Assembly (NCBI GenBank): GCA_024280635.1
Contig: JAJRPS010000095.1
Span: 1 to 46,126 of the forward strand
Origin: Bacteroidota bacterium
GTDB lineage: Bacteria > Bacteroidota > Bacteroidia > Flavobacteriales > Flavobacteriaceae
Reading direction: 5' to 3'
DNA length: 46,126 bases
Positions 1 through 46,126 of this stretch are shown here, piece after piece. Positions within the stretch are counted from its first letter, which is position 1. The number at the start of each line of letters is the position of its first letter. The position numbers were made by a program, and so were the translations under genes. The notes under the pieces were generated by a model. That model was not told the origin of the DNA. It searched no databases and worked only from the letters and a program-made list of their open reading frames with translations.

Positions 1-43
1 ACTAACAGGTGTGGTGCTATTTTTTTAAAATTAAATTTCATAT

Positions 44-298
44 TTATTCGTCTATTTCTTCAAAATCAATATACTCCCCTACTTTTTTCTTTTCCTTCGG
101 AATTTCACTTTTAGGCGTTTTTGATTGTTGATTTTGCATGTTCCCAAATTGATCTTTCATTTTTTGCTCCATCTTTTTTGCTGCATATGTCATTATGTAT
201 GGTGCCGCTAAACGCATTACAAATTTTGCAATGTAGTATATGGATAATAATATAAATATTGTTTTTATCAGTCCTGTAAAAGAAGCTTGATCAATCAT
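44..298 (-). CDS. DUF4834 family small membrane protein
   Basis: An 84-residue protein with one predicted membrane helix near residues 8-28, a short amphipathic Lys/Met/Gln-rich stretch, and a charged C-terminus ending in an acidic VGEYIDFEEIDE motif. This layout (N-terminal helix, conserved GEYIDFEE-like tail) matches the DUF4834 family, which I know from Bacteroidota only and whose function is unknown. It is transcribed away from the beta-barrel gene at 438, and a TAnnTTTG element lies about 30 bases upstream of its ATG. The tail should face the cytoplasm if the helix is a simple anchor, but that is inference. Confidence 0.85.
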   Translation of the reverse strand: MIDQASFTGLIKTIFILLSIYYIAKFVMRLAAPYIMTYAAKKMEQKMKDQFGNMQNQQSKTPKSEIPKEKKKVGEYIDFEEIDE

Positions 299-327
299 TG
301 GTAAATAAGGTATTAATTATATGGTCA

Positions 328-335
328 CAAAGCTA
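328..335 (-). promoter_or_regulatory. -7 element (TAnnTTTG) of the DUF4834 gene
   Basis: The minus strand reads TAGCTTTG, an exact match to the Bacteroidota -7 consensus, about 30 bases before the ATG at 298. The -33 region is only a T-run, so the match is partial. Confidence 0.5.
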
Positions 336-437
336 CACAAAACCAAGTATTTTAAAAAACATCTCATTTTTTAATTCACTTAATTGTGATTATTTTAAGA
401 TAAACTGTATTTTTATGGCTGAATTAAAATTTTAACT

Positions 438-1466
438 ATGCGATTACTTCAAACAATCCTTTTGTTTATCTTCTTTTTTAGTGTTAGTACACAAGCGCAA
501 TATACCGAAACCATTAACTCTAATAAACCTGGTGGTTCACATGGAGCGTATAGCGTAGGTAAAAATGTATGGCAGGCAGAAGGTGGTTTCTTTTACAGCA
601 AAAACAAACACGAACTCCGCAAACAAGATTTTGGTGGTGGCGGTATTGAGTATGAATTACGATATGGGGTTTGGAAAGAGGAATTAGAAGTAAGTTTAAG
701 CGGTAGCTTTCAAATGGGTAAAATTACCGATAATCTTGCAGGAACAAATACTAGCGTAAGTAATTTTAAATTCAATACTATAGGCGCTAAATATTTAGTG
801 TATGACCCTTATAAAAATTATGTTGACAAACCCAATTTAAACAGCTGGAGAGCCAACCATAAATTTAAGTGGCGTACTTTATTACCTTCTGTTGCTGTAT
901 ATGCCGGAATGAATTTAAACATCACCAACACACCCTTTGTATATGGTAGCAATTTTAATTTTGCGGGGTTAGAAGAACCTTCCTTTTCTCCAAAAATTAT
1001 GATCATCACACAACACAACTGGAGTGGTGGTTGGGTCTTTACTATGAATTTAATTGGTGATCGTGTTTTTATGACTGATTATCCAATTTACTCCTACATA
1101 TTAACCCTAACACATGCCATAAACGAAAATGTGGCTGTTTTTATAGAAAATCAAGGTATTAAGAATGATGTTTATGCTGATGCGTTATTCCGTTTTGGTG
1201 GTGCTTATTTATTTAGTAAAGACGTTCAGGTAGATTTAGGGGTTACTTTAAACACTAAAAACACACCTTCTGTTTTCGGCTTAAATTTAGGTTTATCCTA
1301 TCGTTTAGATTTTCATGTTGACCCAGACAATAACAATGATGCAGAAGATGAAAAGGAACGAAAAGAAAATGCTGCAGGAAAAAACAGAAAGAAAAAGAAG
1401 AAGAAAAATGATGGCGCAGCCGAAAAAGAAAAGAAAAGTCAAAAAGATAAAAATGTTTTTGATTAA
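438..1466 (+). CDS. Outer-membrane beta-barrel (transporter-like) protein
   Basis: A 342-residue protein with a clear signal peptide (cleavage probably after residue 20, STQA-QYTE) followed by alternating amphipathic strands rich in Gly, Tyr, Phe and Asn, as in an outer-membrane barrel. It resembles the flavobacterial proteins annotated as 'transporter', related to the MetA-pathway phenol degradation barrel family; the substrate is unknown. The last 45 residues are an unusual, highly charged Lys/Glu tail containing a run of six lysines, which would lie outside the barrel. It is divergent from the DUF4834 gene and precedes the OstA-like gene on the same strand. The family call is moderate; the outer-membrane location is fairly secure. 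Confidence 0.72.
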   Translation: MRLLQTILLFIFFFSVSTQAQYTETINSNKPGGSHGAYSVGKNVWQAEGGFFYSKNKHELRKQDFGGGGIEYELRYGVWKEELEVSLSGSFQMGKITDNLAGTNTSVSNFKFNTIGAKYLVYDPYKNYVDKPNLNSWRANHKFKWRTLLPSVAVYAGMNLNITNTPFVYGSNFNFAGLEEPSFSPKIMIITQHNWSGGWVFTMNLIGDRVFMTDYPIYSYILTLTHAINENVAVFIENQGIKNDVYADALFRFGGAYLFSKDVQVDLGVTLNTKNTPSVFGLNLGLSYRLDFHVDPDNNNDAEDEKERKENAAGKNRKKKKKKNDGAAEKEKKSQKDKNVFD

Positions 1467-1653
1467 TCTTATTTTAACCTATTGCACATAAAAAACGACA
1501 TCAATATCATAATCAATTGCTTTTTTAAAACAAGTATTCAAACAATACCTTTTTAGTAGCATTCAATATGATTATTTGGGCTATTTAAGTACAACTTTTG
1601 CTCCATTTTTATTAAAACTATCACAAAGCGATGTGCATCAATACTTTTTTAGT

Positions 1654-1661
1654 TATTTTTG
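1654..1661 (+). promoter_or_regulatory. -7 element (TAnnTTTG) upstream of the OstA-like gene
   Basis: TATTTTTG fits TAnnTTTG exactly. Its last three bases are the first possible TTG start (1659-1661) of the OstA-like gene. If the element is used, transcription starts near 1668 and that TTG cannot be the initiator, which points to the next TTG at 1695. Confidence 0.5.
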
Positions 1662-1694
1662 AATCGTAGTTTTCGACCACTAAACATAAAAGCT

Positions 1695-3404
1695 TTGAAA
1701 AAACATACTTATATCTTATTTTTATTCTCATTGCTATTTGCAATATCTTTTGCTCAAGAGCGTAAAAAAATTAGAGTAACCGCACCGTATTATGATAAAA
1801 ATGAAACAACATTTCCAGGTGCTACCATTTTAACCCGTAATAGTGCCAAACAAATATATATTGAACACGAGGGGATTGAAATGTGGTGTGACAAAGCATA
1901 TCATTATACCAAAGAAGATAGTATCGCTGCTTTCGGAAATGTATTAATTAAACAAGGTGACACTATTAACTTAACCAGTAAAGCAGCCAATTATAGTGGA
2001 AAAACACAACTGGCATTTTGTGCAGGGGATGTTAAATTTACCGAACCAAAATCGACTTTAGACACGGATACCCTATATTTTGATCGCATCAAACAAGAAG
2101 CCTATTACAAAACTGGTGGTGTAGTACATCAAGAAGAAAACATTATTAAAAGTAATATTGGACGGTATTTTATAGACAGTCAAAAATATCAGTTCATCTC
2201 TCAGGTAGATATCAAAAACCCTGAATACACTTTAAAATCGGCACAATTAGATTTTTATTCCAATTCTGGTTTAGCCTATATTTACGGAAAATCAGTAATT
2301 AAACACCAAAATACCACTATCTATTGTGAGCGTGGGTTTTATGACACCAATGCCGATTTAGGTTATTTTGAAAAAAACACTAAAATACATTATCAAAATC
2401 GAGTTTTTGAAGGCGACAGCATGTATTTTAATCAAAAACGAAACTTTGCATCTGCCACCAACAACATCAAAGTTACCGATACCGTAAACCACAGTATCAT
2501 TACGGGGCATTATGCCGAAGTATTTAGAGCTAAAGATTCTGTTTTTATCACCAAAAGAGCATTAGCTAGTATGTTGCAAGAAAAAGATTCCATTTACATA
2601 CACGCCGATACTTTGATGATTACCGGTAAACCTGACAACCGAATTATTAGAGCATTCCATAAAGCAAAACTGTACAAATTAGACATCAATGGTAAGTGTG
2701 ACTCCATACACATCAATCAAAAATTAGGCTTAACAAAGATGATTAAGAATCCCATTTTATGGTCTGGAGAAAGTCAAATGACAGGAGATACTATACAACT
2801 ATACAACAATTTAAAAAGTAACAAACTAGACTCCCTTCGGGTGCATTATCATACTTTTTTAGTCCAAAAAGACAGTATAGAAGGCTATAACCAAGTAAAA
2901 GGAAAAGAATTAGTAGGTTATTTTAATGATGAGAATCAATTGCACAGTGTAGATATTAATAAAAATGCAGAACACCTTCAATACACTCGTAAAGAAAATG
3001 GGGACATGATAGGTATTAACAAAATTGGATCGGCTAAAATCAACATTATTTTTGAAGATAATCAAATGAATGAAATCACCTATTTTGGTGACCCTAGTGG
3101 CGATTTAACTCCCGACTCACAATACCCCCAAAATGCAAGAAAATTAAGAGGGTTCAATTGGCGTGGTGACGAGCGAATTTTATCCGTTCAAGATTTATTT
3201 AAAGATGACCCTCCGTTAATTTTAACGGTTATTAAAGGTATTGAAGGAAGAATTTTAAACGACGAAGATGTTGAAACCCTACAAAATATCACTCCTCAAA
3301 AAAAAGTAATGAAACCGCTTGTTAAAAAAGTAAAAACATTACCAAAAGAGCAAAAGAAAGGAAAACCCCTTATAGAAAAGAAAACTTCTAAAAAAACAAT
3401 TTAA
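1695..3404 (+). CDS. OstA-like (LptA/LptD N-domain) LPS-transport protein
   Basis: This protein is about 569 residues from the TTG at 1695, or 581 from the TTG at 1659. The later start gives a standard signal peptide (MKKHTYILFLF... to SFAQ) and avoids overlap with a TAnnTTTG promoter box. The mature part repeats the beta-jellyroll pattern of OstA proteins: short strands with 'GNVLIKQGDTINLTS', 'AKLYKLD' and 'D-T-L' turns, about residues 30-500. A Lys-rich tail follows. Family knowledge: such proteins act in periplasmic carriage of LPS to the outer membrane. It is followed after 31 bases by a class III aminotransferase, an arrangement common in Flavobacteriia. Confidence 0.85.
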   Translation: MKKHTYILFLFSLLFAISFAQERKKIRVTAPYYDKNETTFPGATILTRNSAKQIYIEHEGIEMWCDKAYHYTKEDSIAAFGNVLIKQGDTINLTSKAANYSGKTQLAFCAGDVKFTEPKSTLDTDTLYFDRIKQEAYYKTGGVVHQEENIIKSNIGRYFIDSQKYQFISQVDIKNPEYTLKSAQLDFYSNSGLAYIYGKSVIKHQNTTIYCERGFYDTNADLGYFEKNTKIHYQNRVFEGDSMYFNQKRNFASATNNIKVTDTVNHSIITGHYAEVFRAKDSVFITKRALASMLQEKDSIYIHADTLMITGKPDNRIIRAFHKAKLYKLDINGKCDSIHINQKLGLTKMIKNPILWSGESQMTGDTIQLYNNLKSNKLDSLRVHYHTFLVQKDSIEGYNQVKGKELVGYFNDENQLHSVDINKNAEHLQYTRKENGDMIGINKIGSAKINIIFEDNQMNEITYFGDPSGDLTPDSQYPQNARKLRGFNWRGDERILSVQDLFKDDPPLILTVIKGIEGRILNDEDVETLQNITPQKKVMKPLVKKVKTLPKEQKKGKPLIEKKTSKKTI

Positions 3405-3435
3405 ACTATCTTTAGGAGATACTAAATAGCAATTC

Positions 3436-4614
3436 ATGTCTAAAAAAGATTTCTTTACCTATCAAGCACAAACCACCCCCCATCCGTTAGCCATGGAAAT
3501 TGACCATGCAAAAGGAAGTTATATTTATGATACGGCTGGAAAAAAATATTTAGATTTTGTTGCAGGAGTTTCGGCATGTAGTTTAGGGCATCAACACCCA
3601 CGCGTGGTAAACGCAATAAAAAAACAGGCAGATCAATATTTACACGTAATGGTTTATGGCGAATATGTACAGCAACCATCCGTAGCATTAGCAAAATTAT
3701 TAGCGCAACATTTACCCAAATCTTTACAAAAAACATATTTAGTAAATTCAGGCACCGAAGCTATTGAAGGCGCTATGAAACTCGCCAAACGAACTACTGG
3801 GCGCACACAATTTATTGCCGCTAAAAATGCATATCACGGCAATACACAAGGAAGCATGAGTTTAATGAATTTTACTGAGCGTAAAGAAAAATTTGAACCG
3901 CTACTCCCCAATATTGATTACATTCAATTTAATAATGAAGCCGATTTACAAAAAATAACTTCCCAAACCGCTGGGGTTATTTTAGAAACCATACAAGGTG
4001 GCGCAGGTATTATTGAACCCAAAAACGACTACCTAAATAAAGTACAACAACGCTGCAAAGCTGTTGGCGCATTATTTATTTTAGATGAAATACAACCTGG
4101 TTTTGGACGTACAGGAAAACTTTTTGGCTTTGAACATTACAACTGTACTCCAGACATTTTAGTCATGGGAAAAGGTATGGGTGGCGGAATGCCTATTGGT
4201 GCCTTTTCCGCTTCAGAAGCACTAATGAGCACCTTACAAACCAATCCTAAATTAGGACACATTACCACTTTTGGCGGACACCCAGTAATTGCGGCGGCAG
4301 CACTAGCAACACTACAAGAAATAACCGAAACCTCTTTAATTCAAGACACTTTAGCTAAAGAAAAACTCATTCGTAAACAATTACAACATCCATTGATTAA
4401 GGAAATTAGAGGTAAAGGATTAATGTTAGCACTACTTGTTGAAACCCCTGAAATTTGCTCTGAAATCATTTTAAAATGTCAAGATAAAGGATTAATACTC
4501 TTTTGGTTATTGTTTGAAGCCAATGCCATACGCATTACCCCTCCATTAACCATTAGCGAAAATGAAATTTTAGAAGGCTGTGAAATTATTTTGGAGGTTT
4601 TAAATGGTTTATAA
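3436..4614 (+). CDS. Class III PLP-dependent aminotransferase (acetylornithine/aspartate aminotransferase family)
   Basis: At 392 residues this is the normal length for a fold-type I class III aminotransferase. Visible hallmarks are the N-terminal DFVAGVSACSLGHQHP substrate/PLP region, NSGTEAIEGAMKLA (phosphate cup), DEIQPGFGRTGK with the Asp that contacts the pyridine nitrogen, and MGKGMGGGMPIGAF, whose Lys246 should form the Schiff base. The C-terminal small domain with KGLMLAL is complete. Substrate cannot be fixed from sequence: acetylornithine, succinylornithine or another omega-amino acid is possible, and no arginine-biosynthesis genes are nearby. It lies 31 bases after the OstA-like gene, probably in one transcript. 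Confidence 0.88.
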   Translation: MSKKDFFTYQAQTTPHPLAMEIDHAKGSYIYDTAGKKYLDFVAGVSACSLGHQHPRVVNAIKKQADQYLHVMVYGEYVQQPSVALAKLLAQHLPKSLQKTYLVNSGTEAIEGAMKLAKRTTGRTQFIAAKNAYHGNTQGSMSLMNFTERKEKFEPLLPNIDYIQFNNEADLQKITSQTAGVILETIQGGAGIIEPKNDYLNKVQQRCKAVGALFILDEIQPGFGRTGKLFGFEHYNCTPDILVMGKGMGGGMPIGAFSASEALMSTLQTNPKLGHITTFGGHPVIAAAALATLQEITETSLIQDTLAKEKLIRKQLQHPLIKEIRGKGLMLALLVETPEICSEIILKCQDKGLILFWLLFEANAIRITPPLTISENEILEGCEIILEVLNGL

Positions 4615-4640
4615 CACCCTTAATTTTAAAGATCAAAACC

Positions 4641-4671
4641 TTGACTTTCTCGTTTTTTTCAACTAACTTTA
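4641..4671 (+). promoter_or_regulatory. Possible promoter of the type IX-secreted protein gene
   Basis: TTG at 4641-4643 is followed after 20 bases by TAACTTTA, seven of eight bases of TAnnTTTG. Transcription would begin near 4678, so the 9-bp hairpin at 4682-4710 would sit at the very 5' end of the mRNA. Match is imperfect. Confidence 0.35.
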
Positions 4672-4724
4672 CTTATCTAACGATAAACAACATTTAAACG
4701 ATTGTTTATCTTAATAAGTTAGCC
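4663..4724 (+). repeat. Nested inverted repeat ending in GTTAGCC
   Basis: Inner arms GATAAACAA (4682-4690) and TTGTTTATC (4702-4710) form nine pairs around an 11-base loop. Outer arms CTAACTT (4663-4669) and AAGTTAG (4716-4722) also pair. The right edge reads GTTAGCC (4718-4724), and ATCTAAC at 4675-4681 fits the integron inverse core pattern RYYYAAC. It could be a 5' mRNA stem-loop, an operator, or a degenerate recombination site. There is no T-tract, so it is not a standard terminator. Confidence 0.55.
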
Positions 4725-4787
4725 ATAATTTAAAAAAAAAATGATTACAAATTTCAAAGCAACTAAAAGCTTAAATAAACAACAATA

Positions 4788-6305
4788 ATGAAAAAATTAA
4801 CACTAAGTATTTTGGCAATGGCATTTATCCTACTTTCGGCAAATGCTCAACAATTCCCTGTAGATGAACAATATCAAAGCACGCCTCCACCTGCTATACC
4901 GGCAATGTCAGATTATGGACAGTCGGTGATTGACAACTCCGTAACTACACCAATAGAAATAACAAGAGTTACAGAAGTTTATAATTATACTGATGGAAAC
5001 GGAAATCCTGCAGTCTGGTACCCAACTCACGAATACTCTAAAGTACAAGTTTGGAATGCTAATCAAACAAAATATAAGATTCGATCTTGGAAAGTATATA
5101 ATGCAACAACATATCAGGAAGAACAGTCTTTATCCAATATGCATCCTGCCTATTGGTCTAATACCAATCCCGATTTAATATGGAGTTTTAGACAAAATGG
5201 TAATATAAAAAAACATTTTGTATCAACAAATACAACCCAGACAGTTGCAACAATTACTAAACCCGATGGAAGTGCTTATGATTATGTAATGTTAGGACCT
5301 GGAGAAGGTAATATTGACAAGAATGACCATTTTGTAGCTCTTGCTTGTAAAGATGGTCAAGATATGGATGTTGTTGTTTTTGATTTACAAACCTTACAAA
5401 TATCCGTCCGTAGAAAATTTGTAGGATGTTGGGGCAATGGAACCCAGGATTTTCCAGATTTTGTAGATTGGGTTTCAATTTCTCAATCAGGAGACTATGT
5501 TGTTATTATGTTTCATAACGCTTTAGGTCAGAACAACTATTATGTAGACCAAGATGGCATCAATCATTATGGTGTCGAAGTTTACCTTACAATGGATATG
5601 GTATCTCTAAGTAGAATTGTAGAATATGGTAATCACGGTGACCTTGGATATGCTGTAGATGGTGATGAAGTTTTGGTTCAGTTTTGGGGTTTGGAAGTTG
5701 GCTCCATTTATATGTATAAATTAAATGGTTCAGGCTCTACTAGAATTGCCGCAAACCCCGACTTTGGAGTATCTGGTCATATATCTTGTAGAAATATCAA
5801 TAGACCAGGTTGGGCTTATGTTACCATTAGTGAACTTGATGAGTCAGCGCAATTAGTAGCTGTAAAACTAGATAACACAAATACTGTAGAACATTTTGGG
5901 CATCATTTTAGTAGTGCACAAAGTTATGCACAAGCCTCTATGGGAACTGCTTCACCTAATGGTGATATAATATGTTTTAAATCAGATTTTGGAACATCTC
6001 CAAATGATGGCGATGTGACTTATAGTTTTTTTGCAAAAGTATCAAATCCTCTAAGCGTTGATGAAGAAGTTTTAACTAGTATAAAAATATATCCAAATCC
6101 AACCTCTAATTATTTAAAAATAGAAAGTAAAACTAATATTACAAGTCTTTCATTTTATAATATAAGAGGTCAAAAAATCAAAGAATTTCCAGTTGAAAAC
6201 ACAAACATCAATACTATTAATATAAATAATTTTGATACTGGTTTTTACTATTTAGAAATCATAACTGAAATGAATAAATATACAAAGAAAATAATTATTA
6301 GATAA
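4788..6305 (+). CDS. Secreted protein with type IX secretion sorting domain, propeller-like
   Basis: A 505-residue protein with an N-terminal signal peptide (about residues 1-20, LSANA-QQF). A central region of about 400 residues has repeated blade-like segments such as HPAYWSNTNPDLIWSF, SISQSGDYVVI, GHISCRNINRPGWAYVTI and SPNGDIICFKSDFG. These suggest a TolB/oligogalacturonate-lyase-like beta-propeller, but I recognise no catalytic motif. The last 75 residues are a classical type A sorting domain (IYPNPTSNYLKIES, YNIRGQKIKE, GFYYLEI, KKIIIR), so the protein should cross the outer membrane by type IX secretion and be surface-attached or released. It sits alone, with no partner gene, and is bordered by cassette-like sites. 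Confidence 0.85.
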   Translation: MKKLTLSILAMAFILLSANAQQFPVDEQYQSTPPPAIPAMSDYGQSVIDNSVTTPIEITRVTEVYNYTDGNGNPAVWYPTHEYSKVQVWNANQTKYKIRSWKVYNATTYQEEQSLSNMHPAYWSNTNPDLIWSFRQNGNIKKHFVSTNTTQTVATITKPDGSAYDYVMLGPGEGNIDKNDHFVALACKDGQDMDVVVFDLQTLQISVRRKFVGCWGNGTQDFPDFVDWVSISQSGDYVVIMFHNALGQNNYYVDQDGINHYGVEVYLTMDMVSLSRIVEYGNHGDLGYAVDGDEVLVQFWGLEVGSIYMYKLNGSGSTRIAANPDFGVSGHISCRNINRPGWAYVTISELDESAQLVAVKLDNTNTVEHFGHHFSSAQSYAQASMGTASPNGDIICFKSDFGTSPNDGDVTYSFFAKVSNPLSVDEEVLTSIKIYPNPTSNYLKIESKTNITSLSFYNIRGQKIKEFPVENTNINTININNFDTGFYYLEIITEMNKYTKKIIIR

Positions 6306-6309
6306 CTAT

Positions 6310-6435
6310 GGCTAACAAAAAATATACGTAATTGCGGTTTTTGTTCTATACCCAAAGTTTCTGTCTTTTATCAAAGTATAGCTCTAAACCAAAAAGTAAG
6401 CGTTTAAAAACCCGCAACTACGTATATTCAAATCG
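6310..6435 (+). other. Fold-back element resembling an integron attC site
   Basis: The left edge GGCTAAC (6310-6316) lies four bases after the type IX gene's stop. Arms 6321-6342 and 6406-6428 form a stem of about 21 pairs with one A-C mismatch and one extra unpaired G on the right arm. A smaller hairpin, CTATAC (6346-6351) with GTATAG (6376-6381), lies inside. TATGGCTAAC (6307-6316) is the exact reverse complement of GTTAGCCATA at 4718-4727, upstream of the gene. This is the layout of an attC site, but the expected right core GTT is GAT (6435-6437) and no integrase is present. A MITE or stable mRNA 3' hairpin is the alternative. Confidence 0.42.
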
Positions 6436-6466
6436 ATAAATAAAATCAGTAAACAATACGGGAGTA

Positions 6467-7366
6467 TTACAGTTTTTTCTCAAATTTCACATATCGTTTT
6501 TTCGCATATTCAAAACCTTCTTTCCACCATTTTGTCATTAATTTTTTCTTGAATACCAAGGCGTTTTCGGTCAATTTTGTTGGAGTATAATATATGTTCA
6601 ATTTTACATTATTATTTTTAGCCGCCAACTTACCAATGGTAATATCGTTTTTTTCTACCTGATCTAATAAATATCCAAACAAGTTCATCATTAATGAAAA
6701 TGGGTTTTGTCCCAACACTTTTTGCCCCTCCATGTTTTCTGACGTCAATACAATGGCATCAATTTCCGTAGCACCACGTAAAATAGCTTCCCGTATAGGC
6801 ACTACGCACCCAAAACCACCGTCGGCATATTCATCTCCATTACGGGTTGTTAATGACATAAAAGGTACGTAATTACAGGAAATCCAAATCCAATCGCAAA
6901 ATTCTTCATAGGTACAATCGTGTATAGACTTGTATTCTACTCTATTTTTAGATAGGTTGGTTACGGTAATAACAACATCTTCCTTGGTATCTTTTATCTG
7001 CAAAAACTCATCATACGTTACATTTTTTTTAATGCTTTTTCGCAGCGCATTACTTTCTCCAAAAGTTCTTTTTAACTTGATAAACTGTATTAATGAATTC
7101 AAAAAGTTTATCGATACAAACTCCCGACCTTCCTTTTTACGAATTATAAACGGATTAATACTAAATATGGTATTTTGGTTTACATTGGTATAGATTTTAT
7201 GCAATTTTGTCAAATTACCTGTCGCCAAATGCGGCAGCAGTAAACTTCCTGTTGACGTACCTAAAAACATATCGTATTCCTTATTTTTTTCTTGCATCAA
7301 ATACTCTGCAACTCCTCCTGCAAATGCTCCTTTACTTCCTCCTCCGCTAATTACTAATGCTTTCAT
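6467..7366 (-). CDS. Patatin-like phospholipase family protein
   Basis: This 299-residue protein has the full patatin hallmark set: the oxyanion-hole loop GGGSKGAF at residues 8-15, the nucleophile elbow GTSTG with Ser38, and the dyad aspartate in ADGGFG (Asp182). No signal peptide is seen, so it is probably cytoplasmic and would hydrolyse acyl esters of phospholipids or related lipids; the true substrate is not evident. The ATG lies 13 bases after the stop of the M1 aminopeptidase gene on the same strand, so the two are probably co-transcribed. Nothing indicates the transmembrane or barrel extensions seen in some secreted patatins. Confidence 0.9.
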   Translation of the reverse strand: MKALVISGGGSKGAFAGGVAEYLMQEKNKEYDMFLGTSTGSLLLPHLATGNLTKLHKIYTNVNQNTIFSINPFIIRKKEGREFVSINFLNSLIQFIKLKRTFGESNALRKSIKKNVTYDEFLQIKDTKEDVVITVTNLSKNRVEYKSIHDCTYEEFCDWIWISCNYVPFMSLTTRNGDEYADGGFGCVVPIREAILRGATEIDAIVLTSENMEGQKVLGQNPFSLMMNLFGYLLDQVEKNDITIGKLAAKNNNVKLNIYYTPTKLTENALVFKKKLMTKWWKEGFEYAKKRYVKFEKKL

Positions 7367-7379
7367 TTTTATTTGTTTT

Positions 7380-9332
7380 TCACTTATTTATTTCCAATTC
7401 TTTTTTTAATGCGACTGCAAATTTTTTAAATCGCCAATTGTGATGATGTGTAGCTTCCTCTAAATTTATCAAAACCTCATCATTTGTAAAATGCATTAGT
7501 TTTAAATAATCAAAGGCATTTTTACGTACCTCAAAATGATATTTTGGAGCGGTGTAGGCTATCAATTCTTGCACTCTTTCGTTTATAAATTGATGCTCAT
7601 AATTTTTAGTAGAAAGTGCTAACGCTAACCACAACGTCCTTACATTTTTGTCATTAAAACCAATGATTCCTTTTGTTTGGTTTAAATATTTTTTTCTATC
7701 ATCAGGAAACTGCACCCACAATTTGAACAATGCATTTTCAATTGTTTGATAGGATTTATCACTTAAAAGCGATTCAAAATTAGATTTTAATACTAGTGGA
7801 ATCTCCTTAATAACTTCTGATAATGTTTGCCTAACTTTAATACTACTACCGAAAGCTTTTTTGTAGCTTTTTATCTTTTTAGATAACGGTATTACCGAAT
7901 CACTTGCGATGTTTTTCAACACTTCCTCTTGTAATAATTCAGATTGATTTTTACAATACTTTATAGGGTGTTTTAGTATCTTCCGAAGCGTTTTATTTTT
8001 TTGTAAAGATTTTTTTGCTATTTGATAAGGGAAAACCTCATCTTGCAACCAAAGCTTTTCAAAGGCATCTAAATTAGTTTTTGAATTTTGTTTTACGATT
8101 GTAAAAAAATCAGTTGTTTGTACATTTTGAAACGAATATTTTTTCAAATATTGAGCAACACTTTTTTGAAAAGCCTTATCGCCAATCAACTCCCGAAGCA
8201 CATGCAATACCCACGCTCCTTTTTTATAAAACACCAAGCTACTGGCTTTTGGGTTTAACAATTTTGTTTTTTTCTGATTTTTTAGTGCTACTGCTGATTG
8301 GTATAATTTATAATAGTAATCATCTTCTCCAAATACTTCTCTTTCTGCTAATAAAGCATAATACGTAGCAAAACCTTCTTGCAACCAATGGTGCTTTCCT
8401 GAAGTGGCAGTAACCAAATCACCAAACCATTGATGTGCCAATTCATGAGCATTTACGTTTACATAATTTTCATCTATAAAAGCGACTTCATCTATTACAA
8501 AAGCATCAGAAAATAATGTACAACTGGTATTTTCCATTCCTGCATATAAAAAATCTTTTACGGGTACTTGCTTGTAATTTTGCCACGGATAAGCGACTCC
8601 TATTTCTTGTTCAAAAAAATCAAATATTTTTTTAGTATATCGATATGTTGAAGCTACTTTAGTTTCATCTTCTGGATAATAATACTGTCCCAACGCTTTC
8701 CCTGAAGCTGATTTTTTTAATTTCTTATTATATTTTCCAATAGCAAAAGCAACTAAATAACTACTCATTGGCTCTTGCATATCATATTGCCATTTTACCA
8801 AAGTGTCATTTACTTTTTCTTTTTTAATCAATTTTCCGTTTGCAATTATCTGATATTCTTTTTGAAAGGATATGGATAAATCATACACTATTTTATCATT
8901 CACATCATCAATACTAGGTAACCAATTGGAAGTATATTTCCCCTGTCCTTGTGTCCATACTTGATTTTTCCCTTCATTTTTCCAACCAATAAAATATACT
9001 GCTCTTTTAGGTTTAGCTTCATATTGTATACTCAATTTATTATTTTCTGATACTTGAAAATTGGTTAGTAACCATAATTTATTATCGGAAACAGCATAAG
9101 TAACTTTTTCCTTGTTTAAAAGAATTGCAAACGGGTGTACATTTTTCCTAATATCTAAATAAATAGAATCCGTAGCCTTTAAAACATCAAAGGTGTATTG
9201 TACCGTTCCTGATATTATTTTTTGATACGGATTAATAGTAATATCTACCGTAGCCGTTTTAAAATCAACCACATTTGTTTGTTGTGCAAAATTAAAAAAA
9301 ATACAAAATTGAAAAAATAAAATTACCCTCAT
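7380..9332 (-). CDS. M1 family metallo-aminopeptidase, secreted
   Basis: A 650-residue gluzincin peptidase. The zinc site HELAHQW near residues 296-302 is followed 18 residues later by the third ligand Glu in LQEGFATYY, the exact M1 spacing, and the substrate exopeptidase motif appears as GMENTSC. The N-terminus (MRVILFF...FNFAQQ) is a short signal peptide, so the enzyme should act in the periplasm or at the cell surface. It has the beta-sandwich N-domain, catalytic domain and a helical C-terminal region. No type IX sorting domain is visible. It appears to lead a two-gene unit with the patatin gene. The start ATG at 9332 fits the signal peptide. Confidence 0.93.
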   Translation of the reverse strand: MRVILFFQFCIFFNFAQQTNVVDFKTATVDITINPYQKIISGTVQYTFDVLKATDSIYLDIRKNVHPFAILLNKEKVTYAVSDNKLWLLTNFQVSENNKLSIQYEAKPKRAVYFIGWKNEGKNQVWTQGQGKYTSNWLPSIDDVNDKIVYDLSISFQKEYQIIANGKLIKKEKVNDTLVKWQYDMQEPMSSYLVAFAIGKYNKKLKKSASGKALGQYYYPEDETKVASTYRYTKKIFDFFEQEIGVAYPWQNYKQVPVKDFLYAGMENTSCTLFSDAFVIDEVAFIDENYVNVNAHELAHQWFGDLVTATSGKHHWLQEGFATYYALLAEREVFGEDDYYYKLYQSAVALKNQKKTKLLNPKASSLVFYKKGAWVLHVLRELIGDKAFQKSVAQYLKKYSFQNVQTTDFFTIVKQNSKTNLDAFEKLWLQDEVFPYQIAKKSLQKNKTLRKILKHPIKYCKNQSELLQEEVLKNIASDSVIPLSKKIKSYKKAFGSSIKVRQTLSEVIKEIPLVLKSNFESLLSDKSYQTIENALFKLWVQFPDDRKKYLNQTKGIIGFNDKNVRTLWLALALSTKNYEHQFINERVQELIAYTAPKYHFEVRKNAFDYLKLMHFTNDEVLINLEEATHHHNWRFKKFAVALKKELEINK

Positions 9333-9421
9333 ACGATTGGTGTTAGAATACTCGACTAATGTACAAATAAGTTTTGAGATTCTATTTTTTTTAGTACTTT
9401 AGTGTTCCAATTTTCAAAATA

Positions 9422-9826
9422 TTGAACGCACTACAAACTCCCATAGATTATTTAAAAGGTGTTGGCCCTAACAGAGCCGATTTACTTAAAAAAGAACTGG
9501 GTATTTTTAAGTACCAAGATTTACTAAACTTGTTTCCAAATCGGTATTTAGACAAGACCAAATACTACAAAATCAATCAATTGCAACGGCATACCGCAGA
9601 AGTGCAAATTGTAGGTAAAATTGTCAATCTAAAAATTGTTGAACAAAAACGAGGGAAACGATTGGTTGCCAAATTTGTTGATGATACTGGCGACATGGAA
9701 CTGGTTTGGTTTAAAGGGCATAAATGGATAAAAGACAGTCTGAAACTAAATGTTCCCTACGTCATTTTTGGTAAATGCAATTGGTATAATGGGTTTTCTA
9801 TGCCACACCCTAAATGGAATTACTAG
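9422..9826 (+). CDS. recG: RecG helicase, N-terminal fragment (frameshifted gene)
   Basis: 134 residues from a TTG start. The sequence TPIDYLKGVGPNRADLLKKEL and the following OB-fold strands (QIVGKIVNL, RLVAKFVDDTGDMELVWF) are the helical lead and wedge domain that bind the branched DNA junction in RecG. The open frame ends at TAG 9824-9826 just after MPHPK, in the middle of the wedge domain. Reading continues perfectly in the -1 frame from 9814. One missing A in the run at 9812-9814 explains the break. The last three residues before the stop (WNY) are out-of-frame sequence. Intact RecG would be about 708 residues, the usual size. Confidence 0.85.
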   Translation: MNALQTPIDYLKGVGPNRADLLKKELGIFKYQDLLNLFPNRYLDKTKYYKINQLQRHTAEVQIVGKIVNLKIVEQKRGKRLVAKFVDDTGDMELVWFKGHKWIKDSLKLNVPYVIFGKCNWYNGFSMPHPKWNY

Positions 9827-11547
9827 TGGAACACAAAGCTCAAAAACGAGCAGCAATGCAAGCCATTTATCCTTCTACCGAAAAATTAAACGCAAAAGGA
9901 ATTAGCAATAGGGTGAAAACCAAAATTATGATGAGTTTATTTGAAGCTACTAATGGCAAATTTCAAGAAACCTTATCCCCATCTATTTTAAAAAAGCTAA
10001 ATCTTATTTCCAAAACGGAAGCCATACGCAATATTCATTTTCCTCAAAGTGTCGATTTATTAGCGAAAGCACAGTTCAGACTTAAGTTTGAGGAACTTTT
10101 TTACATTCAGTTGCAGCTCATTAGAAAAAATATTACTCGCAAACAAAAAATAAAAGGGCAACCTTTTAATCAAGTAGGTAAATTATTTAATGAATTTTAC
10201 ACCAATAACCTCCCTTTTGAACTCACCAATGCACAAAAACGAGTGGTTAAAGAAATTAGAAATGACTTGAGTAGTAATGCGCAAATGAACCGTTTATTAC
10301 AAGGGGATGTTGGCTCTGGAAAAACCATAGTGGCTTTGTTGGTGGCTTTACTAGCGATAGATAACGGATTTCAAGCGTGTTTAATGGCACCCACTTCCAT
10401 TTTAGCTCAACAACATTATAACGGTTTACAAGAGTTAGTGAAAGATCTAAACATCAACATCAAACTTTTAACAGGAAGTACTAAAACTTCCGAAAGACGT
10501 CAAATACACGAAGCATTAGAAAATGGTGAGATTAATTTACTGATTGGTACACATGCCGTTTTGGAAGATAAAGTTAAATTTAAAAATTTAGGGTTAGCCA
10601 TTATTGATGAGCAACATCGTTTTGGAGTGGCTCAACGTGCAAAATTATGGAAAAAAGGAAGCCCATCGGCAAGTGAGGCTAAAGGTGCTATCATCCCTCC
10701 ACATATTTTAGTCATGACCGCAACACCAATACCACGTACACTTGCTATGAGCTTGTACGGTGACTTAGATATATCTGTTATTGATGAGCTTCCTCCAGGA
10801 CGTAAAGCCATAAAAACCGTACATCGTTTTGATAGCAACCGTTTAAAAGTATTTGATTTTATCCGAAAAGAAATTAAGAAAGGAAGACAAATTTATATTG
10901 TTTATCCGCTTATTCAAGAATCAGAAACCATGGATTATAAAGATTTAATGGATGGTTTTGAAAGTATTGCTCGTGATTTTCCTACTCCAGAATATCAAGT
11001 TTCTATTGTTCATGGGCAAATGAAACCTGCCGATAAGGAATATGAAATGCAACGCTTTATAAAAGGAGAAACGCAAATTATGGTTGCCACAACCGTTATT
11101 GAAGTTGGGGTAAACATACCCAATGCCAGTGTAATGATTATTGAAAGTTCGGAACGCTTTGGGCTCTCACAACTTCACCAATTACGAGGACGTGTTGGAC
11201 GTGGTGCCGAACAAAGTTATTGTATATTAATGACCAGCTATAAACTTTCTGAAGATGCCAAAACTCGCATACAAGCAATGGTTCGTACCAGTGATGGTTT
11301 TGATTTGGCGGAAGTAGATTTGAAACTCCGTGGTCCTGGAGATTTAATGGGTACACAACAAAGCGGTATATTAAACCTTAAAATTGCAGATATTGTAAAG
11401 GATAATGACATTTTAAAACTTGCTCGCAGTTATGCGTTTAAAATTTTAAAAGAAGATCCTAATTTAGTAATAGAAGAAAATCGAGTTCTAAATTACACCT
11501 ACCAAATGTTAGGGGAACATAAAAATATTTGGAATTATATTAGTTAA
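9814..11547 (+). CDS. recG: RecG helicase, wedge remainder and motor domains (frameshifted gene)
   Basis: 577 residues starting at an ATG that lies inside the upstream fragment. The protein begins MELLVEHK, which in intact RecG follows MPHP-x directly. Superfamily 2 motifs are complete: Walker A GDVGSGKT near residue 164, DEQH box with Arg-Phe-Gly, TATPIPRT (motif III), VATTVIEVGVNIPNA (motif V) and QLRGRVGRG (motif VI). The helicase motor is therefore intact while the wedge domain is cut. The overlapping stop and ATG could allow some re-initiation, but a motor without its wedge should not remodel replication forks normally. A sequencing error is the simplest alternative. Confidence 0.88.
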   Translation: MELLVEHKAQKRAAMQAIYPSTEKLNAKGISNRVKTKIMMSLFEATNGKFQETLSPSILKKLNLISKTEAIRNIHFPQSVDLLAKAQFRLKFEELFYIQLQLIRKNITRKQKIKGQPFNQVGKLFNEFYTNNLPFELTNAQKRVVKEIRNDLSSNAQMNRLLQGDVGSGKTIVALLVALLAIDNGFQACLMAPTSILAQQHYNGLQELVKDLNINIKLLTGSTKTSERRQIHEALENGEINLLIGTHAVLEDKVKFKNLGLAIIDEQHRFGVAQRAKLWKKGSPSASEAKGAIIPPHILVMTATPIPRTLAMSLYGDLDISVIDELPPGRKAIKTVHRFDSNRLKVFDFIRKEIKKGRQIYIVYPLIQESETMDYKDLMDGFESIARDFPTPEYQVSIVHGQMKPADKEYEMQRFIKGETQIMVATTVIEVGVNIPNASVMIIESSERFGLSQLHQLRGRVGRGAEQSYCILMTSYKLSEDAKTRIQAMVRTSDGFDLAEVDLKLRGPGDLMGTQQSGILNLKIADIVKDNDILKLARSYAFKILKEDPNLVIEENRVLNYTYQMLGEHKNIWNYIS

Positions 11548-11661
11548 TTACTCATTAGGTATTCAAATTCATAAATGCAAAATCATCCCTTTTTCAATTT
11601 CTAACAAAAAAAGTCTAACTAAAATCAGGATTTATTGATTATCTGTATCGTTTTTAAATAT

Positions 11662-12612
11662 TTACTTTACTAAATAAGCAACTACATTATTTTCAATACG
11701 TTGCATTATGTTTGTGGTGTCAGATTTTACAAAAACATCTCCTGTAATTTGTTCGTATAATTCAATATAACGATTGGAAATTTCAGTAATTTTAGCGTCA
11801 TCCATTTCAGGTATTATTTGCCCTTCCAATCCTTGAAAACCATTTTGTATTAACCATTGACGTACAAACTCTTTAGATAATTGCTTTTGTGCTTCGCCTT
11901 TATCTTGACGTTCTTGATAGCCATCTGCATAAAAATATCGAGAAGAATCTGGAGTATGAATTTCATCAATCAATACAATTTTTCCTTCTTTAGTTTTTCC
12001 GAATTCGTATTTGGTATCTACTAAAATTAATCCGCGTTTAGCGGCTATTTCAGTACCTCTTTTAAATAAAGCTTGGGTATAGTTTTCTAAAACTTCATAA
12101 TCTTCTTTACTAACAATACCGTTTGCTAAAATGGCTTCACGAGAAATATCTTCATCATGCTCACCGTTTTCTGCTTTGGTAGAGGGTGTAATAATTGGTT
12201 TTGGTAGTTTATCATTTTCTTGTAAACCTTCTGGTAAAGTTACTCCACAAAGTGTACGCTTTCCTAATTTATATTCGCGTGCTGCATGACCTGCTAAATA
12301 CCCACGTATTACCATTTCTACTTTAAAAGGTTCACACAAATACCCTACTGCTACATTTGGGTCGGGTGTGGCGAGAATCCAATTGGGAACAATATCTTGT
12401 GTTTCTTGCATCATTTTAGCTGCAATTTGATTTAATATTTGCCCTTTAAAAGGTATTTGTTTAGGCATAATAACATCAAAAGCTGACAACCTATCGGTAG
12501 CTATCATTACTAATTTATCGTCATTAATATTATAAACCTCTCTTACTTTCCCTTTATAAATAGATTTTTGTCCCGGGAAATTAAAATTGGTATCGTTAAT
12601 TGTATTGCTCAT
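11662..12612 (-). CDS. purC: Phosphoribosylaminoimidazole-succinocarboxamide synthase
   Basis: A 316-residue SAICAR synthetase joining CAIR and aspartate with ATP in purine synthesis. Visible motifs are YKGKVREVY (ATP loop), [13 protein letters not shown], the [17 protein letters not shown] substrate region, [19 protein letters not shown], and [10 protein letters not shown]...[13 protein letters not shown]. The length fits the longer form found in Bacteroidota and eukaryotes rather than the 240-residue enterobacterial form. A TATCTTTG promoter box lies 31 bases upstream of the ATG, next to the phoH terminator, so the gene is probably transcribed alone. Confidence 0.96.
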
Positions 12613-12643
12613 CTTAATCTTTTAATTAGTTGTGTAGTTGGCG

Positions 12644-12651
12644 CAAAGATA
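12644..12651 (-). promoter_or_regulatory. -7 element (TAnnTTTG) of purC
   Basis: The minus strand reads TATCTTTG, about 31 bases ahead of the purC ATG. It is placed directly after the T-tract of the phoH terminator, so terminator and promoter abut; the -33 region falls within the terminator hairpin. Confidence 0.55.
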
Positions 12652-12689
12652 AAAAATAAACATCCTAAACATAAAGTTATAGGATGTTT
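12651..12689 (-). terminator. Intrinsic terminator of phoH
   Basis: Arms AAACATCCTA (12658-12667) and TAGGATGTTT (12680-12689) form ten pairs with a 12-base loop, followed on the minus strand by ATTTTTTA. It lies 17 bases after the phoH stop. Confidence 0.8.
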
Positions 12690-12705
12690 AAAAATTAGTA
12701 TTTGT

Positions 12706-13659
12706 TTAGTCTTGATGTTCTATCTCTTTATAGGCAAGTATTACTTTTTTAACCAGCTTATGGCGTATGACATCATTATCATCTAAATGAAGAAAACCAA
12801 TACCTTTTACTCCTTTTAATACTAGTAAAGCTTCTTTTAAACCTGAAACGGTACGACGTGGCAAATCAATTTGTCCTGGGTCTCCTGTGATAATGAATCG
12901 TGCATTTTTACCCATACGTGTTAAAAACATTTTCATTTGGGCACGCGTGGTATTTTGAGCTTCATCTAAAATTACATAAGCATGATCTAATGTTCGCCCA
13001 CGCATAAAGGCTAATGGTGCTATTTGTATAATGCCTTTTTCCATGTGAGAAGTCAACCTTTCGGCAGGAATCATGTCTCGTAACGCATCGTATAAGGGTT
13101 GCATGTAGGGGTCTAATTTTTCCTTCATATCTCCGGGTAAAAAGCCCAAACTTTCACCTGCTTCTACAGCGGGACGTGTTAAAATTATTCGTTTTACTTC
13201 CTTGTTTTTTAAGGCTCGAACCGCTAAAGCCACACTGGTGTATGTTTTTCCTGTACCTGCGGGACCTACCGCAAAAATCATATCATTTTTATATGCTAAA
13301 TCTACCAACTTACGCTGATTTACGGTTTGAGCCTTAATTTTTCGCCCTCCCACACCATGAACAATAATAGCATCACCTTTAACTGATGTGGCAATAGATT
13401 CTTTATTTTCTGCTGTCAATACACGTTCTATAATATTCTCATCTATCTTATTGTATTTTGAAAAATGTGCAATAAGCATATTGATTCGCTTATTAAATTC
13501 ATCCAAAACATCTTCTTCTCCGTACGCTTTAATTTTATTTCCTCGTGCTACAATTTTTAGCTTTGGAAAATATTTTTTCAATGCTTCAATAGTACTCCTT
13601 TGTTGTCCAAAAAATTCTTGTGGGGCTACTTCCGTTAACTCAATAATTAATTCGTTCAA
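12706..13659 (-). CDS. phoH: PhoH family ATPase
   Basis: A 317-residue PhoH protein (YbeZ type). The N-terminal KH-like segment contains the KIVARGNKIKAYG motif near residues 35-47. The ATPase domain has Walker A GPAGTGKT (residues 132-139), LTRPAVEAGESLGFLPGD, and a Walker B DEAQNTT at 232-238. Family knowledge links YbeZ-type PhoH to rRNA maturation with YbeY; that partner is not in this window. The start is a TTG (13657-13659), the only initiator giving the conserved NELIIELTE N-terminus. It is divergent from the DUF62 gene and ends at a clear hairpin terminator. Confidence 0.92.
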   Translation of the reverse strand: MNELIIELTEVAPQEFFGQQRSTIEALKKYFPKLKIVARGNKIKAYGEEDVLDEFNKRINMLIAHFSKYNKIDENIIERVLTAENKESIATSVKGDAIIVHGVGGRKIKAQTVNQRKLVDLAYKNDMIFAVGPAGTGKTYTSVALAVRALKNKEVKRIILTRPAVEAGESLGFLPGDMKEKLDPYMQPLYDALRDMIPAERLTSHMEKGIIQIAPLAFMRGRTLDHAYVILDEAQNTTRAQMKMFLTRMGKNARFIITGDPGQIDLPRRTVSGLKEALLVLKGVKGIGFLHLDDNDVIRHKLVKKVILAYKEIEHQD

Positions 13660-13760
13660 ATGTTTATAGTTTTAAAAGTTATGTTGTCTAAATTTACTAA
13701 AATTTCTGTAGCTTTACACCATTAAAACCATTCTATCTGCTAAAAAATATTAACAATTTT

Positions 13761-14597
13761 ATGACCATAATTACACTTACTACGGATTACGGGCTTAAAG
13801 ACCACTATGTTGGCGTACTAAAAGGCGCTATTTATAGTGAGCAAAAAGATGTTCATATTGTTGATATCTCACATCAAATAAATCCGTTTAACATTAATCA
13901 GGCAGCTTATATTATTCAAAATGCATATCAAAGTTTCCCAAAAGGAACCATTCATATTATTGGGGTTAGTGCTGAGTGGAGTATTGATAACCAACATTTG
14001 GTAATGCTTTTTAAGGATCAATACTTCATATGCGCAAACAATGGTATTTTATCTATTTTAACTGAAAATATTTTACCCGAATCGCTTGTTGAAATTAATG
14101 CATTTGAAAGTGATAAAGATAATTTTCCTGCTAAATCTATTTTTGCAAAAGTTGCCTGCCATATCGCTAGAGGCGGAACTTTAGATGTTATTGGAAAACC
14201 TTTTAATCAATTAAAGGAAACCCGTAATATCACACCAATTATCAATACCAATAAAACTATAATTACAGGCACTATCATTTATATTGATCATTTTGGTAAT
14301 CTTATAACCAATATTAGTAAAGCTCTTATTCAAAAAATAAAAAATGGTAGAGCGATTGAAATCACCGCAAGAGGGACTGTTTTTAAAAAAATACACAATT
14401 CATATAATGAAATTATAAATTACGAAATTCCTAAAGAAAATAGAGCCACAAAAGATGGTGAAAAAATGGCATTATACAACTCCAATAATTTATTAGAAAT
14501 TGCATTGTATAAAAGTGACTTATTTAATGAAGGTGGTGCTTCTACACTATTGGGTTTAAATTATGGCAACCAAATTACTGTTAAATTTAAAGACTAA
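13761..14597 (+). CDS. DUF62 / SAM hydroxide adenosyltransferase family protein
   Basis: 278 residues with the DUF62 opening TLTTDYGLKDHYVG (conserved aspartates 9 and 14) and a C-terminal beta-barrel domain. Characterised relatives hydrolyse S-adenosylmethionine with an Asp-Arg-His triad. The His region (SIFAKVACHIARGG) is present. Where relatives carry DPGVG...R, this protein reads IIGVSAEWSIDNQH, so the Asp and Arg appear replaced. Activity on SAM is therefore uncertain. The next gene starts three bases after its stop, implying co-transcription with the small monooxygenase-like protein. The upstream box TAGCTTTA is only seven of eight of the consensus. Confidence 0.82.
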   Translation: MTIITLTTDYGLKDHYVGVLKGAIYSEQKDVHIVDISHQINPFNINQAAYIIQNAYQSFPKGTIHIIGVSAEWSIDNQHLVMLFKDQYFICANNGILSILTENILPESLVEINAFESDKDNFPAKSIFAKVACHIARGGTLDVIGKPFNQLKETRNITPIINTNKTIITGTIIYIDHFGNLITNISKALIQKIKNGRAIEITARGTVFKKIHNSYNEIINYEIPKENRATKDGEKMALYNSNNLLEIALYKSDLFNEGGASTLLGLNYGNQITVKFKD

Positions 14598-14600
14598 AAA

Positions 14601-14897
14601 ATGTTAGTACGTATTGTAAAACTAAGTTTACAAGAAGATAAGATTGAAACTTTTTTATCTAATTTTGAAAAACAAAAACAGCATATCCGAAATTTTGAAG
14701 GCTGCCAGTTTTTAGAGCTTTACCAACAGCAAGATGCTAAAAATGTGTTTTTCACATATAGCTATTGGGCAGACGAAACTGCGTTAAACAATTATCGGCA
14801 TTCCGATTTATTTAAAGGGATTTGGAGCGCTACCAAACCCATGTTTAATGCGAAACCTGAAGCATGGAGTGTTGACAAACTGGTAAGTTTAAAATGA
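14601..14897 (+). CDS. Antibiotic-biosynthesis-monooxygenase (ABM) fold protein
   Basis: 98 residues forming a ferredoxin-like ABM domain: beta strand MLVRIVKLSL, helix KIETFLSNFEKQKQHIRNFEGC, strand FLELYQQ, strand VFFTYSYWADETALNNYRHSDLF and a C-terminal strand. The family includes quinol monooxygenases and heme-degrading enzymes, but many members have unknown roles. The E-T-A-L-x-N-Y-R-H-S segment is typical. It follows the DUF62 gene with a three-base gap and probably shares its mRNA. Confidence 0.85.
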   Translation: MLVRIVKLSLQEDKIETFLSNFEKQKQHIRNFEGCQFLELYQQQDAKNVFFTYSYWADETALNNYRHSDLFKGIWSATKPMFNAKPEAWSVDKLVSLK

Positions 14898-14962
14898 TTT
14901 TTTTTGATTCATTTTTTATATAAAAAAATGTTAATATAAACACTTCTGACCGTCATTTATCG

Positions 14963-14970
14963 TAAATTTG
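14963..14970 (+). promoter_or_regulatory. -7 element (TAnnTTTG) of the OmpA lipoprotein gene
   Basis: TAAATTTG is an exact match 32 bases before the ATG at 15002. No good TTG is present 19 bases upstream, so recognition rests on the -7 box. Confidence 0.55.
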
Positions 14971-15001
14971 AATATCTATAATCATTTTAACTAAAAAAAC
15001 T

Positions 15002-15853
15002 ATGAGAAAAATAATAGCATACAGTATGACATTGCTTCTTTTAGGCAGCTGTGTTTCTAAAAAAAAGTTTACCGAATTAGAAAACAAGAATAAAACAACA
15101 CAAGATTTACTCAATAGTGCTACCGTAAAACTGAACAGTTGCCTAGAAAATAATGCCGCTGCATCAGCAAGAGCTAAAGCATTGGCTGAACAATTAAAAG
15201 ATCTTCGAAAAACTAATCAAGGTTTACTAGAAGCTTCTAAAAACATGACTATTTTAACTACTAAAGGCGCTACTAATTTAGAAAAATCATTAGAAAGTTT
15301 ACGTGAAAAAGACTTAAAAATTTCTCGTTTACAAGATGCTCTAACCAAAAAGGATAGTGTTACACTTGCTATTGTAACCAGCTTAAAAAGCGCTGTAGGT
15401 ATTAGTGATCCTGATATTAACATTGAAGTAGAAAAAGGAGTTGTTTTTATTTCAATTGCTGACAAATTACTATTTAAAAGCGGGAGTTACCATGTAACTT
15501 CTAAAGCAAAAACAGTATTAGCTAAAGTTGCTAAAGTAGTGAATAGCAAACCTGATTTTGAATGTATGGTTGAAGGGCATACCGACAACATTCCATATAA
15601 AAAAGGAGTTTTAGTTGATAACTGGGACTTAAGCGTGAAACGCTCTACCTCTATTATTAGAGTATTACAAGAGTTAGGAGTAAACCCTAATCAACTAATA
15701 GCTGCAGGACGCAGTCATTATATACCTTTAGTTGATAATGATACAAAAGAAAATAGAGCTATTAATCGTAGAACTCGAATTGTTATCTTACCTCGCATTG
15801 ATCAATTTTATGACATGATTGAGAAGGAAATGAAAAATTTATCTGCTAAATAA
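15002..15853 (+). CDS. OmpA family peptidoglycan-binding lipoprotein
   Basis: A 283-residue envelope protein. The N-terminus MRKIIAYSMTLLLLGSC is a lipoprotein signal with lipobox LLGSC (Cys17). Residues about 22-115 are a heptad-rich coiled coil. The C-terminal OmpA domain contains VEGHTDNIPYK, WDLSVKRSTSIIRVLQELG, AAGRSHYIPL and the peptidoglycan-binding NRAINRRTRIVILP. It should be anchored in the outer membrane and clamp it to the wall. It has its own promoter box and ends at a strong bidirectional terminator. Confidence 0.92.
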   Translation: MRKIIAYSMTLLLLGSCVSKKKFTELENKNKTTQDLLNSATVKLNSCLENNAAASARAKALAEQLKDLRKTNQGLLEASKNMTILTTKGATNLEKSLESLREKDLKISRLQDALTKKDSVTLAIVTSLKSAVGISDPDINIEVEKGVVFISIADKLLFKSGSYHVTSKAKTVLAKVAKVVNSKPDFECMVEGHTDNIPYKKGVLVDNWDLSVKRSTSIIRVLQELGVNPNQLIAAGRSHYIPLVDNDTKENRAINRRTRIVILPRIDQFYDMIEKEMKNLSAK

Positions 15854-15870
15854 AATATTGGCAAATCATT

Positions 15871-15909
15871 AAAAAAAGTCCGAAATACAATGTATTTCGG
15901 ACTTTTTTT
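15871..15909. terminator. Bidirectional terminator between convergent genes
   Basis: AGTCCGAAATACA (15877-15889) and TGTATTTCGGACT (15891-15903) are perfect 13-base arms separated by one base. A7 lies before and T7 after, so the hairpin works in both directions for the OmpA gene (+) and the Omp85-like gene (-). Confidence 0.92.
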
Positions 15910-15988
15910 AATTTCATATTATTTCTTTAATCTTATTCCATTTTAATTTCAAAACAATTGATACCGAGTATTTTGATATTAACCGATA

Positions 15989-18442
15989 TTACAACCCAAA
16001 TACCAAATTAAAAGACAATCTAGCACCTTCATCAAATCCAAATACTTGCAACTGCACTTTCATTAAATTTGCACTTTGCAGCCAAATTCCTCCACCAATT
16101 GAAGTGTGAATTACATTTGATTGTTCCTCTTTCACCTCCACTCTACCCGCATCAAAACCTGCAAAAACACCTATTTGAAGCGGCAATACATCCGACTGAA
16201 CATCTTTTGCCTTCCATTTAACATTAGTACTACTATACCATGATGATTGCCCCGTAAAACGCTGATTACGGTAACCTCTTAACCCTGAATTACCACCTAT
16301 ATTTGCAGCCAAATAAAACGGCGTATCTGATCCTATAATAGCGGTATAATCAAATGTAGCATCAATAGTCACCGCATCACCATACAAAGGATGTGTTATC
16401 AATATATTGGGGTTTATAAAGACTAAACTATTTTTAAAATTACTTACATTTACGTTTGCCTTCATGTTAATACTGGGTTGAAGTTTTAACTCTGTAAAAA
16501 AAGGAATTGCCATTTTTTTATGCATATAAGATAATGCTGCACCAGCATAGTTTTTTCGTTTATAAAAATCTTCTTCCGGAAAAAACAACGTTTTTGATGT
16601 GATAAATCTATTTTCAGTAGCTTCTATTTGGTAGCTGTTAAAAAATAAATTAGCACGCGCTACATATTGTTTTTCATCTTTTACAACTCCCATTTTTGCG
16701 TCAAATGTTGCTATACGTACTCGATTATAATCTAATTTCAAATTGGACTCTAAGTTGGGGGTTTCATTACCAAAACCAAAAAAATTAGTGGCATAATTTG
16801 GACTTTGATAGCCTAACTGTGTAAACACATTAAAATGATTTGAAACTGTTGCTATTTCTCCATAGTAATTAACATCAAAACCTAAATATCCTAGATTGAT
16901 GATACCAGTAAATTCATGTTTTTGAGAAAAAGGATTTCGATTAAAGTTTTGAACTAAAAAAGTGTTGGATGCTCCTATAAAAATTCCATCATCAGGGTTT
17001 GCTCCAAACAAAGGTGTTATCGTATTTTGTGTATGACTGTATTTTTTTATATTGGTTTTGGTAAATTTACTATGGTTTGCTAACTTAACTTTTGCCTTAC
17101 CCGTTTCTATTAAATGTGTTTGTGATTTATCATCGTAAATAGTACTATTTTTTCCATTTTTCAGCACATAGGTGTCGTTTCCTTTTCCACCAATAATAGC
17201 TATTGGTATAGAAGTTTTACCAGTTCCTGAATCGGCAATATAATCTGCACCCATTAAGGTATAAATCCAAATTTTACTTGTATTTTTATTTAAAAATGTT
17301 ACTTTTTTTTGTGGTATTTCTCCTGATATTTTCAAGCTATAAAAAAGAACTTGAGTGCTTTCTTTTTTCCTGACAACCTCTATTTTATCATCTGCATTAC
17401 TTGCGTATACTATTTTATTTTTTGACACTAGTTGATAATATTTTTTAGCCAGTTGAGATAAATTATCGATACGACTTGAAAGCCTTTTAAATAGTGTTTT
17501 AGCAATTATAGTTGCTGTATTGGGAAGCATTTTTTGTATTTGCATCACCGCATCTTCTGTCAACTTCTCTTGAATAAAATGAACTTCTTGCTCCCATACT
17601 TCATAAGGTAGCGTGCTTAATAAATTTACATCAAACCCTAAAGTTTGTGCTGTTACTTTTTTTATATTTTTAATTTGGTTGTTATAGCTCTCAAAATGTT
17701 TGTATGCCGGCAGTAGTTTGCTTACTATTTTATAGGTACCATCAAAATCCATATATTGATTTTGATTGTTTTTTATATAAGGAAAAATGGTGCTATTTTG
17801 CTGAATCCAATATTGATTTTCTGGTTTTTGATTGTAATTACCCACCAATAAATCTAGCAATCGTTTTCTTAAATAAACATTCTTTTTTAACGCCGTTTGA
17901 TAATCTTTTTGAATAATGCTTACCATTTTAGCTGTTGTCATTACCGTTGAATCTATTTTCTGCAATGTTTGTATGGTTTCTTGAAAAGCTACATATTTTG
18001 GACGACTGCTGGGTATATCAATTGCAGTGGCTAATTGAGTTGTTAGCACCTCTGAAAAGGGATATGACAAATAAGATGCATTATATAATACTTTTTCAAA
18101 ATCAGTATTTTTAATTGCACTAACCGTGTATGATTTTTCTAGTCCAAACTGCTGTATTATTGTCTTTAAATCTGGTAGTAATTTTTGAACAGCAAACCCA
18201 CTTGGAATGGCTTGTATTTTGGGGACTCGAAATGGTTTTTTATATAATAATTGATATCCTCCTTTTGGAGTTTTAGTAATAAATGAGTCTTTATTTGTAG
18301 TAACTATAGTTAACCAAATAGAATCTCTTTGGTTTTCTTGTGCCATACTTTTACTTCCCAAAAAAACAAAAGATAGTAGTAACACAAACGTAAATTTGTT
18401 TGCGGCAAAAAAATATTTATATACTAATATTTTAAAATTCAA
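15989..18442 (-). CDS. Omp85/BamA-like surface antigen with degenerate linker domain
   Basis: 817 residues from a TTG start, with a 34-residue signal peptide (to KSMAQ). The C-terminal 340 residues form a barrel with the Omp85 lid-lock motif GLRGYRNQ and closing strand RLSFNLVFGL. The middle (about residues 180-330) has RKRLLDLLVGNYNQKPENQYW, which resembles GDWDRHxDQWRW of longer flavobacterial proteins that carry a metallophosphoesterase ahead of the barrel. Here no phosphoesterase motifs exist, and the acidic and His residues of that loop are lost. A GGKGNDTYVL segment precedes the barrel. It could move or insert surface material; no substrate is evident. Confidence 0.75.
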   Translation of the reverse strand: MNFKILVYKYFFAANKFTFVLLLSFVFLGSKSMAQENQRDSIWLTIVTTNKDSFITKTPKGGYQLLYKKPFRVPKIQAIPSGFAVQKLLPDLKTIIQQFGLEKSYTVSAIKNTDFEKVLYNASYLSYPFSEVLTTQLATAIDIPSSRPKYVAFQETIQTLQKIDSTVMTTAKMVSIIQKDYQTALKKNVYLRKRLLDLLVGNYNQKPENQYWIQQNSTIFPYIKNNQNQYMDFDGTYKIVSKLLPAYKHFESYNNQIKNIKKVTAQTLGFDVNLLSTLPYEVWEQEVHFIQEKLTEDAVMQIQKMLPNTATIIAKTLFKRLSSRIDNLSQLAKKYYQLVSKNKIVYASNADDKIEVVRKKESTQVLFYSLKISGEIPQKKVTFLNKNTSKIWIYTLMGADYIADSGTGKTSIPIAIIGGKGNDTYVLKNGKNSTIYDDKSQTHLIETGKAKVKLANHSKFTKTNIKKYSHTQNTITPLFGANPDDGIFIGASNTFLVQNFNRNPFSQKHEFTGIINLGYLGFDVNYYGEIATVSNHFNVFTQLGYQSPNYATNFFGFGNETPNLESNLKLDYNRVRIATFDAKMGVVKDEKQYVARANLFFNSYQIEATENRFITSKTLFFPEEDFYKRKNYAGAALSYMHKKMAIPFFTELKLQPSINMKANVNVSNFKNSLVFINPNILITHPLYGDAVTIDATFDYTAIIGSDTPFYLAANIGGNSGLRGYRNQRFTGQSSWYSSTNVKWKAKDVQSDVLPLQIGVFAGFDAGRVEVKEEQSNVIHTSIGGGIWLQSANLMKVQLQVFGFDEGARLSFNLVFGL

Positions 18443-18481
18443 GCACTTAGTAATTTTATGTTATTTTTATCTATTTTTATA

Positions 18482-18511
18482 TTGCAAAATTTAAAAACAG
18501 TGCTATATTTG
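18482..18511 (+). promoter_or_regulatory. Promoter of tRNA-Tyr
   Basis: TTG at 18482-18484, a 19-base spacer and TATATTTG at 18504-18511 are an exact Bacteroidota promoter 20 bases before the tRNA. Confidence 0.8.
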
Positions 18512-18531
18512 CACCCGCAGTAAAACGCTAT

Positions 18532-18614
18532 GGGGAGATACTCAAGCGGCCAACGAGGACAGACTGTAACTCTGTTGTTTTACGACTTCGCAGGTTCGAA
18601 TCCTGCTCTCCCCA
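18532..18614 (+). tRNA. tRNA-Tyr (anticodon GTA)
   Basis: An 83-base class II tRNA. Acceptor arms GGGGAGA (18532-18538) and TCTCCCC (18607-18613) pair fully. The anticodon stem ACAGA/TCTGT encloses CTGTAAC with GTA at 18566-18568. A long variable arm follows, then the T loop GGTTCGAATCC. Discriminator is A and CCA is not encoded. It has its own promoter and terminator, with no other tRNA near. Confidence 0.97.
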
Positions 18615-18620
18615 CAAAAG

Positions 18621-18648
18621 CTCTAAGTAATCACTTAGAGTTTTTTTT
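18621..18648 (+). terminator. Terminator of tRNA-Tyr
   Basis: CTCTAAG (18621-18627) pairs with CTTAGAG (18634-18640) around TAATCA, followed by eight T. It lies seven bases after the tRNA and five bases before the stop of the convergent rhomboid gene. Confidence 0.88.
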
Positions 18649-18653
18649 ATGCT

Positions 18654-19319
18654 TTATATCCTATCTGTTTTTAATAAAACAAACAATGCTATTATAGGCA
18701 AACCTATTAAAACTGTTAAAGTTTGTTGCTCCACACTTGTAATACCAAATAATGATATCATTCGCCCTGAAAGTGCGATACGATACCCTAAAACAATAGC
18801 AATAACATAGCCTGCAATTGCACCTCCAAAATGTGCTGCGTGCCCAATATTACCCAATTGTTTTTTCATTCCTACAATACTATACACTAAATAACCAATA
18901 CCAAACAACCAACCCGGAATAATGAAATTAATAGTCATATCTGGCATTAAAACAATAGCAGCATATATTATTCCTGTTACGGCTCCACTTGCACCAATGG
19001 CGCTATAATTATTTTCATTTTTATGAAACATATATGATAATGCACTCCCTAACAACAAACTTCCTATATAAATTATTACAAAAATATATGTTCCTAATAT
19101 ATTAATAATAATTGGTGCAAAAAAATACAACCCAACCATATTAAACAGTAAGTGTTGTGGATTTGCATGTAAAAAACCAGAAGTAATATTACGGTATTGC
19201 TCACCGTTTTTAATGGCTCCAATGTGAAATTTAAATTTTTCAAAAAAAGCATAATCATTAAAACCTTTATAAGAAATGATTACATTTAAACCTATGATCA
19301 ATAAGAGGGTGATATTCAT
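18654..19319 (-). CDS. Rhomboid family intramembrane serine protease
   Basis: 221 residues, almost all hydrophobic helices. Rhomboid landmarks are the helix-2 motif HANPQHLLFNM, the nucleophile segment IGASGAVTG (Ser in GASGA), and GHAAHFGGAIAGY with the catalytic-dyad His of helix 6. The set is complete, so an active inner-membrane protease is expected, substrate unknown. It is a different subfamily from the two rhomboids beside mutL. A TAGCTTTG box lies 17 bases before the ATG, so it is probably transcribed alone. Confidence 0.9.
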   Translation of the reverse strand: MNITLLLIIGLNVIISYKGFNDYAFFEKFKFHIGAIKNGEQYRNITSGFLHANPQHLLFNMVGLYFFAPIIINILGTYIFVIIYIGSLLLGSALSYMFHKNENNYSAIGASGAVTGIIYAAIVLMPDMTINFIIPGWLFGIGYLVYSIVGMKKQLGNIGHAAHFGGAIAGYVIAIVLGYRIALSGRMISLFGITSVEQQTLTVLIGLPIIALFVLLKTDRI

Positions 19320-19335
19320 ATTAAAATTTTATTTT

Positions 19336-19343
19336 CAAAGCTA
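19336..19343 (-). promoter_or_regulatory. -7 element (TAnnTTTG) of the rhomboid gene
   Basis: The minus strand reads TAGCTTTG, giving a predicted leader of about ten bases before the ATG at 19319. The -33 region is a T-run without a clear TTG. Confidence 0.5.
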
Positions 19344-19401
19344 CACAATTTTAACGAAAAAAACACTGCTATGTTATGTCTTTCAGCAATTAAAATATAC
19401 T

Positions 19402-19409
19402 TATATTTG
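19402..19409 (+). promoter_or_regulatory. -7 element (TAnnTTTG) of the acyltransferase gene
   Basis: TATATTTG, 17 bases before the ATG at 19426. The predicted leader is about ten bases, similar to the divergent rhomboid gene. Confidence 0.5.
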
Positions 19410-19425
19410 CTAAAAAATAACTACA

Positions 19426-20313
19426 ATGCATTTATTGGCGTACCTACTTATTTACCCTTTTATTTGGTTTCTTTCCATACTTCCATTTAAAATTTTTTAT
19501 TTGTTTTCTGACCTCGTATATGTATTGGTTTATCACATTATTGGTTATCGAAAAAAAATAGTTACTGAAAACTTAACACTCGCTTTCCCTAAAAAAACTG
19601 AGAAAGAAATTAATACTATTCGTAAAAAGTTTTATAAACATTTATGTGATTTATTTTTAGAAATGACCAAAACCATGTCTATTTCTGAAAAAGAGATGCT
19701 CAAACGTTTTAAATATACCAATCCTGAATTTATACAAGATTTAGAAAAAAGAAAAAGTGTAGCTATAATGACGTCTCATTATGCCAGTTGGGAATGGACG
19801 GTGATTTTACAACATCACGTACAATCAGAATGCTTTGTCATTTACAAACGCATTAGAAATCCTTATTTTGATAAACTTGTACGTAAAATTAGAGCCAAAT
19901 ACAACAGTAAGTTGATTACCACTAAAGAAAGTATTCCGGTAATATTGAATAATAAAAGAAATAACATAGCTTCCATTTATGGCTTTGCTGCCGATCAATC
20001 CCCTAAATTAAATAAAGCTTTTCATTGGAAAAATTTTATGGGACATAATGTACCCGCATATACTGGAGCCGAAATGCTTGCCAAAAAATGTAATTTAGCC
20101 GTTTGTTACCTCAACACCGTTAAAATAAAACGTGGACATTATGAGGCTACTTTTATTCCGATTGCCGAAAATGCAAAAGATTTTGAAAATTATCAAATTA
20201 CTGATATCTTTTTAGAATTGGTAGAAAAACAAATTAAAGAAGCACCTGAATACTACTTATGGACACATAAACGATGGAAACATCGTGGTAAAAAACCGAA
20301 ACAAAACCAATAA
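19426..20313 (+). CDS. LpxL/HtrB-type lysophospholipid (lipid A) acyltransferase
   Basis: 295 residues with an N-terminal membrane helix and the acyltransferase motif SHYASWEW, where His and Glu stand in the HxxxxE arrangement typical of LpxL/LpxM enzymes. The later segments FAADQSP and AEMLAKKCNLAVCYLNTVKI match the family, and the C-terminal YYLWTHKRWKHRG is characteristic. It should add a secondary acyl chain to lipid A precursor at the inner membrane. The aquaporin gene starts two bases after its stop, so the two are probably one operon. Confidence 0.9.
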   Translation: MHLLAYLLIYPFIWFLSILPFKIFYLFSDLVYVLVYHIIGYRKKIVTENLTLAFPKKTEKEINTIRKKFYKHLCDLFLEMTKTMSISEKEMLKRFKYTNPEFIQDLEKRKSVAIMTSHYASWEWTVILQHHVQSECFVIYKRIRNPYFDKLVRKIRAKYNSKLITTKESIPVILNNKRNNIASIYGFAADQSPKLNKAFHWKNFMGHNVPAYTGAEMLAKKCNLAVCYLNTVKIKRGHYEATFIPIAENAKDFENYQITDIFLELVEKQIKEAPEYYLWTHKRWKHRGKKPKQNQ

Positions 20314-20315
20314 TT

Positions 20316-20978
20316 ATGAGAGCATATTTATCAGAATTTATAGGAACTTTTATTTTAGTATTTGCCGGTTGTGGCGCTATTGTTACCAATGAATTTTCTG
20401 ACGGAACGGTTACTCACTCAGGTATTGCTTTAACTTTTGGATTGGTTGTTTCTGCATTAATTTATGCTTTTGGAGATATTTCTGGAGCTCATTTTAATCC
20501 CGCAGTTACAATAGCTTTTACCTACGCTAAAAAATTTCCAATACAAAAAATCATCCCCTATATTACGGCTCAAACTTTAGGTGCAATTGCTGGCGCTGGT
20601 ATGTTGTGGGTTTTATTTCCTGATAACGAATTATTAGGCACTACCCTTCCCAAAATTGACGTTTGGCGTGTGTTTTTATTTGAAACAATACTAACTTATA
20701 TACTTATGGTAGTAATCATCAACGTATCAACAGGAGCGAAAGAAATTGGTATAATTGCTGGTATTGCTATTGGAGGTGTAGTTTGGTTTGAAGCTCAATT
20801 TGCAGGTCCTATTACAGGAGCCTCAATGAATCCTGCTCGTTCCATTGGTCCCGCATTGGTTTCTGGTCATTTAGAGCATTTATGGCTGTATGTTATTGCT
20901 CCTATAATTGGTGCTATTTTAGCCGTATTAACATGCCGAATTGTAAAAACAAAAGACTGTTGTTCAGGAAATTGTTAG
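20316..20978 (+). CDS. Aquaporin / MIP family channel
   Basis: 220 residues with six predicted helices and the two half-helix NPA boxes: HFNPAVT near residue 52 and SMNPARS near residue 171. ISGAHFNPAVT and GPITGASMNPARSIGPAL are canonical. The length is short, as in AqpZ-like water channels rather than most GlpF glycerol facilitators, but the pore-selectivity residues were not modelled. The cytoplasmic tail is unusual: four cysteines in the last 12 residues (CC...C plus one upstream), which might bind metal or respond to redox state. It is co-directional and nearly contiguous with the lipid A acyltransferase gene. Confidence 0.92.
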   Translation: MRAYLSEFIGTFILVFAGCGAIVTNEFSDGTVTHSGIALTFGLVVSALIYAFGDISGAHFNPAVTIAFTYAKKFPIQKIIPYITAQTLGAIAGAGMLWVLFPDNELLGTTLPKIDVWRVFLFETILTYILMVVIINVSTGAKEIGIIAGIAIGGVVWFEAQFAGPITGASMNPARSIGPALVSGHLEHLWLYVIAPIIGAILAVLTCRIVKTKDCCSGNC

Positions 20979-20996
20979 CCTTAAAAATTACCATAT

Positions 20997-21257
20997 TCAT
21001 CTACAAATATAGATAAACACGTACAACACTAACATTACCCCTATTGTTGCCCAATTACACCTTTTTGTTTGTTTATCTTTTAATAACATCCAAATAGATA
21101 GAGCAGGTAAAAAAACTAACATTGCTAACATTGGCAACCATAATATTTCATATATAGCACCTGCTATTGCATAGGAATACACATCCGAAAAAAGAACTAA
21201 TCCCCAATAAAAAAGAGTTATTATACTCAATAAAAATGTTGTTTTCGCTTTATTCAC
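20997..21257 (-). CDS. Small integral membrane protein of unknown function
   Basis: 86 residues with three predicted membrane helices (about 8-28, 36-58 and 68-84). The start is a GTG whose codon overlaps the end of the LTA-synthase-like gene (GTGAATAA, eight-base overlap), so translation is probably coupled. I recognise no family. Its position suggests a partner or accessory of the sulfatase-type transferase upstream, which is inference only. Confidence 0.7.
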   Translation of the reverse strand: MNKAKTTFLLSIITLFYWGLVLFSDVYSYAIAGAIYEILWLPMLAMLVFLPALSIWMLLKDKQTKRCNWATIGVMLVLYVFIYICR

Positions 21258-23187
21258 TCTTCGTTTTCTTTAATCGATAACTGCGCTCATTATACATCTT
21301 AGATGCCATTACAATATGGCTCAATGCATCTTTTTCCAATTGTTTATCTAACGGCACTTCAATATGCGTGGTATCATTAGGTAGTTGGTACTGTATCGCT
21401 TTCCCTTTAGATTGTAATATCACCACTTTATCACCTACTCTAAAGGCATTTTTTACATCAAACTGCATGATAGCTCTACCTGGAGTTGCTTCTGGAAGTT
21501 TCAACAAATCTCTACCGATCATAGGGGTTTCTACATCTAAACCTAATAAATCTAATACTGTTGGTGCCAAATCTATTTGACTGCATAATTTATTGTATCT
21601 ACTGGGTGTGATACCCGGTCCTAAAATTACTGCAGGAATATGAAATTTATGTATGGGTACTAAGTAGTCACCATAGGTACGGGTGTTATGGTCAGCTACT
21701 ATTACAAATATGGTATTTTTATAATAATCTTCTTTTTTTGCTAATTCAAAGAATTTTCCAATGGCAAAATCGGCATATTTAATTGCGTTATTGACGGTGT
21801 TTTTAGGTTGTTCATACAGCTCTATGCGTCCATCAGGAAATTCAAATGGGTCATGATTTGAAGTAGAAAACAACATGGAGAAAAATGGCTTTCCATTATA
21901 TGATTTATACAAATCGTTTGCTTTTACTACCAAATCCTCATCACTATATCCCCAAACGCCTTTAAAAGCAGTTTTTGATTCGTCATAATCGGTTTCATCA
22001 ACAATATTATCAAAACCATTACCGTTAAAAAAACCTGCCATATTATCAAAATTCGCCATTCCCCCATATACAAAACTGGTTTTGTATCCTTTTTGTTTGA
22101 GGCAATCAGCAACGGTAAAAAAGCCATTTTGTGCATTACTCAATTTTACTACACTACGTGATGCTGTTGGCGGAAAACCCGTTACCACAGCTTCTATACC
22201 GCGTACACTACGGGTGCCAGTACTGTAGATATTGGTAAACGCCATACCATTTGCTGCTAGTTTATCAAAATTGGGTGTTAGTGGTAATCCTCCTAAATGC
22301 CCAACAAATTCTGCTCCTAAACTTTCTTGTAAAAAGATTACCAAATTATAAGGCTTTTCCCTTGGTGTTAATGATTTTTGAAGGTGTAATGTAGGTATTG
22401 CTGGATTCGTAAAATCTTCTGAATTTGCAGTCATGTATTTCTTAACATTGGCCAATGCTTCTGCTTCTGGCAGTGTACCATACATTTTAGTCATATCACC
22501 TTCATTTTTCAACGAATAAATTGCAAAAGCAACGGTGTATAGTGAATTTAACCCTAAACTATTCACAAACTGACTAGAAGAAAACACAGCATTACTCCTG
22601 TTTATAGGTCTTTTAGAAGTCAAACTGGAACGAACTCCAAAAAAGACTAAAAAACCAACTAGCGGAAATAAGATTAACTTTTTTAAGTAGTCAGACGGAT
22701 AAATATGAAACCAATTTTTTGATTTTTTAATCAAATAACGATATGCAAAAAACAAGAATATAAAAACAACTGCTATTTGCCAACCCAAGCTTTTAAGTAA
22801 CATATTAGCAACCTCTTTAGGATACACTAAATACTCTACAAACAGTCGATTTGGACGTGTGTCATATTGCAATAAAAAATTGGGAGTTGCCAACTCCATA
22901 AACAGTAATAATGCCAAACATACCACAAAAAACCAGCGAATAAATCCTTTTATTTTTTTTAAAACTGGATACGGTAAAAAAGTGACTAAAAATGTAGGTA
23001 GTAATACCATGTAAGACAACATGATGATATCAAAACGTATCCCTATAAAAAAAAGTTTCCAATAATTTCCAGTTTCAAAAACACGTTCCGAAAATAGCAA
23101 TACTAATAAAATTCTACTTACACTTAATAAGATTAATCCAATCAAGTAAAAGCTTATAATGGGTTTTAAAAATTTAATATTTTTCAT
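21250..23187 (-). CDS. LTA synthase family (sulfatase-fold) membrane transferase
   Basis: 645 residues: five N-terminal membrane helices (to about residue 190), a linker and an extracytoplasmic sulfatase-fold domain from about residue 270. Features include NLVIFLQESLGAEFVG (metal site), a catalytic threonine in STGTRSVRGIEA (near residue 321), STSNHDPFEFPD and VIVADHNTR. Gram-positive relatives polymerise glycerol-phosphate; Gram-negative relatives transfer phosphoglycerol or similar groups to glycans or lipids. The substrate here is unknown. The PAP2 phosphatase gene lies 11 bases upstream on the same strand, and a small membrane protein overlaps its 3' end, giving a three-gene unit. Confidence 0.88.
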   Translation of the reverse strand: MKNIKFLKPIISFYLIGLILLSVSRILLVLLFSERVFETGNYWKLFFIGIRFDIIMLSYMVLLPTFLVTFLPYPVLKKIKGFIRWFFVVCLALLLFMELATPNFLLQYDTRPNRLFVEYLVYPKEVANMLLKSLGWQIAVVFIFLFFAYRYLIKKSKNWFHIYPSDYLKKLILFPLVGFLVFFGVRSSLTSKRPINRSNAVFSSSQFVNSLGLNSLYTVAFAIYSLKNEGDMTKMYGTLPEAEALANVKKYMTANSEDFTNPAIPTLHLQKSLTPREKPYNLVIFLQESLGAEFVGHLGGLPLTPNFDKLAANGMAFTNIYSTGTRSVRGIEAVVTGFPPTASRSVVKLSNAQNGFFTVADCLKQKGYKTSFVYGGMANFDNMAGFFNGNGFDNIVDETDYDESKTAFKGVWGYSDEDLVVKANDLYKSYNGKPFFSMLFSTSNHDPFEFPDGRIELYEQPKNTVNNAIKYADFAIGKFFELAKKEDYYKNTIFVIVADHNTRTYGDYLVPIHKFHIPAVILGPGITPSRYNKLCSQIDLAPTVLDLLGLDVETPMIGRDLLKLPEATPGRAIMQFDVKNAFRVGDKVVILQSKGKAIQYQLPNDTTHIEVPLDKQLEKDALSHIVMASKMYNERSYRLKKTKSE

Positions 23188-23198
23188 AACTCTTGTTG

Positions 23199-23765
23199 CT
23201 ATTTTGTATGTTTTTTAATTAAAAACTGTTGTAATTTATAAAGTAATACCGCTAATATTCCTCCAAAAAGAAAACCTGTTAGCACATCTGTAGGAAAATG
23301 CACACCAATATAAATACGACTATACCCTACTAAAAGTGCCCAAACAAACAAAAATGAGCTCATATATTTTACGTGAGGTTTCAACACTTTTCCTAAAAAA
23401 ATTGCTAATGCCATGGAGCTTGCCGCATGAGCAGAAAAATAACTATATCTTCCCCCACAATGATCTTTTACTAAACGCATTACATTTTGCAAATGGTCAT
23501 TATGGCAAGGTCTAAAACGCTCAAAACCGTGTTTGAATAAGTTGGATAGCTGATCGGTACAAGTGATTAATATTGCAACAACCAATAGCGTTGTCAAAGC
23601 TGGCTTTACACCTAATTTTTTAAATAACAAATACACCAAAAAAGCATATAACGGTAAGGCATTCCATTTACCTGTTATAAATAGCCAAAATCCGTCAAAC
23701 ATTGGTGTTCCTAAGCCGTTTAGAAATAGAAAAAGTTGTTCATCAAATTCAATTAATTTTTCCAT
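23199..23765 (-). CDS. PAP2 family membrane phosphatase
   Basis: 188 residues with six hydrophobic segments and the three acid-phosphatase motifs: KHGFERFRP (KxxxxxxRP), YFSAHAAS (a variant of PSGH, His conserved) and SRIYIGVHFPTDV (SRxxxxxHxxxD). Members remove phosphate from phosphatidic acid, undecaprenyl pyrophosphate or lipid A. Being directly upstream of the LTA-synthase-like gene suggests it recycles or trims a lipid phosphate linked to that transferase's reaction. The intergenic repeat at 23784-23865 precedes it. Confidence 0.9.
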   Translation of the reverse strand: MEKLIEFDEQLFLFLNGLGTPMFDGFWLFITGKWNALPLYAFLVYLLFKKLGVKPALTTLLVVAILITCTDQLSNLFKHGFERFRPCHNDHLQNVMRLVKDHCGGRYSYFSAHAASSMALAIFLGKVLKPHVKYMSSFLFVWALLVGYSRIYIGVHFPTDVLTGFLFGGILAVLLYKLQQFLIKKHTK

Positions 23766-23783
23766 TATTTTTTTTAATTATTT

Positions 23784-23865
23784 GGGCGTTCAAGCGGGCT
23801 ATTCATTATATCTTTTTTTTGCATAAATGCCACAAAAAAAAGGATGTCATTACTATCCCTAACGC
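23784..23865. repeat. Flavobacterial fold-back intergenic repeat, copy A
   Basis: It runs from GGGCGTTCAAGCGGGCT to ACTATCCCTAACGC. The core, ATC-T8-GCATAAATGCCAC-A8-GGAT, folds on itself. It shares an almost identical 36-base core with 30127-30163. The family is one I recall as common between genes in Flavobacteriaceae; it may act as a terminator or mRNA stabiliser. It lies between the 75-residue gene's stop and the PAP2 start. Confidence 0.7.
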
Positions 23866-23870
23866 AAAAA

Positions 23871-24098
23871 CTACTCTTGGTATTGCGCTACTTCTGCATC
23901 ATAAAACTTAGATGCTTCAGCAATACAATTTCTTGACTCTGTCAATAATTCTTCTTCATCTCCTTTATCAAAATCTTCCAACCACTCAATTTCATCATCT
24001 TGTAAATTAATAATAAAACGAGGAAACTCCGTATGTATCACAAATATTGCTTCTGGATAGGCAGAATTATCGCCTAATATAAATTTTGGTAATTCCAT
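23871..24098 (-). CDS. Small acidic conserved hypothetical protein
   Basis: 75 residues, strongly acidic in the second half (DDEIEWLEDFDKGDEEEL). The N-terminal segment MELPKFILGDN...AIFVIHTEFPRFIINL looks like a small beta-sheet. No membrane helix, cysteine motif or known catalytic motif is visible. I recall similar short proteins in Flavobacteriia with no assigned role. It stands between the MATE gene and a repeat element, all on the same strand. Confidence 0.75.
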   Translation of the reverse strand: MELPKFILGDNSAYPEAIFVIHTEFPRFIINLQDDEIEWLEDFDKGDEEELLTESRNCIAEASKFYDAEVAQYQE

Positions 24099-24155
24099 AA
24101 TTATCTTTTTTTATCGCCTAAAAATAATACTTTTATTGTTGCCATTTGGTAATAA

Positions 24156-25538
24156 TTAATTTTCTTTAACAGAAAGGATTAACTTTTTGGTTACATAATT
24201 AAATCGCAGATACAATAATACAGCTGCTACGGTTAAACCTGCCAACAACCCCAACCAGACTCCTGCACTTTTATAATCGGTATACAATCCTAAATAGTAA
24301 CTAATAGGAAAACCAACCATCCAATATGAAATAAAAATAAGTATTGTAGGTATTTTAACATCTTGTAACCCACGTAATGCACCTAATACAACTACTTGTA
24401 TTCCGTCTGAAATTTGAAAAACAGCTGCTATCAACAATAAGGTTGAGGCTATTTTAACTACTTCCATTGTGTTACTCAAATCGGCTATGTTATTATAATT
24501 TACAAATAAATCCGGAAAAACATTGTGCATTGCCACAAAGACTCCTGCAAAAATAATTTCTATAAAAAGTGTCAATAAAAATACTGAAAAAGCGACTCTA
24601 CGCAGCTCCTTAAAATTTTGCAATCCTTTTTGATTCCCAACACGAATGGTTGCTGCTACACTTAATCCCATACCCACCATAAAAGTCATGGAAGATAATT
24701 TTAAAGCAATTTGATTTGCCGCTTGTGTGTTACTTCCTAAAACTCCTGACAACCAAACACCCGCTACAAAAATAGCGACTTCAAAAAACATTTGTAAAGA
24801 TGAAGGCACTCCTAATGACAGTATTTTTTTTAGCATTGTTGCCTTAATATTTTTAAATTTTAGTTGACTCATATACGGTTTAAATTTTGCTTTAGATTGC
24901 AATAAAACCCATATAAATATAAGCATTGCTACTCTTGAAATCAATGTTCCTATTGCAGCACCTGTAATGCCCATTTTAGGAAAACCAAACTTACCATAAA
25001 TTAGCAAATAGTTTAAAATAATATTAATAGCATTTGCCAATAAAGTTGCCCACATGGCATATTTTGTTTCTGATAAACCATCAGAAAATTGTTTGAATGC
25101 TTGAAACATAATCATCGGTATCATTGAAAAGGCTACTATTTCCAAATAAGGAACTGCCATTGCCACTACTTCTACTGGCTGTTTCATGTGGTGCATTAAT
25201 GGTTTGATGGCTAGCATCAATACAAATAAAAACAAACCTAAAAAAGTGCATAAAAATAAACCATGCTTAAAAACCGAACGTCCTTTTTTAATATCTTTTG
25301 CTCCATCTGCTTCTGCTATTAAAGGGGTTATTGCTGTAGAGAAACCTATACCTAAAGACATGGCTATAAACAAAAAACTGTTTCCTAAAGATACTGCTGC
25401 TAATGCGGTGGTACTTATTTTACCAACCATAATATCATCAATTAACCCAACAAGGGTATGCCCCAACATCCCTAAAACAACAGGATATGCTAGTTTTAGG
25501 TTGTATTTAAATTCTTTAGTATAGTTTGTTAACGTCAA
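24156..25538 (-). CDS. MATE family efflux transporter
   Basis: 460 residues with twelve hydrophobic helices and the MATE internal duplication. LAYPVVLGMLGHTLVGLIDDIMVGK at the N-terminus and LSLGVPSSLQMFFEVAIFVAG at the start of the second half are the corresponding helices 1 and 7. MATE proteins export cationic drugs or metabolites using sodium or proton gradients; coupling ion and substrate cannot be read here. The start is a TTG at 25536-25538, with TACATTTG 21 bases upstream giving a leader of about 14 bases. It is divergent from the DinB-like gene. Confidence 0.92.
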   Translation of the reverse strand: MTLTNYTKEFKYNLKLAYPVVLGMLGHTLVGLIDDIMVGKISTTALAAVSLGNSFLFIAMSLGIGFSTAITPLIAEADGAKDIKKGRSVFKHGLFLCTFLGLFLFVLMLAIKPLMHHMKQPVEVVAMAVPYLEIVAFSMIPMIMFQAFKQFSDGLSETKYAMWATLLANAINIILNYLLIYGKFGFPKMGITGAAIGTLISRVAMLIFIWVLLQSKAKFKPYMSQLKFKNIKATMLKKILSLGVPSSLQMFFEVAIFVAGVWLSGVLGSNTQAANQIALKLSSMTFMVGMGLSVAATIRVGNQKGLQNFKELRRVAFSVFLLTLFIEIIFAGVFVAMHNVFPDLFVNYNNIADLSNTMEVVKIASTLLLIAAVFQISDGIQVVVLGALRGLQDVKIPTILIFISYWMVGFPISYYLGLYTDYKSAGVWLGLLAGLTVAAVLLYLRFNYVTKKLILSVKEN

Positions 25539-25558
25539 TTTTATAATATTTTAATGTG

Positions 25559-25566
25559 CAAATGTA
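25559..25566 (-). promoter_or_regulatory. -7 element (TAnnTTTG) of the MATE gene
   Basis: The minus strand reads TACATTTG, with TTG about 21 bases further upstream. The predicted start of transcription near 25552 supports the TTG initiator at 25538. Confidence 0.55.
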
Positions 25567-25694
25567 AGATAATAAAGCTCTTTATCCCAAGGGTAAAACG
25601 CAATTCGTTTCATTTAAAAAACAGCGTTATAAATAACTTTTAATGTAGCCTTTAAAAATTAACCTGATTAAGTTATCACCTCACTATAAAATAT

Positions 25695-25702
25695 TAACTT
25701 TG
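25695..25702 (+). promoter_or_regulatory. -7 element (TAnnTTTG) of the DinB-like gene
   Basis: TAACTTTG, 15 bases before the ATG at 25717. The -33 region lacks a clear TTG. Confidence 0.5.
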
Positions 25703-25716
25703 TTAAAAAGACCAAC

Positions 25717-26229
25717 ATGAGTACCTATTTCAAACAAATTCCAAAAATTACTACTAAAATTACAGTAACTACAAGTATTGCTCGTTTTATTGACGGTTTA
25801 GGATTTCGTTATTTTTGGGCTACCGAAAACTTAACCGAAAAAGAGCATGCATTTTCTCCAGGAAAAGGAAGCATGAGTATTATGGAGCTAAACTTACACA
25901 TTTACGACTTAGCTTTTATTACCTATACAACTTTTGGAGGCAACCCTACCTATAAAAAAGAAGCATTCACTACTTTTGAAGCCACCCGAGAAGAAATTTT
26001 AACGCTTTTTCAAAAACTAAGCGTACACCTAAAAACAAATGCTATTGATTTAACTACTTGCAATTTTTACGCTAAAAAATACAATCAAGAATTTTCGTTT
26101 TGGTACATGCTCAATGGACCTATTGCCGATGCGCTAACACATGTTGGACAAATTACCAGCTGGAGGCGTTTGGCAGGAAACCCACAAACGGAAGGCGTGA
26201 ATGTATTTTTAGGAGAAAAGAAAGTATAA
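25717..26229 (+). CDS. DinB-like superfamily protein
   Basis: 170 residues predicted as a four-helix bundle. The helix containing ELNLHIYDL and the C-terminal ADALTHVGQITSWRRLAGNP carry histidines placed as in DinB/YfiT-like metal-binding proteins; WATENLTEKEHAFSPGKGSMS is a typical first-helix region. Family members may be thiol-dependent transferases, but most, including this clade, are uncharacterised. It has its own promoter box and a strong hairpin terminator immediately after the stop, so it is a single-gene unit. Confidence 0.72.
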   Translation: MSTYFKQIPKITTKITVTTSIARFIDGLGFRYFWATENLTEKEHAFSPGKGSMSIMELNLHIYDLAFITYTTFGGNPTYKKEAFTTFEATREEILTLFQKLSVHLKTNAIDLTTCNFYAKKYNQEFSFWYMLNGPIADALTHVGQITSWRRLAGNPQTEGVNVFLGEKKV

Positions 26230-26230
26230 A

Positions 26231-26260
26231 AAAAATCGCTGAAATGAATCAGCGATTTTT
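26231..26260 (+). terminator. Terminator of the DinB-like gene
   Basis: AAAAATCGCTGA (26231-26242) pairs with TCAGCGATTTTT (26249-26260) around AATGAA. It starts directly after the stop codon. The A-rich left arm also makes it usable from the other strand. The 130 bases after it show nothing further. Confidence 0.9.
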
Positions 26261-26392
26261 ACCCCAAAAAAACTTACTTATATCCATATTACTATGGACT
26301 ATACAAAGGTATACCTTTTTGAAATACTATCAAATACCCAATACTGGGTATATTTTCAACATACTACTGTTTATCTATTGAATGGCAACACT

Positions 26393-26950
26393 TTACAACC
26401 AAACAGTTTTATCTTCTATAGCTCCTCGTTCTGCATTGGGTGGCAACTCATCATAGTAGCCTAAATAAAAGAATCCCATGCAATCTTCGCCTTTATTAAA
26501 CTCAAAAAAATGATGCATATCTCTAATTATAATTGGTGGAGAACTCCAAAAACCACCTAATCCCATTTCAGTAGCTTGCAACCATAAGTTTTGAACTGCC
26601 ATGGCTACTGCTGCTGTTTCTTCCCATTCTGGCATGCGTTCTTTTTCATCACGCTGCATACAAATAGCAATTATTGCACCTGATTGTAAAGGCATTTCTT
26701 GTAGTTTTTTATATTTCAATTTTGAAAATTTAGGAGCATTCTCCTTATACGTTTCTGAAATAAACTCACTAAATTTTTGCTTAGCATCCTTACTGTAAAC
26801 CACTTTAAAACGCCATGGTTCGGTTTTAAAATGACTTGGTGCCCAATTGGCTGCTTCTAATAAAGTGGCAATAACCTCTTTAGGAACGCGCTCGTCATTA
26901 AATTGTACTGGATATATTGATCGTCTATGTTGTATGGTTTCAAAAATCAT
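26393..26950 (-). CDS. Nitroreductase family protein
   Basis: 185 residues of the FMN-dependent nitroreductase fold. The N-terminal RRSIYPVQFNDERVPKEVI and AANWAPSHFKTEPWRFKVV motifs bind the FMN phosphate and ribityl groups, and AVAMAVQNLWLQATEMGLGGFWSSPPI is the typical dimer/flavin region. It resembles the YdjA-like short class. Physiological substrate is unknown; these enzymes reduce nitro or quinone compounds with NAD(P)H. It begins three bases after the E1 dehydrogenase stop, so it should be co-transcribed with it. Confidence 0.9.
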   Translation of the reverse strand: MIFETIQHRRSIYPVQFNDERVPKEVIATLLEAANWAPSHFKTEPWRFKVVYSKDAKQKFSEFISETYKENAPKFSKLKYKKLQEMPLQSGAIIAICMQRDEKERMPEWEETAAVAMAVQNLWLQATEMGLGGFWSSPPIIIRDMHHFFEFNKGEDCMGFFYLGYYDELPPNAERGAIEDKTVWL

Positions 26951-26953
26951 AGT

Positions 26954-28960
26954 TTAATACTTTAATAATTCGTTCAATTCGTTTTCAAATCTTGCTTTTG
27001 GCAAATACTGTTGTTCTAAATTAGCTTCAAAAGGGATTGGTGTTTCTATACTGGATACTCTGCGTACTGGTGCATCTAAATACTCAAAACAATTTTCCAT
27101 AATTAAGGCTGATAAATCACTTCCAAAACTTCCCATTTGATTGTCTTCTTGCAAGATAATAACTTTTCCTGTCTTTTTAACCGATTCAAAAATAGCATCC
27201 TTATCTAAAGGAACCAAACTTCTCAAATCAATTAAGTCGGCTGAAATTTCTGGGTTATTATTTAAGGTTTCTAATGCCCAATGTACTCCTGCTCCAAAAG
27301 AAATAATAGTAATATCACTTCCTTCTTTTAAAACAGCTGCTTTTCCTAATGGAAGCGTATAATAGTCCGTTGGCACATCTTGATAAACACTTCTATATAA
27401 GGCTTTATGTTCAAAAAACAATACGGGATTGGGATCGTTAATAGCGGTAGTTAATAAGCCTTTTGCATCTGCTGGAAATGCAGGGTACACTACTTTTAAA
27501 CCAGGCACTGTGGTAAACCACGCCTCATTGGTTTGACTATGAAAAGGTCCTGCTGCTACACCTGCTCCACAAGGCATACGTACTACTACATCGGCATTTT
27601 GCCCCCATCGGTAATTTGATTTTGCTAATAAGTTAACTATCGGATTGAACCCTGATGATACAAAATCAGCAAACTGCATTTCCATAACTGATTTTATACC
27701 CGTTACGGATAACCCATAAGCTGCCGAAACTATTGCGCTTTCACAAATTGGTGTGTTACGTACACGATGTTTACCAAACTTCTCTAAAAAACCATCGGTA
27801 ATTTTAAAAACACCACCATATTCTGCAATATCTTGCCCCATAATAACCAAGTCATCATGTTTTTCCATGGCTTGTTTTAATCCCTCATAAACCGCATCTA
27901 CCAAACGAATGTTTTTCATTTCGGAATTGGGTGCAACAACCTCATTATTTGACGCTAAAAAAACATCATTCAATTCATTTTCTAAATCAACTGTAATTTT
28001 AGGCTCATCAAAAGCTATTTTTAGATTGTCATTTATTTCTTTTACTATTTCGGATTTAAAGGCTACCTCCATTTCTTCTGTTAGTAAACCTTCTGCCTTT
28101 AAAAATGCTTGAAAATTGACTAAAGGATCTTTTTTACCCCATGCTTCCATTAATTCTTTAGGCACATATTTTGTTCCGCTAGCTTCTTCATGACCACGCA
28201 TTCTAAAGGTTTTAAACTCTAATAAAACAGGACGTGGATTTTGACGCATGCTTACTGCTAATTCAGAAATTTTACTATACACCTCCAAAATATTATTACC
28301 ATCAATAATATGGCTTTCCATACCGTAGCCCTTAGCTCTATCTGCTAAATGCTCACAATTAAATTGTTCACTTACAGGTGTCGATAATCCATATCCATTA
28401 TTCTCAATACAAAATAGTACGGGCAATCCCCATACAGACGCTACATTTAATGCCTCATGTATATCTCCTTCACTGGTACCGCCATCTCCTGTAAAAACAG
28501 CACAAACCTGGTTATTCTTTTTTAATAAATTCCCTAACGCAATACCATCTGCAATACCAAATTGCGGACCTAAATGCGAAATCATACCCACAATATTAAA
28601 CTCTTGCGTTCCAAAATGAAAACTACGATCTCTACCTTTTGTAAAACCATTAGCTTTTCCTTGCCATTGTGAAAACAAACGATCTAGCGGAATTTCACGA
28701 GTAGTAAATACTCCCAAATTTCTGTGCATCGGTAATATATATTCTTCTTTATCTAAAGAGGCCGTCACCCCAATTGCTATAGCTTCTTGACCAATACCAC
28801 TAAACCATTTTGAGATTCTTCCTTGACGAAGAAGTATCAGCATTTTTTCTTCTATTAATCGAGGCTTTAACATCGACTTATATAAGTAGATTAGCGTGTC
28901 ATCACTAATGTTTTTTCTGTTATAAACAAGGGGTGTTTGCGCCGTAATTGTTGTATTCAT
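26954..28960 (-). CDS. Fused E1 alpha/beta subunit of a 2-oxoacid dehydrogenase (branched-chain type)
   Basis: 668 residues from the ATG at 28960. The alpha half (to about residue 330) has the thiamine-diphosphate motif GDGGTSEGD...ENNGYG. The beta half, from IRLVDAVYEGLKQAM, has MGQDIAEYGGVFKIT, GPFHSQTNEAW with the catalytic-site His, and the C-terminal QEDNQMGSFGSDL. Single-chain alpha/beta E1 is usual in Bacteroidota, and the sequence fits the branched-chain 2-oxoacid complex that supplies iso-fatty-acid primers. E2 and E3 are not in the window. An upstream ATG at 29005 would start only about eight bases from the predicted transcription start and adds non-conserved residues, so I prefer 28960. 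Confidence 0.9.
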   Translation of the reverse strand: MNTTITAQTPLVYNRKNISDDTLIYLYKSMLKPRLIEEKMLILLRQGRISKWFSGIGQEAIAIGVTASLDKEEYILPMHRNLGVFTTREIPLDRLFSQWQGKANGFTKGRDRSFHFGTQEFNIVGMISHLGPQFGIADGIALGNLLKKNNQVCAVFTGDGGTSEGDIHEALNVASVWGLPVLFCIENNGYGLSTPVSEQFNCEHLADRAKGYGMESHIIDGNNILEVYSKISELAVSMRQNPRPVLLEFKTFRMRGHEEASGTKYVPKELMEAWGKKDPLVNFQAFLKAEGLLTEEMEVAFKSEIVKEINDNLKIAFDEPKITVDLENELNDVFLASNNEVVAPNSEMKNIRLVDAVYEGLKQAMEKHDDLVIMGQDIAEYGGVFKITDGFLEKFGKHRVRNTPICESAIVSAAYGLSVTGIKSVMEMQFADFVSSGFNPIVNLLAKSNYRWGQNADVVVRMPCGAGVAAGPFHSQTNEAWFTTVPGLKVVYPAFPADAKGLLTTAINDPNPVLFFEHKALYRSVYQDVPTDYYTLPLGKAAVLKEGSDITIISFGAGVHWALETLNNNPEISADLIDLRSLVPLDKDAIFESVKKTGKVIILQEDNQMGSFGSDLSALIMENCFEYLDAPVRRVSSIETPIPFEANLEQQYLPKARFENELNELLKY

Positions 28961-29019
28961 TTTTGCTCTATTTTCTAAAAAATAATATCCCTCAAAAATC
29001 ATCAAAAAAACAGTATTAA

Positions 29020-29027
29020 CAAAAGTA
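29020..29027 (-). promoter_or_regulatory. -7 element (TAnnTTTG) of the E1-nitroreductase operon
   Basis: The minus strand reads TACTTTTG, predicting transcription from about 29013 and a leader of about 50 bases to the preferred ATG at 28960. Confidence 0.55.
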
Positions 29028-29070
29028 AATCTTGCTTTTTTTAAAAAACCACAATTACGGTATCAAAATA

Positions 29071-29101
29071 TTGCTTTAAACAGTTGTTTTTACTACATTT
29101 G
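29071..29101 (+). promoter_or_regulatory. Promoter of the 2OG-Fe(II) oxygenase gene
   Basis: TTG at 29071-29073, a 20-base spacer and TACATTTG at 29094-29101. Predicted start near 29108 gives a 38-base leader that ends in the (AAT)7 run. Confidence 0.7.
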
Positions 29102-29124
29102 AAACTCATTAGTGATTTTACTCA

Positions 29125-29145
29125 AATAATAATAATAATAATAAT
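29125..29145 (+). repeat. (AAT)7 microsatellite touching the start codon
   Basis: Seven perfect AAT units end exactly at the base before the ATG at 29146. They fill the region where a ribosome contacts the message, so a change in unit number would alter leader length and structure without touching the protein. Confidence 0.95.
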
Positions 29146-30096
29146 ATGCAAGGAATACCATGTGTAGATTTGTCAGACTTTTTATCTGACGACCCAAAAA
29201 GAAAACAAAAATTTGTAAACGAAATTGGAACTGCCTATCAAGAAATTGGTTTTGTGGCTTTAAAAAATCATTTTTTAAGCGACCAACTTGTAGATGATTT
29301 ATACGCAGAAGTTAAAAATTTTTTCAACTTACCTGTAAACACAAAACGCAAATATGAAATAGAAGGTCTTGGTGGTCAACGCGGGTATATTTCTTTCGGA
29401 AAAGAATCAGCAAAAGGAAAAAAAGAAGGTGATTTAAAGGAATTTTGGCACTTTGGGCAATATGTAGAAGATGATGACAAACGAAAAACAGAATACCCTG
29501 ATAACGTAATCGTATCTGAAGTTCCAAATTTTAATACTGTAGGAAAAGAAGCCTTTCAGCAATTAGAAAAAACAGGCATTTATGTACTAAGAGCTTTATC
29601 GTTATTTTTAGGTTTAGACGAATTTTACTTTGACAAATTCATTCATAACGGCAATAGTATTTTACGCCCCATACACTACCCTCCCATTACCAGCGAACCC
29701 AAAAATGCCGTACGTGCAGCTGCTCATGGTGACATCAATTTGATAACCCTTTTAATGGGTGCTCAAGGAAAAGGTCTGCAAGTGCAAGATAACGAAGGTA
29801 ATTGGCATGATGCCATGGCACAACCCGATGAATTGGTGATAAATGTAGGCGACATGCTTTCTCGACACTCCAACAACACTTTAAAATCAACCATACATAG
29901 AGTCGTAAATCCTCCAAAAGAATTGTGGGGAACATCAAGATATTCAATTCCGTTTTTCATGCACCCTGTTAGTGAAATGCCTCTAAATTGTTTAGAAAAT
30001 TGTATTACTGACCACAACCCTAAACAATTTGAAGACATTACAGCAGGTGATTTTTTACACGAACGTTTGGTAGAATTAGGATTGATTAAGAAATAA
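29146..30096 (+). CDS. Isopenicillin N synthase family 2-oxoglutarate/Fe(II)-type oxygenase
   Basis: 316 residues. The N-terminal DIOX_N region (IPCVDLSDFL...YQEIGFVALKNHFLS) is followed by the jelly-roll. Iron ligands are in AAHGDINLITLL (His, Asp) and STIHRVVNPP (His), and the co-substrate anchor is RYSIPFF (Arg-x-Ser). The set is complete, so an active oxygenase is likely, but the substrate is unknown and no peptide synthetase is nearby; such proteins are common in Flavobacteriia outside antibiotic clusters. A promoter and an (AAT)7 run precede it, and an intergenic repeat follows. Confidence 0.9.
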   Translation: MQGIPCVDLSDFLSDDPKRKQKFVNEIGTAYQEIGFVALKNHFLSDQLVDDLYAEVKNFFNLPVNTKRKYEIEGLGGQRGYISFGKESAKGKKEGDLKEFWHFGQYVEDDDKRKTEYPDNVIVSEVPNFNTVGKEAFQQLEKTGIYVLRALSLFLGLDEFYFDKFIHNGNSILRPIHYPPITSEPKNAVRAAAHGDINLITLLMGAQGKGLQVQDNEGNWHDAMAQPDELVINVGDMLSRHSNNTLKSTIHRVVNPPKELWGTSRYSIPFFMHPVSEMPLNCLENCITDHNPKQFEDITAGDFLHERLVELGLIKK

Positions 30097-30103
30097 TATT
30101 TAG

Positions 30104-30181
30104 AAGCGGATACCTGCTTTCCGCTGTATCTTTTTTTGGCATAAACGCCACAAAAAAAAGGATGCCGCATCAATCAGGGCT
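30104..30181. repeat. Flavobacterial fold-back intergenic repeat, copy B
   Basis: Reading GAAGCGGATACCTGC...CAGGGCTAA, it contains an AGCGG...CCGCT hairpin and the core ATC-T7-GGCATAAACGCCAC-A8-GGAT, which nearly matches copy A at 23784. Relative to transcription of the preceding gene it is in the opposite orientation to copy A; the core is self-complementary, so either strand can fold. It fills most of the gap between the oxygenase and SUI1 genes. Confidence 0.72.
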
Positions 30182-30196
30182 AAAAAAATAACAAAC

Positions 30197-30520
30197 ATGG
30201 ATTTAAGAGATCAACTTAAAAATTTATTTCCAACACACGAAGAAAAAGAACTTCCGAAACCTGAAAAACCAAACATTTGGTTACAAGAAGAACCTTTGCT
30301 ATGCAAGTATGAAAAACGAAAAGGTAAAGCCATAACCATTATTGATGGCTACACCGGTGCCACTTCCGATTTTAAGCAACTTGCTAAAGAAATTAAACAA
30401 AAACTAAGTGTGGGTGGTAGTTTTAAAGACGATAAAATCATTATTCAAGGTGATTATAGAGATAAAATCATGCAAATTTTACAAGAAAAAGGATTTAAAA
30501 CCAAACGCGTTGGTGGATAA
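30197..30520 (+). CDS. SUI1 domain translation factor (eIF1-like)
   Basis: 107 residues. The N-terminal 45 residues are a charged linker, and the SUI1 fold follows with GKAITIIDGYTGATSDFKQLAKEIK, KLSVGGSFKDDKIIIQGD and the terminal KGFKTKRVGG. The GGS loop and final K-R-V-G-G are typical of the bacterial YciH-like and eIF1 family, which monitors start-codon pairing. The gene lies between the repeat copy B and the nucleoside phosphorylase gene, 72 bases before the latter, and may share a transcript with it. Confidence 0.92.
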   Translation: MDLRDQLKNLFPTHEEKELPKPEKPNIWLQEEPLLCKYEKRKGKAITIIDGYTGATSDFKQLAKEIKQKLSVGGSFKDDKIIIQGDYRDKIMQILQEKGFKTKRVGG

Positions 30521-30592
30521 TTTTATATTAAAAAAGAAAACATTTTACAAATATAGCTTATTGCATACAGCATACAGCACAATACTTTACAT

Positions 30593-31462
30593 ATGAAAAT
30601 AGCAGAATCAGAATTAATATTAAATCCAGACGGCAGCGTTTATCATCTAAATTTACTTCCCGAGCACATTGCAGATACCGTTATTTTTGTTGGCGATCAA
30701 AATAGAGTTGAAAAAATAACCAAACACTTTGACGCTATTGAATTTACCACTCAAAAAAGAGAATTTAAAACCCAAACAGGTGTTTATAAAGGAAAACGAT
30801 TAACCGTTATTTCTACAGGTATTGGTCCTGACAATATTGACATTGTTATCAATGAATTGGATGCATTGGTTAATATTAATTTAAAAACTAGAACGGTTAA
30901 AAAAGAACACACTGCATTAAAAATTATACGCATTGGTACGTCAGGATCATTACAAAAAGACATTCCTGTTGACAGTTTTGTTATGGGAAAATACGGGTTA
31001 GGTTTGGATGGATTACTACACTCCTATGAAACAAAATATCTTTTTGAAACCGATATTGAAAATGCCTTTATCAATCACACCAATTGGTCTAATAAAAAAG
31101 CAAGACCTTATATTATAAAAGGAAGTGAACAGTTAGCAAAACAACTTGCTGGAAATGATGTTTTTGAAGGCTTTACCGCTACCGCACCTGGTTTTTATGG
31201 CCCACAAGGTAGAGTATTACGCTTAGCACTACAAGACCCCAAATTAAATAGTAAAATTGATAGTTTTAATTACAACGGACTAAAAGTTAGTAATTTAGAA
31301 ATGGAAACTTCCGCTATTTATGGCTTATCATCCTTATTAGGGCATCAAGCCTTATCTATGAATGCTATTATTGCCAACAGAGCAAACGGAACCTTCAGTA
31401 AAGACCCTTATGCAGTTGTTGAACGCCTAATTACATACACCTTAAATAAACTTGTTTCTTAA
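30593..31462 (+). CDS. Nucleoside phosphorylase (uridine/purine phosphorylase family)
   Basis: 289 residues of the NP-I fold. Motifs are FVGDQNRVEKI (first phosphate-binding loop), VISTGIGPDNIDIVINELDALV, IRIGTSGSLQ (phosphate site) and NLEMETSAIYGLS, where the Met-Glu pair contacts the ribose. The arrangement is closer to uridine phosphorylases than to MTA/SAH nucleosidases, but base preference is not decidable by eye. It cleaves a nucleoside with phosphate to free base and ribose-1-phosphate in salvage. The signal-less substrate-binding protein gene begins nine bases after its stop. Confidence 0.9.
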   Translation: MKIAESELILNPDGSVYHLNLLPEHIADTVIFVGDQNRVEKITKHFDAIEFTTQKREFKTQTGVYKGKRLTVISTGIGPDNIDIVINELDALVNINLKTRTVKKEHTALKIIRIGTSGSLQKDIPVDSFVMGKYGLGLDGLLHSYETKYLFETDIENAFINHTNWSNKKARPYIIKGSEQLAKQLAGNDVFEGFTATAPGFYGPQGRVLRLALQDPKLNSKIDSFNYNGLKVSNLEMETSAIYGLSSLLGHQALSMNAIIANRANGTFSKDPYAVVERLITYTLNKLVS

Positions 31463-31471
31463 CCCATTACT

Positions 31472-32326
31472 ATGAAAAACTTTAAAATTGGAGGCGTACC
31501 AGAACACTTTAATTTACCTTGGTACTTAACTTTAAGAGATAAGAGCTATCAAAAAGAAAACATTAACCTTCGCTGGCATGACTACTATGGCGGTACAGGG
31601 CAAATGTGCAATGCCCTCCGAGATAAAGAAATTGATATGGCAGTAATACTTACTGAAGGTATTATACGTGACATTATTAATGGGAACGAATGTAAAATTG
31701 TACAAATTTACACACAATCACCATTAATTTGGGGCATTCATGTCGCCGCAAACTCACCTTATAAAAAAGTAGCCGATTTAAAAGGTAAAAAAGCAGCCAT
31801 TAGTCGTTTTGGATCTGGGTCACATTTAATGGCTTATGTAAATGCTGAAAATAATGGATGGGATACCAGCAAAGACTTAGATTTTGAAGTCATTAAAAAC
31901 TTAGAAGGAGCCGTAATTGGATTGCCGAACGGAATAGGTGATTACTTCATGTGGGAAAAATTTACCACAAAACCGTATGTAGATAATGGCTCCTTTAGAG
32001 CACTCGATTACTGCCCCACTCCTTGGCCTTGTTTTGTGATTGCTGTGCGCAATGAGGTTCTTGAAAATGATCCTGAAGCCATACAAACTATTTTAGATAT
32101 TATCAATACCACAACGGAAGAGTTTAAAATGATTCCATCCATAGATCAGATGATAGCCAACAGATACGACCAAAAAATTAAAGACGTACAAGAATGGCTT
32201 AGCTTAACCCAATGGAGTCAAGAAAATATTAACAAACAAACTATTGAAAAAATTCAGAATAAGCTCCTAGATTTAAATATTATTGATCATAAAGTAAAAT
32301 ATGAAAATTTAGTACATCATTTATAA
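31472..32326 (+). CDS. Substrate-binding domain protein without signal peptide (NMT1/THI5-like fold)
   Basis: 284 residues resembling type 2 periplasmic binding proteins of nitrate/sulfonate/thiamine-precursor systems: GGTGQMCNALRDKEIDMAVILTEG, IHVAANSPYKKVADLKGKKAAISRFGSGSHLM, and a second lobe with PTPWPCFVIAVRNEVL. The N-terminus MKNFKIGGVPEHFNLPW goes straight into the first strand with no signal peptide or lipobox, so the protein is predicted to stay in the cytoplasm. No ABC permease or ATPase lies nearby. It may be a ligand sensor or a THI5-like enzyme, but no THI5 active-site evidence is visible. Its 3' end overlaps that of ung by six bases (convergent). Confidence 0.78.
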   Translation: MKNFKIGGVPEHFNLPWYLTLRDKSYQKENINLRWHDYYGGTGQMCNALRDKEIDMAVILTEGIIRDIINGNECKIVQIYTQSPLIWGIHVAANSPYKKVADLKGKKAAISRFGSGSHLMAYVNAENNGWDTSKDLDFEVIKNLEGAVIGLPNGIGDYFMWEKFTTKPYVDNGSFRALDYCPTPWPCFVIAVRNEVLENDPEAIQTILDIINTTTEEFKMIPSIDQMIANRYDQKIKDVQEWLSLTQWSQENINKQTIEKIQNKLLDLNIIDHKVKYENLVHHL

Positions 32327-32992
32327 CACCCAGTCAATTTTAGTAAACCCGTTTGCTTTTAAAATAGCATTCGTTTTAGAAAAATGTTGATCCCCGAACC
32401 AATACCCTCTATTTGCACTTAATGGAGATGGATGCCCTGATTTTAAAACAAAATGTTTTTGGGTGTCAATTAGTTTTTCTTTTTTATGTGCATAACCTCC
32501 CCAAAGTAAAAAAACTACCTTTTTATTCTTTTCAGATATTTTTTGAATTACCGCATCCGTAAAAGCTTCCCATCCTTTTTTTTGGTGACTTCCAGCACTT
32601 TTTTCGGTAACCGTAAGCGTTGCATTTAACAATAAAACTCCTTGTTTTGCCCAATGGGTTAAATCGCCTGAAACAGGATACATACAGTTTAAATCTGCCG
32701 ATAATTCTTTTAAAATATTTTTAAGAGATGGGGGATGCGCTACACCATCATGTACCGAAAAACACAATCCATTTGCTTGCCCCTTTCCGTGATACGGGTC
32801 TTGACCAATAATTACGACTTTCACATCCTCAAATGCACAGTTATTAAACGCCGCAAAAATTTCATTATACTTTGGATAACATGTATTTTCCTGATAGGCT
32901 TCAGTAACAAATTGATTAAGTTTATAAAAATAATCTTTACTAAACTCTTCTGCTAATACTGCTTTCCAATTTTCGGATATTGTTTCAATCAT
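32321..32992 (-). CDS. ung: Uracil-DNA glycosylase
   Basis: 223 residues from the ATG at 32992 (230 if the ATG at 33013 is used). Family 1 motifs are complete: the water-activating loop GQDPYHGKGQANGLCFSV, LLLNATLTVTEKSAGSH, VVFLLWGGYAHKK and the DNA-intercalating HPSPLSANRG with the catalytic His. It excises uracil from DNA. A TATATTTG box ends five bases before the ATG at 32992, so the message would be nearly leaderless and the upstream ATG at 33013 would lie outside it. Confidence 0.96.
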   Translation of the reverse strand: MIETISENWKAVLAEEFSKDYFYKLNQFVTEAYQENTCYPKYNEIFAAFNNCAFEDVKVVIIGQDPYHGKGQANGLCFSVHDGVAHPPSLKNILKELSADLNCMYPVSGDLTHWAKQGVLLLNATLTVTEKSAGSHQKKGWEAFTDAVIQKISEKNKKVVFLLWGGYAHKKEKLIDTQKHFVLKSGHPSPLSANRGYWFGDQHFSKTNAILKANGFTKIDWVL

Positions 32993-32996
32993 ATTA

Positions 32997-33004
32997 CAAA
33001 TATA
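32997..33004 (-). promoter_or_regulatory. -7 element (TAnnTTTG) of ung
   Basis: The minus strand reads TATATTTG, only four bases before the preferred ATG. It predicts a leaderless or nearly leaderless mRNA. A hairpin (AAAGCCA 33006-33012 with TGGCTTT 33024-33030) occupies the -10 to -35 spacer region. Confidence 0.45.
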
Positions 33005-33087
33005 TAAAGCCAACTATCATGGCTGGCTTTTTATCTATATTTTTTTTTAGCAATAGCTATTTACTATTGATTTTATTTGAATCTTTT

Positions 33088-34041
33088 CTATTTAAAAAAG
33101 GAATCGACAAATTCATATTTATTAAATACTTGCAAATCATCAATACCTTCTCCTACTCCAATATATTTTACAGGTATTTGAAATTGATCACTTATACCTA
33201 TTACCACGCCACCTTTTGCTGTCCCATCTAATTTAGTAACCGCTAGCGCAGTAACTTCAGTTGCTTTGGTAAATTGTTTGGCTTGCTCAAATGCATTTTG
33301 CCCCGTACTACCATCTAAAACGAGTAATACATCATGTGGTGCATCACCGATTACTTTTTGCATGACACGTTTTATTTTTGTCAGCTCATTCATTAAGTTT
33401 ATCTTATTGTGTAAACGACCTGCGGTATCAATAATAATAACATCAGCATTTTGTGCCAATCCAGACTCCAAAGTATCAAATGCCACAGAAGCAGGATCAC
33501 TACCCATGTCTTGTTTTACAATAGGAACATCTACACGATCTGCCCAAACTTGTAATTGATCAATTGCAGCTGCTCTAAAGGTATCAGCCGCCCCTAAAAC
33601 AACTTTCAATCCTTGTTTTTTAAATTGATGTGCTAATTTACCAATAGTTGTCGTTTTACCCGCTCCATTAACCCCAACTACCATAATTACATACGGCTTT
33701 GTGTTTTCAGGAATGGTGTATTCTGTTTCTTCTCCTGAATTGGTTTTAGATAATAAATCGGCTATCTCTTCACGTAAAATTTTATTCAATTCATCTGTAC
33801 CTAAATACTTATCTTTAGCTACTCGTGCTTCAATTTTATCAATAATTTTCAAAGTAGTATCTACCCCAACATCACTAGAAACCAATACTTCTTCTAAGTT
33901 ATCCAAAACATCATCATCTACTTTAGATTTACCTGCAACCGCTTTACTTAACTTTGAAAAGAAAGATGATTTTGTCTTCTCTAAACCTTTATCTAAGGTT
34001 TCTTTTTTTTCTTTCGAAAATATTTTTTTAAAAAAACTCAT
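33088..34041 (-). CDS. ftsY: Signal recognition particle receptor FtsY
   Basis: 317 residues: a short charged A-domain remnant with MSFFKKIF and Lys-rich stretches, the N domain four-helix bundle, and the G domain with GVNGAGKTTTIGKLA (G1), DTFRAAAIDQL (insertion box), DTAGRLHNK (G3), TKLDGTAKGG (G4) and GVGEGIDDLQVF (closing motif). It docks ribosomes with nascent membrane proteins to the translocon. The acidic A domain of E. coli FtsY is absent, as in most Bacteroidota. A TATATTTG promoter and a leader of about 120 bases with two hairpins precede it. Confidence 0.96.
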   Translation of the reverse strand: MSFFKKIFSKEKKETLDKGLEKTKSSFFSKLSKAVAGKSKVDDDVLDNLEEVLVSSDVGVDTTLKIIDKIEARVAKDKYLGTDELNKILREEIADLLSKTNSGEETEYTIPENTKPYVIMVVGVNGAGKTTTIGKLAHQFKKQGLKVVLGAADTFRAAAIDQLQVWADRVDVPIVKQDMGSDPASVAFDTLESGLAQNADVIIIDTAGRLHNKINLMNELTKIKRVMQKVIGDAPHDVLLVLDGSTGQNAFEQAKQFTKATEVTALAVTKLDGTAKGGVVIGISDQFQIPVKYIGVGEGIDDLQVFNKYEFVDSFFK

Positions 34042-34177
34042 ATTTTAACCAGAGGCAAACACCTCGTTGAATTTAATTTTCCGATTGTCACATCGGAAGT
34101 TTATTATTTGAAATACCATCTCATTCTTTTGGAACAAGTAATTTTAATACTTCAATACTTTTACAATGACAAATATA
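34042..34177 (-). promoter_or_regulatory. ftsY promoter and structured leader
   Basis: TATATTTG on the minus strand at 34170-34177 would start transcription near 34163. The 120-base leader holds two hairpins: TTCCGAT/ATCGGAA around GTGACA (34077-34096), and GAGG/CCTC around TGTTTG, ending about ten bases from the ATG. The second could mask the ribosome entry region. Confidence 0.45.
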
Positions 34178-34210
34178 CTACCAATTTTAAATATCGGTAA
34201 AAATGTCATA

Positions 34211-34245
34211 TAAAAAAAGCTACTCTCTATAAATAGAAAGTAGCT
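34211..34245 (-). terminator. Terminator of the rpmB-rpmG-DUF4295 operon
   Basis: On the minus strand AGCTACTTTCTAT pairs with ATAGAGAGTAGCT (12 pairs, one mismatch) and is followed by seven T. It lies 25 bases after the DUF4295 stop. Confidence 0.88.
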
Positions 34246-34270
34246 CGATATCTTAAAAAGGTTACTAAAA

Positions 34271-34423
34271 TTATTTTTTAGCCAACCAATCTTTCACCAA
34301 TTCTGGAGCCATAATAGCTTCCACAAATGTGTATGCTCCTGATTTTGGAGATTTTACCATTTTCACTGCTTTAGACAATCTTTTAGATCCTGTCTGTAAC
34401 GATGCTACTGCTTTCTTTGCCAT
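34271..34423 (-). CDS. DUF4295 family ribosome-operon protein
   Basis: A 50-residue basic protein. It begins MAKKAVASLQTGSKRLSKAVKM and ends MAPELVKDWLAKK. It matches DUF4295, a short Bacteroidota-specific family that follows rpmG in ribosomal operons. The ATG lies nine bases after the L33 stop, and the operon terminator follows the stop. It may be a small ribosome-associated protein, which is inferred from basic composition and position only. Confidence 0.9.
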   Translation of the reverse strand: MAKKAVASLQTGSKRLSKAVKMVKSPKSGAYTFVEAIMAPELVKDWLAKK

Positions 34424-34432
34424 AACGTACTA

Positions 34433-34615
34433 TTATTTAATTTCTTTATGAACAGTCATTTTTTTCAAGATTGGATTAAATTTTTTAATCTCTAATCTCT
34501 CTGGAGTGTTCTTTTTGTTTTTTGTTGTAATATATCTTGACGTACCTGCTTTACCAGTGGCTTTATGCTCTGTACATTCTAATATTACCTGAACTCTGTT
34601 TCCTTTTTTTGCCAT
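34433..34615 (-). CDS. rpmG: 50S ribosomal protein L33
   Basis: 60 residues with the L33 core [18 protein letters not shown] and [21 protein letters not shown]. Only one cysteine is present, so this is the zinc-free (C-minus) form. It is the middle gene of the L28-L33-DUF4295 operon, 25 bases after rpmB. Confidence 0.97.
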
Positions 34616-34640
34616 TTTTGTTGTCTTTTAAACGTTAAAA

Positions 34641-34880
34641 CTATTTGTTTAAAAATCCTTTTTCTCTTGCAGTTTTCAATACAGCAGAAATTCCTTTCTT
34701 GTTGATTGTTTTCAATACTGCAGCAGAAACTTTTAATGTAATCCACTTATCTTCCTCTGGAATGTAGAAGCGTTTTTTCAATAAATTAACATTAAATTTA
34801 CGCTTTGTTCTATTCAATGCGTGAGAAACGTTGTTTCCAACCATTGCTCTTTTTCCAGTAAGTTCACAAACTCTTGACAT
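34641..34880 (-). CDS. rpmB: 50S ribosomal protein L28
   Basis: 79 residues. [27 protein letters not shown] is the standard L28 start and [16 protein letters not shown] is the conserved second half. One cysteine remains, so no zinc ribbon is expected, matching the C-minus L33 next to it. It leads the operon behind a textbook promoter. Confidence 0.97.
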
Positions 34881-34913
34881 TTTTCTATTCTTTTGTTATT
34901 TCTAAACGAGGTG

Positions 34914-34944
34914 CAAATTTACAGCTTTTCATCAATTACGCAAA
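34914..34944 (-). promoter_or_regulatory. Promoter of the rpmB-rpmG-DUF4295 operon
   Basis: On the minus strand TTTG, 19 bases, then TAAATTTG: an exact Bacteroidota consensus. Predicted start near 34907, leader about 27 bases. Confidence 0.85.
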
Positions 34945-34997
34945 GAAAATAACTAAATTATTTAAAATATTTTCTTCAAATCAACAAAACCTACGTT

Positions 34998-36257
34998 TTA
35001 GTACTTGTTATCAGCAGCAAATATAGCTTTTTTAAGCATTTCCAACGCCTTATTTTTTGCTTTATTTTGTACTTTATATCTGTTTTTTCCAAAATTAAAC
35101 ATTTCAACAACGGTTTCTTGTGGTGTTGCAATGGCAATATACACCGTTCCTACCTCAGCAGCAGCAGCATCTCCTTTTGATGGTCCTGCATTACCCGTTA
35201 CCGCAATAGCATAATCTGTCTGTAATACTTTTTGAACTCCCAAAACCATTTCTCTTGCTACTTCACTACTGACTACGGAATACTTCCGTATGGTTTCCTC
35301 CAACACTCCCAGCAACATTACTTTTGTTTGCGTTTGGTACGTTACCACCCCTCCTTTAAAAAAAGACGAAACCCCTGCATTTTTAGTAATACTAGACGCT
35401 ATTAATCCTCCTGTACAACTTTCTGCCAATGCCAATGTTTGGTTTCTTGAATTCAACAAACCTGCTATTTCAGTTTCTAAAGAAGCACCTTCGAAGCCTA
35501 AAAATATTTCTGATAAATGTGGTAATATCTTTTCAATTTGATCATCAACTTGTTTTTCTACCTCAATTTTATTTACTCCAACCGCTGATAACCTTAATTT
35601 TACCATTCCTAAATTTGGCAAATAAGCTAAACGCACTTGTTCAGGTAGTGCTTCTTCCCAAAAGGCAATGCGTGCTGCTAACTCGCTTTCTGGTTCTCCT
35701 TGTGTTACAATGGTTTTGTGTACAATATAAGGTAACTTAAATTTTGTTGTTATTTTAGGGATTACAACAGCATTCATTATCGCCTTCATTTCATAAGGTA
35801 CTCCTGGTAAGGCAATGAATATTTTGTTGTTTTGCTCCATCCACATACCGGGTGCTGTACCATTTTCATTATGCAAAACAACTGCTTTGGATGGTACTAA
35901 AGCTTGTTTTTTGTTTAAATCATTAAGAGGTTTGTTTACTATTTTTTGAAAAAGTTGTTCAATGTGACGTAAAACTGCTTTGTTTTCTATTAATGTATCC
36001 TTAAAATATTCGCAGAATGTATGTTTGGTAATATCATCTTTTGTTGGTCCTAAACCTCCAGTTACAATAATTAAATCAGCTCTAGATTCCGCTTCCTGAA
36101 AAGCATTTATAATATGTTGTTTATCATCTTGAATGGAAGATATTTGAACTACCGAAACTCCTATTTTATTCAATTCCGTTGCAATGAAAGCTGAGTTGGT
36201 ATCGACAATTTGCCCTATTAAAATTTCATCTCCAATGGTTATAATTTCAGCGTTCAT
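34998..36257 (-). CDS. cinA: CinA family protein (NMN deamidase / ADP-ribose pyrophosphatase-like)
   Basis: 419 residues with both CinA domains. The N-terminal MoCF-like domain (residues 1-170) has IITIGDEILIGQIVDTNSAFIA, VTGGLGPTKDDITK and ALPGVPYEMKAIM. The C-terminal deamidase domain (about 255-415) has LALAESCTGGLIASSITKNAGVSSFFKGGVVTY and AVTGNAGPSKGD. Family knowledge: it recycles nicotinamide mononucleotide to the acid form in NAD salvage. Its ATG overlaps the stop of the Hpt gene by one base (TAATG), so translation is coupled. Confidence 0.94.
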   Translation of the reverse strand: MNAEIITIGDEILIGQIVDTNSAFIATELNKIGVSVVQISSIQDDKQHIINAFQEAESRADLIIVTGGLGPTKDDITKHTFCEYFKDTLIENKAVLRHIEQLFQKIVNKPLNDLNKKQALVPSKAVVLHNENGTAPGMWMEQNNKIFIALPGVPYEMKAIMNAVVIPKITTKFKLPYIVHKTIVTQGEPESELAARIAFWEEALPEQVRLAYLPNLGMVKLRLSAVGVNKIEVEKQVDDQIEKILPHLSEIFLGFEGASLETEIAGLLNSRNQTLALAESCTGGLIASSITKNAGVSSFFKGGVVTYQTQTKVMLLGVLEETIRKYSVVSSEVAREMVLGVQKVLQTDYAIAVTGNAGPSKGDAAAAEVGTVYIAIATPQETVVEMFNFGKNRYKVQNKAKNKALEMLKKAIFAADNKY

Positions 36258-36595
36258 TATAAGTTAAAATCGGTTTTCATTTCTACAATTACAGTACTTA
36301 TTTCTGATAGAAAGTGTTCAAAAACAGGGGTTACATCTGTATTTTGCTTAAATTTACCCCAATCCTGAAGTGTTATCAAATCATCATACACTGTCAATTC
36401 AAACTGCTTTAATGTGGGCTTTATTTTATGCGTATTTTGGTAAACTTGTTCATGATTATTTTGCTCCAACCCTTCGGAAATTAACTGTACTGCTTCTGGT
36501 ATTTCTTCCAAAAAAGCAGCTATAATAACAGGTATAAAACTTTCATCTCCTCCTGCTATTTCCCGTATTTGATGTAATTTATAACTGTTTTCCAT
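36257..36595 (-). CDS. Histidine phosphotransfer (Hpt) domain protein
   Basis: 112 residues, entirely a helical Hpt bundle. The phospho-accepting histidine is in YQNTHKIKPTLKQF (near residue 53), the counterpart of the usual AHxLKGSS, with Pro-Thr replacing Gly-Ser. The first helix (IREIAGGDESFIPVIIAAFLEEIPEAV) is a good match. No histidine kinase or response regulator is in the window, so it is an orphan relay protein. It sits six bases after the FAH hydrolase gene and overlaps cinA by one base. Confidence 0.85.
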   Translation of the reverse strand: MENSYKLHQIREIAGGDESFIPVIIAAFLEEIPEAVQLISEGLEQNNHEQVYQNTHKIKPTLKQFELTVYDDLITLQDWGKFKQNTDVTPVFEHFLSEISTVIVEMKTDFNL

Positions 36596-36601
36596 ATTAT
36601 T

Positions 36602-37213
36602 TTATTTTACTCGGATATCAAACATTTTTTCTCCAGCCAAAAAACCAACTAAACTATCATTAGCAACTATTTTTGCAACTCCAGCAGGAGTTCCTGTAAA
36701 AATAATATCTCCTATTTTTAAAGTGAAATATTGTGATGCATACGCTATCAACTCATCTATTTTCCAAAGCATGTTAGCTGTATTTCCTTTTTGTACCGTA
36801 ATTTCATTTTTTTGCAGGCTAAAATCAATATTGTTAATATTATTAAATCTACTTTTATCTACCCACTTCCCTACTACTGCTGCGCCATCAAAAGCCTTTG
36901 CTTTTTCCCATGGCAACCCTTTTTCTTTGAGTTTTTGCTGTAAATCACGTGCTGTAAAATCAATACCCAAACTAATTTCTTGATAATATTTATGTGCAAA
37001 TTTAGCATCTATATATTTCCCTAATCTATTTATTTTTACCAAAACTTCAACTTCATGCTGTACATTATCTGAAAAATCTGGAATAAAAAAAGGCTGTTTC
37101 TTTAATAGTACTGCTGTATCAGGTTTTAAAAATATTACTGGTTCCGCAGGTTTTTCATTTTTTAGTTCCGTTATGTGTTCGGTATAGTTTCTACCAATGC
37201 AAATTATTTTCAT
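36602..37213 (-). CDS. Fumarylacetoacetate hydrolase (FAH) family protein
   Basis: 203 residues, the short FAH form. IICIGRNYTEHI opens the fold, EVEVLVKINRLGKYI carries metal-binding acidic residues, and GIDFTARDLQQKLKEKGLPWEKAKAFDGAAVVG and DIIFTGTPAGVAKI are signature segments. Members are acylpyruvases, oxaloacetate decarboxylases or tautomerases; the choice is open. A rare AGGAGAGG ribosome-binding-like motif precedes its ATG. It leads an apparent unit with Hpt and cinA. Confidence 0.9.
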   Translation of the reverse strand: MKIICIGRNYTEHITELKNEKPAEPVIFLKPDTAVLLKKQPFFIPDFSDNVQHEVEVLVKINRLGKYIDAKFAHKYYQEISLGIDFTARDLQQKLKEKGLPWEKAKAFDGAAVVGKWVDKSRFNNINNIDFSLQKNEITVQKGNTANMLWKIDELIAYASQYFTLKIGDIIFTGTPAGVAKIVANDSLVGFLAGEKMFDIRVK

Positions 37214-37216
37214 ATT

Positions 37217-37235
37217 CCTCTCCTTACCCTCTCCT
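37217..37235 (-). promoter_or_regulatory. Duplicated Shine-Dalgarno-like motif before the FAH gene
   Basis: On the minus strand AGGAGAGG occurs twice (37228-37235 and 37217-37224), the nearer copy with its AGGAG core six bases from the ATG. Such strong motifs are unusual in Bacteroidota, whose genes mostly lack them. Confidence 0.6.
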
Positions 37236-37258
37236 AAGAAAAGGGTAAATTTTATTTA

Positions 37259-38032
37259 TTAAAATTTGTTGTTTAGTTGGCGTAACTTGATTCCTGTTAA
37301 TACTTTTTTGGTGTATAGTGGGAAATCAGCATTTTGAATCCACCCAAAATAACCCGGTTCTTTTGCAATTACATCGGTTACTAACTTGCCTTTATGTTTC
37401 CCAAAACCAAATTCTTCCTCTCCTTTTTCATTATAGATGATAAACCCTGCAAAATCGGCTGTTTTACGGCGTGTAGTAAACTCACTTAATTTTTTAACAT
37501 CGTTTTCTAAATCGGGATAACGCTCTAATTGTGCTAATAAAATTTCATATGTCGCCATGGTATCTGCTTCTGCTGAATGCGCATTTTCTAGACTTTTATT
37601 ACAATAAAATTGGTAACCTGCACTTAGTGTGCGCTGTTCCTTCTTGAAAAAGATGGTTTGTATATCAACGGTTACATTGTTTTTTAAATCGAAATCAATT
37701 TCAGCACGCAATAACTCTTCTGCCAATAGCGGAATATCAAAACGATCAGAATTGAATCCTGCTAAATCAGCATCTTTTATAAAGTTATAAACTTCTGGAG
37801 CCAATTGCTTAAAAGTTGGGTGATTGGCTACTTTTTCATTGGTAATACCATGAATATCCGATGCTTCTTTAGGGATATTCATCTCTGGATTTACCAGTAA
37901 TGTTTTTGATTCTTTATTACCGTTTGGATATACCTTTAAAATTGAAATCTCTACAATTCTATCTTTAGATACATTAATTCCTGTTGTTTCTAAATCGAAA
38001 AAACAAAGGGGTTTTGTTAGTTTTAATTCCAT
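37259..38032 (-). CDS. DnaQ-like 3'-5' exonuclease
   Basis: 257 residues. The DEDDh exonuclease sites are CFFDLETTGIN (ExoI, Asp-x-Glu), LAGFNSDRFDIPLL (ExoII) and SLENAHSAEADTMATYEIL (ExoIII with the catalytic His and Asp). After the nuclease (about residue 175) a short C-terminal module reads EEFGFGKHKGKLVTDVIAKEPGYFGWI, like the DUF3820 domain often attached in Bacteroidota exonucleases. A free-standing proofreading or repair nuclease is likely. It has a TATCTTTG promoter and a leader of about 100 bases. Confidence 0.9.
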   Translation of the reverse strand: MELKLTKPLCFFDLETTGINVSKDRIVEISILKVYPNGNKESKTLLVNPEMNIPKEASDIHGITNEKVANHPTFKQLAPEVYNFIKDADLAGFNSDRFDIPLLAEELLRAEIDFDLKNNVTVDIQTIFFKKEQRTLSAGYQFYCNKSLENAHSAEADTMATYEILLAQLERYPDLENDVKKLSEFTTRRKTADFAGFIIYNEKGEEEFGFGKHKGKLVTDVIAKEPGYFGWIQNADFPLYTKKVLTGIKLRQLNNKF

Positions 38033-38139
38033 ATTTTTTATTTAATCATGAGATGATAGCCTTTATATTATTTTCACACAGAAAGGCAACTTATTATTAT
38101 TTAGCACCTCAAACCTTTAGATTGAGGAAATTTGCTTCA

Positions 38140-38147
38140 CAAAGATA
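38140..38147 (-). promoter_or_regulatory. -7 element (TAnnTTTG) of the exonuclease gene
   Basis: The minus strand reads TATCTTTG. The roughly 100-base leader that follows contains a weak hairpin, CCTCAA/TTGAGG (38106-38126). Confidence 0.5.
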
Positions 38148-38155
38148 CACAATAC

Positions 38156-39181
38156 CTACCAAATAATTTCTGCTTGTATGGGATAGTGATCGGAGTATTT
38201 ATAATTATAATTTCTAAATTTACGTGTTGCTAGTTTTTTATCCATCAAAACAAAATCGATTCGGAGTGGGAAAAATTTAAAATTAAAAGTTTCTCCAAAA
38301 CCATGTCCTGCTAATTCAAAAGCGTCTTGATAGCCTATTTTTTTAAATTGCTTGTAAATGTACGAATAGGCGGTGTTATTAAAATCGCCCAAAATAATTT
38401 TTTCATACTTACATTTTTCTTGATGCAGCAACACTTTTTCTACTTGATTTTGCTGTAAAATAAAACGATTTCCAATGCGTTTTACCAACAGTTCTTTATC
38501 CGTATCTTTTAACTTTTTAACATCTGGATTAATGTGTAACGACTCAAAATGAACATTGTAAATACGCAATGTGTCTTTTCCTTTTACAACATCAATAAAA
38601 ATAGCTTTATTATGTGAGTTTTTAAAAACAATTTCTCCTTTTTTAATTATTTCATGCTTAGAATAAATTGCTTGTCCGTATTTTATTTTTCCTTTTGATA
38701 ACGATTGATATTGATATGGATATTGTTTCAGTTTTACATTTTTATGTGGATGAAATTCTTGAAAAGCAACAACATCTGGGTTTTCTTTTTTAATAAATTC
38801 CGAGACCTCTTTAGCTACATCAATATCTTTTATCCAACCATACAAATTAAATAAACGCACATTATAACTCATTACCGAAAGCGATTGCCTTGTATTTTCT
38901 ATTTTTACAGGAGCTGAAAACTTATATAGCGTACTTACATTTTTATAACCAACTGCTAATACAATTAATGACAATAAGAGTTGTTTTTTTACTTTCAATA
39001 TCCAATACAATAAAAAAATTGCATTTACAACCAGTAAAACAGGCACTGACAAGCTCAACACTGATAGCGCTGAAAATACTTTAGGCGCTATAAACGGCAA
39101 TACATAAGACAAAAGTAGCACTACTGCAAAAACACTGTTAAGCAGGTAAATCATTTTATCTATGTAGTTTAGTTTTTTCAT
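38156..39181 (-). CDS. Endonuclease/exonuclease/phosphatase (EEP) family membrane protein
   Basis: 341 residues: two to three N-terminal membrane helices (residues about 10-85) and a DNase I-fold domain. VMSYNVRLFN (metal-binding Asn), VVAFQEFHP (catalytic Glu), IYNVHFESLH, IILGDFNNTAYSY and the terminal KYSDHYPIQAEI (Asp-His pair) are the complete EEP motif set. The active site should face the periplasm if the helices insert normally; substrate may be a phosphodiester lipid or nucleic acid. It is the last gene of the mutL-rhomboid-rhomboid cluster. Confidence 0.88.
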   Translation of the reverse strand: MKKLNYIDKMIYLLNSVFAVVLLLSYVLPFIAPKVFSALSVLSLSVPVLLVVNAIFLLYWILKVKKQLLLSLIVLAVGYKNVSTLYKFSAPVKIENTRQSLSVMSYNVRLFNLYGWIKDIDVAKEVSEFIKKENPDVVAFQEFHPHKNVKLKQYPYQYQSLSKGKIKYGQAIYSKHEIIKKGEIVFKNSHNKAIFIDVVKGKDTLRIYNVHFESLHINPDVKKLKDTDKELLVKRIGNRFILQQNQVEKVLLHQEKCKYEKIILGDFNNTAYSYIYKQFKKIGYQDAFELAGHGFGETFNFKFFPLRIDFVLMDKKLATRKFRNYNYKYSDHYPIQAEIIW

Positions 39182-39289
39182 GTGCTACTGTTGGGAATTG
39201 AATGTCATTGACTACTTCGTTTTTATTTTAAAAAACGCACAACTATGCGATTTCTCCTATCGTTGAAATGATTACTCCAATCCCCCTAT

Positions 39290-40162
39290 TTACTTTCCTG
39301 ATTGAAACAAAAAAGCCTTTTCTTCTTTTGTTAAACTATCGTAACCACTTTTACTAATCTTATCTAAAATGGAATTTATTTGAGCTTGATGTGTTTTATT
39401 TTTTTGATATACCGTTTTATGTGTTGCGTTGCGTTCACGTCTGGTTTTATATACGGTTTTCATTTTAGGCTGTTTTGATTTTTGAAACCAACCTACACAT
39501 GCATCCATTACTTTTTCAAAACCCTTTCCTATATCATTCCCTTTTACATATTGTTTTGCATACACATACCCCAATAAAGCACCACCTAAATGTGCTATAT
39601 GACCACCAGTATTACTAGACAACAACATCAAAATATCAAAACCAACAAAAAAGACACCTACATGCCATAATTTTATTTTAAAAGACAATACACTTACTTC
39701 CTGATTAGGAAAACTTGCACAAAAAAATATCAAAATTGCAGAAACTGCTGCAGATGCACCTACCAAAAAAGATATCGCATTTACAAAAACAGGAAACAAA
39801 CTATATACTAATAAATAACACAATCCACCCACAATTGCACCTAATAAATATACATTTAAAAACAATTTTGGATTAAATACCGGTAAAAACATTTTACCCA
39901 CATAATACAACATCAACATGTTAAAAAACAAATGTGCAAAACTATGGTGTAAAAAAGCATAACTAAGTATAGACCACGGTTTAAAAAGAGTTTCCGAAAA
40001 GCTAGCATCAAGCGCAAACCACTCCGAAATACATTGTGTTTGAAATAAAAACGAAACTATCCCTACAACAATAAACACCACTACATTAATGGCGATTAAT
40101 TTTTCTGCTAAATTGAAATTTTTATATTTCTCTTGTAGTTCTGTTATTTGCATTAGTCCCAA
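39290..40162 (-). CDS. Rhomboid family intramembrane protease (second of tandem pair)
   Basis: 290 residues. Six helices carry FLHHSFAHLFFNMLML (HxxxN), VGASAAVSAILIFF, where Ala-Ser-Ala replaces the usual GxSG but the serine remains, and GGHIAHLGGALLGYVYAKQ with the dyad His. A 75-residue basic cytoplasmic tail (KQPKMKTVYKTRRERNATHKT) follows and is not seen in its neighbour. Its ATG overlaps the end of the preceding rhomboid gene by ten bases, so the two are coupled. Confidence 0.9.
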   Translation of the reverse strand: MGLMQITELQEKYKNFNLAEKLIAINVVVFIVVGIVSFLFQTQCISEWFALDASFSETLFKPWSILSYAFLHHSFAHLFFNMLMLYYVGKMFLPVFNPKLFLNVYLLGAIVGGLCYLLVYSLFPVFVNAISFLVGASAAVSAILIFFCASFPNQEVSVLSFKIKLWHVGVFFVGFDILMLLSSNTGGHIAHLGGALLGYVYAKQYVKGNDIGKGFEKVMDACVGWFQKSKQPKMKTVYKTRRERNATHKTVYQKNKTHQAQINSILDKISKSGYDSLTKEEKAFLFQSGK

Positions 40163-40908
40163 CGATTTTTATCAAATTGTGTGCGTTTCCAATATAACAT
40201 CATCAATAAACCCACTAAAGCACCACCAATATGTGCCCAATATGCGGTATTACCAGGACTAAATATTGAGACACCTGTTAACCCAGAAAAGACATCTAAC
40301 CCAATTAATACTGGTATAAAATATTTTGCTTTTACGGGTACTGGAAAAAACAACAACATCAACTCTGCATTTGGAAATAGCATACCAAAACCTACTAATA
40401 ACCCCATTATTGCTCCTGAAGCTCCCACCGCTGGAGAGTTGAATATTTGATATAATGACGTTAGCGACTCTGCCGAGACGAATTCTAAAATTGACGTATT
40501 GTATTTACCCGTTGTTAGTATTTGAATGATTTCTGGTTCTTGCATTCCTGAAGAAAGTAATAGATCAAAAGTGGGTTGAAACTGCAAATAATTTGCTAAG
40601 GTATAAATCAAACTTGCCCCAATACCTGCTGAAAAATAGAAGAACAAAAATTTATTTTTACCCCACATTTGTTCCAAAGGCGACCCAAACATCCAAAGTG
40701 CCAACATATTAAATAAAATATGATTTACATTGGCGTGCATAAACATAGTTGTTACAAATTGCCATGGTTTAAACAATGGATTTTTAATAAAAAATAAAGC
40801 TAAATACTGCTCTAAATCTATTCCTCTAGATTTTAATATAAACGTAGCACCAAAAAATAGTACGTTTATAATGATTAAATGTTTTACGGTTTCGGTTAAT
40901 TTTGCCAT
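40153..40908 (-). CDS. Rhomboid family intramembrane protease (first of tandem pair)
   Basis: 251 residues with six to seven helices. TTMFMHANVNHILFNMLALWMFG is the helix-2 region, AVGASGAIMGLLVGF holds the nucleophile Ser, and YWAHIGGALVGLLMML the dyad His. It begins two bases after the mutL stop and overlaps the next rhomboid by ten bases. The tandem pair behind mutL is a syntenic block I recall from other Flavobacteriia; a functional link to mismatch repair is not implied. Confidence 0.92.
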   Translation of the reverse strand: MAKLTETVKHLIIINVLFFGATFILKSRGIDLEQYLALFFIKNPLFKPWQFVTTMFMHANVNHILFNMLALWMFGSPLEQMWGKNKFLFFYFSAGIGASLIYTLANYLQFQPTFDLLLSSGMQEPEIIQILTTGKYNTSILEFVSAESLTSLYQIFNSPAVGASGAIMGLLVGFGMLFPNAELMLLFFPVPVKAKYFIPVLIGLDVFSGLTGVSIFSPGNTAYWAHIGGALVGLLMMLYWKRTQFDKNRWD

Positions 40909-40910
40909 TT

Positions 40911-42773
40911 TTATAATAATTTTTTATCGAAATCTGTTGTAGAATAGGTGATGAAAATTGGTTTATTTGTAGGTGAAACTGTTGGTTCCTTACATGCAAA
41001 CAATCTGTTTACCATATTTTCTTGTTCTTGATTATTCATTTTTTTACCACTTTTTATTGCTAGTGACTTTGCTAATGATTTTGCCACCAAAGTAGCGTGT
41101 AAACTTTCGGTAGTGATGGTTTCTTGTGCTGCTGTAGCCAACAAATCTGTTATAATAATAGTGGCATTATCATTGGTTATACTTACGGGCACTCCACTAA
41201 TTTCTACCGTTTCATCTGCTATTTTAGAAAATATAAAACCGGTACTTTCTAAAACCGATTGCACCTCTTTTAAAAATGATATTTCTGACGGAGTTACGTT
41301 TATTTTTTCTGGAAATAATAGCTGCTGACTTACTGCCTCATTAATGGTAATGTGTTGTAAAAACTCTTCAAACAAAATACGTTCATGTGCACGGTGTTGG
41401 TTAATTACCATCACTCCATTTTTAATTTTACTAATGATGTATTTATTTTGAATTTGAAGCGTTATTTGTTCTTGAGTAATGGCGTCATCTTCAAAAAAAG
41501 AACCTGTAGTTTCCTCCGATTCAAAAGACATGGTTACCTCATCTGTTGCTGGCATTGCCATTTTAGAGTCTAACCCTACATATAAAGCTTCCCAGTTTTC
41601 TGTAGTTTTTTTAGGATAACTTTTACTCACAAATCCTTTATTTTTTGAAGCACTCCTTACCTCATTAGCAAAGGGATTAAAACTTCTATCTACCTCTATT
41701 GTTGGTGCTGAAACATTTTTTTGATGATGTGCGTATGGCGTGTCCATACTTGCATCTCGCTGAAAATCTAATATGGGTGCAATTTGAAACTGCCCTAAAC
41801 TGTGTTTTACAGCCGAACGAATAATGGCATATAAATCATGTTCATTATCAAATTTAATTTCCGTTTTAGTAGGATGTATATTAATATCTATCGTTTTCGG
41901 ATCTACTTGTAATTTTAAAAAATACCCTGGATATGCTTTATCTTTTAACAAGCCTTCAAAAGCTGCGGTTACCGCATGATTTAAATAAGCGCTTTTAATA
42001 AAACGATCGTTTACAAAAAAGAATTGTTCTCCTCTGCTTCGCTTTGCAAATTCTGGCTTTAACACAAAACCTGTTATTTTCACTATTTCGGTATCTTCAT
42101 TTACAGGTACTAATTTTTCATTGGCTTTTTTACCAAAAACAGCAACAATACGCTGTCTAAAATTACTACTTCGCAATTCATACACATCACTACCATTATG
42201 ATACATGGAGAATGCAATATCAGGATGCACTAGTGCTACCCGTTGAAACTCGTCCATGATATGACGCATTTCTACTTGATCTGATTTTAAAAAATTACGG
42301 CGTGCGGGAATATTAAAAAATAAATTTTTAACCGCTATTGATGATCCTTTTGGAGTAACTACATTTTCTTGACTGGTAACCTGACTTCCTTCTATTTTAA
42401 TAAGTGTTCCCAGCTCATCTTCATCTCGTTTAGTCTTAAGCTCTACGTGCGCAATGGCTGCAATTGATGCTAATGCCTCTCCTCGAAATCCTTTAGTATT
42501 AAGTTGAAACAAATCTTCTGCTGATGAAATTTTTGAAGTTGCATGACGTTCAAAGGACAGACGAGCATCGGTAACACTCATTCCTGTACCATTATCAATT
42601 ACTTGCACTAAGGTTTTACCTGCTTCTTTTACTAGTAATTGAATGTGTGTAGCTTTTGCGTCTATCGCATTTTCTAACAATTCTTTTACCACAGATGCTG
42701 GACGTTGTACTACTTCACCCGCTGCAATTTGATTGGCAACATGATCGGGTAATAATTGTATGATATCTGACAT
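40911..42773 (-). CDS. mutL: DNA mismatch repair protein MutL
   Basis: 620 residues. The GHKL ATPase half is complete: ELLENAIDAKATHI, QVIDNGTGM, TKGFRGEALASI and GSSIAVKNLFFNIPARR. The C-terminal dimer domain contains VMVINQHRAHERILFEEF where endonuclease-type MutL has DQHAxxExxxxE; here Asp is Asn, and the late Cys-His motif appears as ACKEPTVSPTNKP without the His. Nuclease activity is therefore doubtful, although the fold is intact. Its ATG overlaps the stop of a 97-residue membrane protein gene that holds an A7G9 tract (TAATG), so MutL translation may depend on that upstream frame. Confidence 0.95.
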   Translation of the reverse strand: MSDIIQLLPDHVANQIAAGEVVQRPASVVKELLENAIDAKATHIQLLVKEAGKTLVQVIDNGTGMSVTDARLSFERHATSKISSAEDLFQLNTKGFRGEALASIAAIAHVELKTKRDEDELGTLIKIEGSQVTSQENVVTPKGSSIAVKNLFFNIPARRNFLKSDQVEMRHIMDEFQRVALVHPDIAFSMYHNGSDVYELRSSNFRQRIVAVFGKKANEKLVPVNEDTEIVKITGFVLKPEFAKRSRGEQFFFVNDRFIKSAYLNHAVTAAFEGLLKDKAYPGYFLKLQVDPKTIDINIHPTKTEIKFDNEHDLYAIIRSAVKHSLGQFQIAPILDFQRDASMDTPYAHHQKNVSAPTIEVDRSFNPFANEVRSASKNKGFVSKSYPKKTTENWEALYVGLDSKMAMPATDEVTMSFESEETTGSFFEDDAITQEQITLQIQNKYIISKIKNGVMVINQHRAHERILFEEFLQHITINEAVSQQLLFPEKINVTPSEISFLKEVQSVLESTGFIFSKIADETVEISGVPVSITNDNATIIITDLLATAAQETITTESLHATLVAKSLAKSLAIKSGKKMNNQEQENMVNRLFACKEPTVSPTNKPIFITYSTTDFDKKLL

Positions 42774-43066
42774 TAAAACAATTTGATGTTATATTTTCCT
42801 AAAACTAAGTAAGCTATGATAGATAGTAAAACAATAATAATTAATATTCTAAAATTTGATTTTTTAGTTTCTGTAGTTTTATTTACTGCTTTCCAGTCAT
42901 CTTTAAATGAAATTTTGCGTTGAAAATTACTGTTAGCCCCCCCCCTTTTTTTACCATGATGTTTTTCATGCAATGCCTGCAAACGCTCTTTACGCTCATT
43001 ATAATAACGTGCTTGATACCCGTAGGTTTTATTTTTGGTTTGCTTAAATAATGTTGGTAAACGCAT
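42773..43066 (-). CDS. Small basic single-pass membrane protein with A7G9 tract
   Basis: 97 residues: a basic cytoplasmic half (KTYGYQARYYNERKERLQALHEKHHGKKRGG) and one membrane helix at about residues 74-91. Similar flavobacterial proteins are sometimes labelled 'riboflavin synthase subunit beta', but nothing here resembles that enzyme. Codons 41-46 are encoded by AAAAAAA followed by nine G, an outstanding homopolymer in this AT-rich DNA. Loss of one G gives a stop 18 codons later; gain of one G gives a stop at once; both remove the helix. The stop overlaps the mutL start. Confidence 0.85.
   Translation of the reverse strand: MRLPTLFKQTKNKTYGYQARYYNERKERLQALHEKHHGKKRGGANSNFQRKISFKDDWKAVNKTTETKKSNFRILIIIVLLSIIAYLVLGKYNIKLF
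42937..42952 (-). repeat. A7-G9 biphasic homopolymer tract (candidate contingency site)
   Basis: Plus strand C9 (42937-42945) then T7 (42946-42952), inside the 97-residue membrane protein gene. It is the longest G/C homopolymer I see in the window, and single-base changes switch the reading frame. Confidence 0.95.
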
Positions 43067-43162
43067 AAAATATTTTATTCTTTATAAAAAAAGTATCTTA
43101 ATAATTAGTTTAACGAAGCAATATACTCGAAATTCAAAAATAATCATTTTAACTCAAAAAGC

Positions 43163-43204
43163 AATACATGTAACTGTTAATAGTTGTTAACAGTTACATG
43201 TATT
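43163..43204. terminator. 18-bp perfect hairpin downstream of the FabH-like gene
   Basis: AATACATGTAACTGTTAA (43163-43180) and its exact complement (43187-43204) enclose TAGTTG. A5 lies just before and T7 just after on the plus strand, so it resembles a bidirectional terminator, but it lies about 120 bases after the stop. The intervening DNA has further weak hairpins (GCGTTAAAACGC; ACACA/TGTGT). Confidence 0.7.
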
Positions 43205-43322
43205 ACTTTTTTTGCGTTAGCACGTAAACGGATTGTCCTTTTTACACATCATATTGTGTTTAAAAAAGACAGCAATTGTAGTGCGTTAAAACGCCCATGT
43301 TAAATATTTTGCAATACCTAAA

Positions 43323-44333
43323 CTACCATTTTATAATGACGCTACCCCATGTAAAACCACTACCAAAAGCTGCTAATACCACAGTATCATTTTCTTTAAT
43401 TTCACCTTCTTCCCAAGCTTCAGTAAGAGCAATGATAATAGAAGCTGCTGTGGTGTTCCCATATTTTTGAATGTTATTAAACACTTGGTTGTCTGACAAA
43501 TTAAACTTGCGCTGTATAAATTGTGCGATGCGCAAATTGGCTTGATGCGGTATTAATAAATTAATATCTTCTTTTTGTAAATTATTTTTTTCTAAGCCTT
43601 CATTAATTACTTCAGAAAAGCGAACCACTGCATTTTTAAATACAAATTGACCGTCCATATAAGGAAAATACCCTGCTTCATCTGGGTTATTATCGGCAAT
43701 TATTTCGTTTACCCATCGGGTTCCCATTGCTGGTTCTTTTAAAATTAAAGCGTCAGCAAATTTTCCTTGTGCGTGTAGGTGCGTTGATAAAATTCCTTTA
43801 CTATTATCTTCTTCACGCGTTAAAATTGCTGCTCCTGCTCCATCTCCAAAAATAACTGAAATCCCTCTTCCTCTTGTGGTTTTATCTAACGCTTTTGATT
43901 GTAATTCCGAACCAATTACCAAGATGTTTTTGTACATGCCTGTTTTTATAAATTGATCAGCTACTGAAAGGGCATACACAAACCCCGAACATTGATTACG
44001 AACATCTAATGCTCCTACTGTTTTAATATCTAGCGCATGTTGTACCTCAACACCTGGTCCTGGAAAATAATAATCGGGACTTAGTGTTGCAAATACTATA
44101 AAATCAATATCATCTTTATCAATACCTGCACGCTCTATGGCTATTTTTGCGGCTTTCACCCCCATTGTTGTGGTTGTATTACCATCACCTTCCTTTACCC
44201 ATCTACGTTCTTTAATCCCGGTACGCTCAGTAATCCAAGCATCATTGGTGTCCATTACTTTAGATAAATCATGATTGGTTACCACATTTTCTGGCACGTA
44301 TTTACCTAAACCTATTATTTTAGAATTGTACAT
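43323..44333 (-). CDS. fabH: 3-oxoacyl-ACP synthase III (FabH family)
   Basis: 336 residues with the KASIII catalytic triad: Cys in VRNQCSGFVYAL, His in LIPHQANLRI and Asn in YGNTTAASI. IGLGKYVPENVVTN and WITERTGIKERRW at the N-terminus and AAFGSGFTWGSVIIKW at the C-terminus are canonical. It starts fatty acid chains from an acyl-CoA primer; with the branched-chain E1 in this genome, iso-primers are likely, as usual in Bacteroidota. No plsX or acpP is adjacent, so it may be a secondary copy. Confidence 0.92.
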   Translation of the reverse strand: MYNSKIIGLGKYVPENVVTNHDLSKVMDTNDAWITERTGIKERRWVKEGDGNTTTTMGVKAAKIAIERAGIDKDDIDFIVFATLSPDYYFPGPGVEVQHALDIKTVGALDVRNQCSGFVYALSVADQFIKTGMYKNILVIGSELQSKALDKTTRGRGISVIFGDGAGAAILTREEDNSKGILSTHLHAQGKFADALILKEPAMGTRWVNEIIADNNPDEAGYFPYMDGQFVFKNAVVRFSEVINEGLEKNNLQKEDINLLIPHQANLRIAQFIQRKFNLSDNQVFNNIQKYGNTTAASIIIALTEAWEEGEIKENDTVVLAAFGSGFTWGSVIIKW

Positions 44334-44410
44334 ATTTTATTTTTCAATATTAAGTAGTGCTAATTTACAAAAAAATAGAGAGATATTATACATTTTATTA
44401 GTCATAAAAA

Positions 44411-44447
44411 AAAACACCTAAAGCAAAATGCTTTAGGTGTTTTTTTT
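44411..44447 (-). terminator. Terminator of ndk
   Basis: AACACCTAAAGCA (44413-44425) pairs with TGCTTTAGGTGTT (44429-44441) around AAA, flanked by A and T runs of seven or more bases. It lies 25-60 bases after the ndk stop. Confidence 0.9.
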
Positions 44448-44472
44448 ATTATTTATAACTATCTAACTACAA

Positions 44473-44892
44473 TTAGAAAGTTTCTCTTCCTGAAAAATGA
44501 AAAGCACCTTCTTTAGCTGCGTTAGCATCACTATCAGAACCATGTACTGCATTTTCTCCTATTGAAGTTGCATACATTTTACGAATTGTTCCTTCTGCTG
44601 CTTCTGCTGGATTTGTAGCGCCTATTAAGGTTCTAAAATCTTCAACTGCATTTTCTTTTTCTAAAATTGCAGAAACAATTGGTCCACGAGTCATGAACTC
44701 AACTAACTCTCCAAAAAATGGGCGTTCACTGTGTTCTCCGTAAAAAATTTCTGCATCACGTTTTGATAACTGTGTCAATTTCATTGCTACAATTTTAAAC
44801 CCTGCTGTGTTTATTTTTGCTAAAATAGCTCCGATGTGTCCGTTTTCAACAGCATCTGGCTTAATCATGGTAAATGTTCTATTTGTTGCCAT
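44473..44892 (-). CDS. ndk: Nucleoside-diphosphate kinase
   Basis: 139 residues of a standard [22 protein letters not shown] is the conserved start, [25 protein letters not shown] the nucleotide region, and [16 protein letters not shown] holds the phosphorylated histidine. It balances NTP and dNTP pools. An exact promoter precedes it and hairpin terminators stand on both sides, so it is a single-gene unit. Confidence 0.98.
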
Positions 44893-44916
44893 CTGATTTT
44901 TTTATTAAATTTTGGG

Positions 44917-44946
44917 CAAAAGTAGTGCTTTTAACTACAATTGCAA
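44917..44946 (-). promoter_or_regulatory. Promoter of ndk
   Basis: On the minus strand TTG, exactly 19 bases, then TACTTTTG: full consensus, 25 bases before the ATG. Confidence 0.85.
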
Positions 44947-44960
44947 GCTATTTGTTTATA

Positions 44961-44998
44961 AAATACAAAAAGAGCAGAAAACTGCTCTTTTTGTATTT
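44961..44998 (-). terminator. 17-bp perfect hairpin terminator of the SUMF1 gene
   Basis: Arms 44961-44977 and 44982-44998 are exact complements around AAAA, with an A5/T5 segment in the stem. It lies 17 bases after the SUMF1 stop and just upstream of the ndk promoter. Confidence 0.88.
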
Positions 44999-45015
44999 AC
45001 TTATTACCGCAAATC

Positions 45016-45858
45016 TTATCTTTTTGTTTGCACCAAACGCATTCCGTAAAACTCATAAGTATTACCCGGTAGCGTTGCTACTTTATTAGATATTCTTAAA
45101 AAAGATTGTTTACTGTCCCATGAACCTCCTTTTACAATACGTTTTTCTCCACGTCTTGGACCTCTTGCACTTGGATCACTTTCCATCCCTTTCTTAACGG
45201 CTTTAAAGTGTGTTTCTTTGTAAAAATCCCAACACCATTCCCAAACGTTCCCTGACATGTCATAAATCCCTAATTCATTTTTATACTTAGAACCGTAAGC
45301 ATGTGGTCTCCCCTCACTATTTGAAACATACCAAGCAATCAATTCTAAATCTGTTGCCCCAGCATATTTATATCCTTTAGATTTTTTACCACCATGTGCT
45401 GCATATTCCCATTCTGCTTCTGTTGGTAACCTAAATCCGTTAGAATCAAAATCACACACATAACGAGGGCCTCTTTTTGAGTACGCTGGTGTTAACCCTT
45501 GTTTTCTACTCAACCAATTGCAATATTCTACTGCATCTTCCCAAGTAATATTTGTAATTGGAAAATCATTATTCCATCCCCATTTTTGCTTTGGAGGCAT
45601 TTTTTCACCTGTTGCTTTCACATATTCTTTCCATTCCCAAACAGTAACCTCAAATTTACTCATGTAAAAATCAGACACAGTAATTTTTCTAGATGGTTTT
45701 TCATCTTTTTCTGCTTGTTGATCCTTTTTATTAGCACCAATCATAAAGTCTCCTCCTGACACCTTTACCATTTCTGGCCAAGAATTATCACTTACCTGTG
45801 CAAAAGAGCACGAGAACACAACTGCTAATACAATACTTAATACGTAATTATTTTTCAT
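45016..45858 (-). CDS. Secreted SUMF1 (formylglycine-generating-enzyme fold) protein
   Basis: 280 residues with a signal peptide (to CSFAQ) and one SUMF1 domain: MVKVSGGDFMIGANKKDQQAEKDEKP, FYMSKFEVTVWEWKEYV, ITNITWEDAVEYCNWLSRKQG, RLPTEAEWEYAAHGG, IYDMSGNVWEWCWDFY and RIVKGGSWDSKQSFLRIS. True formylglycine-generating enzymes have an active-site cysteine pair after the last GGS segment; none is present here, so it is probably a structural or binding protein, like the gliding proteins GldJ/GldK of the same fold. It is not a lipoprotein by its signal. A TATTTTTG promoter lies 34 bases upstream. Confidence 0.88.
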   Translation of the reverse strand: MKNNYVLSIVLAVVFSCSFAQVSDNSWPEMVKVSGGDFMIGANKKDQQAEKDEKPSRKITVSDFYMSKFEVTVWEWKEYVKATGEKMPPKQKWGWNNDFPITNITWEDAVEYCNWLSRKQGLTPAYSKRGPRYVCDFDSNGFRLPTEAEWEYAAHGGKKSKGYKYAGATDLELIAWYVSNSEGRPHAYGSKYKNELGIYDMSGNVWEWCWDFYKETHFKAVKKGMESDPSARGPRRGEKRIVKGGSWDSKQSFLRISNKVATLPGNTYEFYGMRLVQTKR

Positions 45859-45892
45859 TATTTTATATTTTAATTATTTTTAAAATCGGGCG

Positions 45893-45900
45893 CAAAAATA
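45893..45900 (-). promoter_or_regulatory. -7 element (TAnnTTTG) of the SUMF1 gene
   Basis: The minus strand reads TATTTTTG; no clear -33 TTG. The predicted leader is about 28 bases. Confidence 0.5.
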
Positions 45901-46044
45901 GACTATCTTTTACACTTACTTGTTATTTTTTTACTTTTTCGACAAACAGCACAAATATCAGATAAACTTCACTTTGTAATCCCGGAAGGTATATTCACAA
46001 ACTGTGCCAATAATTTATTTTGAATGCTTATATTCGCAATAATT

Positions 46045-46126
46045 ATGAAAGAAAAGGATATTCAAAAAACAAAATCAGCAATACAAAATGCTGACAACAT
46101 AGTAATTACCTGTCACAAAGGTCCTG
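46045..46126 (+). CDS. DHH family phosphoesterase (NrnA-like), cut by window end
   Basis: Only the first 27 codons are in the window. The peptide MKEKDIQKTKSAIQNADNIV then ITCHKGP fits the start of bifunctional oligoribonuclease/PAP phosphatase NrnA, where IVITCHxxPDGDAIGS carries the first metal ligands. It is divergent from the SUMF1 gene. The upstream TATATTCG is seven of eight of the promoter consensus. Confidence 0.75.
   Translation, partial: MKEKDIQKTKSAIQNADNIVITCHKGP

Follow-up and report, generated by a model that had tools for sequence, protein, structure and literature searches.

A G9 tract in the gene preceding mutL of a Flavobacteriaceae bacterium is probably an incidental slippage-prone homopolymer and not a selected mutator switch

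Introduction

Can a homopolymer in one gene switch the mutation rate through the repair gene that follows it? The question is raised by a locus of a Flavobacteriaceae bacterium in which a long run of G lies within a small gene whose stop codon overlaps the mutL start. Repeat-based switches of repair genes exist: slippage of 6-bp GCTGGC tandem repeats switches alleles of Salmonella mutL (PMC2955026), and a review (PMC8875331) describes a homonucleotide-tract frameshift in H. pylori mutY that modulates repair, as well as an S. pyogenes mutL that is under prophage control. A first-pass annotation of the locus had noted that long G tracts slip during replication and that MutL repairs such slips. 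Slippage is more frequent in longer homopolymers and where mismatch repair is lost; indel rates climb with homopolymer length, and single-base homopolymer indels dominate in mutS-deleted Vibrio (PMC5854121).

The same annotation proposed that the tract is a self-reinforcing mutator switch. In its full form, this would be a species-specific poly-G device in which slippage uncouples mutL, MutL falls, mutation rises and back-slippage restores repair. We analyzed the locus within its window (the whole stretch of 46,126 nucleotides), within its genome and against related Flavobacteriaceae. The evidence points to a different reading: G9 is likely to be an incidental, slippage-prone homopolymer, which would make a fragile site upstream of mutL without having been selected as a switch.

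Results

Anatomy of the tract and the overlap

An A7-G9 tract in a 97-codon gene and a TAATG overlap between that gene and mutL had both been described in the first-pass annotation, and both are borne out by the sequence. The features are as follows.

42937..42945, minus strand: G9 homopolymer in the small gene, spanning codons 41-44 (aGG GGG GGG Gct)
42946..42952, minus strand: A7 run, directly 5' of G9 on the coding strand
42773..43066, minus strand: small gene for a 97-aa single-helix protein, kept immediately ahead of mutL across Flavobacteriaceae
42771..42775, minus strand: TAATG stop/start overlap of the small gene and mutL
40911..42773, minus strand: mutL, 620 aa, intact (TIGR00585, E 3.6e-148)

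Across the tract the minus strand reads GGT AAA AAA AGG GGG GGG GCT, and codons 39-44 of the small gene are AAA AAA AGG GGG GGG GCT. The small-gene stop TAA (42775-42773) and the mutL ATG (42773-42771) have one base in common. The length of the A7 run is ordinary for this genome, with 40 A7 and 35 T7 runs in the window.

A conserved small protein precedes mutL

The small gene immediately precedes mutL in 91/91 Flavobacteriaceae loci, made up of the window and 90 homologous loci (L002-L031 and L059-L118); 90 of the 91 were read by script and one (L103) by eye. The distance from the small-gene stop to the mutL start is -1 in 51 of the 90 loci measured and ranges from -8 to +17 across all 90. As judged from this gene order, the architecture of small gene plus mutL is real and old. 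The genus itself is placed near Kordia, and the three congeners used here are Kordia-like. A single-sequence query matched the small protein in 214 of the 397 genomes of its family, and neither the protein nor its relatives fall into a Pfam or NCBIfam family. Across genome contigs, a single-sequence scan for the small protein gave no match, whereas an alignment-based scan did.

An alignment of 28 sequences contains invariant or near-invariant residues that include Y17, P19, R20, Y21, Y22, R25, E27, R28, W58, R73, I77 and L81. The AlphaFold2 model (mean pLDDT 72.5, pTM 0.30) has two helices, at residues 24-37 and 54-91, with a disordered linker between them, and the tract-bearing linker is the part predicted with the lowest confidence. 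A hydrophobic stretch lies at about residues 74-90, with 73 residues ahead of it that contain 20 K/R versus 6 D/E and only 7 residues after it. By the positive-inside rule, the N-terminal bulk of the protein is probably cytoplasmic. Given this charge distribution, the small protein would be mostly cytoplasmic and not surface-facing, and its earlier description as a surface-facing protein is unsupported. Selection for slippage-prone A runs in the small-gene family was also considered and found unconvincing, because A runs of at least seven occur in 29 of the 90 family genes versus 24.4 (sd 3.0) in synonymous shuffles.

Slippage by one base truncates the small protein

Tract lengths from G6 to G12 were simulated and the stop codons were read off each frame. 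G6, G9 and G12 are in frame, and the remaining alleles run into one of two stops.

42883..42885, minus strand: TAA reached by the G8 allele, 109 nt before the mutL ATG
42933..42935, minus strand: TAA reached by the G10 allele, 159 nt before the mutL ATG

The G11 allele ends at the same stop as G8, and the G7 allele at the same stop as G10. Both G8 and G10 truncate the small protein ahead of the membrane helix, in agreement with the frame check of the first-pass annotation. Its further statement that translation would end more than 130 bases before the mutL start holds for G10 and fails for G8.

Since this is a draft genome of 102 contigs and homopolymers are error-prone, the exact tract length could in principle be an artefact of assembly or sequencing. 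We consider this extremely unlikely. An open frame continues into the conserved residues of the C terminus and through them, which fixes the length at 9 modulo 3, and there were no frameshifts among 135 open reading frames (ORFs) of the congener G003 that were aligned to the genome.

The tract is missing from relatives

If the tract were a maintained switch, homologous genes might keep it, but none of the relatives read does so. Absence from close relatives is one half of what the first-pass annotation had itself set against its proposal, and that half is borne out here. The small gene has no G run of at least six in any of the 90 other Flavobacteriaceae loci (0/90, three congeners included), where the second-longest G run among the loci read is five. 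The same gene has no G or C run of at least six in 80 loci of named records (0/80), a set that partly overlaps the first. At the tract position, the three congeners read GCT AAA GAC GGT ACT, ACT AAA GAA GCT ACT and GCA AAA GAC GCA ACT. The tract encodes residues 41-44 and lies in the most variable, gap-rich stretch of the aligned protein (residues 38-50). All 91 homologous small genes read are in frame. This species was represented by one genome, and its small protein shares about 61% identity with that of the nearest congener; at this resolution, the sequence comparison places the tract as private to this lineage.

The tract length fits chance

Expected numbers of G/C runs were taken from a first-order Markov model whose parameters came from 1.32 Mb of this genome. 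Over the whole 1.91-Mb assembly, which is about 80% complete, one G/C run of at least nine was observed and 1.0 was expected, and three runs of at least eight were observed against 5.1 expected. The single run of at least nine is the G9 upstream of mutL, and the other two are G8. By these counts the genome is without G/C-run enrichment. Within the window there is no other G or C run longer than six, and shuffling the window seldom produces a G8 match (mean 0.14). With RGG fixed, the probability of all-G codons under the codon usage of the window is about 0.001, which argues that G9 is a homopolymer event and not a by-product of codon preference. It is unlikely in itself, and counts against the incidental reading, that the sole G9 of the genome should fall inside a gene of roughly 300 bp (about 0.015% of the sequence), though this coincidence was spotted post hoc. 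Elsewhere in the genus, G8-G9 runs are found in ordinary genes or outside long ORFs, and a G9 of G003 sits in an exopolyphosphatase-like gene (gene names judged from translations). G/C runs of at least eight number four in G003 and about thirteen in the 3.7 Mb of the congener G001, the highest count in the four genomes of the genus.

A contingency locus is recognized by a slippable repeat whose unit changes the frame, by a tract whose length or number exceeds the prediction from base composition, and by retention of the repeat in related species. The first of these describes G9, where gain or loss of one base truncates the protein, and the tract is within the mutable coding G/C-run lengths of other bacteria (7-9C, PMC5854121). 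A plain contingency locus would use such slippage to toggle the small membrane protein, with any effect on mutL being secondary. We regard this reading as distinctly unlikely, and G9 is not classed as a contingency locus, because the repeat is kept in 0 of the 90 other loci and is neither longer nor commoner than composition predicts. Moreover, an intact reading frame is seen at every one of the 91 loci, and a protein that looks mostly cytoplasmic is unlike typical phase-variable products.

Translation of mutL may depend on the small gene

Two features upstream of the small gene bear on the transcription of mutL.

43160..43207, both directions: terminator-like hairpin separating the small gene from the ACP synthase III (FabH-like) gene (three found, 0.3 expected)
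43135..43164, minus strand: putative promoter of the Bacteroidetes type, TTG-N19-TATTTTTG, ahead of the small gene (pattern match only)

The hairpin at 43160-43207 is a near-perfect inverted repeat with T runs on either side and is likely a bidirectional terminator. Its position suggests that the transcription unit of mutL begins with the small gene. The Bacteroidetes-type promoter consensus has the full form TAnnTTTG, and no full match to it occurs between the candidate promoter and the mutL ATG. Because the hairpin is upstream and the only full TAnnTTTG match of this stretch precedes the small gene, mutL is probably co-transcribed with it.

Gene pairs with -1 or -4 overlaps show tight termination-reinitiation coupling (PMC6728339, PMC10666635). 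In six gene pairs, reinitiation is nearly gone once stop and start are about 20 nt apart (PMC10666635), and premature upstream stops abolish downstream translation in 9/9 H. volcanii pairs and in most of five E. coli pairs, one E. coli pair being wholly uncoupled (PMC10666635, PMC6728339). The present locus is like these pairs in its short overlap, with the -1 spacing present in 51 of 90 loci, and a premature stop in the upstream gene would here, too, clear the junction of ribosomes. It differs in that the published pairs belong to E. coli and H. volcanii and were measured by reporter assay, whereas this Bacteroidetes pair is known from sequence. Bacteroidetes rely little on Shine-Dalgarno motifs (PMC6728339); this, together with the uncoupled E. 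coli pair, means that coupling should not be assumed here. RNA structure at the mutL start shows no excess (z 0.42; mean z 0.48 over 90 loci), and the idea that it serves as a coupling device was dropped. By analogy with the measured pairs, lower MutL in G8 or G10 cells is likely but unproven. Thus, the link to mutL that the first-pass annotation drew is sound in principle, given the conserved -1 overlap and the published pairs (PMC6728339, PMC10666635), but its extension to the tract as a switch does not follow from a private run of chance length.

The state of mismatch repair in the genome

A mutator switch would call for working mismatch repair in its ON state; with G9 in frame, mutL is intact, but the assembled mutS contains an in-frame TAA. 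The mutS gene (contig C79 of genome G000, 4885-7440, minus strand) has this one stop (3004-3006 of the reverse complement of locus L121) at a position occupied by a Glu codon in the two congeners with a full mutS. Outside the TAA the gene is undamaged and shares about 83% identity with the mutS of G003. As background, the 135 aligned G003 ORFs cover 45,799 codons, and mutS is the only gene among them with an internal stop that was taken as real. The other internal stops lie in apparent antisense shadow ORFs, as judged by composition, and were set aside. The mutS TAA represents either a natural mutS mutator population or one wrong consensus base. A probe for the mutS neighbourhood gave no match in the congeners.

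Two further observations concern the repair genes of relatives. In G001 (Kordia sp. NORP58, about 90% complete), full-length MutS1 was not found, which incompleteness could explain. The MutL endonuclease motif DQHA(X)2E(X)4E, at residues about 458-469, has D, N or H in its first position across Flavobacteriaceae (L002-L031). This residue is N in the window and H in all three congeners, and the idea of a broken endonuclease motif, with N for the usual D, was dropped for this reason.

A broken mutS could itself have allowed homopolymers to grow, leaving G9 as a remnant of defective repair. The in-frame stop stands out against a clean gene background, and A/T runs of at least nine are slightly denser than in G003 (p=0.04). 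We nonetheless hold such a scar to be very unlikely. G/C runs are no denser than in G003, whose mutS is intact (p=0.72), or than the Markov expectation, and the two densities together do not indicate a long history without repair. The remainder of mutS is intact, so any loss would be recent, and the TAA could be a consensus error.

The state of mutS also bears on the mutator switch. If the assembly is right and mutS is broken, the mutation rate of this genome could not depend on how much MutL is made, and the feedback loop is moot. The switch draws its appeal from the truncating G8 and G10 frames, the conserved -1 overlap, the near-absence of reinitiation at about 20 nt (PMC10666635) and the precedents in H. 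pylori mutY (PMC8875331) and Salmonella mutL (PMC2955026). Weighed against these are a tract that is missing from every relative read and is of chance length, small genes that are in frame in all 91 loci, and an apparently broken mutS in the same assembly that would make the MutL level irrelevant. In addition, no out-of-frame allele is known, and mutL could be initiated independently (little Shine-Dalgarno use, PMC6728339; z 0.42 at the mutL start). On balance, the self-reinforcing switch appears highly improbable.

Discussion

The reading that we favor, with good though not complete confidence, is that G9 is incidental. The tract would have arisen in one lineage, in a weakly constrained linker of a small membrane protein that is itself conserved, and would slip occasionally, like any G9. 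A cell with G8 or G10 would lose the membrane helix and, with the mutL start probably coupled to the upstream stop, would also be short of much MutL. Slippage would then amount to a rare, mostly deleterious polar loss-of-function mutation that hits MutL, comparable to the slippage mutations already described in repair genes. A counterpoint to this incidental reading is that some effect is to be expected whenever a G9 ahead of a coupled mutL slips.

Comparison with known systems separates what this locus shares with them from what it lacks. Like the Salmonella mutL repeat (PMC2955026), the tract is slippage-prone and may be able to change mismatch-repair capacity; that repeat, however, lies inside mutL, alters MutL and has been tested in strains, whereas this one lies in the preceding gene and would act at most via coupling. 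The H. pylori mutY tract, as reviewed in PMC8875331, matches the proposed mutL switch in that a homopolymer slip shuts a repair function and raises the mutation rate, but it lies within the repair gene; here the effect would be indirect and the tract is not common to relatives. In the poly-G/C contingency loci known from Campylobacter and Neisseria (PMC8355987, PMC5084427), too, +1 or -1 changes in a coding-frame homopolymer truncate the product. Those genomes have many tracts with observed length variants, in contrast to the single G9 and the two G8 runs found here, whose number fits chance.

A coupled upstream tract, if it worked, would be a new arrangement of the known principle of repair slippage, and a true switch would be a self-amplifying control of mutation rate located outside the repair gene. 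Independently of the tract, a conserved small membrane protein without a family name overlaps mutL across Flavobacteriaceae, and its possible coupling to mutL is testable in laboratory species. Frameshifts in the small gene may be hidden mutL mutations, and the possible nonsense allele of mutS hints that an environmental bacterium may be a natural mutator.
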